Assembly: GCA_035533475.1 (NCBI GenBank)
Contig: DATLTS010000041.1
Span: 251,070 to 315,069, forward strand
Reading direction: 5' to 3'
DNA length: 64,000 bases
From: Mycobacteriales bacterium
Lineage (GTDB): Bacteria; Actinomycetota; Actinomycetes; DATLTS01
Position numbers and translations under genes: made by a program. The first letter of the stretch is position 1. Every line of letters starts with the position of its first letter. Below the pieces are notes generated by a model. That model saw nothing but the letters and a program-made list of their open reading frames with translations, was not told the origin of the DNA and did no database searches. Positions 1 through 64,000 of this stretch are shown here, piece by piece.

Positions 1-1481
1 ACGCCTACAACACGGCGAACACCATCCCGAACATCGTCTACGAGCTGCTGCTCGGCGGGGTGCTCACCAGCGTCGTCGTGCCGTTGCTCGTCGCCGCCGC
101 ACGCCGAGACGGCGACGGTGGCGACGGTTACGCCCAGCGTCTGCTCACGGTCGTCGTCGTCGGGCTGACCGTCACCACGGCGCTCGCGATCGGGCTCGCC
201 CCGTGGATCATCCGGCTCTACGTCGGCGGAACGCGCGAGGTTGCCGCCGCACGGCTGGCGGTCACCTTCGCGCGCTACTTCCTCCCGCAGATCCTCTTTT
301 ACGGGGTGGGTGCCCTGCTCGGCGCGATCCTCAACGTGCGGGGAAGTTTCGCCCCTCCGATGTGGGCCCCGGTCCTCAACAATGCCGTCGTCATCGTCAC
401 CGGCGGGCTGTTCATCGCGGTAACCCGCGGCCGGGACGTGGTCGCGGGCCGGGTGTCCGGCGGGGCCACACTCCTGCTGGCACTGGGCACCACGCTCGGC
501 ATCGTCGCCCAGACCCTCGCCCTGTTCCCCGCCCTGCGCCGGACCGGCTTCCGGTTCCGGCTGCGCTGGGACCTGCGCGGTGCGGGCTTGCGCCCGGCGG
601 CCGCGCTCGGGCGATGGGTGCTCGTCTACGTGCTGGCCAACCAGGTGGCCTTCCTGGTCATCACCCGGCTCGCTTTCGCGGCGCGCTATCCGGGCACCTT
701 CACGATCTACGTCTACGCGTTCGTCCTCGTGTCGCTCCCGTACGCGGTGGTCGCAGTCTCGGTCATCACCGCGCTGCTGCCCCGGATGAGCGCCAGCGCG
801 CTCGACGGCCGGCTCGGTGACGTCTCCGCCGACCTGTCCCGCGGCCTCAAGCTGGCTGCGGTGGTCCTGGTCCCGGCCGAGCTCGGCGCGATCGCCCTCG
901 GCCCGCTGGTCGGCGCCGTGCTCTTCGCCCACCACACGCTGAGCCTCGGCACCGGCCGGCTGATCGGCGCCACCCTCGCCGCGTACGCCGTCAGCCTGGT
1001 GCCGTTCGCGGGATTCCAGATGCAGCTGCGAGCCTTCTACGCCCTGCGCGACACGCGGACGCCCGCGCTGGTCAACATCGGTGTCAACTCGGTCAACCTG
1101 CTCGCCGACCTCGTCCTGTTCGTCGCGCTGCCCCCCAGAGAACGAGTAGTCGGGCTGGCGCTCGGCTACTCCCTGTCCTACATCGCCGGATATGCCTGCT
1201 TCGCCGTACTCCTCCGCCGCCGGCTCGGGATCACCCGGCCGGCAAGGCTGACCCGGACCCTGGTGCGCCTCGGCGTGGCCGGGGCGCTAGCCGCGGGGCT
1301 AGGTTATGCGGTCGCGCACCTGCTGACCAGGGTGGCCGGCGACGGCGCTGGTGGCTCGGCGCTCGGCCTGCTAGCGGGCGCCGGGGCGGCGACCCCGCTC
1401 TACGTCTGGCTCGTCCTGCGGATGCGCATACCTGAGGTCCGCGAGATCGGCGGACTGGTCGGCGGCCGGATCCGCCCCTGA
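1..1481 (+). CDS. murJ: MurJ-type lipid II flippase (5' end missing)
   Basis: Integral membrane protein that flips lipid II for peptidoglycan synthesis. The reading frame is already open at base 3 (AYNTANTIPNIVYELLLGG), which is the N-terminal MurJ motif, so the true start lies upstream of the window; the GTG at 60 is internal. About a dozen hydrophobic segments follow, with the family-typical FARYFLPQ and GFQMQLRAFYALRDTRTP stretches. The protein stops after the last membrane helices and has no fused kinase-like domain. In Mycobacterium that domain is part of the same polypeptide; here it is a separate gene at 3310. Confidence 0.95.
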   Translation, partial: AYNTANTIPNIVYELLLGGVLTSVVVPLLVAAARRDGDGGDGYAQRLLTVVVVGLTVTTALAIGLAPWIIRLYVGGTREVAAARLAVTFARYFLPQILFYGVGALLGAILNVRGSFAPPMWAPVLNNAVVIVTGGLFIAVTRGRDVVAGRVSGGATLLLALGTTLGIVAQTLALFPALRRTGFRFRLRWDLRGAGLRPAAALGRWVLVYVLANQVAFLVITRLAFAARYPGTFTIYVYAFVLVSLPYAVVAVSVITALLPRMSASALDGRLGDVSADLSRGLKLAAVVLVPAELGAIALGPLVGAVLFAHHTLSLGTGRLIGATLAAYAVSLVPFAGFQMQLRAFYALRDTRTPALVNIGVNSVNLLADLVLFVALPPRERVVGLALGYSLSYIAGYACFAVLLRRRLGITRPARLTRTLVRLGVAGALAAGLGYAVAHLLTRVAGDGAGGSALGLLAGAGAATPLYVWLVLRMRIPEVREIGGLVGGRIRP

Positions 1482-1541
1482 CTCGAGGCCATAGCCGGCG
1501 CGGCGCCTCAAGAACGCACCGGGAACAGCCGACTCGGGACT

Positions 1542-1949
1542 GTGGACCAATCTTCCCGGGTGTGCTGGGCATCCGACGCGGGCGACGTCGTCCTCGGCTG
1601 GTTCACGAAGATCGTCGTCGGGTTCGCCATCGCGGCCGTCGTGCTCTTCGACACGATCTCCGTCGCCGCGGCCGCCCTGGGCACCTCCGACGACGCAGAC
1701 ACGGCCGCCTTGGCTGCGAGCAACAGCTGGCACTACTCCCACGACCCGGTGGCCGCCCTCAACGCCGCCACGGCGGTCGCCGCGGAGCACGGCGAGACGC
1801 TGATCGCTTCCTCGTTCTCGATCGCCTCGGACGGAACTGTCACTCTCGCCCTGCGCAAGACCGCAGTCACCGTCGTCCTCCAGCATCTCGGGGGGCTGCG
1901 CAAGTACGCCACCGTCACCGAAACGGGCCATGGGGGGCCGACCAACTGA
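1542..1949 (+). CDS. Small membrane-anchored or secreted protein of unknown function
   Basis: 135 aa from a GTG start. One hydrophobic segment (about residues 18-45, GWFTKIVVGFAIAAVVLF) is followed by an Ala/Ser/Thr-rich extracytoplasmic part with no recognised domain. Its TGA overlaps the ATG of the following NlpC/P60 gene by one base, so the two are probably translationally coupled and may act together at the wall. The layout (one helix near the N-terminus, short outer domain) recalls Tad-type pilus accessory proteins, but I see no diagnostic motif, so no function is assigned. The start could be slightly further downstream. Confidence 0.6.
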   Translation: MDQSSRVCWASDAGDVVLGWFTKIVVGFAIAAVVLFDTISVAAAALGTSDDADTAALAASNSWHYSHDPVAALNAATAVAAEHGETLIASSFSIASDGTVTLALRKTAVTVVLQHLGGLRKYATVTETGHGGPTN

Positions 1950-3115
1950 TGACGGTTCCCCCGACCGCCCGGCGGCGTGGCAGGCGCCTGCTCACCGGGT
2001 CCGCCGTCGTGGGTACCGCGGCGCTGGTCCTGGCCACCGCGGCGCTCGTCCTGCCCGGCGTCGCCGCCGCCGATCCGGTGGGGTCCGCCCAATCCCGCGC
2101 CGCCGCGCTGGCGGCCCAGGTGGGCCGGCTCCAGACCCAAGCCGAGGTCGCCGTCGAGCACTACGACGAAATCGAGACGGAGCTCGGGCAGGCCGTCACC
2201 GACCATCTGCTGGCCCAGACCGAGCTCGAGCAGATCCAGCAACAGTCACGAAACGGCCAGTCCGCCTTCCAGGACCAGATCCGTGCGCTCTATCAGGACG
2301 GTGGCCAGCTCGGACTGATGGCGACCGTTCTCAGCGGGGACAGTTTCGGCGACGTGGTCACCCGCTACCAGGACGCGGTGTCCGTACTGCACCACGCGCA
2401 GGTCTCGAACGCCGGAATCGGATCGGCGGTGCTGTCCGCCGCCACCGTCGCGCACCAGTTGGCGGTGGCCGCCGCCACCGCGACCACCCTGCAACAGGCC
2501 GCTCGTCAAGCGGCCGCCGTGGTCGAGGCCGACCTGGCCCAGACCCAGCAGCTCCTGGCGGCCGCGACGAGCCAGGTCCGCGAGCTGGAGGCCGAGGCGG
2601 TGGCCGCGGCCGCCGCCCGGAGCGCGGCCCAGGCATCCGCGGCCCTCATCACGGCCCAGGGCGCCACCTTCAGCAACACGGTCCCGCCGAACTCGGTTGC
2701 CGCCGCCGCCATCGTCGCGGCGCGCAGCCGGCTCGGCGACACCTACGTCTGGGGCGGCAGCGGACCGACCGTCTTCGACTGCTCCGGGCTGACCCAGTGG
2801 GCGTACGCGCAGGCGGGAGTCGCGCTGCCGCGCGTGGCCGCCGACCAGTACAACGCCGGCCCGCATGTAGCGCTCAATGCACTCGCGCCCGGGGACCTGC
2901 TGTTCTGGGCGACCGACGTCAACGACCCGACGACGATCCATCACGTCGGGATGTATCTCGGCGACGGCATGATGATCGACTCGCCGCACACCGGAACCGT
3001 CGTCCAGATCCAACCGGTGTGGTTCGACGGCTACATCGGGGCGACCCGTCCGACCGGCACCCTGGCCGGACCCGCGACCGGGCCTGCGACACCCAACTCC
3101 GCCCGCATCGGATGA
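1949..3115 (+). CDS. NlpC/P60 peptidoglycan endopeptidase with coiled-coil N-terminus
   Basis: 388 aa. Signal peptide (RRRGRRLLTGSAVVGTAALV, cleavage near AAA-D), then a long alanine-rich coiled coil (about residues 45-240) of the RipA/PcsB type, then the catalytic NlpC/P60 domain. The catalytic Cys is in FDCSGLTQWAY (about residue 278), and His residues are in HHVGMYLG (about 331) and SPHTG (about 346). Such enzymes cut the D-Glu to diaminopimelate bond of peptide stems outside the cell. The start is the ATG overlapping the previous stop. A second, related gene lies at 53715, under a c-di-AMP riboswitch; this copy shows no such leader. Confidence 0.9.
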   Translation: MTVPPTARRRGRRLLTGSAVVGTAALVLATAALVLPGVAAADPVGSAQSRAAALAAQVGRLQTQAEVAVEHYDEIETELGQAVTDHLLAQTELEQIQQQSRNGQSAFQDQIRALYQDGGQLGLMATVLSGDSFGDVVTRYQDAVSVLHHAQVSNAGIGSAVLSAATVAHQLAVAAATATTLQQAARQAAAVVEADLAQTQQLLAAATSQVRELEAEAVAAAAARSAAQASAALITAQGATFSNTVPPNSVAAAAIVAARSRLGDTYVWGGSGPTVFDCSGLTQWAYAQAGVALPRVAADQYNAGPHVALNALAPGDLLFWATDVNDPTTIHHVGMYLGDGMMIDSPHTGTVVQIQPVWFDGYIGATRPTGTLAGPATGPATPNSARIG

Positions 3116-3309
3116 CACCGCCGGGGCCGGTCGAGCCGTTCCGGGGAACTACGTCCGACTGACCCAGATCCGGACGTCGAATTTCCTGGTCGGCCGCCTG
3201 GGTTGACGCGCCCCCCGGCCGCCCCCCGCCCGTACCATTGGGCAGCGGCCGGGGCCGGACCGGGGTCCTCCCGTCTCGCACAACATCCCGGGACAAGGCG
3301 GAGGCCGCG

Positions 3310-4788
3310 GTGGCAGCGAGGGGACCGGCAGCCGCCGCCCCGCCCCTCCCGGTCCAGGCCGGGGACCTGCTCGGCGGCCGGTACCGACTCGAACGGCTCC
3401 GCGCCGAACGGGCCGCGTGCTCGCTTTGGCGGGCGCTCGACGAAGTGCTGGCCCGTTCGGTCGCGGTCAAGGTCGTTCCGGTGAGCGGACGTCGGGCAGC
3501 CGGGGGGGTCCAGGCCGAGGAGATCCGCGAGGCGGTCTCCCGGGCGGGACGGGTGACGGATCCTCGGTTGGCCCGGGTTCTCGACGTCGACGAGCTGGAG
3601 GTCGGCCGGGGCCGCTACTGCTACGTGGTGAGCGAGTGGCTCGACCTGCCCAGCCTGGGCGCGCTGGTCCGCGCCGAACTACTCTCCGCCGCTCAGGCAA
3701 CCGATGTCGCCTGGCAGGTCGCCGACACCCTGCACCAGGCGATCCGGGCCGGTGCCTGTCACGGACGGCTACACCCCGGCAACGTCCTGCTCCACCCGGG
3801 TGGAGCGGTCAAGGTTACCGACCTCGAGGTGGCCCGGGTCATCGCCCGTGAGGACGCGGAGATCAGCCCCGAGCACCGCCAGGCCCAGGATGCCCGAGCC
3901 ATCGGTGGGCTGCTCTACGCCGCGCTCACCGGGTACTGGCCGGTGCAGCCGGCCGGCGGCCTGCCGGCCGCACCGATGCGCGCCGGCCGCCTTTGCCGGC
4001 CGCGCCAGGTGCGCGCCGCGGTCCCGCGGGAACTCGATTCGGTCGCGGAACGGCTGCTGGGGCTCGACCCGGCACTGCCCGCGGTCGACACGCCGGCGAA
4101 GGCGGCTGCGCTGCTTCAACCGCTGCCCCGAACGCCGCCCGGCGTCGGCGGCGGGGCTGCTCCGGAGGACCGGGCCCCGAGCCGCCTCCGCGTCTGGGCC
4201 CGGCGGGTCGTTCCGCTGGTCGGCCTGGTGGCGATCGGGCTGGTGTCCTACCTGGTCGGGGTCGAGGTTGGCCGGGTGCCACCGCCGCCGCAGAGCATCC
4301 CCGCCTTCACCGCCCCGACCCCGTCCGGGGGTGCGTCGCCGTTCGCTCCGATCCCGGTGTCCGCGGTCAGCGACTTCAACCCGGAGGGAACGGGACCGGA
4401 GAATCCGCAGGCCGTCCGGCTCGCCGTCGACGGGGACCCGGCGACGGCCTGGTACACCTCGCGGTACTACGGGAATCCGAACTTCGGTGGGCTGAAGCAG
4501 GGAACCGGGCTACTCATCGACCTCGGCTCGCCGCGCCGGATCCGGGCGGTCCGGGTCGCGTTTGTGCTGCCGGGCGCCTCGGTCCAGCTCCGGGCGGCGG
4601 ACCGGGTCGGCGCGGACGCGCCGGAGTTCCGGCTGGCCGCGGCGATGGAGAACACGCCGCAGACGTTCACCCTGACCCCGGCCCAGCCGGTGTCGGCGCG
4701 GTACTGGCTCGTCTGGCTGACCCGACTGCCAAGCGTCGGGAACAACACCTACCAGGAGGGCGTGGCCGAGGTCGCGTTCTACGGCTGA
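3310..4788 (+). CDS. MurJ-partner pseudokinase with C-terminal discoidin-like domain
   Basis: 492 aa from a GTG preceded by a GGCGGAGG ribosome site; a TTG at 3238 is possible but lacks one. The N-terminal Ser/Thr-kinase fold is inactive: the HRD/KxxN loop reads HGRLHPGN without the catalytic Asp (about residue 150), and DFG is replaced by DLE (about 170). One membrane helix (about 300-320) leads to an external F5/8-type C (discoidin-like) domain with AVDGDPATAWYTSRY. In Mycobacterium the same three parts are fused to MurJ, where the phosphorylated pseudokinase binds FhaA. fhaA, pknA and pknB are all in this window (36.5-45.2 kb). The role is inferred from that homology. Confidence 0.85.
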   Translation: MAARGPAAAAPPLPVQAGDLLGGRYRLERLRAERAACSLWRALDEVLARSVAVKVVPVSGRRAAGGVQAEEIREAVSRAGRVTDPRLARVLDVDELEVGRGRYCYVVSEWLDLPSLGALVRAELLSAAQATDVAWQVADTLHQAIRAGACHGRLHPGNVLLHPGGAVKVTDLEVARVIAREDAEISPEHRQAQDARAIGGLLYAALTGYWPVQPAGGLPAAPMRAGRLCRPRQVRAAVPRELDSVAERLLGLDPALPAVDTPAKAAALLQPLPRTPPGVGGGAAPEDRAPSRLRVWARRVVPLVGLVAIGLVSYLVGVEVGRVPPPPQSIPAFTAPTPSGGASPFAPIPVSAVSDFNPEGTGPENPQAVRLAVDGDPATAWYTSRYYGNPNFGGLKQGTGLLIDLGSPRRIRAVRVAFVLPGASVQLRAADRVGADAPEFRLAAAMENTPQTFTLTPAQPVSARYWLVWLTRLPSVGNNTYQEGVAEVAFYG

Positions 4789-4805
4789 CCGGCTACCCTC
4801 CGACG

Positions 4806-5462
4806 GTGCGGGACGTCTCCCCCGACGCCGACCTGCTCGCCCGCCACGTTGCGGGGGACCCGGTGGCGTTCGGCGAACTGGTTCACCAGCACCGGGACCG
4901 ACTCTGGGCTGTGGCGCTGCGCACCCTCGGGCACCCGCAAGACGCCGAGGACGCGTTGCAGAACGCGCTGCTGTCCGCCTTCCGGTCGGCCGGCTCATTC
5001 CGAGGGGACGCGGCGGTGACGACCTGGCTGCACCGGATCGTCGTCAACGCATGCCTCGACCTCGTTCGCCGGCGGTCGACCCGCCCCACCGACCCGATGC
5101 CGGAGACGGAGCCGCCGGATCGGCGCGACGCGGTCGCCGAGGTCGACACCGCGATCGACGTGGCGGCCGCCCTCGCGACGCTGCCGATCGAGCAACGTCT
5201 CGCGCTCGTCCTCGTGGACGTCACCGGGCACTCGGTAGAGGATGCGGCGCGGATCCTCGAGGTGCCAGCGGGGACGGTCAAGAGCCGCTGTGCCCGCGGG
5301 CGGGCCAGGCTCGCCCCGCAACTCGCGCATCTCCGCGGGGGGAACCCGGCCGCCGGCCGCGACGTCGGATCGGTGACGGGACCACTGACCGGCCCGAATG
5401 GCGGCGCGGTGACCGACCCGGGCGGCGCGGAGGAGGTGAACCCCGGACATGTGGACGTCTGA
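4806..5462 (+). CDS. sigM: ECF RNA polymerase sigma factor, SigM type
   Basis: 218 aa from GTG. Region 2 is at about residues 12-80 (FGELVHQHRDRLWAVALRTLG, DAEDALQNALLSAFR, WLHRIVVNACLDLVRRR). Region 4 is at about 118-172 (LPIEQRLALVLVDVTGHS, with the helix-turn-helix AGTVKSRCARGRARL). A C-terminal Gly-rich tail follows. The gene overlaps its anti-sigma factor by 14 bp, so the two are coupled. Position between the MurJ module and trxB matches mycobacterial sigM. Confidence 0.92.
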   Translation: MRDVSPDADLLARHVAGDPVAFGELVHQHRDRLWAVALRTLGHPQDAEDALQNALLSAFRSAGSFRGDAAVTTWLHRIVVNACLDLVRRRSTRPTDPMPETEPPDRRDAVAEVDTAIDVAAALATLPIEQRLALVLVDVTGHSVEDAARILEVPAGTVKSRCARGRARLAPQLAHLRGGNPAAGRDVGSVTGPLTGPNGGAVTDPGGAEEVNPGHVDV

Positions 5463-6348
5463 CGGTCACCTAGATCACGACACCCTGGCCGAGGAGGCCG
5501 AAGGCATTCTCCCGCCCGCAGATGTGGCCGCGGTCACCGCGCATCTGCGCTCCTGCTCGATCTGCCAACAGGCCCGCGCCAGCGTCGCGGAGGTCGCCCG
5601 CCAGCTCGCCGCGCTCGGGGGCGCCCGCATGCCGGGCCCGGTCAGCGATCGGCTCGACGCCAGCCTCGAAGCGGCTGCCCGCGGGGTCGGTGTGGCAGCG
5701 CTCACCTCGGTCCCGAGCACAGGCCGGCGGCGCGGACCGAGTCTCGCCGGGCTGTCGGCCGCCGCCGCCGCCGTGGCCCTGATCGCGGGCATCACCGTTG
5801 GTGCCCTCGAGCTCACCGGGTCGAAGCCGGCCGGCGTCGGTTCTGCGCCCCCCGGTTCGGTCACCGCCGGTGCACCGACCACCTTCCGGTTGACCGACAG
5901 CGGCCGGGCGTACACCAAGGCCAACCTCGGCCAGCTCCTCCCGAGCCTCGCCGGCGCCCCAGCGGCCGGATCCGGCGGGCTGTCGGGCCTCGGCTCCGGC
6001 TCCGGCTCCGGCTCCGGCTCGGGCCCGGGCTCCGGCTCGGCACCGGGGGGCTCCGCCGCCGGAACCGCGGGGCCGGCGCAAACCCGGGCGACCCTGCTGC
6101 TGAACCGGCTGCGCACCGACCCGGCGGCGATGACCGCCTGCCTCGACGTCCTCTCGGCGCCGCTGCCGATCATCGAGCCGCTCGCGGTCGACCTCGGCAC
6201 GTTCGGCGGCGTGCCCGCCGCCATCTTCGTGCTTCCGGTGTCCACCCATCCGCAACTCGTCGACGTCTACGTCGAAGGGGCCGAGTGCGCGGCAGGGCAC
6301 GACGCGACCCTCTACGTGGCGCGGCTTCCTCGACCGTCGGGGCTTTGA
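5449..6348 (+). CDS. Membrane anti-sigma factor with zinc-binding HxxxCxxC motif
   Basis: 299 aa. The cytoplasmic N-terminus has the zinc anti-sigma signature with His32, Cys36 and Cys39 (AHLRSCSIC), a single membrane helix near residues 102-122 (LSAAAAAVALIAGITVGALEL), then an outer domain. It presumably sequesters the upstream SigM-like factor until a signal is sensed. Odd feature: a run of Gly-Ser repeats (bases 5991-6039) makes a flexible spacer between the helix and a compact C-terminal domain that carries two cysteines. It is convergent with the next gene and their ends overlap by 37 bp. Confidence 0.85.
   Translation: MWTSDGHLDHDTLAEEAEGILPPADVAAVTAHLRSCSICQQARASVAEVARQLAALGGARMPGPVSDRLDASLEAAARGVGVAALTSVPSTGRRRGPSLAGLSAAAAAVALIAGITVGALELTGSKPAGVGSAPPGSVTAGAPTTFRLTDSGRAYTKANLGQLLPSLAGAPAAGSGGLSGLGSGSGSGSGSGPGSGSAPGGSAAGTAGPAQTRATLLLNRLRTDPAAMTACLDVLSAPLPIIEPLAVDLGTFGGVPAAIFVLPVSTHPQLVDVYVEGAECAAGHDATLYVARLPRPSGL
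5991..6039 (+). repeat. Short tandem GGCTCC repeat encoding a Gly-Ser linker
   Basis: Six-base unit GGCTCC repeated with few changes, read in frame as alternating Gly and Ser within the anti-sigma factor. Likely to vary in copy number by slippage; the effect would be linker length only. Confidence 0.8.
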
Positions 6349-6914
6349 ACCTGCCCGGGATCTGGCGCGGCGTCGGACCGCGCCGCCGCCGGCTTGCGCC
6401 GGCGGGGAGGCAGCGTCCATAGCCAGGCGCCGAGCGCCGCACCGAGGTACGGGGGGACGACCTGCCCGGCGGGCCCGAACGGATCCTGATGGCCCACAAC
6501 GAACCGGAAGCCGTAGCCGGTCCCGATCACCGCGTAGAGAACAGCGATCAGCCGGAGCAGGGTGTAGCCGTGCTCCCGCGGCCGAATCCGCCCGGCGGCA
6601 ATCGCGGCGATCCCACAGGCCACCCCGACCAGAGCTGGGGTGACGATCGAGAACACCTTCGCGCCGACGTACTCGCTGGCGACCTGGCCACCGACCATCC
6701 CGGCCACCGACGCCGCGAGGGCTGCCCGGACCGCGCCCTCGAGGCGCCCCGGGCCGGCCCGGACCGACCGGGGTGGGCGACCGGCGCAAACCCGACAGCC
6801 GCGCCGCGGGTCCATCGGTCGATCGGCGCCGCACCGGGGCCGGTCGCACACCGGGCAGCGGTCGGCCGCCGGGCGCCCGGGATGGGCGGCGCAGCGCAGC
6901 GGCGGATCGAGCAC
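6312..6914 (-). CDS. Membrane protein with N-terminal B-box-like zinc finger
   Basis: 200 aa from a GTG with GGAAGG eight bases upstream. The N-terminus has a Cys/His cluster (CAAHPGRPAADRCPVCDRPRCG, then CRVC) of the B-box type, also seen at the N-terminus of the rhomboid gene at 32315. Three to four hydrophobic segments follow (ALAASVAGMVGGQVAS, FSIVTPALVGVACGIAAIA, LLRLIAVLYAVIGTGYG, YLGAALGAWLWTL). Function unknown. It is divergent from trxB. Confidence 0.75.
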   Translation of the reverse strand: MLDPPLRCAAHPGRPAADRCPVCDRPRCGADRPMDPRRGCRVCAGRPPRSVRAGPGRLEGAVRAALAASVAGMVGGQVASEYVGAKVFSIVTPALVGVACGIAAIAAGRIRPREHGYTLLRLIAVLYAVIGTGYGFRFVVGHQDPFGPAGQVVPPYLGAALGAWLWTLPPRRRKPAAARSDAAPDPGQVQSPDGRGSRAT

Positions 6915-6989
6915 AGCGGCAGCCTTCCATGGGAATCCCCGATCCGTAGACTCGGTTGAGCCGGCAAGCAGATCGGAGGGCGGCGGACG

Positions 6990-7922
6990 GTGACCGGAGA
7001 ACGAGATGTGATCATCGTCGGGTCGGGGCCGGCCGGGTACACGGCGGCCATCTACACCGCCCGAGCCGGGCTGAACCCGCTCGTGGTCGAGGGCTCGCAG
7101 TTCGGCGGCGCCCTGATGACCACGACCGAGGTCGAGAATTTCCCCGGGTTCCCGGACGCCGTCATGGGCCCGGATCTGATGGATGGCATGCGCAAGCAGG
7201 CTGAGCGCTTCGGAGCGACCTTCCTCAGCGACGACGCAACGGCCGTCGAACTCACCGAGCCGGTCAAGGTCGTCCGGGTCGGGGAGCAGAGCTTCACCGC
7301 TCGCACCGTGATCCTCGCAACCGGTTCGAGGTATCGCTACCTCGATCTGCCCAACGAGGCTCGCCTGCTCGGCCACGGGGTGTCCGCGTGCGCGACCTGC
7401 GACGGCTTTTTCTTCCGCGACCAGCCGATAGCGGTCATCGGCGGTGGCGACTCCGCCATGGAGGAAGCTACCTTCCTGACCCGGTTCGCCAGCTCGGTCA
7501 CGGTCGTTCACCGTCGAGACACGCTTCGCGCCTCGAAGATCATGGCCGATCGGGCGCGGGCCAATGCCAAGATCGACTTCCGCTGGGACACCGAGGTCAC
7601 CGACGTCCTCGGCGAGGAGCGACTCACCGGCTTGGCGCTGCGCAACGTGCGCACCGGCGAGGCGTCCCAACTGGCGGTGGGCGGCATGTTCGTGGCGATC
7701 GGCCATGACCCGGCCAACGAACTGTTCCGCGACCAGGTGAGCTGCGACCTGGCCGGCTACGTTCGGGTAGACCACCCGTCGACCCTCACGAACCTGGCCG
7801 GGGTGTTCGCCTGCGGCGACCTGGTCGACCACATCTACCGCCAGGCGGTCACCGCGGCCGGCACCGGTTGCGCCGCCGCACTCGACGCCGAGCGCTACCT
7901 AGCCGCACTCGCCGACCGCTGA
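6990..7922 (+). CDS. trxB: Thioredoxin-disulfide reductase
   Basis: 310 aa, full length for the family. The FAD-binding motif [12 protein letters not shown] is at the N-terminus, the redox-active pair is CATC (about residues 134-137), the NADPH motif is [12 protein letters not shown], and the C-terminal FAD motif is [10 protein letters not shown]. Cytoplasmic flavoenzyme passing electrons from NADPH to thioredoxin, encoded 63 bp downstream. GTG start with a purine-rich GGAGGGCGG upstream. Confidence 0.97.
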
Positions 7923-7985
7923 GGAATGCGGGCGGGGCCGCCGGGCGTTGCAGCGGCACGGAGCATCGACTCGGGAGGCCCCACG

Positions 7986-8312
7986 GTGGCAGGCGCGACA
8001 AGGACAGTGACCGACGCGACGTTCGCGACGGAGGTACTCGGCAGCGACAAGCCGGTGCTCGTGGATTTCTGGGCCGAATGGTGCGGGCCGTGCAAGATGG
8101 TCGCCCCCGTGCTCGAGGAGATCGCCAGCGAGCATGCGGACAAGCTCGTCATCGCCAAGGTCAACGTCGATGAGAACCCCCAGGTCGCCCGGACCTACCA
8201 GATCCTCTCGATCCCCACCATGTCGGTGTTCTCCGGCGGCGAGGTGGTCAAGAGCATCGTCGGCGCGAAGCCGAAGGCCGCCCTGCTCAAGGACCTGGAG
8301 CCGTTCCTCTAG
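7986..8312 (+). CDS. trxA: Thioredoxin
   Basis: 108 aa, normal length, with active site WCGPCK inside [20 protein letters not shown] and the cis-proline loop SIPTM. GTG start chosen because GGGAGG lies seven bases upstream. Forms a redox pair with the preceding reductase; the sigM-trxB-trxA order suggests control by the SigM-type factor, which is inference. Confidence 0.97.
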
Positions 8313-8507
8313 GTCTTTCGCGATCCGCCGCGAACCGCGGGGGCTGGCCTCTACCGCGCGCCCTGTCCGCGGGACCGGAGCCGTTTGCGCCCGGGGCCGA
8401 TGCGGAACACTTCCGGGATGGCCCGGGCCGCTAGCCGATCCCCCCGGAGCCGGCGGGGGCTACCATTCGCCGATCCACCTGCCTCCACGCTCCGGGAGCC
8501 TTGCCTC

Positions 8508-9617
8508 GTGCACCTGTACCGCCGGGGGGACGTCGGGCCGGCCATCGCCGAGATGCGGGCCAAGCTGGCCGCGCTCGGCCTGCTCCCGGTCGACGGCAGC
8601 GAGGCCTTCGACGACGACTGCGACCGGGCGATCCGCGGCTTCCAACAGGCCCGGGGCCTGCGCGTCGACGGACTGGTCGGCCCGGAGACCTATCGCACGC
8701 TCGATGAAGCGCGGTGGCAGCTCGGCGATCGGGTTCTCTCCTTCTCGGTGACCCACCCGTTCGTGGGCGACGACGTGGCCGAACTCCAACACCGGCTTCT
8801 CGACCTCGGTTTCGATGCCGGTCGTTCCGACGGCATCCTCGGTCCGCGGACCGCGACCGCGCTCCGCGAGTTTCAGCGCAACGTCGGCCTCGTCGCCGAC
8901 GGGACCTGCGGTCCGAAGACGTTGCGTGCGCTGCGCCAACTGTCCCGGACGGTCACCGGCGGCCGGCCCGACATGATGCGTGAAGAGATGCGACTACTCG
9001 CCGGCGGGGCCGCTCTGGCCGGCAAGGTGGTCGTGATCGACCCGGGCCATGGCGACCGTGACCGCGGCGCCCAGGGACACGGACTCGATGAAGCGGGTGT
9101 CGTCGAGGATCTCGCCGCCCGGCTCGAAGGACGGCTCGGCGCAGTGGGTGTCGCGGCGTACCTGACCCGCGGCTCGGACAACGGCCCTGCCGACGAGATC
9201 CGAGCCCAGTTCGCCAATAACGCCGGGGCCGACCTGCTCGTCTCGCTGCACTCCGACGCCGCGCCCAGCCCGGGGTGCAACGGCGTCGCGACGTTCTACT
9301 ACCGCGGCACCCGGGGGGGTTCCGCGGTCGGTGAGCGGCTCGCCGACCTGGTCCGCGGCGAGATCGTCGCGCGGACCGACCTGCTCGACTGCGGGACGCA
9401 CCCCAAGACCTGGGAGCTGCTTCGGCTGACCCGGATGCCGGCCGTGCGGGTCGAGGTCGGCTACCTGACCAATCCCGGTGACGCGGCCCGCCTTGGCGCC
9501 CCGGAATTTCGGGACACGATCGCCGAGGCGATCGTCGCCGGGATCCGGCGCCTCTACCTGCCGCGCGACCTCGACGTCAGCACCGGACAGCTGGCGCTCC
9601 CCGCCCTGGCCAGCTGA
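8508..9617 (+). CDS. cwlM: CwlM-type amidase-fold regulator of peptidoglycan synthesis
   Basis: 369 aa. Two peptidoglycan-binding type 1 domains (about residues 1-65 and 75-145, each with IRGFQ/LREFQ) precede an amidase_3 domain from about residue 170. The latter has zinc ligands in IDPGHGD and SLHSD and the Glu in RVEVGYLTN. No signal peptide is visible, as in mycobacterial CwlM, which acts in the cytoplasm as a PknB-controlled activator of MurA. Enzymatic residues appear intact, so an enzymatic role is not excluded. GTG start preceded by CCGGGAG. The 195 bp before it show no gene. Confidence 0.88.
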   Translation: MHLYRRGDVGPAIAEMRAKLAALGLLPVDGSEAFDDDCDRAIRGFQQARGLRVDGLVGPETYRTLDEARWQLGDRVLSFSVTHPFVGDDVAELQHRLLDLGFDAGRSDGILGPRTATALREFQRNVGLVADGTCGPKTLRALRQLSRTVTGGRPDMMREEMRLLAGGAALAGKVVVIDPGHGDRDRGAQGHGLDEAGVVEDLAARLEGRLGAVGVAAYLTRGSDNGPADEIRAQFANNAGADLLVSLHSDAAPSPGCNGVATFYYRGTRGGSAVGERLADLVRGEIVARTDLLDCGTHPKTWELLRLTRMPAVRVEVGYLTNPGDAARLGAPEFRDTIAEAIVAGIRRLYLPRDLDVSTGQLALPALAS

Positions 9618-9656
9618 GGTCGTCCGGAGCGAACCGACCCACCACCGAGCGCGACG

Positions 9657-10277
9657 TCATACCGGGCGGAGCGCGCCCTCGGGGGTCATCGAGCCCAGCA
9701 GCCGCTCGATCGCGACCTCGACGTCCTCGCGCCAGGAGACCGCGCTCTTGAGCTCTAGGCGCAGCCGGGGGAACCGGTGGTGCGGCCGCACGGTCTTGAA
9801 GCCGACGCCGAGCAGGAAGTCGGCGGGGAGCAGGCAATGCCCGAGCCCCCCCCAATGCAGGTCCCCGAACGCCTCGATCGCCTTGATCCCCCGCCGGGTC
9901 AGGTCCTTCGCCACGCTCTGGACGAGCATGCGGCCGATCCCGCCTCCCGCGAAGTCCGGGAGCACCTGGGCGGTCATGAGCAGGACCGCGTCGGCGCTCA
10001 CCGGGCTGGTGGGGAAGGCGACCGAGCGCGGCACGAACGAGGGGGGCGCAAACATCAGGTACGCCGTCGGTACGCCGTCGATGTAGGCGATCTTCCCGCA
10101 GCTTCCCCACTCGAGGAGCAGTGCGGAGACCCAGGCTTCCTTCTCGAGCTCGGTGTCTCCGGTTTCCTCGGCTCGGGAGCCGCCGACCGGGTCGAGCTCC
10201 CAGAACACGCAGCGCCGGCACCGCCGGGGCAGGTCGTCGAGGTTGTCGAGGGTGATGTTCACCACGCGCCGGGCCAT
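9657..10277 (-). CDS. GNAT-family N-acetyltransferase
   Basis: 206 aa from ATG. The acetyl-CoA binding loop is visible as GGGIGRMLVQSVAKDL after the strand AVLLMTAQVLPDF. The N-terminus carries a CRRCVFWE motif typical of the conserved actinobacterial protein found between cwlM and parB. Substrate unknown. Convergent with cwlM and divergent from the aminotransferase; conserved synteny is the strongest clue that it belongs to the core origin region. Confidence 0.8.
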   Translation of the reverse strand: MARRVVNITLDNLDDLPRRCRRCVFWELDPVGGSRAEETGDTELEKEAWVSALLLEWGSCGKIAYIDGVPTAYLMFAPPSFVPRSVAFPTSPVSADAVLLMTAQVLPDFAGGGIGRMLVQSVAKDLTRRGIKAIEAFGDLHWGGLGHCLLPADFLLGVGFKTVRPHHRFPRLRLELKSAVSWREDVEVAIERLLGSMTPEGALRPV

Positions 10278-10458
10278 CCGTAGCCTCCGCCGTGGTCACG
10301 GCACCTGGGCATCTCCCCGGTGCCGGCCGCGCCCCGCACCCCGGGACCGGCCGCGGGTCCGCCGGCTGGGCCGGCCCGACCGCAAGATCGTACCCGCGGG
10401 ATTAACCGCTGCCTAGAGCCGGCGAGCCCGGCTAACCTGGGCGTCGCGAGGAGGCCGC

Positions 10459-11772
10459 ATGACCGTCCCGACTGGGTCGCCGGGAAACCGGCTCGACCCG
10501 TACGTCGACAGCTACGCCAGCCGGACCCGGGGCATGACCGCGTCGGAGATCCGCGCCCTGTTCGCGGTCGCGTCGCGGCCCGAGGTCGTTTCGCTCGCCG
10601 GCGGGATGCCCAATCTGGCGGCGCTGCCGCTGGACGCGGTCGGTGCCATGATCGCCCGGCTGGTGGCCGGCCAGGGCACGGCAGCGCTTCAGTACAGCTC
10701 CGCGCAGGGGGACCCGCGGCTGCGATCGCGCATCTGCGACGTGATGTCCCTCGAAGGGATCCACGGCGATCCCGACGACATCGTCGTCACGGTAGGGTCA
10801 CAGCAGGCGCTGGACCTGGTCACGCGGGTGTTCTGCGACCCCGGCGATGTAGTGCTCACCGAGGCCCCCAGTTACGTCGGGGCCCTGGGCGTCTTCTCCT
10901 CCTACCAGGTCGAAGTGGTTCAGGTGCCGCTCGACCCCGACGGGCTTGCGCCGGCCGCCCTCCGCGAGGCGCTCGACCGGCTGCGACGGGCCGGCCGACG
11001 AGCCAAGTTCCTCTACACGATCCCGAACTTCCACAACCCCGCCGGGGTGACGCTTTCCGCGTCGCGCCGCCCGGAGATCATGGAGATCGCCGCCCAGGGC
11101 GACCTGCTCGTCGTCGAGGACAACCCGTACGGGCTGCTGGGTTTCGACGGCGATCCGGTGCCTGCTTTACACACTTTTGACCCTAAACGAGTGCTCTACC
11201 TCGGCACGTTCTCGAAGACCTTCGCCCCCGGTCTTCGGGTGGGCTGGGTACTCGCTCCGGGCGCCGTGCGGAGCAAGCTCGTGCTTGCCAACGAGGCGGC
11301 CACCCTGTGCCCGCCGACGTTCTCCCAGTTCATCGTCGCCGAGTATCTCGCCAGCCAGCCGTGGTTCGAACAGGTCAAGACGTTTCGCGAGATCTACCGG
11401 GAGCGGCGCGACGCGACGCTCGACGCGCTGAGCCAGCTGATGCCGGCCGGCGTGACGTGGACCCGCCCGGCCGGGGGCTTCTACGTCTGGGTCAGCCTGC
11501 CCGCCGGGCTGGACGCCAAGGCCATGCTGCCGCGCGCGATCGCCGACCGGGTTGCCTATGTCCCGGGAACCGGGTTCTACGCCAACGGCGAGGGAGCCGG
11601 CCACCTGCGGCTGTCCTACTGCTTCCCGGAGCCGGACCGGATCCGGGAAGGGATCCGGCGCCTCGCTGGGGTGCTCGAGGCCGAGCTCGACCTACGCGCC
11701 ACCTTCGGGGCGACCCCGGTCCGGCCGGACCCGGGCTCCCGGGCCGAGGGACCGGGACCGGACCTCATATGA
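10459..11772 (+). CDS. PLP-dependent aminotransferase, class I/II (2-aminoadipate aminotransferase type)
   Basis: 437 aa. Typical fold-type I features: SLAGGMPNLAALP near the N-terminus, YSSAQGDPRLR, GSQQALDLV, PNFHNPAGV, VVEDNPYGLL, and the PLP lysine in GTFSKTFAPGLRVGW. ATG start with GAGGAGG upstream. This subclass handles 2-aminoadipate, branched-chain or aromatic amino acids; substrate cannot be told. Co-directional with the Ddl-like ligase 48 bp downstream, so they may form an operon. Confidence 0.88.
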   Translation: MTVPTGSPGNRLDPYVDSYASRTRGMTASEIRALFAVASRPEVVSLAGGMPNLAALPLDAVGAMIARLVAGQGTAALQYSSAQGDPRLRSRICDVMSLEGIHGDPDDIVVTVGSQQALDLVTRVFCDPGDVVLTEAPSYVGALGVFSSYQVEVVQVPLDPDGLAPAALREALDRLRRAGRRAKFLYTIPNFHNPAGVTLSASRRPEIMEIAAQGDLLVVEDNPYGLLGFDGDPVPALHTFDPKRVLYLGTFSKTFAPGLRVGWVLAPGAVRSKLVLANEAATLCPPTFSQFIVAEYLASQPWFEQVKTFREIYRERRDATLDALSQLMPAGVTWTRPAGGFYVWVSLPAGLDAKAMLPRAIADRVAYVPGTGFYANGEGAGHLRLSYCFPEPDRIREGIRRLAGVLEAELDLRATFGATPVRPDPGSRAEGPGPDLI

Positions 11773-11819
11773 GGCCGGGCCTATGACCGTTGCCGACCAT
11801 GCGGACGGGGAGGTGTCAG

Positions 11820-12767
11820 ATGGCTGATGTCGAGCGGGTCGTGGTGCTCGCCGGCGGCCTGTCCTACGAGCGTGAGGTGTCGCTGCGCTCTGGGCATCGG
11901 GTCGCCGAGGCGCTGCGCGAGATCGGGGTGGAGGCGACCGTCCACGATGCCGATGCCGGTCTCCTCCCGCTGCTACGCGCGGAGCCGCCGTCCGCCGTGT
12001 TCGTGGCGTTGCACGGCGTGGCTGGGGAGGACGGGGCGATCCGGGACGTCCTCGACCTACTGGGGATTCCTTTCGTCGGGGCCGCGGCGGCAGCCTGCCG
12101 ACTGGCCTTCGACAAACCGACCGCCAAGGCGGCCCTGGCTGCCGCCGGCGTGGCCACCCCGGCGTCGGTGGCCCTTCCGCACGCGGCATTCCGCGAGCTC
12201 GGCGCGAACGCCGTGTTGGATCGGATCGTCGGGCGCCTCGGCCTCCCGCTCATGGTCAAACCGGCCCGCGGCGGCTCCGCTCTCGGCGCCACCGTGGTGC
12301 GCGACCCCGCGAACCTACCCGCGGCGATGGTGACCTGCTTCTCCTACGGGGAGCTGGCCCTCGTCGAACGCTACGTCACCGGTGTCGAGGTGGCGGTCAG
12401 CATCCTCGACACCGGCAGCGGACCACGGGCCCTTCCCGCAGTCGAGATCGTGCCGGTCGAGGGGCCGTTCGACTACGCCGCCCGCTACACGGCCGGCATG
12501 ACGACCTACCACGTCCCCGCTCGGCTCGACCCGTCGGCAGCCGCCGCCGCCGCCGACGCCGCCCTCACCGCGCACCGGATACTCGGGCTGCGCGACCTTT
12601 CACGCACCGACTTGGTGATGACACCGGACGGTCCGGAGTTCCTCGAGGTCAACGTAGCGCCCGGAATGACCGAGACCAGCCTGCTGCCGATGGCGGTCAG
12701 CGCCGCCGGTCTCGAGATCGGCACCCTGTGCCGCGACCTCCTCCAGCAGGCCGCCGCCCGGGATTGA
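11820..12767 (+). CDS. D-alanine--D-alanine ligase family protein
   Basis: 315 aa ATP-grasp enzyme joining two D-alanines for the peptidoglycan stem. N-terminal motif GGLSYEREVSLRSG, ATP-grasp PLMVKPARGGSALGA, metal/phosphate motif EVNVAPGMTETSLLP. ATG start with GGGGAGG six bases upstream. Somewhat shorter than the usual 350-aa Ddl, so it could be a second paralogue beside a main ddl elsewhere. Convergent with parB. Confidence 0.85.
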   Translation: MADVERVVVLAGGLSYEREVSLRSGHRVAEALREIGVEATVHDADAGLLPLLRAEPPSAVFVALHGVAGEDGAIRDVLDLLGIPFVGAAAAACRLAFDKPTAKAALAAAGVATPASVALPHAAFRELGANAVLDRIVGRLGLPLMVKPARGGSALGATVVRDPANLPAAMVTCFSYGELALVERYVTGVEVAVSILDTGSGPRALPAVEIVPVEGPFDYAARYTAGMTTYHVPARLDPSAAAAAADAALTAHRILGLRDLSRTDLVMTPDGPEFLEVNVAPGMTETSLLPMAVSAAGLEIGTLCRDLLQQAAARD

Positions 12768-12778
12768 GCGGCAGCTCG

Positions 12779-13681
12779 TCAGACGGGTACGTCCGTGTTC
12801 ATGCCCTGCTGGGAGATATCGACCCCCATCATGGACACGATCCGCTGAAGGTCGTCGATCGAGCCGAACTCGACGGCGAGCTTGCCGCGGCGTCGGCCGA
12901 TGGCCACCGTGACTCGGGTTTCGAAGTGGTCGGACAGTCGGGCGGCAAGCTCCGTGAGACCCGGCGCGACCGGCCGTGCCCCGGCCCGGCCCCGCCGAGC
13001 GCGGATCGACGTGTCGCCGACGGCGACCAACTCCTCGACCGCTCGGACGGACAAGCCTTCGGCAATGATCCGCGCCGCCGTCTGCTCCTGAGCCTCGGCA
13101 CTGTCCAAGCCAAGCAGCGCGCGGGCATGCCCGGCGCTGATCGTCCCCGCCGCCACCCGACGCTGGACAGCCGGTGGCAGGTTGAGCAGGCGCAGGGTGT
13201 TGGTCACCTGGGAGCGCGACTTCCCCAGCCGCTCGGCGAGCTCCTCGTGGGTGGACCCGAAGTCCCCCAGCAACTGCCGGTAGGCCGCAGCCTCCTCCAA
13301 TGGGTTCAGCTGCTCCCGCTGGAGGTTCTCCAGCAGGGCCTCGCGCAGCAGTTCACTGTCCTCGGTGTCCCGGATGATCGCCGGGATCGCGGTTAGTCCA
13401 GCTCTCCGGCTGGCCCGCCATCGCCGCTCGCCCATGACCAGCTGGTAGGCCCCCGGGGATGTCTCCCGGACGACGATCGGCTGGAGCAGGCCGACCTCGA
13501 GGATGCTCGCGGTCAGCTCGGCGAGGGCGTCCTCATCGAAAACTTCCCGCGGTTGCCGAGGGTTCGGGACAATCGCGTCCGGCGGGATTTCCTCGTACCG
13601 GGCCCCGATCGCATCGGCTTCGGCCGGGCTGGCGGGCAGCAGGGCACCGAGGCCCCGGCCTAGACCACGGTGCACGTTCAC
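12779..13681 (-). CDS. parB: Chromosome-partitioning protein ParB
   Basis: 300 aa. CTP-binding/ParB nuclease-fold domain with NPRQPRE and [10 protein letters not shown], then helix-turn-helix ([19 protein letters not shown]), then a C-terminal dimerisation domain. It binds parS, spreads as a clamp, and is moved by ParA. GTG start overlaps the parA stop by 4 bp. Two parS cores lie in parA just upstream. Confidence 0.97.
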
Positions 13682-15069
13682 AGGCTCTCCCTAGGCTGAC
13701 GGTGGGCTAGTTCTGCGGCCGCGCTGAGGTAGGCCAGCGCGCCACGGGATTCAGGGTCGTAGGTGAGCACCGATTGACCGTAGCTGGGTGCCTCCGACAC
13801 TCGAACGCTGCGGGGGATGACGCTGGCGAGGACCCGTGGGCCGAAATGCGCACGCACCTCGGCGGCAACCTGCTCGGCCAGTCGGGTTCGCCCGTCGTAC
13901 ATCGTCAGCAGGACCGTGGAGACGACCAGTTCCGGATTGAGGTGGGAACGGATGAGCTCCACGTTGTGCAGCAGCTGTCCGACGCCTTCCAGCGCGTAGT
14001 ACTCGCACTGGATCGGGATGAGCAGCTCCTCCGTCGCGGTCAGCGCGTTGACCGTTAGCAGGCCTAGCGACGGCGGGCAGTCGATCAGGACGTAGTCGTA
14101 GGGCTCCCGAACCGCACCGAAAGCCCGTTTCAGCCGGTTTTCCCGCGCCACCGTCGAGACCAGCTCGATCTCGGCGCCGGCCAGGTCGATCGTCGCGGGG
14201 ACGCATCGCAAGCCCGGGAGACCCTCGACGTCGACCGCGACGTCGTCTAGACCGCGGTTCCCCACCAGCACGTCATAGATCGACGGGGTGCCCGCCCGGT
14301 GCTCGACCGACAACGCGGTCGAGGTGTTTCCTTGCGGGTCGAGGTCCAGAACCAGCACGCGGCAACCGCCTAGGGCAAGCGCGGCGGCCAGATTCACCGT
14401 CGTCGTCGTCTTGCCGACGCCTCCCTTCTGGTTGGCCACGGCGATGATGCGGCGCTGACCGGGCCGCGGGAAGGGGGTGATGGCGGCCGCACCGGCGGCC
14501 GGGCCATCCTCGGGCGTGGACTCCTCGGCGGCGGCGTGCGCCCCGTGAGAGGGAGGGGTGGGGCGCCACGCCAGTGGGGCGGCGTCGGGTGCCAGCGGGG
14601 GCGTTTCACGTGAAACGGTTGCCGGGGGAGCCGTAGAAACGTCGGCTTCGCCACCCTCGGTTTCACGTGAAACCGGCGGCAACAGCGCTGGCGCGCCTGG
14701 CACTGTCAGTGGCACCGACAGGCTGAGCGAGGCCGGCGGATCGGGCGGGACCACCGGGGCGCGGAGCCGCGGCACGGCCGCCGGGTCGAAGACTGGCAGC
14801 TCCGGCCCCGATCCCGCGATCGACGAACCCGGCTCGGACTCGCCGCTGGGCGCTCGATCCAGCTCGGCGTCACCGTTCGGCGAGGCCTCCGCCCCGGGTT
14901 CAGCCACGGCGGGGCGCACGACCTGTGGCTCTAGCCGGCTCAGCTCGGGATCCGGCGTCGGCCAGCCGAGCGCAGATTCTGCTCGGACGACCTGATGGGG
15001 GATCACCGGCGGGCTGTCCGCCGAATGCTCGACAATTCCATCGGGGGGCCAGCCCAACTCATCGGTCAC
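13678..15069 (-). CDS. parA: Chromosome-partitioning ATPase ParA with long disordered N-terminus
   Basis: 463 aa from a GTG with GGGGAGGGGACG upstream; overlaps rsmG by 11 bp. The ATPase core begins near residue 207, with deviant Walker [11 protein letters not shown] (about 215-224), DLDPQGN, and [14 protein letters not shown]. The first 200 residues are Pro/Ala/Glu-rich and low-complexity, far longer than usual ParA. Two VSRET pentapeptides (about 133-137 and 152-156) are the in-frame translation of two parS sites. It moves origin-ParB complexes. Confidence 0.96.
14602..14617. promoter_or_regulatory. parS site 1
   Basis: Perfect palindromic core GTTTCACGTGAAAC (14603-14616), the near-universal bacterial parS core bound by ParB. 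Lies within the parA coding region, encoding VSRET. Confidence 0.93.
14659..14674. promoter_or_regulatory. parS site 2
   Basis: Second perfect core GTTTCACGTGAAAC (14660-14673), extended to a 16-bp palindrome with flanking G and C. It is 57 bp from site 1, in the same reading frame of parA, again encoding VSRET. Confidence 0.93.
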
Positions 15070-15820
15070 GGTCGTCCCCTCCCCCCGCGGGGCCGCTTCG
15101 CGGCATCCGGATGCGTACGACCAACGTCGCAGCCCCCTCCATCGCATCCCCACAGGTCTCCACCGTAGCCTCCGTCAGGCCGAGCTGCTTCAGAATCCCG
15201 CCGGCCGCCGCCAACTCGGAGCGGGCTCGCTCTCCCTTGATGGCGAGCAGAACACCGCCCGGGCGGGTCAGCGGCACCACTTTCGGAAGGAGTTGCGCGA
15301 GCGGGGCGACAGCCCGGCTGATCACCGCATCACCGAAGAGCCTTCCGTGGACATCTTCGGCACGCGCCCGCACAACCTCAACCCGGTGCAGCCCGAGGTC
15401 GTCGCGACACGCAACCAGGAATCGGCAGCGACGAAGGTTCGGCTCGAGCAGCGTCACCTGCAGATCAGGCCGGAGGACGGCCAGAACCATCCCCGGAAGC
15501 CCGGCTCCCGATCCCACGTCGACGAGCTCTCCACGAGCCGGCAGCAGCGGCGCGACTGCCGCGCAGTTGAGCAGGTGCCGCTCCCAGAGTCGGTCGAGCT
15601 CGCCCGGCCCGATCAGTCCCCAGGCAACTCCGATCTCGGCCAGCCAGTCGGCGTAGCGCCGTACCCGGCCGATCCCGGTTCCGAACATGTCAACCGCCCG
15701 ACTGGGCGGTGGCGGCGCCAACCCCCGCAGCTCGGCCGGAACGAAGGGGACGGCCGGAACGAAAACTGGCGCGGGAGCCCCGAAAGGTGCCTGCGGCGCC
15801 CCTGCTGTGTGTCGGGTCAC
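15059..15820 (-). CDS. rsmG: 16S rRNA (guanine-527-N7)-methyltransferase RsmG
   Basis: 253 aa. SAM-binding motif VDVGSGAGLPGMVLAV, upstream WERHLLNCA, and SRAVAPLAQLL identify GidB/RsmG. The first 40 residues are a Pro/Ala-rich extension. GTG start overlaps the jag stop by 4 bp. Confidence 0.95.
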   Translation of the reverse strand: MTRHTAGAPQAPFGAPAPVFVPAVPFVPAELRGLAPPPPSRAVDMFGTGIGRVRRYADWLAEIGVAWGLIGPGELDRLWERHLLNCAAVAPLLPARGELVDVGSGAGLPGMVLAVLRPDLQVTLLEPNLRRCRFLVACRDDLGLHRVEVVRARAEDVHGRLFGDAVISRAVAPLAQLLPKVVPLTRPGGVLLAIKGERARSELAAAGGILKQLGLTEATVETCGDAMEGAATLVVRIRMPRSGPAGGGDDRDR

Positions 15821-16422
15821 CGAACGCGGATGACAATCCTGCGCGTCGGTTCCTCGCCTTCGGATTCGCTGAGGACACCTTCGACGGTCGCCACGGCGTC
15901 GTGCACCACTTTGCGCTCGAACGGGGTCATCGGTTCCAGCGTTTGCGCGGCCCCACTCGCCAGGACCTCTTCGGCGATCCGGCGACCGAGGGCGCGAAGC
16001 TCCTCACGGCGACGGGCTCGAAAGCCCCCGACGTCGAGCATGAGGCGGCTGCGCACCCCCGTCTGTTGCTGCACGGCGAGCCGGGTGATCTCTTGAAGAG
16101 CCTCCAGAACCTCGCCGCCCGGTCCTACCAAACGGTCGAGTCGGGCCCCGACGATCGAGACGCTGGCTCGCTCGCCCTCCACGTCCATGTCTATGTCACC
16201 GTCGAGGTCCGCGATGTCGAGCAGCCCCTCGAGATAGTCAGCCGCCGCGTCTCCCTCGCGCTCGAGCAGCGCCGCCCCGTTGACCCGCTCGCTGACCTCG
16301 GGGGGCCCCGAGTCGACTACAGCCGGCTCGGCCCCTACAGCCGGCTCGGCCCCTACAGCCGGCTCCGCCTCCACAGCCGGCTCGGCCTCGAGTTTCGGAT
16401 CTGGGGTTTCGGTCTCGGTCAC
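15817..16422 (-). CDS. jag: Jag/KhpB-like RNA-binding protein (KH and R3H domains)
   Basis: 201 aa from a GTG with GAGGAG seven bases upstream. An acidic, repetitive N-terminus (AEPAV repeats) precedes a KH domain with LVGPGGEVLEALQEI and an R3H domain with MTPFERKVVHDAV. Cytoplasmic RNA-binding protein beside yidC, as is usual. A longer frame upstream overlaps yidC and is not credible. Confidence 0.92.
   Translation of the reverse strand: MTETETPDPKLEAEPAVEAEPAVGAEPAVGAEPAVVDSGPPEVSERVNGAALLEREGDAAADYLEGLLDIADLDGDIDMDVEGERASVSIVGARLDRLVGPGGEVLEALQEITRLAVQQQTGVRSRLMLDVGGFRARRREELRALGRRIAEEVLASGAAQTLEPMTPFERKVVHDAVATVEGVLSESEGEEPTRRIVIRVR
16317..16392. repeat. Four-copy 18-bp tandem repeat in jag
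   Basis: An 18-bp unit of the form CTACAGCCGGCTCGGCCC occurs four times in a row with small changes, encoding EAEPAV/GAEPAV repeats in the Jag N-terminus. Probable slippage-prone linker. Confidence 0.85.
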
Positions 16423-16471
16423 GCCGTGCTCCTCGTCCACTGGACGTAGCGGGCTTCGCTGGGCATCGCGA

Positions 16472-17488
16472 TCAACGTCGCCGACCGCGTCGATTTCGGT
16501 TTTTCCGTCCACCGCCGGGACGGCGAGCGCCGACGGATGCCACCGGCGGCGCACTCGGCGGCGCCGCGGGTGGACCGATCGGGCGCTGTCCGGGTCGGGG
16601 CCCGAGCGCCGCAGGTCCGGGCGTGGCGCCATTCTCCCGCGCCGACCCCGCGCCTTGGGCCCGGCCGACCGCCGGCTTGCCGGCCGCCGCCGCCGCGGGT
16701 TCCATCCGCCGGATAACGAAGTGCTGCTGAACCAGCGCCCAGACGTTGCTCGTGACCCAGTAGAGCAAGACGCCCAGCGGGAAACGGAAACCGAACGCGA
16801 CGAAGAACACCGGCAGCACATACATGATCATTTTTTGCTGCTGCGGCATCTGGGTGCCGGTGGCGCTGTTGCGAGCCATCAACTGTCGCTGGGTCAGGAA
16901 TGTCGTGGCGGCCATGACCACGATGAGAATGGCGACCAGGATCCGGGTGCTCGCCTGGTTGGCCGACAGGTACTTGAGCACGTTGGCACTGGAGGTGAAG
17001 GCCGCGGCCACCGGAACGCCGAAGATCCTGGCGTGCGCGGCGCTCTGAATCAGCGTGTGGGAAAAGCCGGGCACGGTGCGATAGGTCCCGACCAGCTTCC
17101 CGCTGACCACGGTGACCTTGGGTTGGATCGAGCTGAGCACATGGAATAGGCCGATGAAGATCGGGAACTGGAGCACCAGCGGCAGGCACCCGGTGAGCGG
17201 GTTCGCCCCGTGGTCGCGGTACACCGCCATGATCTCTTTGTTGAGCCGCTCCTTGTCGTTCTTGTACTTCGCCTGCAGTTCCTTGATCTTCGGCTGCATC
17301 ACCTGCATCTGGCGCTGCATCCGGATCTGCTTGACGAACAACGGAACCAACAGCAATCGCATCGCCAACGTGAGCAGGACGATCGACAGGGCCCACGAGG
17401 CACCCGTGCCCGCGCCAAGAACCGGGCTCAACCCGGCATGGATGTGGACGAGCAGGAATGCGACGGCCTGGTAGAGCGGGTTCAGCAC
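16472..17488 (-). CDS. yidC: Membrane protein insertase YidC
   Basis: 338 aa. The N-terminal helix, the [23 protein letters not shown] cytoplasmic loop, [16 protein letters not shown], and the late helices [18 protein letters not shown] and [15 protein letters not shown] are diagnostic. A basic Arg-rich C-terminal tail suits ribosome contact. GTG start overlaps yidD by 7 bp. Confidence 0.97.
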
Positions 17489-17799
17489 CGCACGGCTCCT
17501 GACGATGGGACGGTTGGGGAGGAACCGGGCGAAATTGTCGGCTCGGGTCGCGCCGCGTCCTGCCGTGACACCGGATCAACCCCGCCCGGATGGAACGGGT
17601 GGCACCGGGCCACCCGCCGGAGGGCCAACCAACTGCCGCGTCGAGCTCCGTGCACGGTGAGCGCCTCCACCGCGTAGGCACTGCATGAGGGGTAGAACCG
17701 GCAACGATTGCCCAGGAACGGGCTCACGAACCGGCGGTACCCGAGGATCGGCGCCCGCAGCAGCCGGGTCGGCCAGCTCACCGCGATCATCCGACTCAT
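17482..17799 (-). CDS. yidD: YidD membrane protein insertion efficiency factor
   Basis: 105 aa; family signature [27 protein letters not shown] and [11 protein letters not shown]. Helps YidC-dependent insertion at the inner face of the membrane. ATG start overlaps the rnpA stop by 4 bp; overlaps yidC at its end. Confidence 0.96.
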
Positions 17800-18137
17800 C
17801 CCGCCGCTCCCGTCGCCCGTCCGAGTAACGCGTCGAGATCGTGGCCGAGCTCGGCGGAACTGCGGCCCGCGGCCGCCGGTAACCCGCGGACGACGAGCCG
17901 CGTCCCGGCCGGCAGCCGGGGCAGACGCTCGCGGAGCAGGTGCCGCAGTTGGCGCCGGAGCCGGTTGCGGCTCACCGCGGGACCGACGGTACGCCCGACG
18001 ATGAAACCGACCCGGGCCGGGCCCGAGCCGTCCCGCGCAAGGTGGACGACGACGGTCGGCCCACCGAGGCGCCGGGCGTGGCGCAGCGCACTCTGGAACT
18101 CGGATCGGGTCCGGAGCCGGGCACCGGTGGGCAGCAA
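17796..18137 (-). CDS. rnpA: Ribonuclease P protein component
   Basis: 113 aa. TTG start chosen because the protein then begins [14 protein letters not shown], the canonical RnpA opening, with GGAGGG just upstream and 16 bp after rpmH. RNA-contact motif [23 protein letters not shown] is intact. Works with RNase P RNA in tRNA 5' processing. Confidence 0.93.
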
Positions 18138-18153
18138 CGCGCCCTCCGCTGGC

Positions 18154-18291
18154 TCAGGCCGAGAGCCGCTCGCGGCCCTTGCGCCGGCGGGCAGCCAGGA
18201 CGGCCCGGCCCGCTCGGGTGCGCATGCGCAGCCGGAAGCCGTGGGTCCTCGCACGCCGGCGATTGTTCGGCTGGAAGGTGCGCTTGCTCAC
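18154..18291 (-). CDS. rpmH: 50S ribosomal protein L34
   Basis: 45 aa (begins [15 protein letters not shown] after the GTG start, ends [11 protein letters not shown]), a textbook L34. First gene of the minus-strand rpmH-rnpA-yidD-yidC-jag-rsmG-parA-parB run, divergent from dnaA. Confidence 0.97.
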
Positions 18292-18674
18292 GACAAAGAC
18301 TCCTGGCGAGTGGCGCTCGGGGCATGGGAAACACCGCCCGGAACGGACGGCTGCTCCTACGGTACGGCGCGGCCCCCAGCCGGGTCAATCCCGGGTACCC
18401 GTCCGACCGGTGGCTGGACCGCGGGTCAACAGCGACACGCCGCGTGGACAGAATCGGATGTGGAGAACTCCTTGAAGGGATGGGCGGCGGACTGTTAGCG
18501 TCGGCTCGCCGGTCTTCCCCCGCGCTCGTCATCGCCCTCAGCGCGCTGCTGCCCACCGTCGGTGGGCACCGCACCGGCAGATCCACCGTCCGCGGTCGTC
18601 GCCATGCACAGGCTGTGGACGATGGTGTGGACGATGGTGTGCGCGGCAACCGTCGTGCGGTGAGGGGACTGAGC
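18292..18674. promoter_or_regulatory. rpmH-dnaA divergent spacer with two DnaA-box-like sites
   Basis: 383 bp with no gene. It must hold the divergent rpmH and dnaA promoters. Two identical TGTGGACGA nonamers (18614-18622 and 18626-18634), one mismatch from the actinobacterial DnaA box TGTGGACAA, repeat with a 12-bp period about 40 bp before the dnaA start. Likely autoregulatory sites (inference). Confidence 0.65.
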
Positions 18675-20105
18675 GTGCCAACAGACACCGAAGTGCCGGT
18701 CGACCTGGTCGAGGTCTGGACCCGAGCCCTGGCCGGTCTCTCCGACGAGACGTTGCCGCCCCAACAGCGCGCCTGGATGCGCCTGACCCAGCCGCTGGCG
18801 CTCGTTCAAGACACGGCACTGCTTGCGACGCCGAACGAGTTCACTCGGACCCTCCTCGAGTCACGGCTGCGTCCGATGATCGTCGAGGCGCTTTCGCGCG
18901 AGCTCGGTCGAGAGATCCGGGTCGCCGTCACCGTCGAGGCGCTGCCGGACCGCGCCGCGGAACTCGCTGAACCCGAGCCGGAACCGCCGGTCCGGGCCGC
19001 CCCGGAATCGGCACCGCCCCCGATCGCCGGAACGGGGCGCGACCCGGTGGCGGCGGGGCCGCCGGTTCCCACCCGGCTCAACCCCCGCTACCTGTTCGAG
19101 ACCTTCGTGATCGGCTCGAGCAACCGGTTCGCCCACGCCGCCGCGGTCGCCGTGGCCGAGGCGCCGGCGAAGGCTTACAACCCGCTGTTCATCTACGGCG
19201 AGTCTGGACTCGGTAAGACACATCTACTGCACGCGATCGGTCACTACACGCACCATCTGTACGCCAACGCCCGGGTTCGCTACGTCAGCTCGGAAGAGTT
19301 CACCAACGACTTCATCAACTCGATCCGTGACGGCAAGGCCGACGGGTTTCGTCGCCGCTACCGCGACATCGACGTCCTACTCGTCGACGACATCCAATTC
19401 TTGGAGAACAAGGAGCAGACCCAGGAAGAGTTCTTCCACACCTTCAACACGCTGCACAACGCCAACAAGCAGATCGTCATCAGTTCGGACCGTCCGCCCA
19501 AGCAGCTGGTCACGCTCGAGGACCGGCTGCGTAACCGCTTCGAGTGGGGCCTGCTTACCGATATCCAGCCGCCGGAGCTGGAGACCCGGATCGCGATCCT
19601 GCGCAAGAAGGCAGCGCAGGAGGGGCTCTCAGCTCCGCCCGAAGTCCTCGAGTTCATCGCCGGAAAGATCGCGAGCAACATCCGCGAGTTGGAGGGCGCG
19701 CTGATCAGGGTTACGGCCTTCGCCAGCCTCAACCGGCAGAGCGTCGACCTCGGCCTGGCCGAGGTGGTCCTCAAGGACCTCATCACCGACCGGATCGGGC
19801 CGGAGATCACCGCAAGCACGATCATGGGAGCTACCGCCCAGTACTTCGGGGTGAGCCTGGAGGACCTGTGCGGCTCCTCCCGGAGCCGCGTGCTGGTCAC
19901 CGCCCGGCAAATCGCCATGTACCTGTGCCGCGAGCTCACCGACCTCTCACTACCGAAGATCGGGGCGACGTTCGGCGGCCGCGATCACACGACCGTTATC
20001 CACGCCGACCGCAAGATCCGAAAGTTGATGGCTGAGCGACGCGCGGTGTACAACCAGGTGACCGAGCTCACGAACCGGATCAAGTCCCAGGCCCGGCAGG
20101 GATGA
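18675..20105 (+). CDS. dnaA: Chromosomal replication initiator DnaA
   Basis: 476 aa. Domain I begins [14 protein letters not shown]; a Pro/Glu-rich domain II linker follows; domain III has Walker [16 protein letters not shown] (about 174-188) and Walker [13 protein letters not shown]; domain IV has the box-binding [18 protein letters not shown] start preceded by GAGGGG; longer upstream reading is unlike DnaA. Confidence 0.98.
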
Positions 20106-20408
20106 CCCGAGGCCTGATCATGCGTCCCCAGGCTGGGGATAAGTCTGTGGATAGCCGGTGGGGCTCGGTGCATTCCGCTGGAACAACCGAGGTTGCGCGT
20201 AGCCACGGCCGAATTCTCCACCTATGGTCCACATCCAGGGCCGCTGGGATTCAGGCTCCTGACCTGGGGATGTTCCGGTTATCCACAGTATGCGCGTCCC
20301 GATGACGACGGCCGTAGACCTCCTTTACTTAAATTCCATCCCCCACGTCGGGCCGGGTTCCGGCTGGGGACGATCCGCGACACATAACCAGAGGACGACG
20401 ACGACGCC
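20106..20408. other. oriC: Putative origin of replication (oriC)
   Basis: 303-bp dnaA-dnaN spacer, the usual actinobacterial oriC position. DnaA boxes: perfect TTATCCACA at 20279-20287; TGTGGATAG 20146-20154, TGGGGATAA 20134-20142 and TGGTCCACA 20225-20233 as weaker copies. The most AT-rich stretch, CCTTTACTTAAATTC (20322-20336), is a candidate unwinding element, 70 bp before dnaN. It is short compared with Streptomyces oriC, so further boxes flanking dnaA may contribute. Confidence 0.85.
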
Positions 20409-21527
20409 ATGAAGATCAGAGTCGACCGGGACGCCCTTTCCGACGCCGTCACCTGGGTATCTCGGACCTTGCCGCAGAAGCCGCAACTGCCGATGCTGTC
20501 CGGCGTCCGCTTGGACGTCGCGGGCCACGAGCTCACGCTGTCCGGGTTCGACTACGAGGTGTCGACCGAAGTCAAGGTGGAGGTGAGCGCCGCGGAGGGT
20601 GGCCAGCTGCTGGTCTCCGGTCGGCTTCTCGCCGAGATCGTCCGGAGCCTCCCCGGCCAGCCGGTGGAAATCGTTTCCGAGGGTCCGCGCACCGTTCTCA
20701 CCTGCGGCTCGACCCGGTTCACCCTGGCCACGATGCCGCTGGACGAATACCCAGCGCTCCCCGCGATGCCAGAGCAGAGCGGGACGGTCGGCAGTGACGC
20801 GTTCGCTGCGGCTGTCGGGTCGGTCGCGGTGGCCGCCGGCCGCGACGACACCCTGCCGGTCATGACCGGGATCCGGGTGGAGATCGAGGGTGACTCGTTG
20901 ACGCTGGCAGCCACCGACCGTTACCGGCTCGCGGTCCGTCAGCTGCGCTGGCAACCTGAGGATCCGCAGATCTCGACGGTGGCGCTGATCCCGGCCCGGA
21001 CCCTTGCCGAGGCGGCCAAGGCGTTGACCACCGGCGCCCACGTCTCCCTTGCCTTCGCGGCCGGGGGCGTAGGCGAGGGGATGGTCGGGCTCGCCGGCGC
21101 GGGACGCCGACTCACCAGCCGGCTGCTCGACGGGGAGTACCCCAAATACCGCTCCCTGTTACCAGCCGAGTCCCAGGCAACCGCACAACTCGAGACCTCG
21201 ACCCTCGTCGACGCGGTGAAGCGAGTTTCCCTCGTTGCGTCACGAAACTCTCCCATCCGGCTCAGTTTCGACTCCGAACAGGTCGTGCTCGAAGCCGGTG
21301 GCCTCGACGACGCTCAGGCGTCGGAGGCTATTCCGGTCACCTACGACGGTGAACCCATGACCATCGCCTTCAACCCCGGTTACCTCCTCGACGGCCTCGG
21401 CGTTCTCGACAGCGACGAGACCCGGATGTCGTTTACGACGCCGAGCAAGCCGACCTTGATCACCGGCAAGCCGGTCGGGGAGAGCGACTACCGGTACTTG
21501 CTGATGCCGGTCCGCCTGTCCGGCTGA
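20409..21527 (+). CDS. dnaN: DNA polymerase III beta subunit (sliding clamp)
   Basis: 372 aa, normal length. Begins [25 protein letters not shown] and ends [12 protein letters not shown]; the middle [11 protein letters not shown]-like motif ([15 protein letters not shown]) is intact. Ring clamp tethering the polymerase to DNA. Confidence 0.98.
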
Positions 21528-21540
21528 GCGCTGTTCCCGC

Positions 21541-22668
21541 GTGCACGTCAGCCGCCTCGCGGTCACCGACTTCCGGTCCTATCCGGCGGTGGATCTCGCC
21601 ATCCCCCCCGGCGTGAGCTCGTTCATCGGCCCGAACGGGCAGGGCAAGACGAACCTTCTCGAGGCCGTCGGATATATCGCGACCCTGAGCAGTCATCGGG
21701 TGGCCTCCGATGGGCCCCTGGTTCGGCTCGGGGCGGAGCGCGCCGTGCTCCGGACGGTAGTCGAGCGGGACGGCCGGTCGATTACCGCGGAGCTGGAGAT
21801 TAACCCGGGTCGCGCGAATCGAGCCCGGGTCGGTGGCGCGCCCCTTCCCCGGCCCCGGGAGCTCCTCGGCTTGTTGCGCACGGTGCTCTTCGCGCCCGAG
21901 GACCTGGCCCTCGCCAAGGGTGATCCAGCGGAGCGGCGGCGATTCCTAGACGACCTGCTGGTGGCTCGGGCCCCGCGCTACGCGGCGGTCCGGGCTGACT
22001 ATGACCGGGTCCTCAAGCAGCGCAACGCCCTACTGAAGTCCGCCGGCGTCACCCGGCACAGCAGCGGCGCCGACCTGCGCACGCTCGACGTCTGGGATGC
22101 GCACCTGACTACGGCTGGGGCGGCCCTACTCGCCGCCCGCATCGAACTGATCGAGGCATTACGCCCACTCCTCGACAAGAACTACGACACCGTCTCCCGC
22201 GGGGGCGGCCCGACCGGCATGGACTACCGCAGTTCGCTCGGCCCGGACGCCCCGCTCGTCCCGGACCGCGACCTGCTGGCGGCGGCATTCACCGCTGCGC
22301 TGAGCGAGCAGCGGTCGGCGGAGTTGGCCCGGGGGGTGAGTTTGGTGGGCCCGCATCGGGACGACCTGTGGCTGCGGATCGGCGAGCTCCCGGTCCGGGG
22401 CTACGCGAGCCACGGCGAGTGCTGGTCGCTGGCGCTCGCGCTGCGGTTGGCCGGATATGACCTGCTCCGGGCGGACGGTGGCGAGCCGGTCCTTCTCCTC
22501 GACGACGTTTTCGCTGAGCTGGACTCCGAGCGACGGGAGCGCCTGGCCGAGCTCGTCGGGCCGGCCGAGCAGGTTCTCATCACCGCCGCGGTTCCGGACG
22601 ATGTGCCGGCGGCGCTGGCCGGGGCACGGTTCGACGTGGCCGGTTCGGAGGTGCGGCGTGTCTGCTGA
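21541..22668 (+). CDS. recF: DNA replication/repair protein RecF
   Basis: 375 aa from GTG. N-terminal [19 protein letters not shown], Walker [22 protein letters not shown]-type signature region and Walker [12 protein letters not shown]. Thirteen bp after dnaN, with no gnd gene between them (unlike Mycobacterium). Loads RecA at gaps. Confidence 0.97.
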
Positions 22669-23179
22669 ACGGCCGGATGAGCCGTCCGGTACCGAAGCCG
22701 GCCCGGATGTCGCCCGCGAGGCGTTGGCCCGTGCCCGGGCCGCGGCCCGTGGCCGTCGCCCGCCCGCCCGGTCCCGACGCGCCGACGGGCCCCCGCCCCC
22801 GACCGGACCGGGGGTGGATCCGCGGGACCCGCAGCCGCTCGGGATGGCGGTTCGTCAACTCGTCAACGACCGCAGTTGGGATGCGACCGTGGCCTCGGCG
22901 ACCGTGCTCGGCCGGTGGACCGAGATCGTCGGCGAGGAGCTGGCCGCACACTGCCAACCGGAGTCCCTCGCGGACGGTCGACTCGTCCTCGTCGCCGAAT
23001 CCACGGCCTGGGCGACCCAGGTCCGGTTGCTGGCCCGTTCGGTCCTCGCCCGGATCGCGGCCGCGGTGGGGGACGGCGTGGTCGGGAGCATGCAGGTGCA
23101 CGGCCCGACCGCGCCCGACTGGCGGCACGGACCTCGCCGGGTGGGCGGCGGCCGCGGGCCGCGGGACACCTACGGGTGA
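22658..23179 (+). CDS. dciA: DciA-family (DUF721) replicative helicase loader
   Basis: 173 aa from a GTG overlapping recF by 11 bp. Basic disordered N-terminus, then the DUF721 core [21 protein letters not shown] and [19 protein letters not shown]. DciA proteins recruit DnaB in bacteria that lack DnaC; the recF-dciA-gyrB order is standard. Confidence 0.88.
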
Positions 23180-23315
23180 CCCAGGCGAGCGCCCTCAGGG
23201 GCGGCGGGGACCCAAACGTCCCGTGGGGGGACACCGACCCCACCGTGACGACGCGCTACCGGCATACACAGCCGTCGCCAATCGGCCATTTTGACGGTGG
23301 AGGACGATAGACTGA

Positions 23316-25385
<2,070 letters not shown>

Positions 25386-25413
25386 CCCACCGAACCGAGT
25401 CCGAGAGGTTCCC

Positions 25414-27894
25414 TTGACCGAGGTCACCACCCCACCGCCGTACGACCGGATCGAGCCGGTCGACCTCCAGGTAGAGATGCAGCGCAGCTACATCGACTAT
25501 GCGATGTCGGTCATCGTCGGACGCGCATTGCCGGAGGTGCGCGACGGGCTCAAGCCGGTGCACCGCAGGGTGCTCTACGCCATGTTCGACGGGGGCTACC
25601 GCCCGGACCGCGGCTACTCGAAGTGCGCCCGGGTCGTCGGCGAGGTCATGGGGGCCTACCACCCGCACGGTGATACCGCGATCTACGACACGCTCGTCCG
25701 CCTGGCCCAGCCCTGGTCGCTGCGGATGCCGCTCGTCGACGGGCAGGGCAACTTCGGCTCGCCGGGCAACGACCCGCCGGCCGCTTACCGGTACACAGAG
25801 TGCCGGCTTCAGCTACTCGCCATGGAGATGCTCCGCGACATCGACCAGGACACCGTCGATTTCGTCGCCAACTACGACGGGCGCTCCCAGGAGCCGCTTG
25901 TTCTGCCGAGCCGCTTCCCCAACCTGCTGGTCAACGGGGCCGCCGGGATCGCGGTCGGAATGGCGACCAACATACCGCCGCACAATCTGCGCGAGGTGTC
26001 CTCCGGGGTGCAGTGGTACCTCGAGCATCCGACCGCACCGGACGACGAGCTGCTCACCGCGCTGCTCGAACGGGTCAAGGGACCGGACTTCCCGACGGGG
26101 GCCCTTATCGTTGGCCGCGACGGCATCGAGGATGCCTACCGGACCGGCCGTGGCAGCATCCGGATGCGAGCTGTGGTCGAGGTCGAGGAGGACCCCCGCG
26201 GGCGGCAGACCCTCGTCGTCACCGAGCTTCCCTACCAGGTGAATCCGGACAACCTCGCGGAAAAGATCGCGGATCTGGTTCGCGAAGGCCGGGTGGGGGG
26301 GATTTCCGACGTTAGAGACGAATCAAGCGCCCGGCTCGGTCAACGGCTCGTCATCGTCCTCAAACGGGATGCGGTCGCAAAGGTCGTTCTGAACAACCTC
26401 TACAAGCACACCCAGCTTCAGGACACCTTCGGCGTCAACATGCTCGCCCTGGTCGACGGGGTTCCACGCACGCTGACCATCGCCGAAATGGTCCGGCACT
26501 ACGTGACCCACCAGGTCGAGGTCATCGTCCGTCGGACCAGGTACCAGCTGCGTAAGGCCGAGGAGCGGGCGCACATTCTGCGCGGGTACCTCAAGGCCCT
26601 CGATGCGCTCGACGAGGTGATCGCGCTGATCCGGCGCAGCGACACGGTCGAGGACGCGCGCACTGGACTGATCGGGCTGCTCGACATCGACGAGGTCCAG
26701 GCCAACGCGATCCTCGACATGCAGCTGCGTCGGCTCGCAGCGCTGGAACGCCAGAAGATCATCGACGAGTTCGCCGAACTGACCGCCCGGATTGCCGAAC
26801 TCGAGTCCATCCTCGCCAGCGAAGAGCGTCAACGGAGCATCGTCTCGACCGAGCTAGCCGAGATCGTGGAGCGACACGGCGACGATCGACGGAGCCGAAT
26901 CATCGCCTACGAGGGCGACATGTCCATGGAGGACCTGATCGCCGACGAGGAGGTGGTCGTCACAATCAGTCGCACCGGCTACGCAAAACGGACGAAAAGC
27001 GACCTCTACCGCTCGCAGCGGCGGGGCGGTAAGGGCGTGCAAGGAGCCACCCTCAAGCAGGACGACATTGTCGAGCACTTCTTCGTCACCACGACGCATC
27101 ACTGGATCCTGTTCTTCACGAACAAGGGCCGGGTGTACCGGGCCAAGGCGCACGAGCTGCCGGAGACGAGCCGCGTGGCCCGCGGCCAGCACGTCGCCAA
27201 CCTGCTCGCCTTCCAGCCGGACGAGCGCATCGCGTCGGTCATCGACATCACCGACTACCGGGTGGCGCCGTACCTCGTTCTGGCGACGAAACGGGGACTG
27301 GTGAAGAAAACCCCGCTCCTCGAGTTCGACTCGAACCGCACCGGCGGTGTGATTGCCATCAATCTGCGCGACGATGACGAACTCATCTCCGCAGCGCTGC
27401 TCGGGCCGGCCGATGATCTTCTGCTGATCAGCCGGCAGGCCCAGGCGATCCGGTTCCACGCGACCGATGAGGCGCTGCGCCCGATGGGGCGGGCCACCAG
27501 CGGCGTCATCGGAATGCGTTTCGGTGGCGCCGATGAGTTGCTCGCCATGGAGGTGGTGCGCGCCGACGCCGACGTGCTCGTCGCCACCGACGGCGGATAT
27601 GCGAAGCGGACGAAGGTGGAGGGCTACCCGCTGCAGGGCCGGGGGGGCAAGGGGGTGTTGACGGCGAAGATCGTCAGCAAGCGTGGGCAGCTGGTCGGGG
27701 CGCTGATCGTCCGCCCCGAGGAGGAGATCTACGCGATCACCTCGAACGGCGGGGTGATTCGCACCCCGGTGCGAGAAGTCCGCCGGGCCCAGCGTCAAAC
27801 GATGGGGGTCCGTTTGATCAACCTGGCCGGGGGTGACACCGTCGTGGCCATTGCACGCAACGCCGAGCCCGACCAGGAGAACGGAACCAGCTGA
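25414..27894 (+). CDS. gyrA: DNA gyrase subunit A
   Basis: 826 aa from TTG with GAGAGG five bases upstream. Active-site Tyr lies in [10 protein letters not shown]; the quinolone-determining region reads [17 protein letters not shown], with Thr at the position of E. coli Ser83. The C-terminal beta-pinwheel has the GyrA box QRRGGKG. Follows gyrB by 28 bp. Confidence 0.97.
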
Positions 27895-27895
27895 C

Positions 27896-28582
27896 GTGAC
27901 CGACGAGTGGACCCGCCGGGCCGCCGCGGGGGTGGGCCAGCCCGGGGGGCGCGCCGCTGACCCGCCTGGCGCGGATCAGCCGGTAGCTGGGTCGCCGGAT
28001 GGCGAGCGCCGGGCCGACGAGGTTCACCTCGGTGCGGGGGAGGCGCCCGAAGCGCGGCCGCGCGACGGCGGAACCGGCGAGCGAGGGCCGGACGTGTCGC
28101 CCGGCGCCAGGCCTTTCCAGAGCGGGCAGCCGAGGCGCGGTCCCTCGGCGACGGCCCGCCGCCCGCCGGGTTCTCCACCGCGCGGTACGGCCGTCATCAC
28201 CCCGGCTCCGGGCACCGCGCGCCGACCCACTCGACGGGCCCGTCTGGTGCTCAAGCGGATCGACCCCTGGTCGATCCTCAGGCTGACCTTCGTCTACTCG
28301 CTCGCCCTCTACCTGATCATCCTGGTGGCGGTCTCGGCTCTCTACGCGCTCCTCGCCGCGATGGGCGTCTTCCACTCGCTGGACACCTTCTTTCACGACG
28401 TCGGCTCCACCTCGTCGGCGAGCTCCTACTTCGGATTCGGCCGCGTCTTCCTGGTGGCCCTGGTGATCGGCGCGGTCAACGTGGTGCTCCTAACCGCGCT
28501 CGTCACGCTTGGTGCCTTCCTGTACAACCTGTGTGTCGACCTGGTGGGCGGTGTCGAGCTGACGTTGACCGAAGCCGAGTGA
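27896..28582 (+). CDS. DUF3566 transmembrane protein
   Basis: 228 aa from GTG. A long disordered Pro/Gly/Arg-rich N-terminus (about 120 residues) leads to RLVLKRIDPWSILRLTFVYSLAL, the DUF3566 signature, with two membrane helices and FLYNLCVDLVGGVELTLTE. The family sits next to gyrA in most actinobacteria; function is not established. Confidence 0.88.
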   Translation: MTDEWTRRAAAGVGQPGGRAADPPGADQPVAGSPDGERRADEVHLGAGEAPEARPRDGGTGERGPDVSPGARPFQSGQPRRGPSATARRPPGSPPRGTAVITPAPGTARRPTRRARLVLKRIDPWSILRLTFVYSLALYLIILVAVSALYALLAAMGVFHSLDTFFHDVGSTSSASSYFGFGRVFLVALVIGAVNVVLLTALVTLGAFLYNLCVDLVGGVELTLTEAE

Positions 28583-28648
28583 TCCGCTCCGCCGCGTGGG
28601 GTAACCTGCTGCGGCCCGGTCGGTCGTCGCCGGCCAGGCCGAGCGCTG

Positions 28649-28722
28649 GGGCCTGTAGCTCAGTCGGTTAGAGCGCATCCCTGATAAGGATGAGGCCGGA
28701 GGTTCAAGTCCTCCCAGGCCCA
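28649..28722 (+). tRNA. tRNA-Ile (GAT anticodon)
   Basis: 74-nt cloverleaf; acceptor GGGCCTG pairs with CAGGCCC; D-arm TAGCTCAGTCGGTTAGAGC; anticodon GAT at 28683-28685; T-loop GTTCAAGTC. CCA is not encoded. Confidence 0.97.
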
Positions 28723-28748
28723 CGGTTGTCGACCGGGAAGGTTCGCGG

Positions 28749-28868
28749 ATGAAGAAGGCCGTGCTGGTTGTGCTCGCGGTGCTGGCTGGCCTGAGCGCCG
28801 TCCGGCGCTGGCGCGGCGATCGGGCCGAGGCCGATCTCTGGCACGAGGTGACCACCGGCGGTCATTGA
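28749..28868 (+). CDS. DLW-39 family small protein
   Basis: 39 aa: starts MKKAVLVVLAVLAGLSAVRR, has EADLWHEVT near the end, matching the family named for its DLW motif and 39-residue length. A single hydrophobic helix suggests a membrane peptide. Lies between tRNA-Ile and tRNA-Ala, its usual place. Confidence 0.92.
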   Translation: MKKAVLVVLAVLAGLSAVRRWRGDRAEADLWHEVTTGGH

Positions 28869-28892
28869 TCCGGCCGGCGCCGCCGAGCCGTC

Positions 28893-28966
28893 GGGGACGT
28901 AGCTCAATTTGGCAGAGCACCGCCTTTGCAAGGCGGGGGTTAGGGGTTCAAGTCCCCTCGTCTCCA
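28893..28966 (+). tRNA. tRNA-Ala (TGC anticodon)
   Basis: 74-nt cloverleaf; acceptor GGGGACG pairs with CGTCTCC (one G-T pair); anticodon stem CCGCC/GGCGG around TTTGCAA; anticodon TGC at 28927-28929; T-loop GTTCAAGTC. The 166 bp after it hold no gene. Confidence 0.97.
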
Positions 28967-29132
28967 CGTGATCGTTTGACGTTCGGGGGCGGTATAACCG
29001 CAGGTCAGGGGCGGTTTTGTGGGAGGCCCGAGGTTATTACCTAGTCTAGCCCAAGGGGTCGAGGCCATTCGAGCTGTTCAGCGGACCGGTGATCACGTAA
29101 CGCCGCGCGGCGACTTTTCAGGTCGAAGTAAT

Positions 29133-29885
29133 TTAGGACGCCTGGATTGTCACGTAGCCTAGCCGCGTAGTGACCAGTTGCGTGATCTGCTGACCGCAAC
29201 TATTGGTACCCGTTTCTAGTGCGCTGAAGTAAACCTCGTACGTGCCCGCCGGAATCGCGGTTCCGTCATCGCCGTTATCGCCTAGGTGCGCTGTGAGAGT
29301 TCTGCCATCAGTCATGGCCGGACCGAAGCTTTCAACGTGCCAGGTTGCCGTACTGGTCCAGGGCACCGGCCCCTGACTCGAACCTGATTGCGGCGAAGGA
29401 GGCGGGGCGTAGACGCTGGCATGCGACCGCATCACCATCACGCGAACTTTTGCCAGAGACACCCCAGACGCGGTAGCCAAGTGAGCGGGTAACGCCGTCG
29501 GCGAACTTCCACGCACGCGATCAATGACCCCTGCGTCCGAGTCGGCATTGAAACCAGCAACCGGGGCCGGAAGGTTGCACGCGGGAAGCCAGCTGTTCGT
29601 CACCGCCGACGACGAGCTGAGCGGGGCTCCAGCTCCGGCTCGGCTATGGGTCGCGGCAACTCGATTCGTAAAGGACGGACCACTCGACGATCTCAAGCTC
29701 AAGCCATATGCCGATACCAGTCCGAGCAGCGTCAACAACGCGACGCCGCCGGCGAGCGCTCCGCCACGACGCAACCGAACTCGATGGCGAACACGGTCTA
29801 ACGCTGCGTCAGGACCAGCCGCTTCGGGCGCGAGACGGAATAGGGCATCGCGCAACTTGGCGAACTCATCGGCCTGGTCACTCAC
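29133..29885 (-). CDS. Membrane protein, probable partner (anti-sigma-like) of the adjacent sigma-like gene
   Basis: 250 aa from a GTG with AGGAGG six bases upstream. A short cytoplasmic part (ADEFAKLRDALFRLAPEAAG, DRVRHRVRLRRG), one membrane helix (GALAGGVALLTLLGLVSAYGL), then a roughly 170-residue outer domain with three cysteines. Overlaps the sigma-like gene by 4 bp (GTGA), so coupled. Topology fits an anti-sigma factor, but no zinc motif is present; assignment is inference. Confidence 0.65.
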   Translation of the reverse strand: MSDQADEFAKLRDALFRLAPEAAGPDAALDRVRHRVRLRRGGALAGGVALLTLLGLVSAYGLSLRSSSGPSFTNRVAATHSRAGAGAPLSSSSAVTNSWLPACNLPAPVAGFNADSDAGVIDRVRGSSPTALPAHLATASGVSLAKVRVMVMRSHASVYAPPPSPQSGSSQGPVPWTSTATWHVESFGPAMTDGRTLTAHLGDNGDDGTAIPAGTYEVYFSALETGTNSCGQQITQLVTTRLGYVTIQAS

Positions 29886-30364
29886 GATCGTCCTCCTGTG
29901 TTTGCGCTGGTTCGAGCGGCAACTCGTAAGGTCCGGAGCGCGTCGGAAAGCTGGCTCTTCACGGTCCCTTCGGAGCACCGCATTCGAGCTGCAACCTCGC
30001 GCACTGAGAGGTCACCGCACACATGGAGAACCACGACCGCGCGCTGCTTCGCGCCAAGTCTGGCAAGCCAGCGACCAACCTGATCCCGGTCATCGACCTG
30101 ACCGGCTGCGTCGGGCGATGCGAATTCCGGTCCAGCTGACCCGGGCCCTCTACGCCAGACGGATTTCTGTGACCGCGCATGGATGTGGCTCATAACCGTG
30201 ACCGTATAGGCGTGGGGATTGCCCGCCGCGATCTCGCGGCCCCAGCGACGCCAGACTTGCAGAAGGGCCGACTGCACACGTGGCCTGGGTTCGTCGATCT
30301 TGTTGCTGGCAGCGCACGAGCACCGCAGTTCTGATCGCAGCCGGGTCTGATATCGTGCTATCAT
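29882..30364 (-). CDS. ECF/SigE-family sigma-like protein with degenerate region 2
   Basis: 160 aa from ATG. Recognisable from VQSALLQVWRRWGR (end of region 2) and a good region 4 (LGAKQRAVVVLHVCGDLSVREVAARMRCSEGTVKSQLSDAL). The first 28 residues, where region 2.1 and the AEDLVQ motif belong, do not match. Either the 5' end has been replaced or frameshifts have destroyed it. Its start codon overlaps the promoter of the divergent fitA-like gene. Confidence 0.7.
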   Translation of the reverse strand: MIARYQTRLRSELRCSCAASNKIDEPRPRVQSALLQVWRRWGREIAAGNPHAYTVTVMSHIHARSQKSVWRRGPGSAGPEFASPDAAGQVDDRDQVGRWLARLGAKQRAVVVLHVCGDLSVREVAARMRCSEGTVKSQLSDALRTLRVAARTSANTGGRS

Positions 30365-30373
30365 TCTGTCGTG
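30357..30373 (+). promoter_or_regulatory. Probable leaderless promoter of the fitAB-like operon
   Basis: TATCAT at 30358-30363 is a fair -10 hexamer seven bases before the GTG start at 30371, and no ribosome site is present. This is the layout of a leaderless actinobacterial transcript. Confidence 0.5.
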
Positions 30374-30622
30374 GCGCAGATCCTCGTCCGGCAACTCGAT
30401 GACGACGTCAAAGCGGCACTGCAGAATCGTGCTCGGGCGCATGGCCGCTCTACGGAGGAGGAGGTGCGCGAGATCCTCCGCGACGCCGTCCGTACCGACC
30501 ACACGGCGTCGGCCCCGCTCGGTTCGACGATTGCGGACCGGTTCCGTGGCCTCGGCCTGGCCGGCGGCATTGCCGAGTTGCGCGGCCACCCGGCCCGCGC
30601 CGCCGACCTCGCCGAGCTGTGA
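30371..30622 (+). CDS. FitA/VapB-like antitoxin (ribbon-helix-helix)
   Basis: 83 aa. N-terminal MAQILVRQLDDDVKAALQNRARAHGRSTEEEVREILRDAV is the FitA-like ribbon-helix-helix domain; the C-terminal tail binds toxin. Overlaps the toxin start by 4 bp. Expected to bind its own promoter with the toxin. Confidence 0.88.
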   Translation: MAQILVRQLDDDVKAALQNRARAHGRSTEEEVREILRDAVRTDHTASAPLGSTIADRFRGLGLAGGIAELRGHPARAADLAEL

Positions 30623-31056
30623 TCATCCTCGACACGAACGTGCTCTCCGCCCTGATGCGCGACGAGCCGGACCCGACCGTCGTCCGCTGGTTGGATGCCG
30701 AGCCGGCCGAGTCGATCTGGACTACCGCGATCACAGTGTTTGAAGTGCGGACCGGTCTGGACTTGCTGGACGCCAGCCACCGCCGGCAGCGCCTTGAGTC
30801 GGCGTTCGAACGGCTCCTCGCCGACGATCTCGATGGGCACGTCCTGGCCTTCGACACGGCCGCAACCCAGTCGGCCGGCGCCATCGTCGCCCACCGCCAG
30901 CGCGCCGGACGCTCGGTCGAGATCCGCGACGCCCAGATCGCCGGGATCAGCCTGGCCCGGAAAGCCAGCCTCGCCACCGGCAACACCAGGCACTTCACCG
31001 AGCTCGGTGTTCGCCTGGTCGACCCGTGGAGTCCGACCACCCGTCGCACCCGCTAA
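30619..31056 (+). CDS. FitB/VapC-like PIN-domain ribonuclease toxin
   Basis: 145 aa. PIN acidic residues are visible in ILDTNVLSALM, VFEVRTGLDLL, IRDAQIAGISLA and LATGNTRHF. Expected to cleave RNA in a metal-dependent way until neutralised by the upstream antitoxin. GTG start within the antitoxin stop overlap. First of several PIN toxins in this window. Confidence 0.9.
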   Translation: MIILDTNVLSALMRDEPDPTVVRWLDAEPAESIWTTAITVFEVRTGLDLLDASHRRQRLESAFERLLADDLDGHVLAFDTAATQSAGAIVAHRQRAGRSVEIRDAQIAGISLARKASLATGNTRHFTELGVRLVDPWSPTTRRTR

Positions 31057-31141
31057 CACGCTCCAGCACAGCCACGTACGCCAACGGCACCCGGCGAGGT
31101 CGCGAAGGAGGCCGCCGGTGTGGGGGGCCCGGCACCTTGGA

Positions 31142-31618
31142 TCAGGAGCGCGGATAGACCTTGTCGGGAGCCTCCGCGGCCTCCGGAAGCGTCACCTGCT
31201 CCGGATAGGGCGTACCGCCAGTCAGTATTGGTGCGGCAGGTCGGGTCATCCAGGCAACCGCCGCGCCGACCGCCGCGCCGACCGCTAGGCACCCGATGGC
31301 GAGCGGCCAGCGGCGCACCGGACCCGAGGGTTCGCCCCGCAGGGCCGACAGCGCGCGATGTCCGCGCCGACGGGCTTCCCGACGGGCCGGGGCGGAGCGG
31401 CCGAGTGCGGTGCCGACCGCTCCCACGACCGCCGGTGCGACCGTACCGCGGAGCTGATCGCGGGCGGTCTCCAACGCCGGCGTGAGTCTCTCCCGGGCGG
31501 TCTCGAGGACCGGCCCGATCTGATCCCGGGCGGATTCGAGCTTAGGGGTGGCAGCCTTCGCGGCCGCGCTCGCGCGCTGTGCCTGCGCTTGTGGCACGGC
31601 CAGGGACATTCCGAACAC
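31142..31618 (-). CDS. Membrane protein with amphipathic repeats, unknown function
   Basis: 158 aa from a GTG with GGAGG five bases upstream. Repeated LESARDQIGPVLETARERLTPALETARDQL forms amphipathic 11-residue repeats, then a basic stretch, a single membrane helix (PLAIGCLAVGAAVGAAVAW) and a short acidic tail. No known domain recognised. Divergent from ppiA. Confidence 0.7.
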   Translation of the reverse strand: MFGMSLAVPQAQAQRASAAAKAATPKLESARDQIGPVLETARERLTPALETARDQLRGTVAPAVVGAVGTALGRSAPARREARRRGHRALSALRGEPSGPVRRWPLAIGCLAVGAAVGAAVAWMTRPAAPILTGGTPYPEQVTLPEAAEAPDKVYPRS

Positions 31619-31755
31619 GTCGACCTCCGAGGGTGTGGTCCCCTTGAGCCTTCCCCGCCCGCCCACCAGGCAACCCTGGGGTCGGCGGCCCCGAACGGTG
31701 CACGGGCCGCATGCGAGGATGGCGGCCCAGCCGATCCCCCGAGGTGGACCCGATC

Positions 31756-32286
31756 GTGGCCGAACAGCTCTTTGCCACCCTGCACACGTCCGAGGGCGAC
31801 ATCCGCCTCGAACTTTTCCCGAATCACGCGCCGAAGACCGTGCGCAACTTCGTCGACCTCGCCGAGGGAAGCCGCGAGTGGACCGATCCGCGCAGCGGCG
31901 CTACCAGTACCGCCCCGCTCTACGACGGCACGGTGTTCCACCGGGTGATCAGCGGTTTCATGATCCAGGGCGGTGACCCGCTCGGCACTGGCACAGGTGG
32001 CCCGGGCTACCGGTTTCCGGACGAGATCCACCCCGAGCTGTCCTTCACCCGCCCGTATCTGCTCGCCATGGCGAACGCCGGCCCGAACACCAACGGTTCG
32101 CAGTTCTTCATAACCGTTGCGGCGACCGCATGGCTCACCGGAAAGCACACGATCTTCGGTGAGGTCGCCGACGCCGACGGTCGATCGGTCGTCGACCGGA
32201 TCATCGGATTGCCGACCGGCCCCCGGGACCGACCGGCCATCGACGTGGTCGTCACTTCGGTGAGCGTCGAACGCACCGGCGCCTGA
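31756..32286 (+). CDS. ppiA: Cyclophilin-type peptidyl-prolyl cis-trans isomerase
   Basis: 176 aa from GTG with GAGGTGG upstream. Cyclophilin motifs: TVRNFVDLAEG, YDGTVFHRVISGFMIQGGDP, MANAGPNTNGSQFFIT, HTIFGEV. No signal peptide, so cytoplasmic. Its position shortly after gyrA and the tRNAs is conserved in actinobacteria. Confidence 0.95.
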   Translation: MAEQLFATLHTSEGDIRLELFPNHAPKTVRNFVDLAEGSREWTDPRSGATSTAPLYDGTVFHRVISGFMIQGGDPLGTGTGGPGYRFPDEIHPELSFTRPYLLAMANAGPNTNGSQFFITVAATAWLTGKHTIFGEVADADGRSVVDRIIGLPTGPRDRPAIDVVVTSVSVERTGA

Positions 32287-32314
32287 GGACCGCGGGGGCA
32301 AGGGCGGGAATGGG

Positions 32315-33292
32315 GTGAGCGCCGACGGTCCCACTGGCACCGGGAGGGACGCGGCCGACCCGGGGCTGGGTGCCGAGACCACCTGCTACCGGCACCCGAG
32401 GCGTCCCGCATCGGTCCGTTGCGTGCGCTGCGACCGCTACATCTGCCCGGACTGCATGCGACCCGCCGCGGTCGGATTCCAGTGTCCCGAATGCGTCGCC
32501 GAGGGCAGCCGAACGATCCGGACGCCGAGGACGGTCTACGGCGGGCGGGTCGCCGCCGGTCCGCCGATCGTCACCTACGGCCTCATCGGCATCAACGTCG
32601 CCATTTTCCTCGTCACCGCCATCGGCGGGACCAGCCTGGGCTTCTCCGGCGGAGCGTCGCCCCTGTACGGGCGACTGGCGCTGATCCCGTACGACGTCGG
32701 GGTTGCCGGGCAGTACGACCGGCTGCTCTCCTCGATGTTCCTGCACTACGGGTTGGTGCACATCGCGGCCAACATGTACGCGCTGTACCTCGTCGGCCCG
32801 ACCCTCGAGCGAATCCTGGGCCGAGTGCGCTACCTCATGCTGTACTTCGGGGCCGGCCTCGGCGGGAGCGTTGCGGTCTACCTGTTCAGCGGGCCCGGTC
32901 AACCAACCGCGGGCGCCTCAGGCGCCATCTTCGGGCTGTTCGCGGCCTTCGTCGTGTTCGCCCGCCATCAGCGCCGGGACGCCACCGCGATGGTCGGTGT
33001 CATCGTGCTCAACCTCGTGCTCACCTTCACGATCTCCGGCATCAGCATCTGGGGTCACGTCGGCGGGCTCGTCATCGGTGCGGCGATCGCGGCGCTGCTG
33101 GCCTACGCGCCGGCCGGGCGATGGCGTAGCGCGGTCCAGGCCGGCGGCCTGCTCGTGCTCGCAGTCGTCCTGGTGGCCGCCTGCGCGGTCCGCACGCATG
33201 ACCTGCGTCAGACCTACCTCCCGGCTCAGCTCGCCGGCCTGGCCGCTTCGATCGCCGCGGCGACCCTGGGGGTGTCCCCGCCGACCCGGTAG
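32315..33292 (+). CDS. Rhomboid-family intramembrane serine protease with zinc finger
   Basis: 325 aa from GTG. The N-terminal B-box-like cluster (CYRHP, CVRCDRYICPDC, CPEC) precedes six or seven membrane helices. The catalytic Ser is in GASGAIFGLF (about residue 201) and the His in GHVGGLVIG (about 247). HYGLVHIAANMYAL supplies the conserved His/Asn. Convergent overlap of 67 bp with the PH-domain gene. Confidence 0.93.
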   Translation: MSADGPTGTGRDAADPGLGAETTCYRHPRRPASVRCVRCDRYICPDCMRPAAVGFQCPECVAEGSRTIRTPRTVYGGRVAAGPPIVTYGLIGINVAIFLVTAIGGTSLGFSGGASPLYGRLALIPYDVGVAGQYDRLLSSMFLHYGLVHIAANMYALYLVGPTLERILGRVRYLMLYFGAGLGGSVAVYLFSGPGQPTAGASGAIFGLFAAFVVFARHQRRDATAMVGVIVLNLVLTFTISGISIWGHVGGLVIGAAIAALLAYAPAGRWRSAVQAGGLLVLAVVLVAACAVRTHDLRQTYLPAQLAGLAASIAAATLGVSPPTR

Positions 33293-33663
33293 CCGGCGAG
33301 CACGATGATCCGGTCCACGGTCTCGATCTCCAGTGCCCGGGCCCGGGTCAGGTACCCCAGGGTGACGGCGCGGACGGCGGTGACCTCCGGCCAGGGCAGA
33401 AGCTCCCGGCGCCAGGTCGCCACCACCCAGATCCCGCTTCGGGTGAGGGCGATCGTCGGCCGCAGGGCGCGCGACCGGGCACCCTCGCCGATGAGGAGGA
33501 TTCCGCCGGCGCCCGCGAGCACCCGTCCGGCCGGGTCGGTGAAGATGGCGGCGGCGATCAGCGCGAGCGCGCCAGCCCAGAGCGCGGCCAGCAGCACCGG
33601 GCGCGGTGACCAGGACGCGGTCAGCTCAGGCTCGATGGGCGGCGCCATTCCCGTCATCCCCAT
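33226..33663 (-). CDS. PH-domain membrane protein
   Basis: 145 aa. Two adjacent membrane helices (VLLAALWAGALALIAAAIF, VLAGAGGILLIGEG) followed by a bacterial PH-like domain (LTRSGIWVVATWRRELLPWPEVTAVRAV). Start set at the first ATG of MGMTGMAPP; internal Mets two and five codons on are alternatives, and no strong ribosome site is seen. Function unknown. Confidence 0.75.
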   Translation of the reverse strand: MGMTGMAPPIEPELTASWSPRPVLLAALWAGALALIAAAIFTDPAGRVLAGAGGILLIGEGARSRALRPTIALTRSGIWVVATWRRELLPWPEVTAVRAVTLGYLTRARALEIETVDRIIVLAGYRVGGDTPRVAAAIEAARPAS

Positions 33664-33706
33664 TGTGGACAAAAGCTGTGGGTAAATGACAGCGGTGAAA
33701 GATCGT
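33664..33706. promoter_or_regulatory. Two DnaA-box-like nonamers between crgA and the PH-domain gene
   Basis: TGTGGACAA at 33664-33672 matches the actinobacterial DnaA box exactly; TGTGGGTAA at 33677-33685 has one change from TGTGGATAA. They are 13 bp apart, in the same orientation, in a 43-bp spacer. Confidence 0.6.
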
Positions 33707-33958
33707 TCAGCGCCAGCGGGTGGCCAGCCCGAAGCCGCCGAGGATCCAGAGGAACCCGATGAGCAGATTGAAATTGTGCAGTGGACGAAGCAGCACGAAC
33801 GATCCGTCGGTGACGTAGAAAAGCGCGAGCCAAGCGATGCCGATGAGGAAGGAGATGACCATGAGTGCGCCAACCCACGGCGGGCTCTGCTTCTTCTTCG
33901 GTGACTGGCGTGGCGGCGGGGTATAGGCCGCCTTCTGCCGGACCCGCGACTTGGGCAC
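33707..33958 (-). CDS. crgA: Cell-division protein CrgA
   Basis: 83 aa. N-terminal MPKSRVRQKAAYTPPP, two membrane helices (WVGALMVISFLIGIAWLALFYV, LHNFNLLIGFLWILGGFGLA) and the closing ATRWR are typical. Membrane protein of the divisome that regulates FtsZ ring and septal wall synthesis in actinobacteria. Confidence 0.95.
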   Translation of the reverse strand: MPKSRVRQKAAYTPPPRQSPKKKQSPPWVGALMVISFLIGIAWLALFYVTDGSFVLLRPLHNFNLLIGFLWILGGFGLATRWR

Positions 33959-34052
33959 GTTTCCCTCCGTCCGATGGCCACCGCCCCCCGGGAGGCGGCG
34001 CGTCCCTTAGCGTAGACGCCGAGACCACCATCCCGGCGAGGAAGGACCCGCG

Positions 34053-34802
34053 GTGCACCTGCCCTGGCGACCCCGCGGCGGCGCGTGGAGCGCCGCGGTG
34101 CCGGTCGTCCTGGCGTTGGCCGGGGTGCTGTTCGTCGCCTCCGGGCGCACCGCGCAGGGCACCGATCTGCAGGCCAGCCGGACTACCGGGCTGTCCGGCC
34201 TGATCGTCGCCGAGCAACTCCAGGCGAGCCGGCTCGCCGCAACCGAGCGGTCCCTTGCGGACCGGGTCGCCGCGCTCACCGCGAGAGTGGGGGCCGGGGA
34301 GCAGGCGGTCGCCACCCTTCAGGCGCAGGCGGAATCACTCGGCAGCCTGGCCGGCCTGGATCCCGTTTCGGGTCCGGCCGTTGTCGTTACCTTGAACGAC
34401 GCCCCCCGCCCCACCGCGGGTCGGACCCCGCCGGGCAATCCAACGCCAGACGATCTGGTGGTTCACCAGCAAGACGTCCAGGCCGTAGTGAACGCGCTCT
34501 GGGCGGGGGGCGCCCGGGGCATGTCGATCATGGATGACCGGGTGGTGGCCACCACCGCGGTGCGCTGCGTGGGGAACACGCTGCTGCTCGACGGCATCGT
34601 TTACTCCCCGCCCTACGTGGTGACCGCCATCGGGGATCCGTCGCGGCTGCAACTCGCCCTCGACGAGTCGACCGACGTGCAGATCTATCGGGAGTACGTC
34701 GCTGCCTTTGGGCTCGGCTACGCCGTGACCACCCCCGGATCGACGACCCTGCCCGGCTACCGCGGTCCGCTCGAGCTCTCGTCCGCCGTGGCCGCCCCGT
34801 GA
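34053..34802 (+). CDS. DUF881 family membrane-anchored protein
   Basis: 249 aa from GTG. Signal anchor (WSAAVPVVLALAGVLFVAS), coiled coil (about 60-105), then the DUF881 core GPAVVVTLNDAP, QQDVQAVVNALWAGGARGMSIMDDRV, CVGNTLLLDGIVYSPPYVVTAIGDP. Located outside the membrane; found beside crgA and the class E sortase in many actinobacteria. Its stop overlaps the sortase start. Confidence 0.88.
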   Translation: MHLPWRPRGGAWSAAVPVVLALAGVLFVASGRTAQGTDLQASRTTGLSGLIVAEQLQASRLAATERSLADRVAALTARVGAGEQAVATLQAQAESLGSLAGLDPVSGPAVVVTLNDAPRPTAGRTPPGNPTPDDLVVHQQDVQAVVNALWAGGARGMSIMDDRVVATTAVRCVGNTLLLDGIVYSPPYVVTAIGDPSRLQLALDESTDVQIYREYVAAFGLGYAVTTPGSTTLPGYRGPLELSSAVAAP

Positions 34803-35464
34803 CGGTCGGCGACACGATTCGCACCGGGCTACGCGGCCTCGGCCAACTGCTCATCACCAGCGGCATAGTCATCCTGCTGTTCGTCGTCTACGAGCTCTTC
34901 GTCACCAACCTGTACACGAACCGGGAACAGCATCACCTGTCTGTGCAGCTGCACGAGATCTGGACCCAACGGCACGCCGAGGCGCCGCTCATCCTCGGCG
35001 ACGGCATCGCCGAGCTGTTCATCCCCCGGTTCGAGCGCGATTACGACAAGATCATCGTGGAGGGGGTCCTCGAGGAGGACCTGAAGAAGGGACCCGGGCA
35101 TTATCCGGGGACCGCGCTACCGGGGCAGATCGGCAACTTCGTCGTATCGGGGCACCGGACCACCTACGGCGCGCCGTTCAACCGGCTCGACGAGCTCCGG
35201 GTCGGCGATCCGATCGTCGTCGAGACCTACACGTCCTACTACGTCTACCAGGTGCTGTCCGAACAGACCGTGCTCCCGGACGATCTCGCGGTCATCGCCC
35301 CGGTTCCCAACCACCCCGGGGAGCGCCCTACCGAGGCGATGATGACCTTCACCACCTGTACCCCCAAGTATTCGGCGAGCCATCGGCTGATCCTGTACGC
35401 GCGATTGGCGAGCAGCCAACCGCGGCTCGAAGGTCCACCGGCTGTGCTGGCACTGGGAGGCTGA
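34799..35464 (+). CDS. Class E sortase
   Basis: 221 aa from a GTG overlapping the DUF881 stop by 4 bp. N-terminal anchor (LLITSGIVILLFVVYELFV). Catalytic His in VVSGHRTTYGAPF (about residue 118), Cys in TFTTCTPKYSASHRL (about 186), and Arg in the same motif. Joins sorting-signal proteins to the wall; class E favours LAxTG. No obvious substrate gene in the window. Confidence 0.93.
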   Translation: MTVGDTIRTGLRGLGQLLITSGIVILLFVVYELFVTNLYTNREQHHLSVQLHEIWTQRHAEAPLILGDGIAELFIPRFERDYDKIIVEGVLEEDLKKGPGHYPGTALPGQIGNFVVSGHRTTYGAPFNRLDELRVGDPIVVETYTSYYVYQVLSEQTVLPDDLAVIAPVPNHPGERPTEAMMTFTTCTPKYSASHRLILYARLASSQPRLEGPPAVLALGG

Positions 35465-35468
35465 GCCG

Positions 35469-35681
35469 ATGTACGTGTGGATCTGGCGGCGGCTCCCCGG
35501 GGGCCTGCCCGGCAAGCTGGCCGGGACTATCGTGCTGCTCGCCGGAGTGGTGGCGCTGCTGTTCTTCCTTGTGTTTCCCTGGGTCGAGCCGAGGTTGCCG
35601 TTCAATCACGTGAACATCGGTCCGGCCTCACCCACCGCGCCGCCCGCCTCGACCCCGGCAACGCCGGGCACACCGAATTGA
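35469..35681 (+). CDS. Small single-pass membrane protein
   Basis: 70 aa. [12 protein letters not shown], one helix ([21 protein letters not shown]), and a Pro/Thr-rich outer tail. Four bp after the sortase; this small protein accompanies the sortase and pabA in related genomes. Function unknown. Confidence 0.8.
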
Positions 35682-35689
35682 GCCGGCCG

Positions 35690-35938
35690 ATGCCCGGCGC
35701 CGCCTCCGCGCCCCGACCGCACCGGGGTCGGCGGACCGGCCACGCCGAGCGGGTCATCCGTTACGCCTGCGCGCAGCGGCTCGCGGCGGCCAAGGTGCCG
35801 AAGCTCGTCGAGTTCCGGGACTCCCTCCCGAGAACGACGGTCGGCAAGCCGCTGCGCCGGGTGCTGCTCGACGAGGGGCGACGCCGGACCGGGCCGCCAG
35901 CGGCTCGCCCGCGGGCCCGAACGGCGCGCTCGCAATGA
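35690..35938 (+). pseudogene. C-terminal fragment of an acyl-CoA/AMP ligase, coupled to pabA
   Basis: 82 aa from an ATG. Residues from [21 protein letters not shown] to [15 protein letters not shown] match the small C-terminal domain of ANL-superfamily adenylating enzymes, including the A10 motif with its Gly-Lys. The large AMP-binding domain is absent. Its stop overlaps the pabA start by 4 bp. Probably a remnant whose end still serves translation of pabA; a free-standing functional domain cannot be excluded. Confidence 0.6.
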
Positions 35939-36549
35939 CCAGGATCCTCGTGATCGACAACTACGACAGTTTCGTCTTCAACCTGGTCCAGTACCTCGGC
36001 CAGCTCGGTGCCGAGTGCGTCATCCGGCGCAACGACGCGCTCGAGCCGGCGGAGCCCCTCGAGCTGGCGGTCGACGGGATCCTGTTGAGTCCGGGGCCAG
36101 GCACCCCCGAGCAGGCCGGGGTTTGCGTCCCACTGGTCCGCACGTGCGCGGGGCGCCTTCCGGTGCTTGGGGTATGCCTTGGCCACCAGGCCATCGCCGT
36201 GGCCTACGGCGCGGTGGTTCACCGTGCTCCCGAGTTGCTGCACGGCAAGACCAGCGCGGTGCACCACGGTGGTGCGGGCGCGCTGGCCGGGTTGCCCGAC
36301 CCGTTCACCGCCACCCGCTACCACTCACTGGTGGTCGACCCGCAGAGCGTCGCCGATCCCCTCGAGGTGACCGCACGGACCGATACCGGCGTCATCATGG
36401 GACTGCGGCATCGGGAGCTGCCGGTCGAGGGCGTGCAATTCCACCCGGAGTCGATCCTCACCGAAGGTGGCCACCGGCTGCTGGCGAACTGGCTGACCAC
36501 CTGCGGTGATCCCGACGCGGCCACCCGGCTCGCGGCGGTTACGGGCTGA
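35935..36549 (+). CDS. pabA: Glutamine amidotransferase component II (PabA/TrpG)
   Basis: 204 aa class I amidotransferase. [33 protein letters not shown], nucleophile Cys in [11 protein letters not shown], and catalytic His/Glu in [11 protein letters not shown]. Supplies ammonia for 4-amino-4-deoxychorismate (folate) or anthranilate. No partner gene nearby. Convergent with pknB, 11-bp overlap. Confidence 0.93.
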
Positions 36550-38272
36550 TGCTGACCGTCGGGCTTGGCGAACTGCTCGGCGATCCGGTGGGGGTGGGCG
36601 ACGGCGTGGGCGACGGCGTGGGCGACGCGGTTGGCGCCTCGTTCACCGTGATCGTCACGGTGCTTCCCTGGGGTTGGTAGCTGCCGGGGTTCGGCGACTC
36701 GTTGACGACCAGCCCGGTCGGTTGGGTGGTGTCGAACGTCTGCTGCTCGACCACCTGGAAACCGGCACCGGCCAGCGCGGAATCCGCCGCTTGGGGAGTC
36801 TGCCCGATGACATTGGGCACCTGAACGCTGCCCGAGGCCACGACGAGGTTGACCTTGGTCCCGGCCGGAACGGACGTTCCCGGCACGGGGGTGCTGTCGA
36901 GCACCGTGCCCTTCACCGCACCCTGCTGGTTCTGCTCGGTCACCGTGCCGACGGCGAGCCCGGAGGACTTGAGCTGCGCGGCCGCGCTGGTCTCGGTCAG
37001 TCCGATCAACTGCGGCACCGCGACGATCTGGATGCCTTGGGACACCGTGAGGTTGACCGCGCTGCCCTTTCCGTAGAGGATGCCGGCCACCGGGTACTGG
37101 CTGATCACCTCGCCCTTCGGAAGGGCGTTGTACACGGTCATGATCGAACCCGCGTGCAGCCCCTTTGCCGAGAGCACCTGTTCCGCCTGGCCGAGCGGTA
37201 GTGCGTGCAGGTCCGGCGTGACCACGTCCATAGTCGAATGCCCGAGCAGGGACTTCGCGACGAGCAGTGCGATGACGAAGACCGCGACGACGGCAGCGAA
37301 AAGGAGGAGGTATGCCCAGCCGCGGCGGGTCCGGTCGTCGCCGGGTTGGCGGAGGAGCACCGTCGTCGAGGCCGCAGCCGGGGCGATCAGAGCGGTGTCG
37401 TCGTTCAAGATTGGCGTTGCCTGCACCGGGCGCCCGGCGAGCGCTCGGCCGATGTCGGCTCGCATCTCCTCCGCGGACTGATAGCGATTCGCCGGGTTCT
37501 TCGCCATGGCCTTGAGCACGATCGCGTCAGCGCTGGCGGGGATCTCAGGGTCGAGCCTGGACGGTGGAATCGGGCTCTCGCGAACGTGCTGATAGGCGAC
37601 CGCGACCGGGGAATCCCCAGTGAACGGCGGCGACCCGGTGAGCAACTCGTAGAGCAGGCAACCGGTGGAGTAGATGTCGCTCCGCGCGTCGACGTGCTCA
37701 CCCCGGGCTTGTTCGGGTGAGAGGTACTGGGCGGTGCCGATCACCGCGGCGGTCTGCGTCATTGTCGCGGCGGAGGCGGTCATCGCCCGGGCTATGCCGA
37801 AGTCCATGACCTTGAGGTCGCCCGAGGGGGTGAGCATGACGTTCGCCGGTTTGATGTCGCGGTGCACGATGCCGGCCTGATGGCTGTAGTCGAGGGCCCG
37901 GCAGATCTCAGCGGCGATTTCCAGGGCTCGCTCCGGTAGCAACCGGCCTTCCTGCGCCAGCACGTCGCGCAGGGTGTGACCCTCGACGTATTCCATGATG
38001 ATGTACGGGACGGTGACGCCGGCGACCGTGTCCTCGCCAGTGTCGTAGACGGCGACGATGGCTGGATGGTTGAGCGCGGCGGCGGCCTGAGCCTCGCGAC
38101 GGAAGCGGCCCTGGAACGACGGGTCGCGAGCCAGGTCGGCCCGCAACAGTTTGATGGCGACGTCACGACCGAGCCGCACGTCGAGGCCGAGGTGAACCTC
38201 GGCCATCCCACCGAAGCCGAGGATCTCGCCGAGCTCGTACCGCCCGCCCAGGGTGCGCTGTTCAGTGGCCAT
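36539..38272 (-). CDS. pknB: PASTA-containing Ser/Thr protein kinase PknB
   Basis: 577 aa. Kinase domain with Gly-loop LGFGGMAEVHLG, VAIKLL lysine, catalytic HRDIKPANVML (about residue 138), MDFGIAR, and activation-loop GTAQYLSPEQARG. Membrane helix about 320-340, three extracellular PASTA units (about 350-548), then a Pro/Ser/Thr tail. Controls wall synthesis and division by sensing muropeptides/lipid II; likely targets here are CwlM and the MurJ-partner pseudokinase. Start overlaps pknA by 11 bp. Confidence 0.96.
   Translation of the reverse strand: MATEQRTLGGRYELGEILGFGGMAEVHLGLDVRLGRDVAIKLLRADLARDPSFQGRFRREAQAAAALNHPAIVAVYDTGEDTVAGVTVPYIIMEYVEGHTLRDVLAQEGRLLPERALEIAAEICRALDYSHQAGIVHRDIKPANVMLTPSGDLKVMDFGIARAMTASAATMTQTAAVIGTAQYLSPEQARGEHVDARSDIYSTGCLLYELLTGSPPFTGDSPVAVAYQHVRESPIPPSRLDPEIPASADAIVLKAMAKNPANRYQSAEEMRADIGRALAGRPVQATPILNDDTALIAPAAASTTVLLRQPGDDRTRRGWAYLLLFAAVVAVFVIALLVAKSLLGHSTMDVVTPDLHALPLGQAEQVLSAKGLHAGSIMTVYNALPKGEVISQYPVAGILYGKGSAVNLTVSQGIQIVAVPQLIGLTETSAAAQLKSSGLAVGTVTEQNQQGAVKGTVLDSTPVPGTSVPAGTKVNLVVASGSVQVPNVIGQTPQAADSALAGAGFQVVEQQTFDTTQPTGLVVNESPNPGSYQPQGSTVTITVNEAPTASPTPSPTPSPTPTGSPSSSPSPTVSISP
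36594..36629. repeat. 12-bp tandem repeat in the pknB tail
   Basis: Three copies of GTGGGCGACGGC (last one slightly changed) encode the PTPSPTPSPT extracellular tail of PknB. Slippage-prone low complexity. Confidence 0.8.
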
Positions 38273-39761
38273 TGTCGCCGCCGTTGCCCTTACCCGGTTT
38301 GCCGGGCCCGGGGGGCCCCGGCGCGCTCGCTACCGTCAGCGTGACGGTGCTGCCCTGCAACACCGAACCAGATGGCCCCACTCCGACAACGGTATCCGGT
38401 GGAACCCCGCCAACGGGCGTCGTGACCTCGCGAACGGCGAGTCCGAGTTGGACCAGGGTGGCCGCGACCGTCGGGTAGGGCTGCCCGATCGCAGCGGCTG
38501 GGTTGACCGTGACGAGCTGGGGTCCGGCGGCGAGGGTCAGCGTCACCCTCGACCCTTGATCGATCAAGCTGCCGGGCTTGGGGCTTTCGGTGAGCACCGT
38601 GCCGCGCGCGTGGTTCTGATCGGTGACCGTTGTCGTCACCACCGCGAAGCCGGCGTGCTTCAGCGCGGAGACGGCGGCGGCCTGGTTCGTTCCGATCACG
38701 GTCGGGACCCGTGCGGTGGGCGTAGTCGCGCAGGCCCGGATGGTGAAGAAGCCGAGAATGACGACGAGGCCGCCGATCCCGATGAAGATCCGGCGAACCC
38801 GCCGGCGCTCCCGATCGAGTGTCGTCGGGATCGGAGTGAGCCGCCCGGGGGTGCCGGCGGTGAGCTGTCGGGTCGGTGTAGCGGCTCCGGGGGCCCGGGC
38901 CCCGGCGGGCGCGAGGACGGGCACGGCCGCCGCCATCCCCTCCGTCCGCCCGGAGAGTGCGAGAGCGGTCCGACCCATCTCCCCACCATCGGCGAAGCGC
39001 TGGGCCGGGTCCCGGGCCATCGCCCGGGCGACGAATTCACGGATTGGCTCCGGCAGGGAGGAAGGCAGGGGCGGTACTTCCGCGCGGATGTGGGCAAGCG
39101 CGATGCCGACGGCGTTATCGCCGGTGAAAGGCCGTCCGCCGGAAAGGGCCTCGTAGGCGACGACGCCGAGCGCGTAGAGGTCACTGGCCGCGGTTGCGGG
39201 TTGGCCCTCGGCCTGTTCGGGCGATAGGTAATGCGCGGTGCCGAGTACCAGGCCGGTCTGGGTGATCGCAGCCGTGGAGGTGTTGCGGGCGATCCCGAAA
39301 TCGGTGACCTTGACCACACCGTCGCTGCGGATGAGCAGGTTGCCCGGTTTGACATCGCGGTGCACGACCCCGGCGTCGTGTGCCGACTGGAGGGCGAGCG
39401 CTGCCTGGCCGACGATGCCCAGCGCCTGCGCCGGGGGAAGTGGTCCCTCCCGTTGGAGCACCGTGGACAGCGGCTCGCCGTCGACGAGTTCCATAACGAG
39501 GTAAGCCAGGCCGTCCTGCTCGCCGTAGTCGAAAACGTTCGCAATGCCCGGATGGGATAGGGCTGCCGTGTTCTTCGCCTCGTCCCGGAACCGGAGCCGG
39601 AAATGCTCGTCGTCGCCGAGGTCGGCGCGGAGCAGTTTGACCGCCACCGTGCGGTCGAGAACGCCGTCACGGGCGCGCCACACCTCGCCCATGCCGCCGC
39701 CGGCGATCCGCACCAGAAGGGTGTAGCGATCGCCGAGCACGGCATCCTGAGCGATGATCAT
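38262..39761 (-). CDS. pknA: PknA-position Ser/Thr protein kinase carrying PASTA repeats
   Basis: 499 aa from the ATG overlapping the pbpA stop by 4 bp. Kinase motifs: IAGGGMGEVWRA, AVKLLRAD, HRDVKPGNLLI (about 133), TDFGIAR, GTAHYLSPEQAEG. Membrane helix about 320-340. The outer part contains two PASTA-like units (VPTVIGTNQAAAVSALKHAGF and following) and a Gly/Pro tail. Mycobacterial PknA lacks PASTA domains, so this copy may sense wall ligands itself. Confidence 0.93.
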   Translation of the reverse strand: MIIAQDAVLGDRYTLLVRIAGGGMGEVWRARDGVLDRTVAVKLLRADLGDDEHFRLRFRDEAKNTAALSHPGIANVFDYGEQDGLAYLVMELVDGEPLSTVLQREGPLPPAQALGIVGQAALALQSAHDAGVVHRDVKPGNLLIRSDGVVKVTDFGIARNTSTAAITQTGLVLGTAHYLSPEQAEGQPATAASDLYALGVVAYEALSGGRPFTGDNAVGIALAHIRAEVPPLPSSLPEPIREFVARAMARDPAQRFADGGEMGRTALALSGRTEGMAAAVPVLAPAGARAPGAATPTRQLTAGTPGRLTPIPTTLDRERRRVRRIFIGIGGLVVILGFFTIRACATTPTARVPTVIGTNQAAAVSALKHAGFAVVTTTVTDQNHARGTVLTESPKPGSLIDQGSRVTLTLAAGPQLVTVNPAAAIGQPYPTVAATLVQLGLAVREVTTPVGGVPPDTVVGVGPSGSVLQGSTVTLTVASAPGPPGPGKPGKGNGGDNGH

Positions 39762-41212
39762 CCGATCACCGCTTGGATGACCGCCCGTGCGATCGGGGCG
39801 GCGACCGCTCCGCCCGTGGCATCGTTGCCGCCGAGCCCGCCGCCGTTCTCGACGATGACCGCGACCGCGACCGCGGGGTTGTCTGCGGGCGCGAACGCGG
39901 TGAACCAGGCATCCGGCGGAGTACCGGGTGCGCCATGGTTGGCCGTACCAGTCTTGCCGGCCACTTGGATACCCGGGATCTGAGCGGCGGTGCCGGTGCC
40001 GGAGTTGACGACCAACTCCATCAGCTGCTTGATCTGGCTCGCGACGGCGGGGGACACGGGAGTCCCGAGTTGTTGGGGCTGCGCCTGGCTGATCGTGGAC
40101 AGATCGGGAGCCTCTACCCGTTGTACCAGGTAAGGGGCCATGAGGACTCCGTTGTTGGCGATCGCGGCGGAGACCATCGCCGCCTGAAGCGGGGTGACCG
40201 CGTCGTCGTATTGCCCGATCGACGCCAGCGCTGTGTTGGGCAGATTCGCGCCGTTGGAGAACTGGCTGGCAGCGACCGGAAGCGGTACCGACAGCCCGGT
40301 GCCGAAGCCGAATTTCTTGGCCTGCGCTGCGAGTCTTCCAATCCCGAGCTTGAGGCCCAGGCCGGCGAACGCCGTGTTGCACGAGATGCGGAAGGCGTCG
40401 GCGATCGTGTCGGTGACCCCGTTGCCGCAACTCTCCCCGGCGAAGTTGTGGAGCAGAACCGTGGTCTCCGGGAGCAGGAGCGCGTTCGGAGTCGGGAGCT
40501 GTGTTTGCGCGGTGTACTGGCCGGTGCTGAACGCGGTCGCCAAGTCGACGATCTTGAACATCGAGCCCGGCGGATAGCTCTCTTCCAGTGCGCGGTCAAG
40601 CAGCGGATTGCCGGGCGCTCGGAGCAGGTTCTGGTAGGTGGCCTGGATCTGCGCGGTGTTGTGCGATGACAGTGGGGATGGGTCATAGGACGGCGAGGAG
40701 ACCAGTGCGAGGATCGCCCCGGTTCGTGGATCGAGCGCCACGACCGCGCCCTGCTTCCCCTGCATCGCTGCCCAGGCCGCCTGCTGGGCCTTGGCGTTGA
40801 TCGTAAGAACGATGGCCCCACCCTGGGGTGCCCGTCCGGTGAGTAGGTCGGACAGGCGTCGCACGAATAGCCGGCTGTCGTCACCGGCGAGGATCGAGTT
40901 CTCCGCCGCCTCGATCCCGGTCGCACCGTAGACCAACGAGTAGAAGCCGGTCACCGGGGCGAATTCGGCGCCGCCTGGGTACTCCCGGAGGTACTTCAGG
41001 CTGTCGCCGGTCGGAACGGACTTGGCGATCTCCTGACCACCCACGATGATCGGGCCGCGCTCATGGGAGTACTGGAATAACAGAATCCGGCTGTTGTGCG
41101 AGTTGTTCCGCAGGCTGGCCGCGTCGATGACCTGCACGTAGTTGATGTTGAGCAGCAGAGCGATGAACAGGGCGAGGATCGCGATCGCCACCCGCTTGAT
41201 GGGGGCATTCAT
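39758..41212 (-). CDS. pbpA: Penicillin-binding transpeptidase PbpA
   Basis: 484 aa class B PBP. N-terminal membrane anchor (VAIAILALFIALLLNINYVQV), catalytic Ser in PPGSMFKIV (about 216), SCN motif (ISCNTAF), and KTG in VAGKTGTANHG. Cross-links peptidoglycan together with RodA, encoded by the overlapping upstream gene. Confidence 0.96.
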   Translation of the reverse strand: MNAPIKRVAIAILALFIALLLNINYVQVIDAASLRNNSHNSRILLFQYSHERGPIIVGGQEIAKSVPTGDSLKYLREYPGGAEFAPVTGFYSLVYGATGIEAAENSILAGDDSRLFVRRLSDLLTGRAPQGGAIVLTINAKAQQAAWAAMQGKQGAVVALDPRTGAILALVSSPSYDPSPLSSHNTAQIQATYQNLLRAPGNPLLDRALEESYPPGSMFKIVDLATAFSTGQYTAQTQLPTPNALLLPETTVLLHNFAGESCGNGVTDTIADAFRISCNTAFAGLGLKLGIGRLAAQAKKFGFGTGLSVPLPVAASQFSNGANLPNTALASIGQYDDAVTPLQAAMVSAAIANNGVLMAPYLVQRVEAPDLSTISQAQPQQLGTPVSPAVASQIKQLMELVVNSGTGTAAQIPGIQVAGKTGTANHGAPGTPPDAWFTAFAPADNPAVAVAVIVENGGGLGGNDATGGAVAAPIARAVIQAVIG

Positions 41213-42621
41213 GCCTGGACCACCTGGGTCATCGCCTGGTCCGGACCGGTGGGCGGACTCGGCGGCAGGGCCGACATCGGGCGGCGGGCCGAGTCCGAGA
41301 TCCGCAGCAGCAGGGCCACGAGCATCCAGTTGGCGACCAGACTGGAACCACCGTAGGAGAGGAACGGGAGCGTGATTCCGGTGAGCGGTATGAGCCGGGT
41401 GACCCCGCCGATCTGCACGAAGACCTGGAGCGCGAGTCCGAAGGCGAGACCGACCGCGAGCAGCTTGCCGAAGCCGTCGCGGACCGACAGCGCTGCACGC
41501 AGTCCCCGCGCGACCAGCAGAATGTAGATGACGAGCACGGCCATGAGCCCTACCAGGCCCAGTTCCTCTCCGATCGTTGCGGCGATGAAGTCGGTCTTGG
41601 CAAAGGGCACGATTCCCGGTCGTCCCTGGCCCAGCCCCGTGCCGAGAATGCCACCGGTTGCCAAGCCGAACAGGCCTTGGACGAGCTGGTAGGCGTTTCC
41701 CTGAACGTACTTGAACGGGTGTAGCCAGATTACGAAACGTTCCTTGACGTGCGCGAAAAGGTGATACGCGGCAAACGTGCCGACGAGGAACAGTCCGATC
41801 CCGATGACCACCCAGGAGCGCCGTTCAGTCGCGACGTAGAGCATGACGATGAAGATCCCGAAGAACATCAGGGAAGTGCCGATGTCGCTTTCCAGTCCGA
41901 GGACCGCGACGCTGGCTAGCCAGGCGACGAGGACCGGTCCGAGGTCGCGACCCCGGGGAAGGTCGACCCCGGCGATTCGTCGTCCCGCGAGGGCGAGCAG
42001 GTCGCGTTTGGCTACCAGGTATCCGGCGAAGAATGCCTCCAGAGCGAGTTTGGCGACCTCCTCCGGTTCGAAGGACAGTCCGCCGACCCGGATCCAGATA
42101 TGCGCGCCGTTCACTTCGCTGAAGCGGGCCGGCAGGACGGTGGGGAGGAAGAGCAGCGCCAGACCGACGACCATCAGCGTGTAGGTGTAACGCTGGAGGA
42201 TCCGATGGTCGCGAATTACCGCGAGCACCGCAACGAACAGGAGGATCCCCACGATCGTCCACATGAGTTGAAGCCGGGCATCCGATGTCGGTGGAGGTCG
42301 GTGCGCGGCCCGCGCGGTGTCCGCCGAGGCCAGGTCGAGTCGGTGGATGAGGACGAGGCCCAGCCCGTTGAGTGCGGCGGCGGTAGGAAGCAGGACGGGA
42401 TCGGCGTATGGGGCCAGGCGGCGGACCGCGAGGTGGGCCACGAAGAAGGTAGCCGCCAGGGGCAGCCCGTAGGTGATGGTGTCCGTGGGGAAGTGGCTCG
42501 AGTGACCGAACCCGACGTCGATGTAGGCGAAAACCGTGACCAGCATGGCGAGCGCGACCAAGGTGATCTCGACGCCGCGCCGCCGTGGTCCGAGTGCCGG
42601 GTCGCCGGCGATCGCGGTCAC
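41209..42621 (-). CDS. rodA: SEDS-family peptidoglycan polymerase (RodA/FtsW)
   Basis: 470 aa, about ten to twelve membrane helices. The start is the GTG that overlaps the phosphatase stop by 4 bp. SEDS motifs include WIRVGGLSFEPEEVAKLAL, FVIWLHPFKYVQGNAYQLVQGLFGLATGG, DFIAATIGEELG and TGITLPFLSYGGSSL. Polymerises lipid II; works with PbpA. Confidence 0.95.
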   Translation of the reverse strand: MTAIAGDPALGPRRRGVEITLVALAMLVTVFAYIDVGFGHSSHFPTDTITYGLPLAATFFVAHLAVRRLAPYADPVLLPTAAALNGLGLVLIHRLDLASADTARAAHRPPPTSDARLQLMWTIVGILLFVAVLAVIRDHRILQRYTYTLMVVGLALLFLPTVLPARFSEVNGAHIWIRVGGLSFEPEEVAKLALEAFFAGYLVAKRDLLALAGRRIAGVDLPRGRDLGPVLVAWLASVAVLGLESDIGTSLMFFGIFIVMLYVATERRSWVVIGIGLFLVGTFAAYHLFAHVKERFVIWLHPFKYVQGNAYQLVQGLFGLATGGILGTGLGQGRPGIVPFAKTDFIAATIGEELGLVGLMAVLVIYILLVARGLRAALSVRDGFGKLLAVGLAFGLALQVFVQIGGVTRLIPLTGITLPFLSYGGSSLVANWMLVALLLRISDSARRPMSALPPSPPTGPDQAMTQVVQA

Positions 42622-43982
42622 GACGGGCCCGCCGGCAACGCACAACCGGCCTCGGCGAATAGCACCTTCAGGCCCGGCGGCACGGTCGGCCTGGGTTGGG
42701 GTGTCACCGCGCGCGCGGAAGGGGTCCGGGTGGGAGCGGGTGTGGGGGCAGTCCGGAGCGCGAGGGGTAGCTGGCTGGTCAGGTTCGAGCAGGCATCCGA
42801 AGTGAGCTGTCCGATCTTGCGGCGTCCGGCGGCCACCCCGCTCACCGGGATCCCGTCAGCGATCTGCTGGCGGTCGAAGGGGGGCAGAGCCTGAACCGGC
42901 AGGCCGGTCTGCTGGGCCAGCGAGTACAGGTGAAGCCCAGCCAGCGAGGCGTTGACCCCTCGGAAGATCGCGACTTGCTCGGCGCTGCCCGCGGTGGCGC
43001 CGACGTACCACTGGGAGCGGGTCCAGAGCACGGCGCCGCCGGCAATGGCGGCCAGTAGGACGGCGGCGACCAGGGCGATCGCCAGCCGCCGACGGGGTCG
43101 GGCGGCTGGTTGGGTGTCCGATGCACGGTGCCGAGGTGCCGCTCGGCGGGTCAGGGTCGCCCGAGCGGCCCGCCCAGCCGAGGTGTCGGGTGGTGGGGGG
43201 GCGACGGATTCGAGCATGGCCGCTCCGGCGACCAGAGGCCCAGCCAGCGGGCCGTTGCCGGTGTCACCGTCGATGACGTCACCGACGATGCAGGTCACGT
43301 TGTCCGGTCCACCCGCACGCAAGGCCAGGTCGACGAGCCGTTCACAGGCTTTGTTCGGGTTCGGTTCACCGAGGGCCTCGAGCATGGTGTCGGCCGAGAC
43401 GACGCCGGAGAGCCCGTCGCTGCAGAGCAGGTAGCGGTCACCCGCTCGGGACTCCCGGACCGACAGGTCGAGTTCTACTTCACCGCGTCCGTCCAGTGCC
43501 CGGGTGATCAGCGAGCGCTGCGGGTGTGAGCTCGCTTCTTCGGCGGAGATGCGACCCTCGTCGACGAACTGCTGAACCAGCGTGTGGTCGTGAGTGATCT
43601 GGGTGAGCACGCCATCCCGGAGCAGATAGCACCTGGAATCCCCGACGTGGACTAGAGCGAGCCGCTGTCCGGCCCACAGCAGTGCGGTGAGGGTAGTCCC
43701 CATCCCGTCGAGGGCAGGGTCTCGAGCGACGAGGTCGCGCAGTCTCCCGTTAGCCGTCTCGACGGCCGCCCGCAATGCGCTGATCATGTCGGCGCCGGGG
43801 GTGTCGTCGTCGAGGGGGGCGATCGCGGCGATCGCCTCGGCGCTCGCGACCTCACCGGCGGCGTGCCCACCCATCCCGTCCGCGACGGCGAGTAGCCGCG
43901 GGCCGGCGTAGGCGGCGTCCTCGTTCCCCTCTCGCAGTAGGCCGACGTCGGAACGAATGGCGAACCGCAGCTGCAGCGTCAC
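42618..43982 (-). CDS. pstP: PP2C-type Ser/Thr phosphatase PstP
   Basis: 454 aa from a GTG overlapping the fhaB stop by 4 bp. PP2C motifs with metal Asp residues: SDVGLLREGNEDA, LLAVADGMGGHAAGE, GDSRCYLLRDG, LLCSDGLSGVV, GGPDNVTCIVGDV. One membrane helix (about 297-320) and an outer domain. Reverses PknA/PknB phosphorylation. Confidence 0.96.
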   Translation of the reverse strand: MTLQLRFAIRSDVGLLREGNEDAAYAGPRLLAVADGMGGHAAGEVASAEAIAAIAPLDDDTPGADMISALRAAVETANGRLRDLVARDPALDGMGTTLTALLWAGQRLALVHVGDSRCYLLRDGVLTQITHDHTLVQQFVDEGRISAEEASSHPQRSLITRALDGRGEVELDLSVRESRAGDRYLLCSDGLSGVVSADTMLEALGEPNPNKACERLVDLALRAGGPDNVTCIVGDVIDGDTGNGPLAGPLVAGAAMLESVAPPPPDTSAGRAARATLTRRAAPRHRASDTQPAARPRRRLAIALVAAVLLAAIAGGAVLWTRSQWYVGATAGSAEQVAIFRGVNASLAGLHLYSLAQQTGLPVQALPPFDRQQIADGIPVSGVAAGRRKIGQLTSDACSNLTSQLPLALRTAPTPAPTRTPSARAVTPQPRPTVPPGLKVLFAEAGCALPAGPS

Positions 43983-44461
43983 CGGCGCAGCTCCATCACG
44001 GTCTTCCCCACGCGGATCGGTACGCCCAACGGCACCGGGGTCGCCGAGGTCACCTTCTGCCGATCGAGGAAGGTACCGTTCGTCGAACCCATGTCCTCGA
44101 CGAGCCACTGGCCATCCCGGGGAAAGAGCCGGGCGTGCCGACTCGACACGTAGTCGTCGCTGAGGACGAGCGTGGAGTCGTCAGCCCGCCCGATCGTGAT
44201 CGGCCCATCCCCTAGAGGCACCCTTGTGCCTTCGAGGACCCCCTGAACGACGACCATGTGTCTGGCGGCGGACTTCGCGGCCTTGCGAGGCCGAGCGGCG
44301 TCCCCCCGCTTCCCGCGCGGGGCGCTGACCGGCGGGGCAGTGCGGCCGGCCGGCCGCGGCCCTAGCAGGTCTCGCCGCACGGTAAGAACCGCGACCAGCA
44401 CGAAGAGCCAGAGCACCGCGAGGAACCCGACTTTGAGCAGGAAGAGAACCAGAGCTGACAT
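43979..44461 (-). CDS. fhaB: FHA-domain protein FhaB (FipA)
   Basis: 160 aa. N-terminal membrane helix (VLFLLKVGFLAVLWLFVLVAVL), basic linker, and a C-terminal FHA domain with TIGRADDSTLVLSDDYVSSRHARLF and DMGSTNGTFLD. Reads phosphothreonine marks and links kinase signalling to division. Confidence 0.94.
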   Translation of the reverse strand: MSALVLFLLKVGFLAVLWLFVLVAVLTVRRDLLGPRPAGRTAPPVSAPRGKRGDAARPRKAAKSAARHMVVVQGVLEGTRVPLGDGPITIGRADDSTLVLSDDYVSSRHARLFPRDGQWLVEDMGSTNGTFLDRQKVTSATPVPLGVPIRVGKTVMELRR

Positions 44462-44473
44462 CGGCCGCGCCGC

Positions 44474-45244
44474 CTAGCCCGCGGAGTCGCGTTCGAACAC
44501 CAGCGTCGTCGTTCCGAGCCGCAGCCGATCTCCCGAGGCGAGCTCGCGAATGCCGACCGCGACGTTGTTGACGAGCGTTCCGTTCGTCGATCCGAGATCC
44601 TCGACGAGAAAGGCGCCATTCTCCTCCCGGAGGAGAGCATGCCGCCGTGAGACACCGGGATCGTGGAGCCGGAGGTCGGCGTCCGGTCCCCTGCCGATCA
44701 GAACCCTTGCCGTCAGCGCGAACTCCCGCTGTCTGCCGCGGGCCTCCGGGCTCGAGCCCCCGACCTCCGGGGGGTGGAGCAGCAGACGCGGATTGCCCGG
44801 CAAACTGCCGTCGCTGCCGCCCGACGTCGTCTCGGGGGCCGGCCGGCTGGTCATGCCGCTCTCGACCTTGGCCGCCGCTAGGACACTGCTGCGGACTCGA
44901 AATACGCCTGTATCGAGTTCCTCGACGAGCTCGAAGCCGACCTGAACCGGGCCCACGAATGTGTAGGACTGGTCCTGGGCGTGCTCGCGGATCATTGCCG
45001 CGAACTCCTCGGCGAGCGGGTCAGCGTACGGGGCGAGGCGCTCGTGGTCACGAGGTCCGAGTTCGACCCAGAACTCGTTGGGGACGAGGACCCGGTCTTC
45101 ACTGACGATCGCCTTACGGTCGTCGGTCTCCCGCTGGAGCGCGACCGCGATCTCGGTCGGGTGGACCTCGCCCTTGAAGACCCTCGCAAAGGTACCTTCG
45201 ACGAGCTCTTCGAGGCGCCGTTCGAAGCGCTGGAGAACTCCCAC
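44474..45244 (-). CDS. fhaA: FhaA (DUF3662 plus FHA domain)
   Basis: 256 aa. N-terminal DUF3662 domain (MGVLQRFERRLEELVEGTFARVFKGEVHPTEIA), a short disordered linker, and an FHA domain from about residue 178 (VLIGRGPDADLRLHDPGVSRRHALL, DLGSTNGTLVNN). In mycobacteria FhaA binds the phosphorylated MurJ pseudokinase. First gene of the fhaA-to-pknB operon. Confidence 0.95.
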   Translation of the reverse strand: MGVLQRFERRLEELVEGTFARVFKGEVHPTEIAVALQRETDDRKAIVSEDRVLVPNEFWVELGPRDHERLAPYADPLAEEFAAMIREHAQDQSYTFVGPVQVGFELVEELDTGVFRVRSSVLAAAKVESGMTSRPAPETTSGGSDGSLPGNPRLLLHPPEVGGSSPEARGRQREFALTARVLIGRGPDADLRLHDPGVSRRHALLREENGAFLVEDLGSTNGTLVNNVAVGIRELASGDRLRLGTTTLVFERDSAG

Positions 45245-45333
45245 GACGCGTCCCTTCCCTTCCCGGGGTGATCGTATCCGGCACGCTTTGCCGGCCGCGG
45301 AGCCGCTGGCGGTGGTAGCGTCCAGGACCGCTC

Positions 45334-45416
45334 GGGCGAGTGGCGGAATGGCAGACGCGCACGGTTCAGGTCCGTGTGTCCGTAAGGACGTGGGGGTTCA
45401 ACTCCCCCCTCGCCCA
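45334..45416 (+). tRNA. tRNA-Leu (CAG anticodon)
   Basis: 83-nt class II tRNA; acceptor GGGCGAG pairs with CTCGCCC; anticodon CAG at 45367-45369; variable arm GTGTCCGTAAGGACG; T-arm GGGGG-TTCAACT-CCCCC. Intact. Its 3' 26 bases recur three times downstream (47416, 50265, 53547), marking it as an integration target. Confidence 0.97.
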
Positions 45417-45422
45417 CTTCAG

Positions 45423-45450
45423 AAAAGGCCTTGTGACCAGGGCTTTTGTT
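45423..45450 (+). terminator. Possible intrinsic terminator after tRNA-Leu
   Basis: AAAAG and CCT (45423-45431) can pair with AGG and CTTTT (45439-45447) around a short loop, with one G-G mismatch, followed by T-rich sequence. Modest stem. Confidence 0.45.
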
Positions 45451-45523
45451 CTTCACAGGACACGATGTCATCGCCAAGGCATCACCACCGGGGAGATGCA
45501 GGCGGATCCCCCACGTCACGGCG

Positions 45524-45892
45524 CTATTCGGTGATGGGAAGCAAGCGGACCCGAACCCGGTCGGGGCCAGCGATGACAACCGCTCCAGTGCGCAGGCTGT
45601 CCTCGACATCGCCCAAGTAGCCCTGCAAGAGCCTGGCTTGCTGGTCGGGGCGATGTGGCGCACGACGGAAGATCACGATGCTCGGCCCAGGGTGACGACC
45701 GAGCGCGAGCAACTCGCCAAAGTCAGTGTCGGCCGAAACGAGCACGCGCTCGTCCACTGCGGCCGCGGCCAGGACTCGCTCATCTAGGGCGCCCAGCAGC
45801 CCGAGATCACCGACGTGGACAGCGTCGTGTCCTGCCTGTGCGAGCAGAGCTGCAACCCGTGCCGAAAGCGACTCGTCGACGAGGAATTTCAC
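45524..45892 (-). CDS. DUF5615-family PIN-like toxin
   Basis: 122 aa. Begins MKFLVDESLSARVAALLAQAGHDAVHV, with VLVSADTDFGELLALGRHPGPSIVIFR; acidic residues of the PIN-like fold are intact (Asp6, Glu7, Asp pair at SADTDF). Start overlaps the DUF433 antitoxin stop by 4 bp. Putative RNase toxin of a type II pair. Confidence 0.85.
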   Translation of the reverse strand: MKFLVDESLSARVAALLAQAGHDAVHVGDLGLLGALDERVLAAAAVDERVLVSADTDFGELLALGRHPGPSIVIFRRAPHRPDQQARLLQGYLGDVEDSLRTGAVVIAGPDRVRVRLLPITE

Positions 45893-46119
45893 CCGGTGGA
45901 CCGCGCCGGCAGCTCTCGCTCATCGACCGCGGCCGCCGCGTAACGGAGGGCGTCCTGGAGGTCCTCGCCTGTGAGCTGGGGGTACTCGGTGAGGATCTCC
46001 TCGCGGGCCATGCCCTCCGCGACCATGGCCACGACCGTTGCGACCGGAATCCGGGTGCCGCGGATACACGGCACTCCACCCATGATCCGGTGATCGACGG
46101 AGATCCGCTCGAAGGCCAT
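45889..46119 (-). CDS. DUF433 antitoxin
   Basis: 76 aa. The DUF433 signature RISVDHRIMGGVPCIRGTRIPVATVVAMVAEGM and LTEYPQLTGEDLQDALRYAA is complete. DUF433 proteins pair with DUF5615 toxins, as here. Divergent from the pRiA4b-like gene. Confidence 0.88.
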   Translation of the reverse strand: MAFERISVDHRIMGGVPCIRGTRIPVATVVAMVAEGMAREEILTEYPQLTGEDLQDALRYAAAAVDERELPARSTG

Positions 46120-46172
46120 GGCCCAATGTTACGCGTCACGAGGCCGGAAAGATCATCAACTACTGTCGTCCG

Positions 46173-47264
46173 GTGCGGACGACTCGGCTGCGGGTGACCC
46201 TTCGCGAGGTGGCCCCGCCGGTGGTGCGGGTGATCGACGTTCCAGCTGCCTACAGCTTGCCGGAGTTGCATCTGGTCTTGCAGGTGGCCCTGGGTTGGAC
46301 GGAGAGTCACCTGCACCAGTTCGTCGCCCGAGATCTCCGGTACGGCGTGCCAGACGACGACGACTGGGATGACCAACAAGACGAGGCTGGTGTGCGCCTG
46401 CGAGATATGCCCGCGCTATTCACCTACCTCTACGACTTCGGGGACGGGTGGGAGCACGACGTCGAGGTGCTCGGGCCGGGCGAGGATGAGCCTGGCTGCA
46501 GGTACGGCGAGGGCACGTGTCCACCGGAGGACTGCGGTGGCCCTGGCGGCTATGCAGACCTGCTGGAAGCCCTCGCTGACCCGTCGCACGAGGAGCACGA
46601 GCAGATGCGGGACTGGGTCGGAAACAGACTCGCGGCGTTCGACCAGGCCGAAGCCGATCGGCAGGTGCGGCGCATGGTCGGTGAGGTGCCAGCGAGCGTC
46701 CGCCTGGTGCTCGACCTCGCGAAGGAGGGCGTCAAGCTGACACCAGGAGGGCGCTTACCGAGGAGCTTCGTTCGCGTAGTGCAAGAGCAGCGCCCTGGCT
46801 GGGCATGGTCCGAGCGTCCTGCATCGATCGAGGACGACCTGCCCCCACTGTCGGCGCTTCACGATCAGCTGCGGGACGTGGGTCTGCTGCGTCTCCACCG
46901 CGGTGTCCTGGCACCGACCAAGGCCGCGGCCGAGAACCTCGACATCGTCGGCCGATTGCGTTCCTGGTTTCCTTCGGGGAAGTTCACGACGATCGTGGCC
47001 GAGTGGACGGTTGCGACCTTGACGGCCGCCGGGCTCCAGTCGCCAGAGGCCCTCGCGGCCGCAGTATTCCCCCAGCTCGGGCGCGGCTGGGAGTCGGAAG
47101 CACAGCCGCTGACGGAAGCAGACGTCCGGCACATGATCTACAGCCTGTCGCCACTGCTCCGTGGCCTGGACCTGGTCGAGACCGATCTGAGGGATTGGCG
47201 AGCTGGCCCATCTGCTCGGTCATTGCTGTCGGGTACCACGATCATCACCGCCTGCTGGTCGTGA
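46173..47264 (+). CDS. Plasmid pRiA4b ORF-3-like protein
   Basis: 363 aa from GTG. The N-terminal half is the pRiA4b ORF-3 domain (RLRVTLREVAPPVVRVIDVPA, LHLVLQVALGWTESHLHQFV, YLYDFGDGWEHDVEVL, CPPEDCGGPGGYADLLEAL). The C-terminal half is alpha-helical and unrecognised; the last 30 residues look less regular and might reflect frameshift. Family is common on mobile elements; function unknown. Confidence 0.82.
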   Translation: MRTTRLRVTLREVAPPVVRVIDVPAAYSLPELHLVLQVALGWTESHLHQFVARDLRYGVPDDDDWDDQQDEAGVRLRDMPALFTYLYDFGDGWEHDVEVLGPGEDEPGCRYGEGTCPPEDCGGPGGYADLLEALADPSHEEHEQMRDWVGNRLAAFDQAEADRQVRRMVGEVPASVRLVLDLAKEGVKLTPGGRLPRSFVRVVQEQRPGWAWSERPASIEDDLPPLSALHDQLRDVGLLRLHRGVLAPTKAAAENLDIVGRLRSWFPSGKFTTIVAEWTVATLTAAGLQSPEALAAAVFPQLGRGWESEAQPLTEADVRHMIYSLSPLLRGLDLVETDLRDWRAGPSARSLLSGTTIITACWS

Positions 47265-47286
47265 CGGGGTCCGTCTCACGAGACTC

Positions 47287-47441
47287 AAGATCATCGGTGA
47301 TGCCAGGAGGCATCAGCGACCGCAAGGCAACAGCGCCGAGGGGCTCGCAACGGCGTCGTATAGCCGCGTCGGCCCGCGCGTTCGCGGTAAAGTGCCTGGT
47401 CAGGGAGTCGCGGCAAGGGGTTCAACTCCCCCGTCGCCCAC
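47287..47441 (+). repeat. Dispersed repeat copy A: hairpin plus tRNA-Leu 3'-end-like tail
   Basis: Begins AAGATCATCGGTGATGCC and contains TGATGCC-AGGA-GGCATCA; ends in a 26-base segment (47416-47441) matching the tRNA-Leu 3' end at 24 of 26 positions. Similarity to copy B continues about 30 bases further (ATCCACAGAT then TTGACCTGG). The 203-bp gene-free gap here is essentially this repeat. Confidence 0.88.
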
Positions 47442-47467
47442 CATCCACAGATCCCGATTGACCTGGG

Positions 47468-48076
47468 CTACCTTCGCCCCCGGGCGTCGCGGCGTCGAGG
47501 CCGCGCCATCCAGAACGCGTAGGCCGCGGTCTCTCGCTGAGCGACCCGGGCCCGTATCGCCGGCAAGGCGGCACCAGCCCCGGCGAGCAGACCTGCTATT
47601 GCCAGTGGCGGCGCGAAAGTTCCAGCGATCAGCACGCTGCCCGTCGCCAAACCCGTGGGCGCAGCCAGGTCAACCACGCTGCGGCGGCGCAATTCGCGCC
47701 CGAGCTTGTCACCCGCGGCCGAGAGGTCGGCGGCGACGTCGGCGATTTCGCTGGCACCAGCGGCCAAGTCGCCAGCCTCGACCGTACGCAGAGCGGCGGC
47801 TGTGGCGCGGCGAAGCGCTTCGACACGGGGCTCGCCGTTGGCGATCTTGACAAGAAGGTCAGGGCTGGCGTCGGGAAGCCACGGAACCTCTGCCCAAACC
47901 GCACCGCTGATGTCGAAGTCGCCCGCGCGAGGAAGAGGGGCACGTCGCCGCCGGAGCGCGCGAGCCCTGAACGGGCTGCCGGTGACGAGGTCGGCTCCGA
48001 TCACCGCCGCCGCGGCAAGCTCGCTGTCGAGTTGCTTGGTCAGCTGCGCGACTGCTTGGCGCCGGACCGTGTACAA
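47468..48076 (-). CDS. C-terminal portion of an amber-interrupted protein (membrane segment)
   Basis: 202 aa if begun at the TTG at 48076, but the same frame is open further upstream to the TAG at 48194-48196 and reads like coding sequence (RLDPSSVEQPDPGGVLVRGR). It is in the same frame as the upstream gene, so the two are probably one protein broken by a single TAG. Helical N-terminal part (AVAQLTKQLDSELAAAA), then two short hydrophobic segments (GSVLIAGTFAPPLAIAGLLAGAGAAL). No domain recognised. Confidence 0.55.
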   Translation of the reverse strand: MYTVRRQAVAQLTKQLDSELAAAAVIGADLVTGSPFRARALRRRRAPLPRAGDFDISGAVWAEVPWLPDASPDLLVKIANGEPRVEALRRATAAALRTVEAGDLAAGASEIADVAADLSAAGDKLGRELRRRSVVDLAAPTGLATGSVLIAGTFAPPLAIAGLLAGAGAALPAIRARVAQRETAAYAFWMARPRRRDARGRR

Positions 48077-48193
48077 CCATGGCGCGTAGTCGTGAGCAGG
48101 GTCGTGGCGGTTGAGCAGTCGACCGCGGACGAGGACCCCGCCAGGGTCCGGCTGCTCGACGCTCGATGGGTCGAGTCGGTTCAGAAGATAGAA

Positions 48194-49096
48194 CTATCCG
48201 TCGTGTGGATAGTCGTCGACCACGTGCACGAAGGCCGCTTCGCGGGCGGTAGGCCCCTCGATCACGATCTGCTGCTCCGCCCAAGCAACATAGCTGGGGT
48301 CGGCTAGGTCGACAGCGACCATTGCATCGACGGCTTCGTCGACGAGCGCAATGGCAAGATCGGTGAACACCGGCACGAAGATGCCGGCCTCGACTAGTGG
48401 GCGGGCTTCGAGCAAGTCTGCAACTGCGCCACGCCAAGAGACCGGGTCATCGCGACGGGCAGCCGAAGTAGCAGCGAGCCCATCGTGGGCGACGTAATGA
48501 TCAGCCCAGAACATCGTCTGTCCTACTAACCGGGGTACGTCGCTGATGTCCGTGTGCAGCACCACCGGCGGTTCGGTAGTGGATGCGTCCATGGCCAAGC
48601 GGTCGAGCGTCGCGCGAGCGAGTTGCAGGGCGCCCTCGGCGAGTTCGGGGATGACGTCTTGCAGTTCCCTATCGTGTGCGCCGCTGCGAACGGCCGCGCT
48701 GTCCGCGAGTCCTCGTGTGTCGAGCAGCGAGTATCGCAGTTGACCGATTTCGGCGTGCGACAAGGTTGGCTCGAGGGATGGCGCGGCAGCTATTAGCCGA
48801 GTCGCCTCGTCTACCACGACCGGAACGGCCTGCGGCGTCGGATGTTGCACGGTCATTGGGACCGGACCCGAGGGCGGGGTGAATGCGCCTCGGCTAACTG
48901 CTGTATTTGGTGAGATGAAGATCGAATCTTCGGTGTCGTCCGGCGTCGTGGCTCCGGGTGCACTTAGGCCCCGGATCTGGTGGCAGTCCTTGTACTTGCG
49001 CCCGCTGGAACACCCCGTCGGGCCAGGTGAACCCGATCGGACTATTGCGTCTGCTTCGTTTGTTGCGAATAATGCAGATGGAGGGAAGGAGCACAA
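48194..49096 (-). CDS. Protein with degenerate SEC-C-like motif, ends at in-frame amber
   Basis: 300 aa from TTG, or 220 aa from ATG at 48856. Near the N-terminus, PGPTGCSSGRKYKDCH resembles the SEC-C zinc motif (PCPCGSGRKYKDCH) with the first two cysteines lost. The rest is acidic and helical, with no domain recognised (LVGQTMFWADHYVAHDGL, FVPVFTDLAIALVDEAVDAM). The TAG is followed in frame by 241 further codons. Divergent from the HTH antitoxin, starts nearly touching. Confidence 0.55.
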   Translation of the reverse strand: MCSFPPSALFATNEADAIVRSGSPGPTGCSSGRKYKDCHQIRGLSAPGATTPDDTEDSIFISPNTAVSRGAFTPPSGPVPMTVQHPTPQAVPVVVDEATRLIAAAPSLEPTLSHAEIGQLRYSLLDTRGLADSAAVRSGAHDRELQDVIPELAEGALQLARATLDRLAMDASTTEPPVVLHTDISDVPRLVGQTMFWADHYVAHDGLAATSAARRDDPVSWRGAVADLLEARPLVEAGIFVPVFTDLAIALVDEAVDAMVAVDLADPSYVAWAEQQIVIEGPTAREAAFVHVVDDYPHDG

Positions 49097-49097
49097 A

Positions 49098-49574
49098 GTG
49101 ACGGTCGCACTAGAAACGATCTTGCCGTCCGACGACGACGCCGCTCAGGCGGCGGGCGCCCTGCAGCCGCTGCAGTCATATCTGGCTCGCCATCCCCAGA
49201 CCTCTGAGATCGTCCACCTGATCGTGGAGGACGACGATCAGCCAGATCACGAGGGTCGGCAGGAGATTGTCGTTCCGGGCGCCGCTCTCAGGTTATTGGC
49301 GCGCGTTCTGGCGCACATGGCGGCCGGCCAAGGCGTCGCGATCGTGCCGTCAACGGCTGAACTGACGACTCAGCAAGCCGCCGACCTGCTCAACGTGTCC
49401 CGGCCGTACTTGATCCGCCTCCTTGAAGAGGGGCAGATCGACTTTCGCAAGGTAGGGACACACAGGCGCGTCTTGATGCAGAGTCTGGTCGAGTACAAGC
49501 GAGCGGATGATGCGCGCCGGCGGTCGGCGGCCGACGAGCTCGCGGCCCTTGAGCAAGAATTGGGTCTGTCCTGA
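49098..49574 (+). CDS. Excisionase-type HTH antitoxin
   Basis: 158 aa from a GTG with GGAAGGAG upstream. C-terminal helix-turn-helix ELTTQQAADLLNVSRPYLIRLLEEGQIDFRKVGTHRRV; N-terminal part is acidic. Stop is one base before the PIN toxin start, so an operon. A related but decayed gene is at 53092-53379. Confidence 0.85.
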   Translation: MTVALETILPSDDDAAQAAGALQPLQSYLARHPQTSEIVHLIVEDDDQPDHEGRQEIVVPGAALRLLARVLAHMAAGQGVAIVPSTAELTTQQAADLLNVSRPYLIRLLEEGQIDFRKVGTHRRVLMQSLVEYKRADDARRRSAADELAALEQELGLS

Positions 49575-49575
49575 C

Positions 49576-50127
49576 GTGTCGTTCGTCGTGGTATACGACG
49601 CCAACGTGCTGTACCCCAACACGCTGCGCGACCTTCTGATCCGGATTGCCCAGGCGGGCTTGGTACAAGCAAAGTGGACCGATCAGATCCTCGATGAGGT
49701 AGACGGTGCGCTTCGCCGAAAACGACCGGACATCGCCGAGGACAAGCTTGCGCGCCGACGGGCGCTGATGAATGACGCTGTGCCGGATCGCCTCGTTACG
49801 GGCTACGAGCGGCTGATACCGGTACTCAGCCTTCCTGACGAGAAGGACCGACATGTGCTCGCCGCTGCTATCCGCGCGAAGGCTCAAGTCCTGGTCACGG
49901 ACAATATCCAGCACTTTCCCGCCGATTACCTCGCCGAGTGGGATATCGACCCGAAGACCGCCGACGATTTCGTTGTTGATCAAGTGCACCTGAACCGCCA
50001 GCTGGTCTACGGGGCCGTCCAGCGGATCGCCGATAGTCGGAAGAACCCGCCGGTGACCGTCGCCGACGTGCTTCAGCAACTGGAGAACAGCGGTATCCAG
50101 CAAGGCGTCGCCATGTTGCGTGGGTAG
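49576..50127 (+). CDS. PIN-domain toxin partnered with HTH antitoxin
   Basis: 183 aa from GTG. PIN residues in VVYDANVLYPNTLRDLLIRIA, WTDQILDEVDGAL, LPDEKDRHVLAAAIRAKAQVLVTDNIQHFP; a C-terminal helical tail (RIADSRKNPPVTVADVLQQLENSG) is typical of this HTH-paired group. Expected RNase toxin. Confidence 0.87.
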   Translation: MSFVVVYDANVLYPNTLRDLLIRIAQAGLVQAKWTDQILDEVDGALRRKRPDIAEDKLARRRALMNDAVPDRLVTGYERLIPVLSLPDEKDRHVLAAAIRAKAQVLVTDNIQHFPADYLAEWDIDPKTADDFVVDQVHLNRQLVYGAVQRIADSRKNPPVTVADVLQQLENSGIQQGVAMLRG

Positions 50128-50152
50128 TTCCCGACGTCGACTGCCATCCGGC

Positions 50153-50290
50153 AAGATCATCGGTGATGCCAGGGGGCATCACCGACCGCGAGTCAAGGGC
50201 GCCGAACGGCTCGCAACGGCGTCGTACTGCCTCGTCGGCCCACGTGTTCGCGGGAGTCGCGGTAGGGGGTTCAACTCCCCCCCCGCCCAC
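50153..50290 (+). repeat. Dispersed repeat copy B
   Basis: Same order as copy A: AAGATCATCGGTGATGCC, hairpin TGATGCC-AGGG-GGCATCA, CTCGCAACGGCGTCGTA, then a 26-base tail (50265-50290) matching the tRNA-Leu 3' end at 25 of 26. It lacks the 17-base AGTGCCTGGTCAG block present in copies A and C. Shared 3' flank runs to about 50325. The rest of the 350-bp gene-free stretch to 50479 shows no convincing gene. Confidence 0.88.
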
Positions 50291-50479
50291 TATCCACAGA
50301 TAGCCGTTGACCTGGCCTTTCTCGCCGACGGTGCACGATCCCGATGACCGAGGCCATAGCCGCGGAGAACTCAACCGATGAGTTCCAGGTGCTCAAGGCA
50401 GACGTGGCCTGCGAAATCCGGTGGATCGGGCGTCCTCCGGGCAGGCGGCCTGCGGTGCAGCGGTTCGTCAGCGATCACC

Positions 50480-51664
50480 TCAGTCGTCGGGCTGTCGTTG
50501 GATGTAGTTCGCGATACCAGGGACTGTGAATGCAAGCAGGCCTCGGTCCGGTGCGTAGACAAGGCCCTTCTTGATGAGTTGATCTCGCGAGACAGACAGG
50601 TCTGTGCTGCGCCTCATCCCCATTTCGCGGGCGAGTTCAGCTATGGCGATCTGGACACCGTCACCATGTCCGGCCATCGCCCGCATCATCCGCCGCTGTG
50701 CCGCTGTGGCGCGACTCCACCGCGACAGGTAGAGCCCGACGTCGATCTCCTCGCGAGCCGCGACGAGGCCAGCGGCGGCGTCTTCGGCATCGATCGGGCT
50801 GCCCTTGGCCAAGTTCCAGATGCTGCGGCCGGCTGTCTGAAGGAAGTACGGATAACCACTCGTGGCCGCCCGGGTTATATCCAGAGCCTCCGCGCTCCAG
50901 GTGACCCCGAGCGATTCCGCCGGTCGGTTCAGGGCTTGCTCGGCAGCCTGGTCGTCGAGCGGTCCGACAGCTCGGTAGTTGTACAACCGCTCGGCATAGC
51001 TCGTGGCTTCGGCGAGAATGCCCGGCAGCGAAGGAAGACCGGCGCCCATCAGCAAGGTCGGGAGAGGATTGTCTCCTTGCCCGGAATCGTGAATTGCTCG
51101 GTTGATGGCCGCTAATTCGCGAGCAGGTGCGTCCTGTAATTCGTCGACCACCAGCAGGGCGCCCACCCCGAGTTCCCGCGCGGTACTTCCGAGTTCCCGC
51201 AGCAGGTCGGTCAAGTCGGTGGCCGCATCGCCGCTGTCGGCGTGCCCGCGGGTTGCATCCACTTCCACGCCGAAGGTGTAGGTGCCGGTTGGGTCAACCG
51301 TGACGGAGAAGGACTTGAACACCCCCAGCAGTCGGCGAAGACGACCGACATCATGAGTGCCCATCGCTGCGCGCAGACCCTGGTACAGGCTTCGCGTCAG
51401 ACCTGGCAGGAGAGTCGAACGGTCGCCCACCGCCTCGGCCTTGCTCACCAGCCAGCGTCGGTCACGAGCGCGGGACGCGACTTCGTTCAGCAGAACCGTC
51501 TTGCCGACGCCGCGTAAGCCGTGCCACACCACGCCACGTTCGGCATAACCCAGCTCAGTGCGCTGAAGCGTTACGTCGACAATAGACAGGTCGTCGTCCC
51601 GGCCCGCAAGCTCCGGCGGCCGAACGCCGGCACCTGGCTGGTAGGGATTCCGAAGCGGATCCAT
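50480..51664 (-). CDS. AAA-type ATP-binding protein (ORC/STAND-like), orphan
   Basis: 394 aa from ATG. Walker A GLRGVGKTVLLNEVA (about residues 50-64), Walker B ALLVVDELQDAP, sensor region LLMGAGLPSLPGIL, ending in a winged-helix-like part (MGMRRSTDLSVSRDQLIKKGLVYAP). Resembles the archaeal-type or mobile-element ATPases annotated simply as ATP-binding protein. No partner nuclease adjoins it. Sits alone between repeat copies B and D. Confidence 0.8.
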   Translation of the reverse strand: MDPLRNPYQPGAGVRPPELAGRDDDLSIVDVTLQRTELGYAERGVVWHGLRGVGKTVLLNEVASRARDRRWLVSKAEAVGDRSTLLPGLTRSLYQGLRAAMGTHDVGRLRRLLGVFKSFSVTVDPTGTYTFGVEVDATRGHADSGDAATDLTDLLRELGSTARELGVGALLVVDELQDAPARELAAINRAIHDSGQGDNPLPTLLMGAGLPSLPGILAEATSYAERLYNYRAVGPLDDQAAEQALNRPAESLGVTWSAEALDITRAATSGYPYFLQTAGRSIWNLAKGSPIDAEDAAAGLVAAREEIDVGLYLSRWSRATAAQRRMMRAMAGHGDGVQIAIAELAREMGMRRSTDLSVSRDQLIKKGLVYAPDRGLLAFTVPGIANYIQRQPDD

Positions 51665-51676
51665 AAGACCTCATAA

Positions 51677-51719
51677 GGCTGACTAAGGGATTCCTTTAGT
51701 GAACCATATGAAGTCAGCC
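51677..51719. promoter_or_regulatory. Nested palindrome upstream of the ATPase gene
   Basis: GGCTGACT (51677-51684) and AGTCAGCC (51712-51719) form a perfect 8-bp inverted repeat; inside it AAGG-GATT-CCTT gives a second small palindrome. It begins 12 bp upstream of the ATPase start, so an operator is likely. Confidence 0.55.
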
Positions 51720-51724
51720 ACCCC

Positions 51725-51800
51725 AAGATCATCAGTGATGCCGTGGGGCATCACCGACCGCAACGGGGCGGCGTCGAGGAGCGCGCAACGGCGTCGTCGT
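51725..51800 (+). repeat. Dispersed repeat copy D, truncated (no tRNA tail)
   Basis: Starts AAGATCATCAGTGATGCC; hairpin TGATGCC-GTGG-GGCATCA; CGCAACGGCGTCGT follows, then similarity ends. The tRNA-Leu-like tail is missing. The remaining bases to 52059 hold no gene I can support; a weak TTGCAA-14-TGCTAC promoter-like pair precedes the next gene. Confidence 0.8.
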
Positions 51801-52059
51801 CCCGTTGCCTCACGTCAATAGGTCCGGCAAGCTCGGGTCGTTGCGTCATCCGGAAAGGTCCGCCTGACGCGCGGGGGTGACGGGGGGCTTGTGGGCGGGT
51901 CGTCAACTTCACAAGATCGCTCATCTACCTTGACCCGCTTGCATTTGATGTCTTGGCCGTCTACCGAGAAGTACCGGTACCGAAGGCGGCCAGCCCAGGG
52001 CGGCTGTCGCTCGTGGGCACTCGTTGCAAACTATGGGCCAACTTGCTACAGTGTGGGCC

Positions 52060-52347
52060 ATGGTAGAGACGGCGCACCTTGATGGTCGTGGGCGCTTAGT
52101 GCTTCCCGCGTCTGCACGTCGTCGCCTTGGCTTGGATCCGGGAACCGAACTGCTAGTCCTTTCCGACTCGCGCGGAGGCGTACGTCTCGTCCCCCGGCCA
52201 GAGGCGGCCAGGGCATTACTCGGCGCGGCTGCCGGTAGTGGGCGCGGGTCCGCCGTAGACGACCTTGTTTCCGAAAGGCGGCGGGAAGCGGCGGGAGAGA
52301 ACGCCGATACTGCGTCGACGCTCGGCCACACGCCCTCGAGTGGATGA
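52060..52347 (+). CDS. AbrB/MazE-type antitoxin
   Basis: 95 aa from ATG. SpoVT/AbrB domain: HLDGRGRLVLPASARRRLGLDPGTELLVL with RGGVRLVPRP; a Gly/Ala-rich tail follows. Overlaps its toxin by 4 bp. Confidence 0.87.
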   Translation: MVETAHLDGRGRLVLPASARRRLGLDPGTELLVLSDSRGGVRLVPRPEAARALLGAAAGSGRGSAVDDLVSERRREAAGENADTASTLGHTPSSG

Positions 52348-52736
52348 CAGTGCTGGATGCATCCGCAGTCGCCGCGCTGTTGTTTGAGGAGCCCGGCGGC
52401 GGGCGGGTGGCAGACATGATCGCGGCCGGTGACGCCGCGATCTCCGCCGTCAACTTCTCCGAGGTGGCGGCACTCTTGATGCGGCGGCAGGTGCCCGATT
52501 TGGTCGACATCATGGGCGACCTCGAGCAGCAGGTCGAGGTCGTTCCGTTCGACAGCGCACAGGCGCTTCAGGCAGCGTTCATCGCGCCGATCACAGCTGA
52601 ATATGGCTTGGGTGTGGGTGACCGGGCGTGTCTTACGCTCGCGCGTGCCCTGCAAACGCCAGTGGCGACGGCTGATCGTGTCTGGAAAGACATAGCCGAC
52701 TCTGTCGGGGTCCAGGTAGAGTTGGTTCGCGGCTAG
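52344..52736 (+). CDS. VapC-type PIN-domain toxin
   Basis: 130 aa. PIN acidic residues in TVLDASAVAALLFEEPG, VNFSEVAALL, LGVGDRACLTLARAL and VATADRVWKDI. RNase toxin neutralised by the overlapping AbrB-type antitoxin. Confidence 0.9.
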   Translation: MTVLDASAVAALLFEEPGGGRVADMIAAGDAAISAVNFSEVAALLMRRQVPDLVDIMGDLEQQVEVVPFDSAQALQAAFIAPITAEYGLGVGDRACLTLARALQTPVATADRVWKDIADSVGVQVELVRG

Positions 52737-52976
52737 GGGTAGCGCCCAGGTCTGGGGTTCAAGCTCGCCACCCGTGCGAAGAATACGTGCCGATACCGTT
52801 CCGGGACTTCCGTGGCGAAGTCGACGGCTCTCTGCTGAAGATCAGCCTCGGGCATGCCTCAGTTGCGCAGGAGGAAGTCGATCTCCTCGAGTTCCTCCAG
52901 GGCCGCCCATTCTCCACCGGGCGGTCGCGAATCGCCAGCACCCAGGCCTGACAGCAACCCGCAGATCGACAGCAAC

Positions 52977-53091
52977 TCAACGGCATCGCCGAAGTCCGGC
53001 ACCGCCACAACGCTCGAGGTTGTTGAGCAACGAGGCCAGATCCATCGGCGGGTTGGAGAGGTCGCGTGCTTGGTCGGCCAGAACTCGCAGC
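52977..53091 (-). pseudogene. Tail of a PIN toxin (remnant)
   Basis: In the frame next to that of the antitoxin remnant, LRVLADQARDLSNPPMDLAS and LLNNLERCG correspond to the C-terminal tail of the intact toxin at 49576 (RIADSRKNPPVTVADVLQQLENSG). A further frame change continues VAVPDFGDAVELL. The PIN core itself is gone. Confidence 0.65.
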
Positions 53092-53379
53092 GCCGGCCTC
53101 CAACAGTTTGATCAACGTCGGCCGGCTAATCCCGAGCAGGTCTGCTGCCTGCTGGGTAGTCAACTGCTGGCCGAGCGGGGCAAGAGTTACCGCCTGCCCA
53201 CGGCGCATCGCGGTGACCACTGCGGCCAGCAGGCCGCGAAGTTCATCGGGCAGCCTCACCGACATGCCGGCGGCTCCGCAGAGCGCGACTGGAGTGTCGC
53301 CCGCAAGCACCGTTTGCGCCTTGTTGAGTGCTTGCGCGTCCCTCGCTGGTAGCACCGTCAGATCTCGATCTCCAGACAC
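53092..53379 (-). pseudogene. Truncated excisionase-type HTH antitoxin (remnant)
   Basis: 96 codons from a GTG with GGAGGTGAAC upstream, running through the helix-turn-helix LTTQQAADLLGISRPTLIKLLEAG, after which the frame is lost. The second HTH half and the DNA-binding wing (FRKVGTHRRV in the intact homologue) are deleted. The open frame from 53478 starts inside repeat copy C, which is an artefact. Confidence 0.7.
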
Positions 53380-53439
53380 GTTCACCTCCGACCCCGATTC
53401 CAACAGGACGGGAAATGGAAAGGATCGCAACACTCTACG

Positions 53440-53572
53440 AAGATCATCAGTGATGCCAGGGGGCATAACCGACCGCACCTCAACGGCGTCGTACAGCGCG
53501 TCGACCTCCGGCGAGCCGGTCCAGTGCCTGGTCAGGAGGTTGTGGCTCGAGGTTCAACTCCCGCTCGCCCAC
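53440..53572 (+). repeat. Dispersed repeat copy C
   Basis: AAGATCATCAGTGATGCC, hairpin TGATGCC-AGGG-GGCATAA (one mismatch), AGTGCCTGGTCAGG block, then a tail (53547-53572) ending GGTTCAACTCCCGCTCGCCCAC, close to the tRNA-Leu 3' end. The stretch 53573-53714 shows nothing recognisable. Confidence 0.85.
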
Positions 53573-53714
53573 TTTGTGCCCAGAGGCTGGTTCAGGTGTG
53601 CTGGGCCCCCGGCGCTGCGTCAACGGGCAGGGGCTCACCCAGCGAGACCGCGATCCAGCCTGTTACGCGGTTCGGCGACCCTCACGGCGCCCCTACTCGG
53701 CTGCCACCAACTAG

Positions 53715-54821
53715 CTAGCCCGGCCGGACCGCTCCGGCGTATTGGTTCCACCATACCGCTTCCTCGCGGACATCCGCTCCGCTGTGCGGGGCGTCGATCA
53801 TCATGCCGCTACCGACGTAGAGACCGACGTGTCCGAGGTTGCTGCCGAAGAAGACCAAATCCCCAGGCTGGAGATCGGTCTGGCTGACATGGGTGCCTTC
53901 ATTCCACTGGTCACCGGTGTAGTGCGCCAGATAGACCCCGGCCTTTCCCCAGACGTATTGGGTGAGCCCCGAGCAGTCGAATGAATCCGGGCCGGCTGCC
54001 CCCCACACGTAAGGCTTGCCGATCTCCCGATAGGCCCATTGCACGGCGACCGGAGCACCGCCGGACCCCCCGGTCTGTGGCGGCGGGGGGCTGAAGCTCT
54101 GACTCTCGAACGCGAACGCTGCCGCGCGGGTGGCGGCAGCCTGTTGGGCCAAGGCGGCGGCCTGCGCGGCCGCCCGGGCGGCCGCTGCCCGGGTCTGCGC
54201 TTCACGGATCAGCCGAGCCTGCTCCGCCTGCAACTGGGTCAGCAGTTGCTCCTGGCGGGCGGCGGAGGCTTCCAGGCTGGCCTTGTCGGCGGCGATGCTC
54301 TGCGTCACCTGGGTCTGTGCGGCTAGCGCCGAAGTCGCGCCGATCAGCGCCTGCTGCTGGTCGTGGCGGGCCGCCGCCAGCAATTCGAACGTGACTTGCT
54401 GGCTATGGGAGATCGCGTCGAGCGTGTCGGTCGCGATCACGAACTGCTGCGGGGTCGCGTCGAGCAGCGCAGAGAGCTCCGAGGTGGTGTGACCCTCGTA
54501 GGCGGAGGCAGCGAAGGAGGCGACCTTGGCCCGCAACTGTGCGATTCGGGCGTTCGCCTGGGCCAGGCTCGCTTCGGCGGTGGCCGCTGTCTGCTGGTCG
54601 TCGGTAAGCCGGATCCGGGCGGCGTTGTAGCGTTCGGCGACCCGCTCAGCCTGAGCCTGGAGCCCGGCAAGCTGCTGCTCGGCGGCGGCGATCTGATGCG
54701 GGATGTCGGCGACAGCAGGCGTCAGCGGAAGCGCGACGAGGCCGGCGGCAAGAGCGACCGCGGTCAGCGCACCAGCGATTGAGCGGACAAAACGGATGCT
54801 TGATTTGGTGCTGCGGGCCAT
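53715..54821 (-). CDS. NlpC/P60 peptidoglycan endopeptidase under c-di-AMP riboswitch
   Basis: 368 aa from ATG; a GTG at 54848 lies inside the riboswitch and is rejected. Signal peptide (RFVRSIAGALTAVALAAGLV, cleavage AVA-D), coiled coil (about 50-230), linker, and NlpC/P60 domain with catalytic Cys in FDCSGLTQYVWG (about 280), His in LGHVGLYVG and in APHSGAD. Secreted DL-endopeptidase; c-di-AMP control links it to turgor and growth state. Confidence 0.92.
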   Translation of the reverse strand: MARSTKSSIRFVRSIAGALTAVALAAGLVALPLTPAVADIPHQIAAAEQQLAGLQAQAERVAERYNAARIRLTDDQQTAATAEASLAQANARIAQLRAKVASFAASAYEGHTTSELSALLDATPQQFVIATDTLDAISHSQQVTFELLAAARHDQQQALIGATSALAAQTQVTQSIAADKASLEASAARQEQLLTQLQAEQARLIREAQTRAAAARAAAQAAALAQQAAATRAAAFAFESQSFSPPPPQTGGSGGAPVAVQWAYREIGKPYVWGAAGPDSFDCSGLTQYVWGKAGVYLAHYTGDQWNEGTHVSQTDLQPGDLVFFGSNLGHVGLYVGSGMMIDAPHSGADVREEAVWWNQYAGAVRPG

Positions 54822-54844
54822 GGGCCGGTGGATCCCTTCTTCCG

Positions 54845-54975
54845 CCACCGCCTACCGAGTTAGCTGTCGGGTTCGGGCGCGGAAGTCGCCCTACGGGGAT
54901 GGAACCCCGATTCACCCCAAGGGACCTGGGTCCCCGGTTCCCGGTCGCCCGGGATTCGGCGGTGCCGTCCCGCCC
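54845..54975 (-). promoter_or_regulatory. c-di-AMP riboswitch (ydaO-yuaA leader)
   Basis: On the minus strand, conserved blocks in order: GCCGAATCC, GGGGACCCAGG, TTGGGGTGAATCGG, TAGGGCGACTTCCGC, and GACAGCTAACTCGGTAGGCG next to the gene. This matches the ydaO class found upstream of actinobacterial NlpC/P60 and rpf genes. Outer boundary approximate. Confidence 0.88.
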
Positions 54976-55117
54976 GGCCCCGCTGGCCGGAAGTCCCGAG
55001 ACGGCTGGGGGAACCCTAGCCCACGTTGGGCCTGGGGGGGCGGTAACCTGCCGGACGCCGCAAGAGGTCCCTGCAGGCACCGGGGAATGCCATATCGGGG
55101 TCGGTCGGCGGCCTGGA

Positions 55118-56569
55118 TCAGTGCCGCTGCGGGCCCTTCGGCAGGACGAAGCGGCTCGGGTCGGCGGTGAAGGCGTCGCGACAGCCGGCCGAGCAGAACG
55201 GGTAGCAGCCGCCGCCGTAGGTGAGCTGCCAGTGCGCTTGCTTGGGATCAAGGTGCATGCCGCACACCGGGTCGATGGTGGTCCCCGGATCAGTCATCGG
55301 CCCGGCCGCGGTGCCAGCCGCATAGCGGTCCGGGTTGGCGGTGAATCGGTCGCGGCAGCGATCGGAGCAGAACAGAAACAGCTTGCCGGAGTGGCTGGTC
55401 CGCGCGGGGGCATGCACGGTCTCTACCTGCATGCCACAGACGACATCTTTGGCGTAGCTCCCCCCGGCGCTGTCCCGATGCCGGTACAACCAGTAGATCC
55501 CGGCGAAGGCGGCCAGCGCGATGATGTCCAGGATCGTCGTGTAATCCCAGTGGAAGGCGGTGTCGACGATCGCTTTCGGGTGCACGCTCGGCGCGATCCG
55601 GATCGCCTTGAACAGGTATTCCGTGGCCAGCCCGGCGACGCTCATCACCAGCCAGAAGGCGGCGAGCACGCGCAGGGTGAGTCGGCTGCCGTAGTACCTG
55701 CGGTAGATGAGGAGCAGCGGCAGGCTGATCAGATCGGCGAACACGAAGCTCACCACGCCACCGAAACTGATCCCGCCCTTCCACAGTGCCGCCGCCAACG
55801 GGACGTTCCCGATCGAGCAGACGAAGCTGATGATCGCCAGGAACGGTCCGAGGACGACGTTTTCGGCGCTCGAGCCGATGCCATGCCCGGTGAGGAACAG
55901 GGACTGCCAGACGTGGTTGGGTACCAGTGTGGCGAGGAACCCGGCCACCAGGAACCCCACGAAGAGTTCCCTGCGGAGCATGGTTAGGTCGCTGATCGTG
56001 TAGCCGGCGGCATCCGACCAGCCCGCCCGGCTGCGGATCCTTGCCCGCCAGGGTTGGACGACGGTCGCCGTCTCTGGTTCGCCGTGATGTTCGTGGCCGC
56101 CGGCGCCGGCTTCGTTTAGCCGGGCGCGGGCCTGTTCCAGCCATGCCGGGGGAACTACGCGCGGCAGCAGGATCGCCAGCAGGACGATCATGATGGTGCC
56201 GCCAACGAACTCGGCAACCGCGAACTTCCACCCGATCAACAGCCAGAGCACGATTCCGAGTTCGACGACGAGATTCGTCGAGGCGACCATGAAGACCATC
56301 GCGCTGGTGAAATCGGCTCCCCGGGCGAAAAGGGTCTTCGCCAGCGCGCTCGCGGCATACGAGCAGGACGAGCTGATCGCGCCGAACAGTCCGGCCTTCA
56401 CCACCGTGAGCGGCCGGTGATTTCCCAATGCCCGCTGCATCTCAGCCCGGGAGACGAACGCCTGCACCGCACCCGAAAGACCGAAACCCAGCACCAGGGC
56501 CCACAGGGTCGCCCAGACCATGAAGAAGGCCTCGTCGAGTCCCCGCCCGATCGTATCGAGGACGCTCAT
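55118..56569 (-). CDS. Permease (DUF318/ArsP-like) with two C-terminal YHS domains
   Basis: 483 aa from ATG. Eight or more membrane helices with the permease signatures SSSCSYAASALAKTLF and CSIGNVPLAAALWKGGISFGG. A His-rich loop (GGHEHHGE) lies between halves. Two YHS/TRASH-like metal domains close the protein (DVVCGMQVE then FCSDRCRDRF; DPVCGMHLD then FCSAGCRDAF). Adjacent to a CsoR-like repressor, so probably a metal or metalloid exporter; substrate unproven. Confidence 0.85.
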   Translation of the reverse strand: MSVLDTIGRGLDEAFFMVWATLWALVLGFGLSGAVQAFVSRAEMQRALGNHRPLTVVKAGLFGAISSSCSYAASALAKTLFARGADFTSAMVFMVASTNLVVELGIVLWLLIGWKFAVAEFVGGTIMIVLLAILLPRVVPPAWLEQARARLNEAGAGGHEHHGEPETATVVQPWRARIRSRAGWSDAAGYTISDLTMLRRELFVGFLVAGFLATLVPNHVWQSLFLTGHGIGSSAENVVLGPFLAIISFVCSIGNVPLAAALWKGGISFGGVVSFVFADLISLPLLLIYRRYYGSRLTLRVLAAFWLVMSVAGLATEYLFKAIRIAPSVHPKAIVDTAFHWDYTTILDIIALAAFAGIYWLYRHRDSAGGSYAKDVVCGMQVETVHAPARTSHSGKLFLFCSDRCRDRFTANPDRYAAGTAAGPMTDPGTTIDPVCGMHLDPKQAHWQLTYGGGCYPFCSAGCRDAFTADPSRFVLPKGPQRH

Positions 56570-56690
56570 CGGTAGCCCCGTGGTGTGGGGCTGGTACGCG
56601 CCACCGTCACCGCCGCCGAACTGCGAGACGGGCTCCGCCCGACGTCGCACCGCTGGCTGGCGTCCGTGACCGTCCGGTGATCGAGGCTTC

Positions 56691-56978
56691 TCATGACCTG
56701 ACCAGCCGCTCGATCGCGGCGGATGCCTCTCGGATCTTCTCCGTCGCGCCGGGACCCCCCGCCGCTACCGCGCGGGCGACACAGTGCTCCAGGTGTTCGT
56801 CGAGCAGGCCCAGGGCCACCGCCTGAAGCGCCTTCGTAGCGGCGGAGACCTGGGTCAGCACGTCGATGCAGTACGCATCCTCTTCGACCATCCGTTGAAG
56901 CCCGCGAACCTGGCCCTCGATTCGGCGCAACCGTTTCACGACCGCGTCCCGGTCCTTGCTGTAGCCACGGTCCGTCAT
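56691..56978 (-). CDS. CsoR/RcnR-family metal-sensing repressor
   Basis: 95 aa all-helical protein. VKRLRRIEGQVRGLQRMVEEDAYCIDVLTQ, then LLDEHLEHC, giving the Cys-His-Cys ligand set of copper-type CsoR. Represses with a palindromic operator just upstream (57009). Precedes the permease in the same direction. Confidence 0.93.
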   Translation of the reverse strand: MTDRGYSKDRDAVVKRLRRIEGQVRGLQRMVEEDAYCIDVLTQVSAATKALQAVALGLLDEHLEHCVARAVAAGGPGATEKIREASAAIERLVRS

Positions 56979-57008
56979 CGGTGCTCCTCTACAGCGCGAC
57001 GACCACTA

Positions 57009-57023
57009 TACCCCCAGGGGGTA
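57009..57023. promoter_or_regulatory. CsoR-type operator
   Basis: TACCCCCAGGGGGTA, a perfect 7+1+7 palindrome 31 bp upstream of the repressor start, matches the G-tract inverted repeat bound by CsoR-family tetramers. Confidence 0.85.
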
Positions 57024-57132
57024 AGTGTCAGGACGGCGTCCGGCACGAGCCGAGGGGTTCGCCCGACCGGACCGATCTCAGCGATCCCCTGGACGCCGTT
57101 CGGTGTGCTGTATGGCGCGACATCATGGGCCG

Positions 57133-57500
57133 GTGCGCATCCTGTCGTTGCTGCCGTCCGCGACGGAGGTCGTCTGGAGGACTGCCTGGTCGGCGTGACC
57201 CACGAGTGCGGCTGGCCCCCGCCAGCGCGGCGGAAGCCGAGGGTCTTGTGATCGATGATCCCGTCGGGTGCGACCGTCCGGCGGGTTCTATCCGTTGCCC
57301 CTGCCACGACCTCGAACCTTCGCGCTCGAGTGGGGGGAGCCGCCGTTCAACGGCGGCCATTGGGTGCCGGAGATTATCTGCCGAGCCAGCGGGCTGCCGG
57401 TCCTTTGGCGCCCGGGGGACGCCATCGGTGCGCGTGTCCTGGGCGGCCATCGCAGCGGCTGCCCCGCGCTGCACCGGGTCGGTCTACGCGTTGAGAACTC
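57133..57500 (+). pseudogene. Frameshifted cobalamin-binding (BtuF-like) protein remnant
   Basis: Pieces of one family appear in successive frames: MRILSLLPSATEVVW from GTG 57133; LVGVTHECGWPPPARRKP (to 57251); then after a deletion RTFALEWGEPPFNGGHWVPEI and PVLWRPGD; then PSVRVSWAAIAAAAP to about 57490. Together they follow the order of a BtuF-like periplasmic protein of about 300 aa, but with several frameshifts and missing sequence. Not functional. Confidence 0.75.
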
Positions 57501-57522
57501 GCCGGCGCGGCAGACCGCCGGA

Positions 57523-58914
57523 TCAAGGCGCCCGGGACCCGAGACGGGTGAGCAGGGTGGCCGCGAGCGTGAGCACGGCCAGCAGGGCGAGTACCAGAAA
57601 GCGAACCGGTGAGTTGCCAAGACTCGGGAGCGAAGTGAGCGACCCCGCGACGCTGAGGAAGGCCAGTCCCGCGACAGTCCGACGACCGGCGCTTGGGGCC
57701 AGGCAGGCGAGCGGTAGGCCCAGATACCAGACGTAGAAGACCGGGGCACCTGCCGTCTCGGCGAGCAGCGCATATCCGGTCGTTCGAGCGGCACCGCGTC
57801 GGCGAACGGTGACCAGGAGGAAGGCGATCACCGCGATGGCGCAGAGGGCTCCCGCGATTCGGCCGGCGGAAAGGGCGGTCGGCCCCGCCAACCCGGTCAG
57901 CTTGGACAGCAGGCTGGCCGCAGCGTTAGTGGGGGCATCAAGGGTATGTGCGCGGCCGGGCGTGGCCAGCGCGTGCAGCCAGCCGAATCCGTCCGGGACG
58001 GTGAGCGAGTAGACCGCGGTCGCCAGCGCAGCGGCGGCCATGTCTCGCAGGAGGGTCAACCATCGTCGATTCGGGGCAGGCTGAACGACATGGTGGGCAA
58101 TCAGCACGGCGACGGCGAGGAAGGCCGGCGCCTTGAACATGCCTGCTGCCACGGCCACCGCGACGGCCAGCGCCGGCCGGCCCGCGCGGTCGGCGAGGAG
58201 CGCGAGGGCCAGCAGGCCGGCCACCATCGCGTCGACATGTGCGCCACCGATCAGGTGGAGCAGGACCAGCGGGTTGGCCCCGAGCAGAACGACCAGGACT
58301 ACCCGGTCGGCCCGGGATCGAAGCAGGCTGGCTGCCACGAGAAGCACGACGCCGAGGACGGCGAGCGCCCGCAGAAGCACGACCCCCCAGACAACCGAGC
58401 CTGCGCTGAAGTGAGCGGCCAGCCGGTCGACCCCGAGATCCAGGGGCCCGTACGGAGTGCGGACCCCCCGCCACCGGGGGTCCACGCTTTGGAGCAAGGG
58501 GCTGGCGCCGAGTGCCCGCACGCCCACCCGGTACGGATCGAGTCCGCGCCGAACAAGCTGGCCGATGGCAAGGTAGGTGTAGGCGTCACCCGAAAGCACC
58601 GGTGGACCCACCAGCAGCGGGAGCGCCCAGGTGATGGACAGGCCCGACGCCGTGCGCAGCGAAAGCGCCCCGCGATGCGCCGCGTGGAGCAGCCAGAGCC
58701 AGGCAAGGCAGAGGACACCGGCCCCGAGCAGGGCCAGTACCGGGCCGGCGTTGCGGATCCACCCTGGCTGGGTGTGCGAATCGAGGAACGGCCATCGAGC
58801 CGTCCCAGGTTGCTTGCGCAACGTCGGCGGTTGGCCGCCCACGACGACGGCAAAGGCCGCCAAGGCGCCGGACAAGGCGAGGACCAGCAGGGGCGCGCGG
58901 CGCAGGGGTCGCAC
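57523..58914 (-). CDS. Polyprenol-phosphomannose-dependent alpha-1,6-mannosyltransferase (MptB-like)
   Basis: 463 aa from a GTG with GGAGG eight bases upstream. GT-C topology with about a dozen helices. Family motifs include SGDAYTYLAIGQLVRRGLDPYRVG, RTPYGPL and LIGGAHVDAMVAGLL. Extends mannan chains of lipoglycans from decaprenyl/polyprenyl-phosphomannose outside the membrane; exact product unknown. Divergent from the next gene, 36 bp apart. Confidence 0.83.
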   Translation of the reverse strand: MRPLRRAPLLVLALSGALAAFAVVVGGQPPTLRKQPGTARWPFLDSHTQPGWIRNAGPVLALLGAGVLCLAWLWLLHAAHRGALSLRTASGLSITWALPLLVGPPVLSGDAYTYLAIGQLVRRGLDPYRVGVRALGASPLLQSVDPRWRGVRTPYGPLDLGVDRLAAHFSAGSVVWGVVLLRALAVLGVVLLVAASLLRSRADRVVLVVLLGANPLVLLHLIGGAHVDAMVAGLLALALLADRAGRPALAVAVAVAAGMFKAPAFLAVAVLIAHHVVQPAPNRRWLTLLRDMAAAALATAVYSLTVPDGFGWLHALATPGRAHTLDAPTNAAASLLSKLTGLAGPTALSAGRIAGALCAIAVIAFLLVTVRRRGAARTTGYALLAETAGAPVFYVWYLGLPLACLAPSAGRRTVAGLAFLSVAGSLTSLPSLGNSPVRFLVLALLAVLTLAATLLTRLGSRAP

Positions 58915-58950
58915 CGGCCCCGCCTCCGATCCGTGCGAGAATGTCCGTCT

Positions 58951-60504
58951 GTGAGCGTGCCCGTGCGCCGCACGGTGCAAGCCGTGGCGCTTCGACCCTG
59001 GCTCCTTACGGCTGTCCTTTGCACGATGGTCGCGGTGAGCGGCGTTCACGGACCCGACTTCCCGGCCCAGCAGTTCCGAGTCTGGCTGTTCAGCCAGCAC
59101 CGTGCGCTGCTCTTCGACAACCAGTGGTTCTCCGGTCATCTGCTCCCCGGTTACAGCATGCTATTCCCGCCGCTGGCCGCCACGGTGGGCTCCGCCGTGG
59201 TTGGCATCGCATCCTGCGTAGGGTCCAGTTGGTTGGCCACCCGGATCGTTCGGGTGGACCGGCAGCAGAGCCACACCGTGGGTCTGCTCTGGTTCTCCGT
59301 CATCATCGTCGCGGATCTCGTGATCGGACGATTGCCGTTCGCGCTGGGACTGACCTTCGGCTTGGCGGCCCTCCTCGCCGTGCAACGGCGTCGACCGGGC
59401 CTCGTCCTGCTCGCCGCCGCGGCCTGCTCGCTGGCCAGTCCACTCGCGGCGGGGTTCCTGCTGCTCGCCGCCGTGGCCTGGGTCCCGAGTATCGGGCTGC
59501 GCCGGGCCGCGCCGTTGGGGGGTGCCGGCGTCGGCCTGGCGGTGGCCCAGATGTTCGGGGGTGGGGGCCGCTTCCCGTTCCCGTGGAGCAGCCTGCTCGC
59601 GATCCTGCTCTTTGTCGCGGTCGGTCTGGCGATCTGTCCGTCGCGTTACCCCACGCTGCGCCGGGGGCTCGCCCTCTACGGAGGCGCGGCGCTTCTGCTG
59701 TTCGTTTTCCCCAACCCGATCGGCGGGAACCTGACGCGACTCGGCACCCTGCTCGCGGGACCGGTAGCGGCGCTGGTTCTGCTACACATCGGTCGGCGTC
59801 GCGCCCTGGTGGTTCTCACCGCACCACTTCTGTTCTGGCAGCTTCAGCCGGTGTACGGGGCGCTGGCCAGCAGCGTCGGCGACCCGTCGGCCGAGCCGGC
59901 TTACTACGCCGGGCTGTTCGGCTTCCTCCGGACGCATGACACCTCGTTGGGTCGGATCGAGATCCCGCTGACCCGCAATCACTGGGAGACCTCCTACGTG
60001 GCCACCGCGTGGCCGCTGGCTCGTGGCTGGGAACGCCAACTCGACACCGGCTACAACGCGGTTCTCTACCAGCCCGGGCTTACCTCGGACGCCTATCACC
60101 GCTGGTTGCAGGCCAACGGGGTCAGCTATGTGGCGCTTCCCGATGTGGCTTTGGACGCGTCCTCCGCGCAGGAATGGCGGATCGTCATCACCCCCGAGCC
60201 GTGGCTCCGGCCGGTATGGCACGACGCGCACTGGCAGGTCTGGGCGGTCCGGGATACGTCGCCGATGATCACCGGCGACGCCACCCTGGTAGACGTCGGC
60301 GTCACATCTTTCGGGCTCTACTTCGCCCATCCCGGCGCGGCAGTTGTTCGGTTGCACTACACCCGCTTCTGGCGTGTCACCGACGGGTACGGTTGCGTGG
60401 CTCCGGACCCATCGGGGTGGACGATCGTCCGCTCGGCACTGCCCGGCCCGGTCACGGTCACAGCCCGCCTTGACCTGATCCCTCCGACCTGCACCTTGTC
60501 CTGA
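58951..60504 (+). CDS. Polytopic membrane protein, GT-C-like, unknown function
   Basis: 517 aa from GTG. About ten helices in the first 330 residues (WLLTAVLCTMVAVSGVHGPDFP, HLLPGYSMLFPPLAA), then an outer domain of about 180 residues (LTRNHWETSYVATAWPLARGWERQL, DAYHRWLQANGVSYVALPDVAL). The pattern resembles arabinofuranosyl or mannosyl GT-C proteins and the 6-pyruvoyl-like membrane proteins, but no family is certain. Divergence from the mannosyltransferase suggests a wall-glycan role (inference). Confidence 0.7.
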   Translation: MSVPVRRTVQAVALRPWLLTAVLCTMVAVSGVHGPDFPAQQFRVWLFSQHRALLFDNQWFSGHLLPGYSMLFPPLAATVGSAVVGIASCVGSSWLATRIVRVDRQQSHTVGLLWFSVIIVADLVIGRLPFALGLTFGLAALLAVQRRRPGLVLLAAAACSLASPLAAGFLLLAAVAWVPSIGLRRAAPLGGAGVGLAVAQMFGGGGRFPFPWSSLLAILLFVAVGLAICPSRYPTLRRGLALYGGAALLLFVFPNPIGGNLTRLGTLLAGPVAALVLLHIGRRRALVVLTAPLLFWQLQPVYGALASSVGDPSAEPAYYAGLFGFLRTHDTSLGRIEIPLTRNHWETSYVATAWPLARGWERQLDTGYNAVLYQPGLTSDAYHRWLQANGVSYVALPDVALDASSAQEWRIVITPEPWLRPVWHDAHWQVWAVRDTSPMITGDATLVDVGVTSFGLYFAHPGAAVVRLHYTRFWRVTDGYGCVAPDPSGWTIVRSALPGPVTVTARLDLIPPTCTLS

Positions 60505-60520
60505 GCGTGGGGGAGAATCG

Positions 60521-61747
60521 ATGAATCCGGGACCGACCTTCGTCATTGTCGGCGCCGGTCTGGCTGGTGCCAAGGCAGCGGAAACCCTGCGCGGGGAGGG
60601 CTTCGAGGGCACGATCGTCCTCCTCGGCGAGGAGACCGAGCGGCCCTACGAGCGGCCGCCCCTGTCCAAGGGATACCTGCTCGGCACCGAGGACAAGTCC
60701 AAGATCTACGTGCACGATGCCGGCTGGTACGCCGAGCACGAGGTGGAGCTGCGGACCGGTAGCGGGGTTGCCGAGATCGACCGGGCCCGCAAGGAAGTGG
60801 TCCTGGTCGACGGGGATCGCGTGCACTACGACCGGCTTCTGCTCGCGACCGGCTCCGAGCCTCGTCGGCTGCCGGGGCCGCAAATAGCCGGGGTTCATTA
60901 CCTGCGCCGAGTCGAGGATTCCGAGGCGCTGCGTGCCGCGATGCACGGGGGCGGTCGCTGCGTTGTGGTCGGAGCCGGCTGGATCGGCCTCGAAAGCGCT
61001 GCCGCGGCCCGCCATCACGGCTGCCTGGTAACGATGATCGAGCCCCAGCCCACACCGTTGCACGCCGTGTTGGGGGCCGAGCTGGGCACGATGTTCGGGG
61101 AGTTGCACGCCGAGCATGGCGTCGACCTGCGCGTCGGTACCGGGCTGGCAGAGATCGTCGGCTCCGACGGCGCCGTCAGCGCTGTCGTGACATCGACCGG
61201 AGAGCGGATCCCGGCTGACCTCGTGGTAGTCGGGATCGGCATTCGGCCCCGGACCGAACTCGCCGAAGCCGCCGGACTCGCGGTCGACAATGGCATTCTC
61301 GTGGACGCCGCCCTGCGGACGAGCGATCCTGACATTTTCGCGGCGGGCGATGTCGCCAACGCCGCCCACCCCACGATCGGCCGGCGGCTCAGGGTCGAGC
61401 ATTGGGCGAACGCGCTGCACGGTGGGCCGGCCGCGGCCCGCTCGATGCTCGGTCACGACGTCGTCTACGACCGGGTGCCGTACTTCTTCAGTGATCAATA
61501 CGACCTGGGTATGGAATTCTCCGGCTGGCTCGACCCGGGCGGCTACGACGAGGTCGTCTACCGCGGGGACCGGAAGGCTCGCGAGTTCATCGCATTCTGG
61601 CTCCAATCTGGCCGGGTGCAAGCCGGGATGAACGTGAACGTCTGGGACGTCACGCCAGCCATTCAGGGGCTGATTCGCTTGGGGAGGGTCACGGAGACAA
61701 CCCGGCTGGCCGACCCTTCGGTGCCATTGGACGGTCTCGCCGGCTGA
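60521..61747 (+). CDS. FAD-dependent ferredoxin reductase-type oxidoreductase
   Basis: 408 aa. FAD motif FVIVGAGLAGAKAAETLR, NAD(P)H motif CVVVGAGWIGLESAAAARHHG, second FAD motif DIFAAGDVANA, and the C-terminal reductase domain. Belongs to the rhodocoxin/putidaredoxin reductase group feeding ferredoxins of P450s or dioxygenases; no partner is encoded nearby. Sixteen bp after the membrane protein. Confidence 0.9.
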   Translation: MNPGPTFVIVGAGLAGAKAAETLRGEGFEGTIVLLGEETERPYERPPLSKGYLLGTEDKSKIYVHDAGWYAEHEVELRTGSGVAEIDRARKEVVLVDGDRVHYDRLLLATGSEPRRLPGPQIAGVHYLRRVEDSEALRAAMHGGGRCVVVGAGWIGLESAAAARHHGCLVTMIEPQPTPLHAVLGAELGTMFGELHAEHGVDLRVGTGLAEIVGSDGAVSAVVTSTGERIPADLVVVGIGIRPRTELAEAAGLAVDNGILVDAALRTSDPDIFAAGDVANAAHPTIGRRLRVEHWANALHGGPAAARSMLGHDVVYDRVPYFFSDQYDLGMEFSGWLDPGGYDEVVYRGDRKAREFIAFWLQSGRVQAGMNVNVWDVTPAIQGLIRLGRVTETTRLADPSVPLDGLAG

Positions 61748-61798
61748 CGTCGCGGACCGGTGGTCGTCTCCGGGCTTGGCATCTTGGACACTGGGCGG

Positions 61799-62659
61799 AT
61801 GCCGGAACTCCCCGAGGTCGAGGCACTCGTTGATTTCCTGCGCGAGCGAACGGTCGGCCGGCGCATCCAGCGGATCGATGTCGCGGCGGTCAGCGTGCTG
61901 AAGACCTACGATCCGCCGGTCTCCACGTTGCACGGGAGGTCAGTGACGGCGGCCGACCGGCACGGCAAGTTCCTCGACCTCGACGCGGAGGGCCTGCACC
62001 TGGTGTTTCACCTCGGCAGAGCCGGTTGGCTGCGCTGGTCCGAAGCGCTGAGCCCGATTCCCCCGAAGCCCGGTAGGGGTCCGATCGCGCTACGTCTGCA
62101 CCTGGAAACGGGGGCTGGGTTCGATCTCACGGAAGCGGGGACCCAGAAGCGGCTGGCCGCGTACGTTGTCGGCGCACCCGACCAGGTTCCGGGCGTGGCC
62201 CGCCTGGGCGTCGATCCGCTTGGTCCAGCGTTCACCGTCGAGGCGCTGGCCGGGCTGCTGGTCGGGGACCGAGGGCAGCTCAAAGGTGTTCTGAAGGATC
62301 AGTCCAAGATAGCCGGGATCGGCAACGCCTACTCCGACGAGGTTCTGCACGCCGCGCGCCTGTCGCCGTTCAGACCTGCCCGCAACCTCCGTCCCGAAGA
62401 GGTCGTCGATCTGCATGCATCGATCCGAACCCTGCTGGGCGAGGCGATCGGCCGGGCCAGGGGGGTGGCGGCGGCTGGGCTGAAGGCCGAGAAGCGCAGT
62501 GGCATGCGGGTTCACGGGCGGACCGGCGAGGCCTGCCCGGAGTGTGGAGACACGATCCGCGAGGTCTCATTCGCCGATTCGAGCCTCCAGTACTGCCCGG
62601 CCTGCCAGACGGGCGGCGCCGTCCTCGCCGACCGCCGGTTGTCGCGGCTGCTCAAGTAG
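61799..62659 (+). CDS. Fpg/Nei-family DNA glycosylase
   Basis: 286 aa. The start is fixed by the catalytic N-terminus PELPEVE after Met removal. Helix-two-turn-helix region (LKDQSKIAGIGNAYSDEVLHAARLSP) and C-terminal zinc finger (CPECGDTIREVSFADSSLQYCPACQ). Excises oxidised bases and nicks the abasic site. Fpg versus Nei is not settled. No ribosome site is evident, so possibly leaderless. Confidence 0.92.
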   Translation: MPELPEVEALVDFLRERTVGRRIQRIDVAAVSVLKTYDPPVSTLHGRSVTAADRHGKFLDLDAEGLHLVFHLGRAGWLRWSEALSPIPPKPGRGPIALRLHLETGAGFDLTEAGTQKRLAAYVVGAPDQVPGVARLGVDPLGPAFTVEALAGLLVGDRGQLKGVLKDQSKIAGIGNAYSDEVLHAARLSPFRPARNLRPEEVVDLHASIRTLLGEAIGRARGVAAAGLKAEKRSGMRVHGRTGEACPECGDTIREVSFADSSLQYCPACQTGGAVLADRRLSRLLK

Positions 62660-62686
62660 CGGCATATCCTGGCCCGGCAAGTCCCA

Positions 62687-62776
62687 TTGCGGGAGCTCGG
62701 GCTACCGGGCTGAGAGGGCGGCAGATGGCGCCGCTGACCGCCTGAACCTGTCCGGGTAATGCCGGCGTAGGGAGCG
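62687..62776 (+). promoter_or_regulatory. TPP riboswitch (thi box)
   Basis: GGGAGCTCGGGCTACCGGGCTGAGAGGG-type start, then GACCGCCTGAACCTG, CCGGGTAATGCCGGCGTAGGGA: the full thi-box consensus. The GGGAG that would serve as ribosome site is part of the closing helix, so ligand binding should block translation. Confidence 0.95.
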
Positions 62777-62777
62777 G

Positions 62778-64000
62778 ATGATGACGGTTGTCGATGCACC
62801 AGCGACCAGGCCCGAGCGGCGTCTCGAGGCGGCGCTCACGCTGGCCGAGCCCGCCCCGAGAGCACTTGGCCTGCTCGACCAAGTGGGGTTGTGGGCGAAC
62901 CTCGGGGTCAGCCTGCTGGGGACTGCCACGGCGGTTTTCGTCCTGCAGCCGGGCGGCTTCCGGCCCTTGAGCCTGCTGGCCGCGCTCGTCGCCGTGGTCG
63001 TGGGCACCCTGATCGGCAGCCTGGCGCTCGGATTGTCGACGGTGCCGGGGGCGCAGACCGGGGCCCCGGCCATGGTTTTGCTGCGCGGGCTGTTCGGCGC
63101 CCGGCTCTCCTACCTACCGACGACCCTCAACGTCCTCCAGTGCATCGGCTGGGGGGTGTTCGAGATCGTGGTCATCGCCCAGGCCGCGGAGCAACTGCTG
63201 CCATGGCACCACGCGCGGGTGACCTACGTCGTGGCAGCCGGTGTGCTCACGACCATGATGACGCTGCGTCCGCTCGGCTCGGTTCGGGTTCTTCGCCGGT
63301 ACGCGATCGCCGGCGTCGCGATCTCGACCACCTACCTGTTCGTCCAACTGCTGCGCCACCCCCTGCCGCCGCTGTCCCGGGGATCCTGGTCGGGGTTCTG
63401 GATCTCCGTTGACACGGTCATCGCGGTGTCGGTCTCCTGGGTGCCCCTGTCGAGCGACTACTCCCGGCACTCACGGAGCCCACGCAAGGCGTTCGGCGGG
63501 GCCGTCCTCGGTTACACGACCACGCAGATCGTCTTCTACGCGCTCGGCCTCGTTGCGCTCGCCACGGTGGTGCACGTCTCCAGTGATCAGGCGCGGCTGT
63601 TCCACGACATGTTCGGGGCCTTCCTCGCGGTGCCGCTCGGGTGGCTTGCGTTCGGCGTCCTCATCCTGCGCGAACTCGACCAGTCGTTCGCCGACACGTA
63701 CTCCACGGTCGTGTCCGTGCAGAACGTGCGACCCCTGGCGGACCGGAGGGTCCTCGCCGTCGCAGTCGGGGCGGTCGCCACCGGTCTCGCACTGGCGCTG
63801 CACATCGCCGCGTACCAGGACTTCCTGCTGCTCATCGGCTCAGTATTCGTCCCGATGTTCGCGGTCTTCGTCGTGGATTACTTCGTCTTTGCCCGTGGCC
63901 GCCCCTGGGATACGTCGACGAGCGCCCCGGCCCGCTGGTCGCGGCTTGCTCCCTGGCTGGGGGGCTTCGCGGTCTACCAGCTGATCAACCCGGGCGCCGT
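62778..64000 (+). CDS. cytX: NCS1-family hydroxymethylpyrimidine/thiamine-precursor transporter CytX (3' end missing)
   Basis: At least 407 residues, open to the window end. ATG at 62778 or 62781. Twelve-helix NCS1 fold begins WANLGVSLLGTATAVFVLQPG, with LSLALGLSTVPGAQTGAPAMVLLRGLFG and SWVPLSSDYSRHSRSPRKAF. The TPP riboswitch ahead of it makes a thiamine-precursor (HMP) importer, CytX, the best call. Confidence 0.88.
   Translation, partial: MMTVVDAPATRPERRLEAALTLAEPAPRALGLLDQVGLWANLGVSLLGTATAVFVLQPGGFRPLSLLAALVAVVVGTLIGSLALGLSTVPGAQTGAPAMVLLRGLFGARLSYLPTTLNVLQCIGWGVFEIVVIAQAAEQLLPWHHARVTYVVAAGVLTTMMTLRPLGSVRVLRRYAIAGVAISTTYLFVQLLRHPLPPLSRGSWSGFWISVDTVIAVSVSWVPLSSDYSRHSRSPRKAFGGAVLGYTTTQIVFYALGLVALATVVHVSSDQARLFHDMFGAFLAVPLGWLAFGVLILRELDQSFADTYSTVVSVQNVRPLADRRVLAVAVGAVATGLALALHIAAYQDFLLLIGSVFVPMFAVFVVDYFVFARGRPWDTSTSAPARWSRLAPWLGGFAVYQLINPGA

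Follow-up and report, generated by a model that had tools for sequence, protein, structure and literature searches.

Directly 3' of tRNA-Leu(CAG), positions 45418-53573 of the window (the whole 64,000-nt stretch of DNA analyzed, from a Mycobacteriales bacterium) are very probably a tandem accretion of four integrase-less, CIME-like remnants from a family of integrative mobilizable elements found in Actinobacteria. Accretion is supported by the anatomy of the zone, by a motif common to both ends, by intact relatives and by a search of the host genome that found no related integrase. Judged from its sequence, the repeat that closes each unit is a putative right attachment end of a tyrosine-integrase element family, and the hairpin within it, GGTGATGCC-N4-GGCATCACC, is a probable inverted pair of integrase arm-type sites. 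What was an unexplained repeat becomes a readable attachment-site code.

Repeats and cargo behind tRNA-Leu(CAG)

The first-pass annotation had reported that the 3' end of the tRNA recurs at 50265, 47416 and 53547, and all three recurrences were found, the last as a gapped match with a one-base deletion. Its larger shared repeat was likewise recovered in four copies (Table 1), with the tRNA tail in copies A, B and D and none in copy C. Searching the 3.27-Mb host genome with copy B retrieved A (E 4.8e-41), C (3.5e-12), D (6.6e-12) and the tRNA-Leu end (1.1e-5), and no further place in the whole genome at E <0.2, so chance by no means accounts for the repeat, which is restricted to the tRNA-Leu locus. 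The hairpin is a strong fold, separated from the tRNA core by about 110-145 nt, and its two halves are nearly intact throughout, being perfect in B and having one or two mismatches in A, C and D.

The units are small, about 1.5-2.9 kb each. Pfam searches confirmed the cargo proposed earlier, namely DUF5615/DUF433, PRiA4_ORF3, HTH_17/PIN_3, AAA_16 and MazE_antitoxin/PIN, and the two damaged genes described there are also present: a single TAG interrupts the frame of the amber-split protein, and a broken HTH lies beside the AbrB/PIN pair. Neither an integrase nor a relaxase was found among the open reading frames scanned in the zone, in line with its description as integrase-free, and none of the five window proteins submitted to PADLOC matched strongly.

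Recognizable ends on both sides occur in unit 1 only, since in units 2-4 the left end is incomplete or lost. At their left ends, directly after A and B, units 2 and 3 have a sequence in common, ATCCACAGAT...TTGACCTGG, which resembles the sequence behind tRNA-Leu in genome G129 and partly that in G119 and G069. Both units retain the inner left motif, and the outer arm pair is absent within 220 nt of their left ends. The left end of unit 4 is lost, including the junction between copy C and the unit. The inverted pair in the hairpin, the site at 45478 and the common left ends of units 2 and 3 had gone unreported in the first-pass annotation.

Table 1. Features of the tRNA-Leu(CAG) locus, in window positions; attachment ends and arm-type-like sites are putative
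Feature	Position	Strand	Remarks
tRNA-Leu(CAG), integration target	45334..45417	+	ARAGORN
Repeated core, final 26 nt of tRNA-Leu(CAG)	45392-45417	+	direct repeat
Unit 1	45418..47441	+	closed by right end A
Left core-flanking motif ACCAGG (unit 1)	45436..45441	+	at +19
Left arm-type-like site GGCATCACC (unit 1)	45478..45486	+	at +61
DUF5615 (unit 1)	45524-45892	-	Pfam
DUF433 (unit 1)	45889-46119	-	Pfam
PRiA4_ORF3 protein (unit 1)	46173-47264	+	Pfam
Right attachment end A	47286..47441	+	tRNA tail 47416-47441 (24/26)
Arm-type-like pair in right end A	47296-47304 / 47309-47317		CCTGGT motif at -47
Unit 2	47442..50290	+	left end ATCCACAGATCCCGATTGACCTGG, closed by right end B
SEC-C-like protein (unit 2)	47468-49096	-	frame split by one TAG
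HTH_17 protein (unit 2)	within 48879-49574	+	homologous part 49098-49571
PIN_3 protein (unit 2)	within 49507-50127	+	Pfam
Right attachment end B	50152..50290	+	tRNA tail 50265-50290 (25/26)
Arm-type-like pair in right end B	50162-50170 / 50175-50183		perfect
Unit 3	50291..51825	+	left end ATCCACAGATAGCCGTTGACCTGG, closed by right end C
AAA_16 ATPase (unit 3)	50480-51664	-	Pfam
Right attachment end C	51724..51825	+	tRNA core lost
Arm-type-like pair in right end C	51734-51742 / 51747-51755
Unit 4	51826..53573	+	closed by right end D
MazE/AbrB-type antitoxin (unit 4)	52024-52347	+	Pfam MazE_antitoxin
PIN toxin (unit 4)	52344-52736	+	Pfam
Decayed (broken) HTH (unit 4)	52759-53478	-
Right attachment end D	53439..53573	+	decayed tRNA tail 53547-53573
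Arm-type-like pair in right end D	53449-53457 / 53462-53470		one mismatch each

Putative arm-type motifs and integrase-bearing relatives

Arm-type sites were assigned by position and sequence. In related Actinobacteria, the 9-mer of the hairpin is present in two direct copies, about 60-74 bp behind a tRNA and just before an integrase gene; because it is direct on the integrase side and inverted on the far side, the hairpin is best read as an arm-type arrangement. The 9-mer class that matches the +61 site of unit 1 is found at +60 to +74 in G159, G119 and G395. Closer to the core, six of the seven other elements compared have ACCTGC or ACCTGG at +18 to +21 on the left, and most elements carry ACCTGC-type motifs on both core sides (about +18 to +21 and -46 to -49).

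The arm-type motif varies among elements (GGCATAAC, GGCATCAC, GGGTGCAC, GGGAACA and GACAGCAC), and both ends of each single element carry matching versions. Summed over eight elements, with window unit 1 included, the left-right match is 156, a value reached by 4 of 40,320 permutations; related elements were counted as independent and three of them have one motif, GGCATAAC, so this result is indicative rather than exact. The change of motif between elements together with the match within each, across eight elements and five kinds of tRNA, gives a rule for pairing ends. The same rule helps to locate integrase-less remnants and to predict which integrase could move them.

Given its strong fold, the repeat could also be taken for an intergenic or structured-RNA element of unrelated origin that gained a tRNA-like tail. 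Such an origin is extremely improbable: the repeat has no match in Rfam, its host copies occur at one tRNA only, and elsewhere it is found at tRNA ends or in integrase-bearing elements. For the hairpin itself, the structured-RNA reading was abandoned in view of the counterpart sites on the integrase side, which disfavour it.

Among the relatives, G119 has tRNA-Leu(CAG) followed by GGCATAACC-GA-GGCATAACC at +63/+74 and then an intact tyrosine integrase (P0001, 420 aa, Phage_integrase, contig C146). Its right end, GTTATGCC-N4-GGCATAACC, is on contig C120 and adjoins an HTH/PIN pair with 91%/77% identity to that of unit 2, so that cargo, and not only the ends, ties the window units to the element family. 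The elements of G119 and G395 are each split over two contigs, and the pairing of their ends is therefore inferred from common motifs and flanking genes. In G395, homologous integrase and matching arm sites adjoin tRNA-Leu(GAG), and the element includes type I restriction-like genes. A large serine recombinase by the right end was considered as the recombinase of this element and set aside, as the tyrosine integrase beside the tRNA on the other contig fits better. G159 has a left pair, GGCATCACG/GGCATCACC, at +60/+71 behind tRNA-Leu(CAG) and a right pair, GGTGATGCC/GGCATCACC, 8.4 kb away; its element carries type III CBASS-like genes and an integrase whose match ends after about 99 aa.

G085 has an intact element with both ends on one contig, about 10 kb apart, in the order tRNA-Ala, integrase (83% identical to P0001), HTH_17 protein, 992-aa TrwC relaxase, HTH cargo gene (65% identical to the HTH of unit 2) and right end (CCGTTATGCC-N4-GGCATAACGG). 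The HTH_17 protein may be an excisionase, and this gene order is that of a predicted integrative and mobilizable element. Homologous integrases also adjoin tRNA-Leu(GAG) in G107, tRNA-Gly in G010, tRNA-Leu(CAG) in G165 and tRNA-His in G269. Right ends were located in G085, G165, G269 and G010, and the motif common to both ends is also present in G395, G165, G269 and G010; no right end was found within 80 kb in G181.

These elements also bear on whether the zone is an integron-like array, with the repeat as an attC analogue and the units as gene cassettes. Each unit does hold one or few genes closed by a hairpin-bearing repeat, and chromosomal integrons carry similar toxin-antitoxin cargo. This reading nevertheless has hardly any probability, given that the hairpin is an apparent inverted arm-type pair whose sequence tracks the pair on the integrase side and which is separated from the core by the distance given above, that the same right end closes a single 10-kb integrase-bearing element in G085, and that no integrase gene was present among the open reading frames scanned in the zone. 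The 'cassette-like array' offered in the first-pass annotation finds no support, as the repeat looks like a composite attachment site and not like a single attC-like unit.

Origin of the array

The host is the sole member of its order in the genome collection, and DNA searches of its genus, family and order matched the host genome alone. When the DNA search was widened to the class, the repeat turned up in one other family, in Frankiales MAGs; a covariance model of the 39-nt hairpin recovered an additional copy in G119, and a pattern scan added the one in G395. Among 84,980 species genomes, the pattern scan produced three true copies, in Frankiales MAGs, plus several chance matches, so the exact motif is rare, and in viral contigs it gave a chance match only. 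Because tblastx synteny was swamped by GC-rich chance matches, gene-level blastp was used instead.

Gene order upstream of tRNA-Leu is common to the compared family. Behind the tRNA, the site is empty in G053 and G012, which have the same native gene at +42/+87 and no arm sites nearby, and it is filled with different inserts in G119, where an integrase is present, and G159, where the integrase is truncated; with the host alone in its order, this comparison spans families rather than strains. In G149 and G129, contigs end immediately after the tRNA, a break that repeats or mixed strains would produce; this is suggestive only. The footprint of tRNA-targeted site-specific integration recognized in the first-pass annotation is borne out by the repeats, the stacked units and the variable or empty sites of relatives.

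The simplest account of the accretion is as follows. In the parent family, a tyrosine integrase would act on an attachment site whose core is the tRNA 3' end, flanked by an ACCTGC-type motif on each side and by outer arm-type pairs, direct on the integrase side and inverted on the far side. The integrase would join attP to the tRNA-Leu end and rebuild the tRNA, so that the far end of each insert would retain the repeat with a copy of the tRNA end and the tRNA would still be a target, at which subsequent inserts would stack. The integrase gene, the relaxase gene and most arm sites on the integrase side would have disappeared through deletion, or earlier, before the elements arrived, and what remained would be toxin-antitoxin-like genes and other cargo. 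Integrase binding, the order of insertion and the deletions are steps that we infer. The inserting enzyme seems to be no longer carried by the host genome, in which no related integrase was found (best match 34%, in the catalytic part); the assembly consists of 68 contigs, is 98.7% complete and may therefore have missed a helper integrase.

Mobilization of the units in trans is possible, and in its strongest form the units would be minimal, satellite-like elements, integrase-less by design, whose selected attachment sites are acted on by a visiting or co-resident integrase. Consistent with this are the lack of an integrase in four of four window units, their small size, the nearly intact right-end pairs, the presence of both ends in unit 1, and the right ends in G159 and G139, beside which no intact integrase was seen. 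Against it, units 2-4 are missing a full left end, the host genome yielded no related integrase, and the cargo of unit 2 also occurs in integrase-bearing elements, which with the truncated integrase of G159 points to deletion derivatives. On balance we regard this form as unlikely, and the extended version, in which toxin-antitoxin or defence-type passengers with selected attachment sites spread between families of Actinobacteria by the integrases of other elements, is about equally unlikely. Successive remnants are the best of the three options raised in the first-pass annotation, in view of the unit 2 cargo in G119 and G085 and the left motifs of unit 1.

As remnants, the units and their relatives illustrate a build-up of defence and toxin-antitoxin genes at one tRNA in little-studied Actinobacteria (CBASS-like in G159, restriction-like in G395, HTH/PIN in several). 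If a related integrase can excise unit 1, tiny passengers that have no recombinase would be shown to remain mobile.

Comparison with known systems

In streptococci, CIMEs are derivatives of ICEs and IMEs that have lost integration and transfer genes, kept their attachment sites and become stacked at one site (PMC5704250). The window units resemble them in having no integration or transfer genes, among the open reading frames scanned in the zone and with no related integrase in the host, and in being stacked at one site. An origin from ICEs or IMEs with the same attachment sites is indicated by the right end shared with G085, G119 and G395 and by homologues of the unit 2 cargo in G119 and G085. 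Of attL and attR, motifs of both are recognizable in unit 1, units 2 and 3 retain the right end and the inner left motif only, and unit 4 and copy C have lost the left end and the core, respectively; because units 2-4 have incomplete left ends, we do not count every unit as a full CIME. The array differs from the streptococcal cases in its four consecutive units of about 1.5-2.9 kb, mostly with incomplete left ends and with no integrase-bearing partner. Tandem accretion at a tRNA is evident from the tails at 47416, 50265 and 53547 and from relatives that are empty or differently filled at this site, and the IntI integrase that, with attI, defines integrons has no counterpart among the open reading frames scanned in the zone, where no integrase gene was found.

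For the arm-type sites, the closest comparison is with Cluster J mycobacteriophages, where putative pairs are present on either side of a tRNA-Leu core (PMC3706429). That attP belongs to a phage, has another motif and has direct flanking pairs, in contrast to the inverted right pair described here. The ssrA islands of Dehalococcoides are also tandem and bounded by copies of an RNA-gene 3' end; 15 have no integration module and were described as possible cis-mobilizable elements (PMC3146451). They involve a serine recombinase (DsiB) and ssrA rather than a tyrosine integrase family and tRNA-Leu, and differ further in that no related integrase was found in the present host genome. In Streptomyces, direct repeats at tRNA-Arg enclose several elements (AICEs and DAICEs) together with a decayed remnant (PMC9513070). 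As here, multiple elements share one tRNA in Actinobacteria, yet those are mostly functional and of traB type, whereas the parent proposed here has a TrwC-type relaxase. With CIME accretion known in streptococci, Dehalococcoides and Streptomyces, the earlier remark that this exact form matches no described system was too strong, and the array adds a clear, if small, new case to a known process and does not represent a new type of system.

Split frame and flanking riboswitch in the window

A single in-frame TAG interrupts the otherwise open frame in the second unit of the array behind tRNA-Leu(CAG), and the frame has a weak SEC-C match. After the array comes an NlpC/P60-like gene, upstream of which lies a c-di-AMP riboswitch (Rfam RF00379, 93 bits).

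Integrase and attachment ends in other genomes

An integrase with 62% identity is present in genome G035, where its direct pair, the putative arm-type site, has co-diverged (two copies of GGGGAACACC); no tRNA was detected adjoining this integrase. The right end in G395 has type I restriction-like genes on its left and a large serine recombinase gene directly past its tRNA end.

The tRNA-Leu locus in relatives

Contigs of G149 and G129 both stop at most ~30 bases past the tRNA-Leu core, which is suggestive of a repeat or a strain-variable junction behind the tRNA. Among the genes of the element inserted at tRNA-Leu(CAG) in G159 are a type III CBASS-like set (TRIP13-like AAA, HORMA, SMODS cyclase and 4TM effector) and one for a GmrSD/DUF262 protein.

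Coordinates of the features described
Feature	Location	Strand
TAG-split frame	window 47468-49096	-
In-frame TAG	window 48194-48196	
c-di-AMP riboswitch	window 54834-54971	-
G035 integrase	L100:11187-12608	
G395 right-end surroundings	L068/L069, G395:C299:1-25787	
G149 contig break	L041:19975-19990	
G129 contig break	L043:1-29	
G159 element cargo	L038:9724-15804
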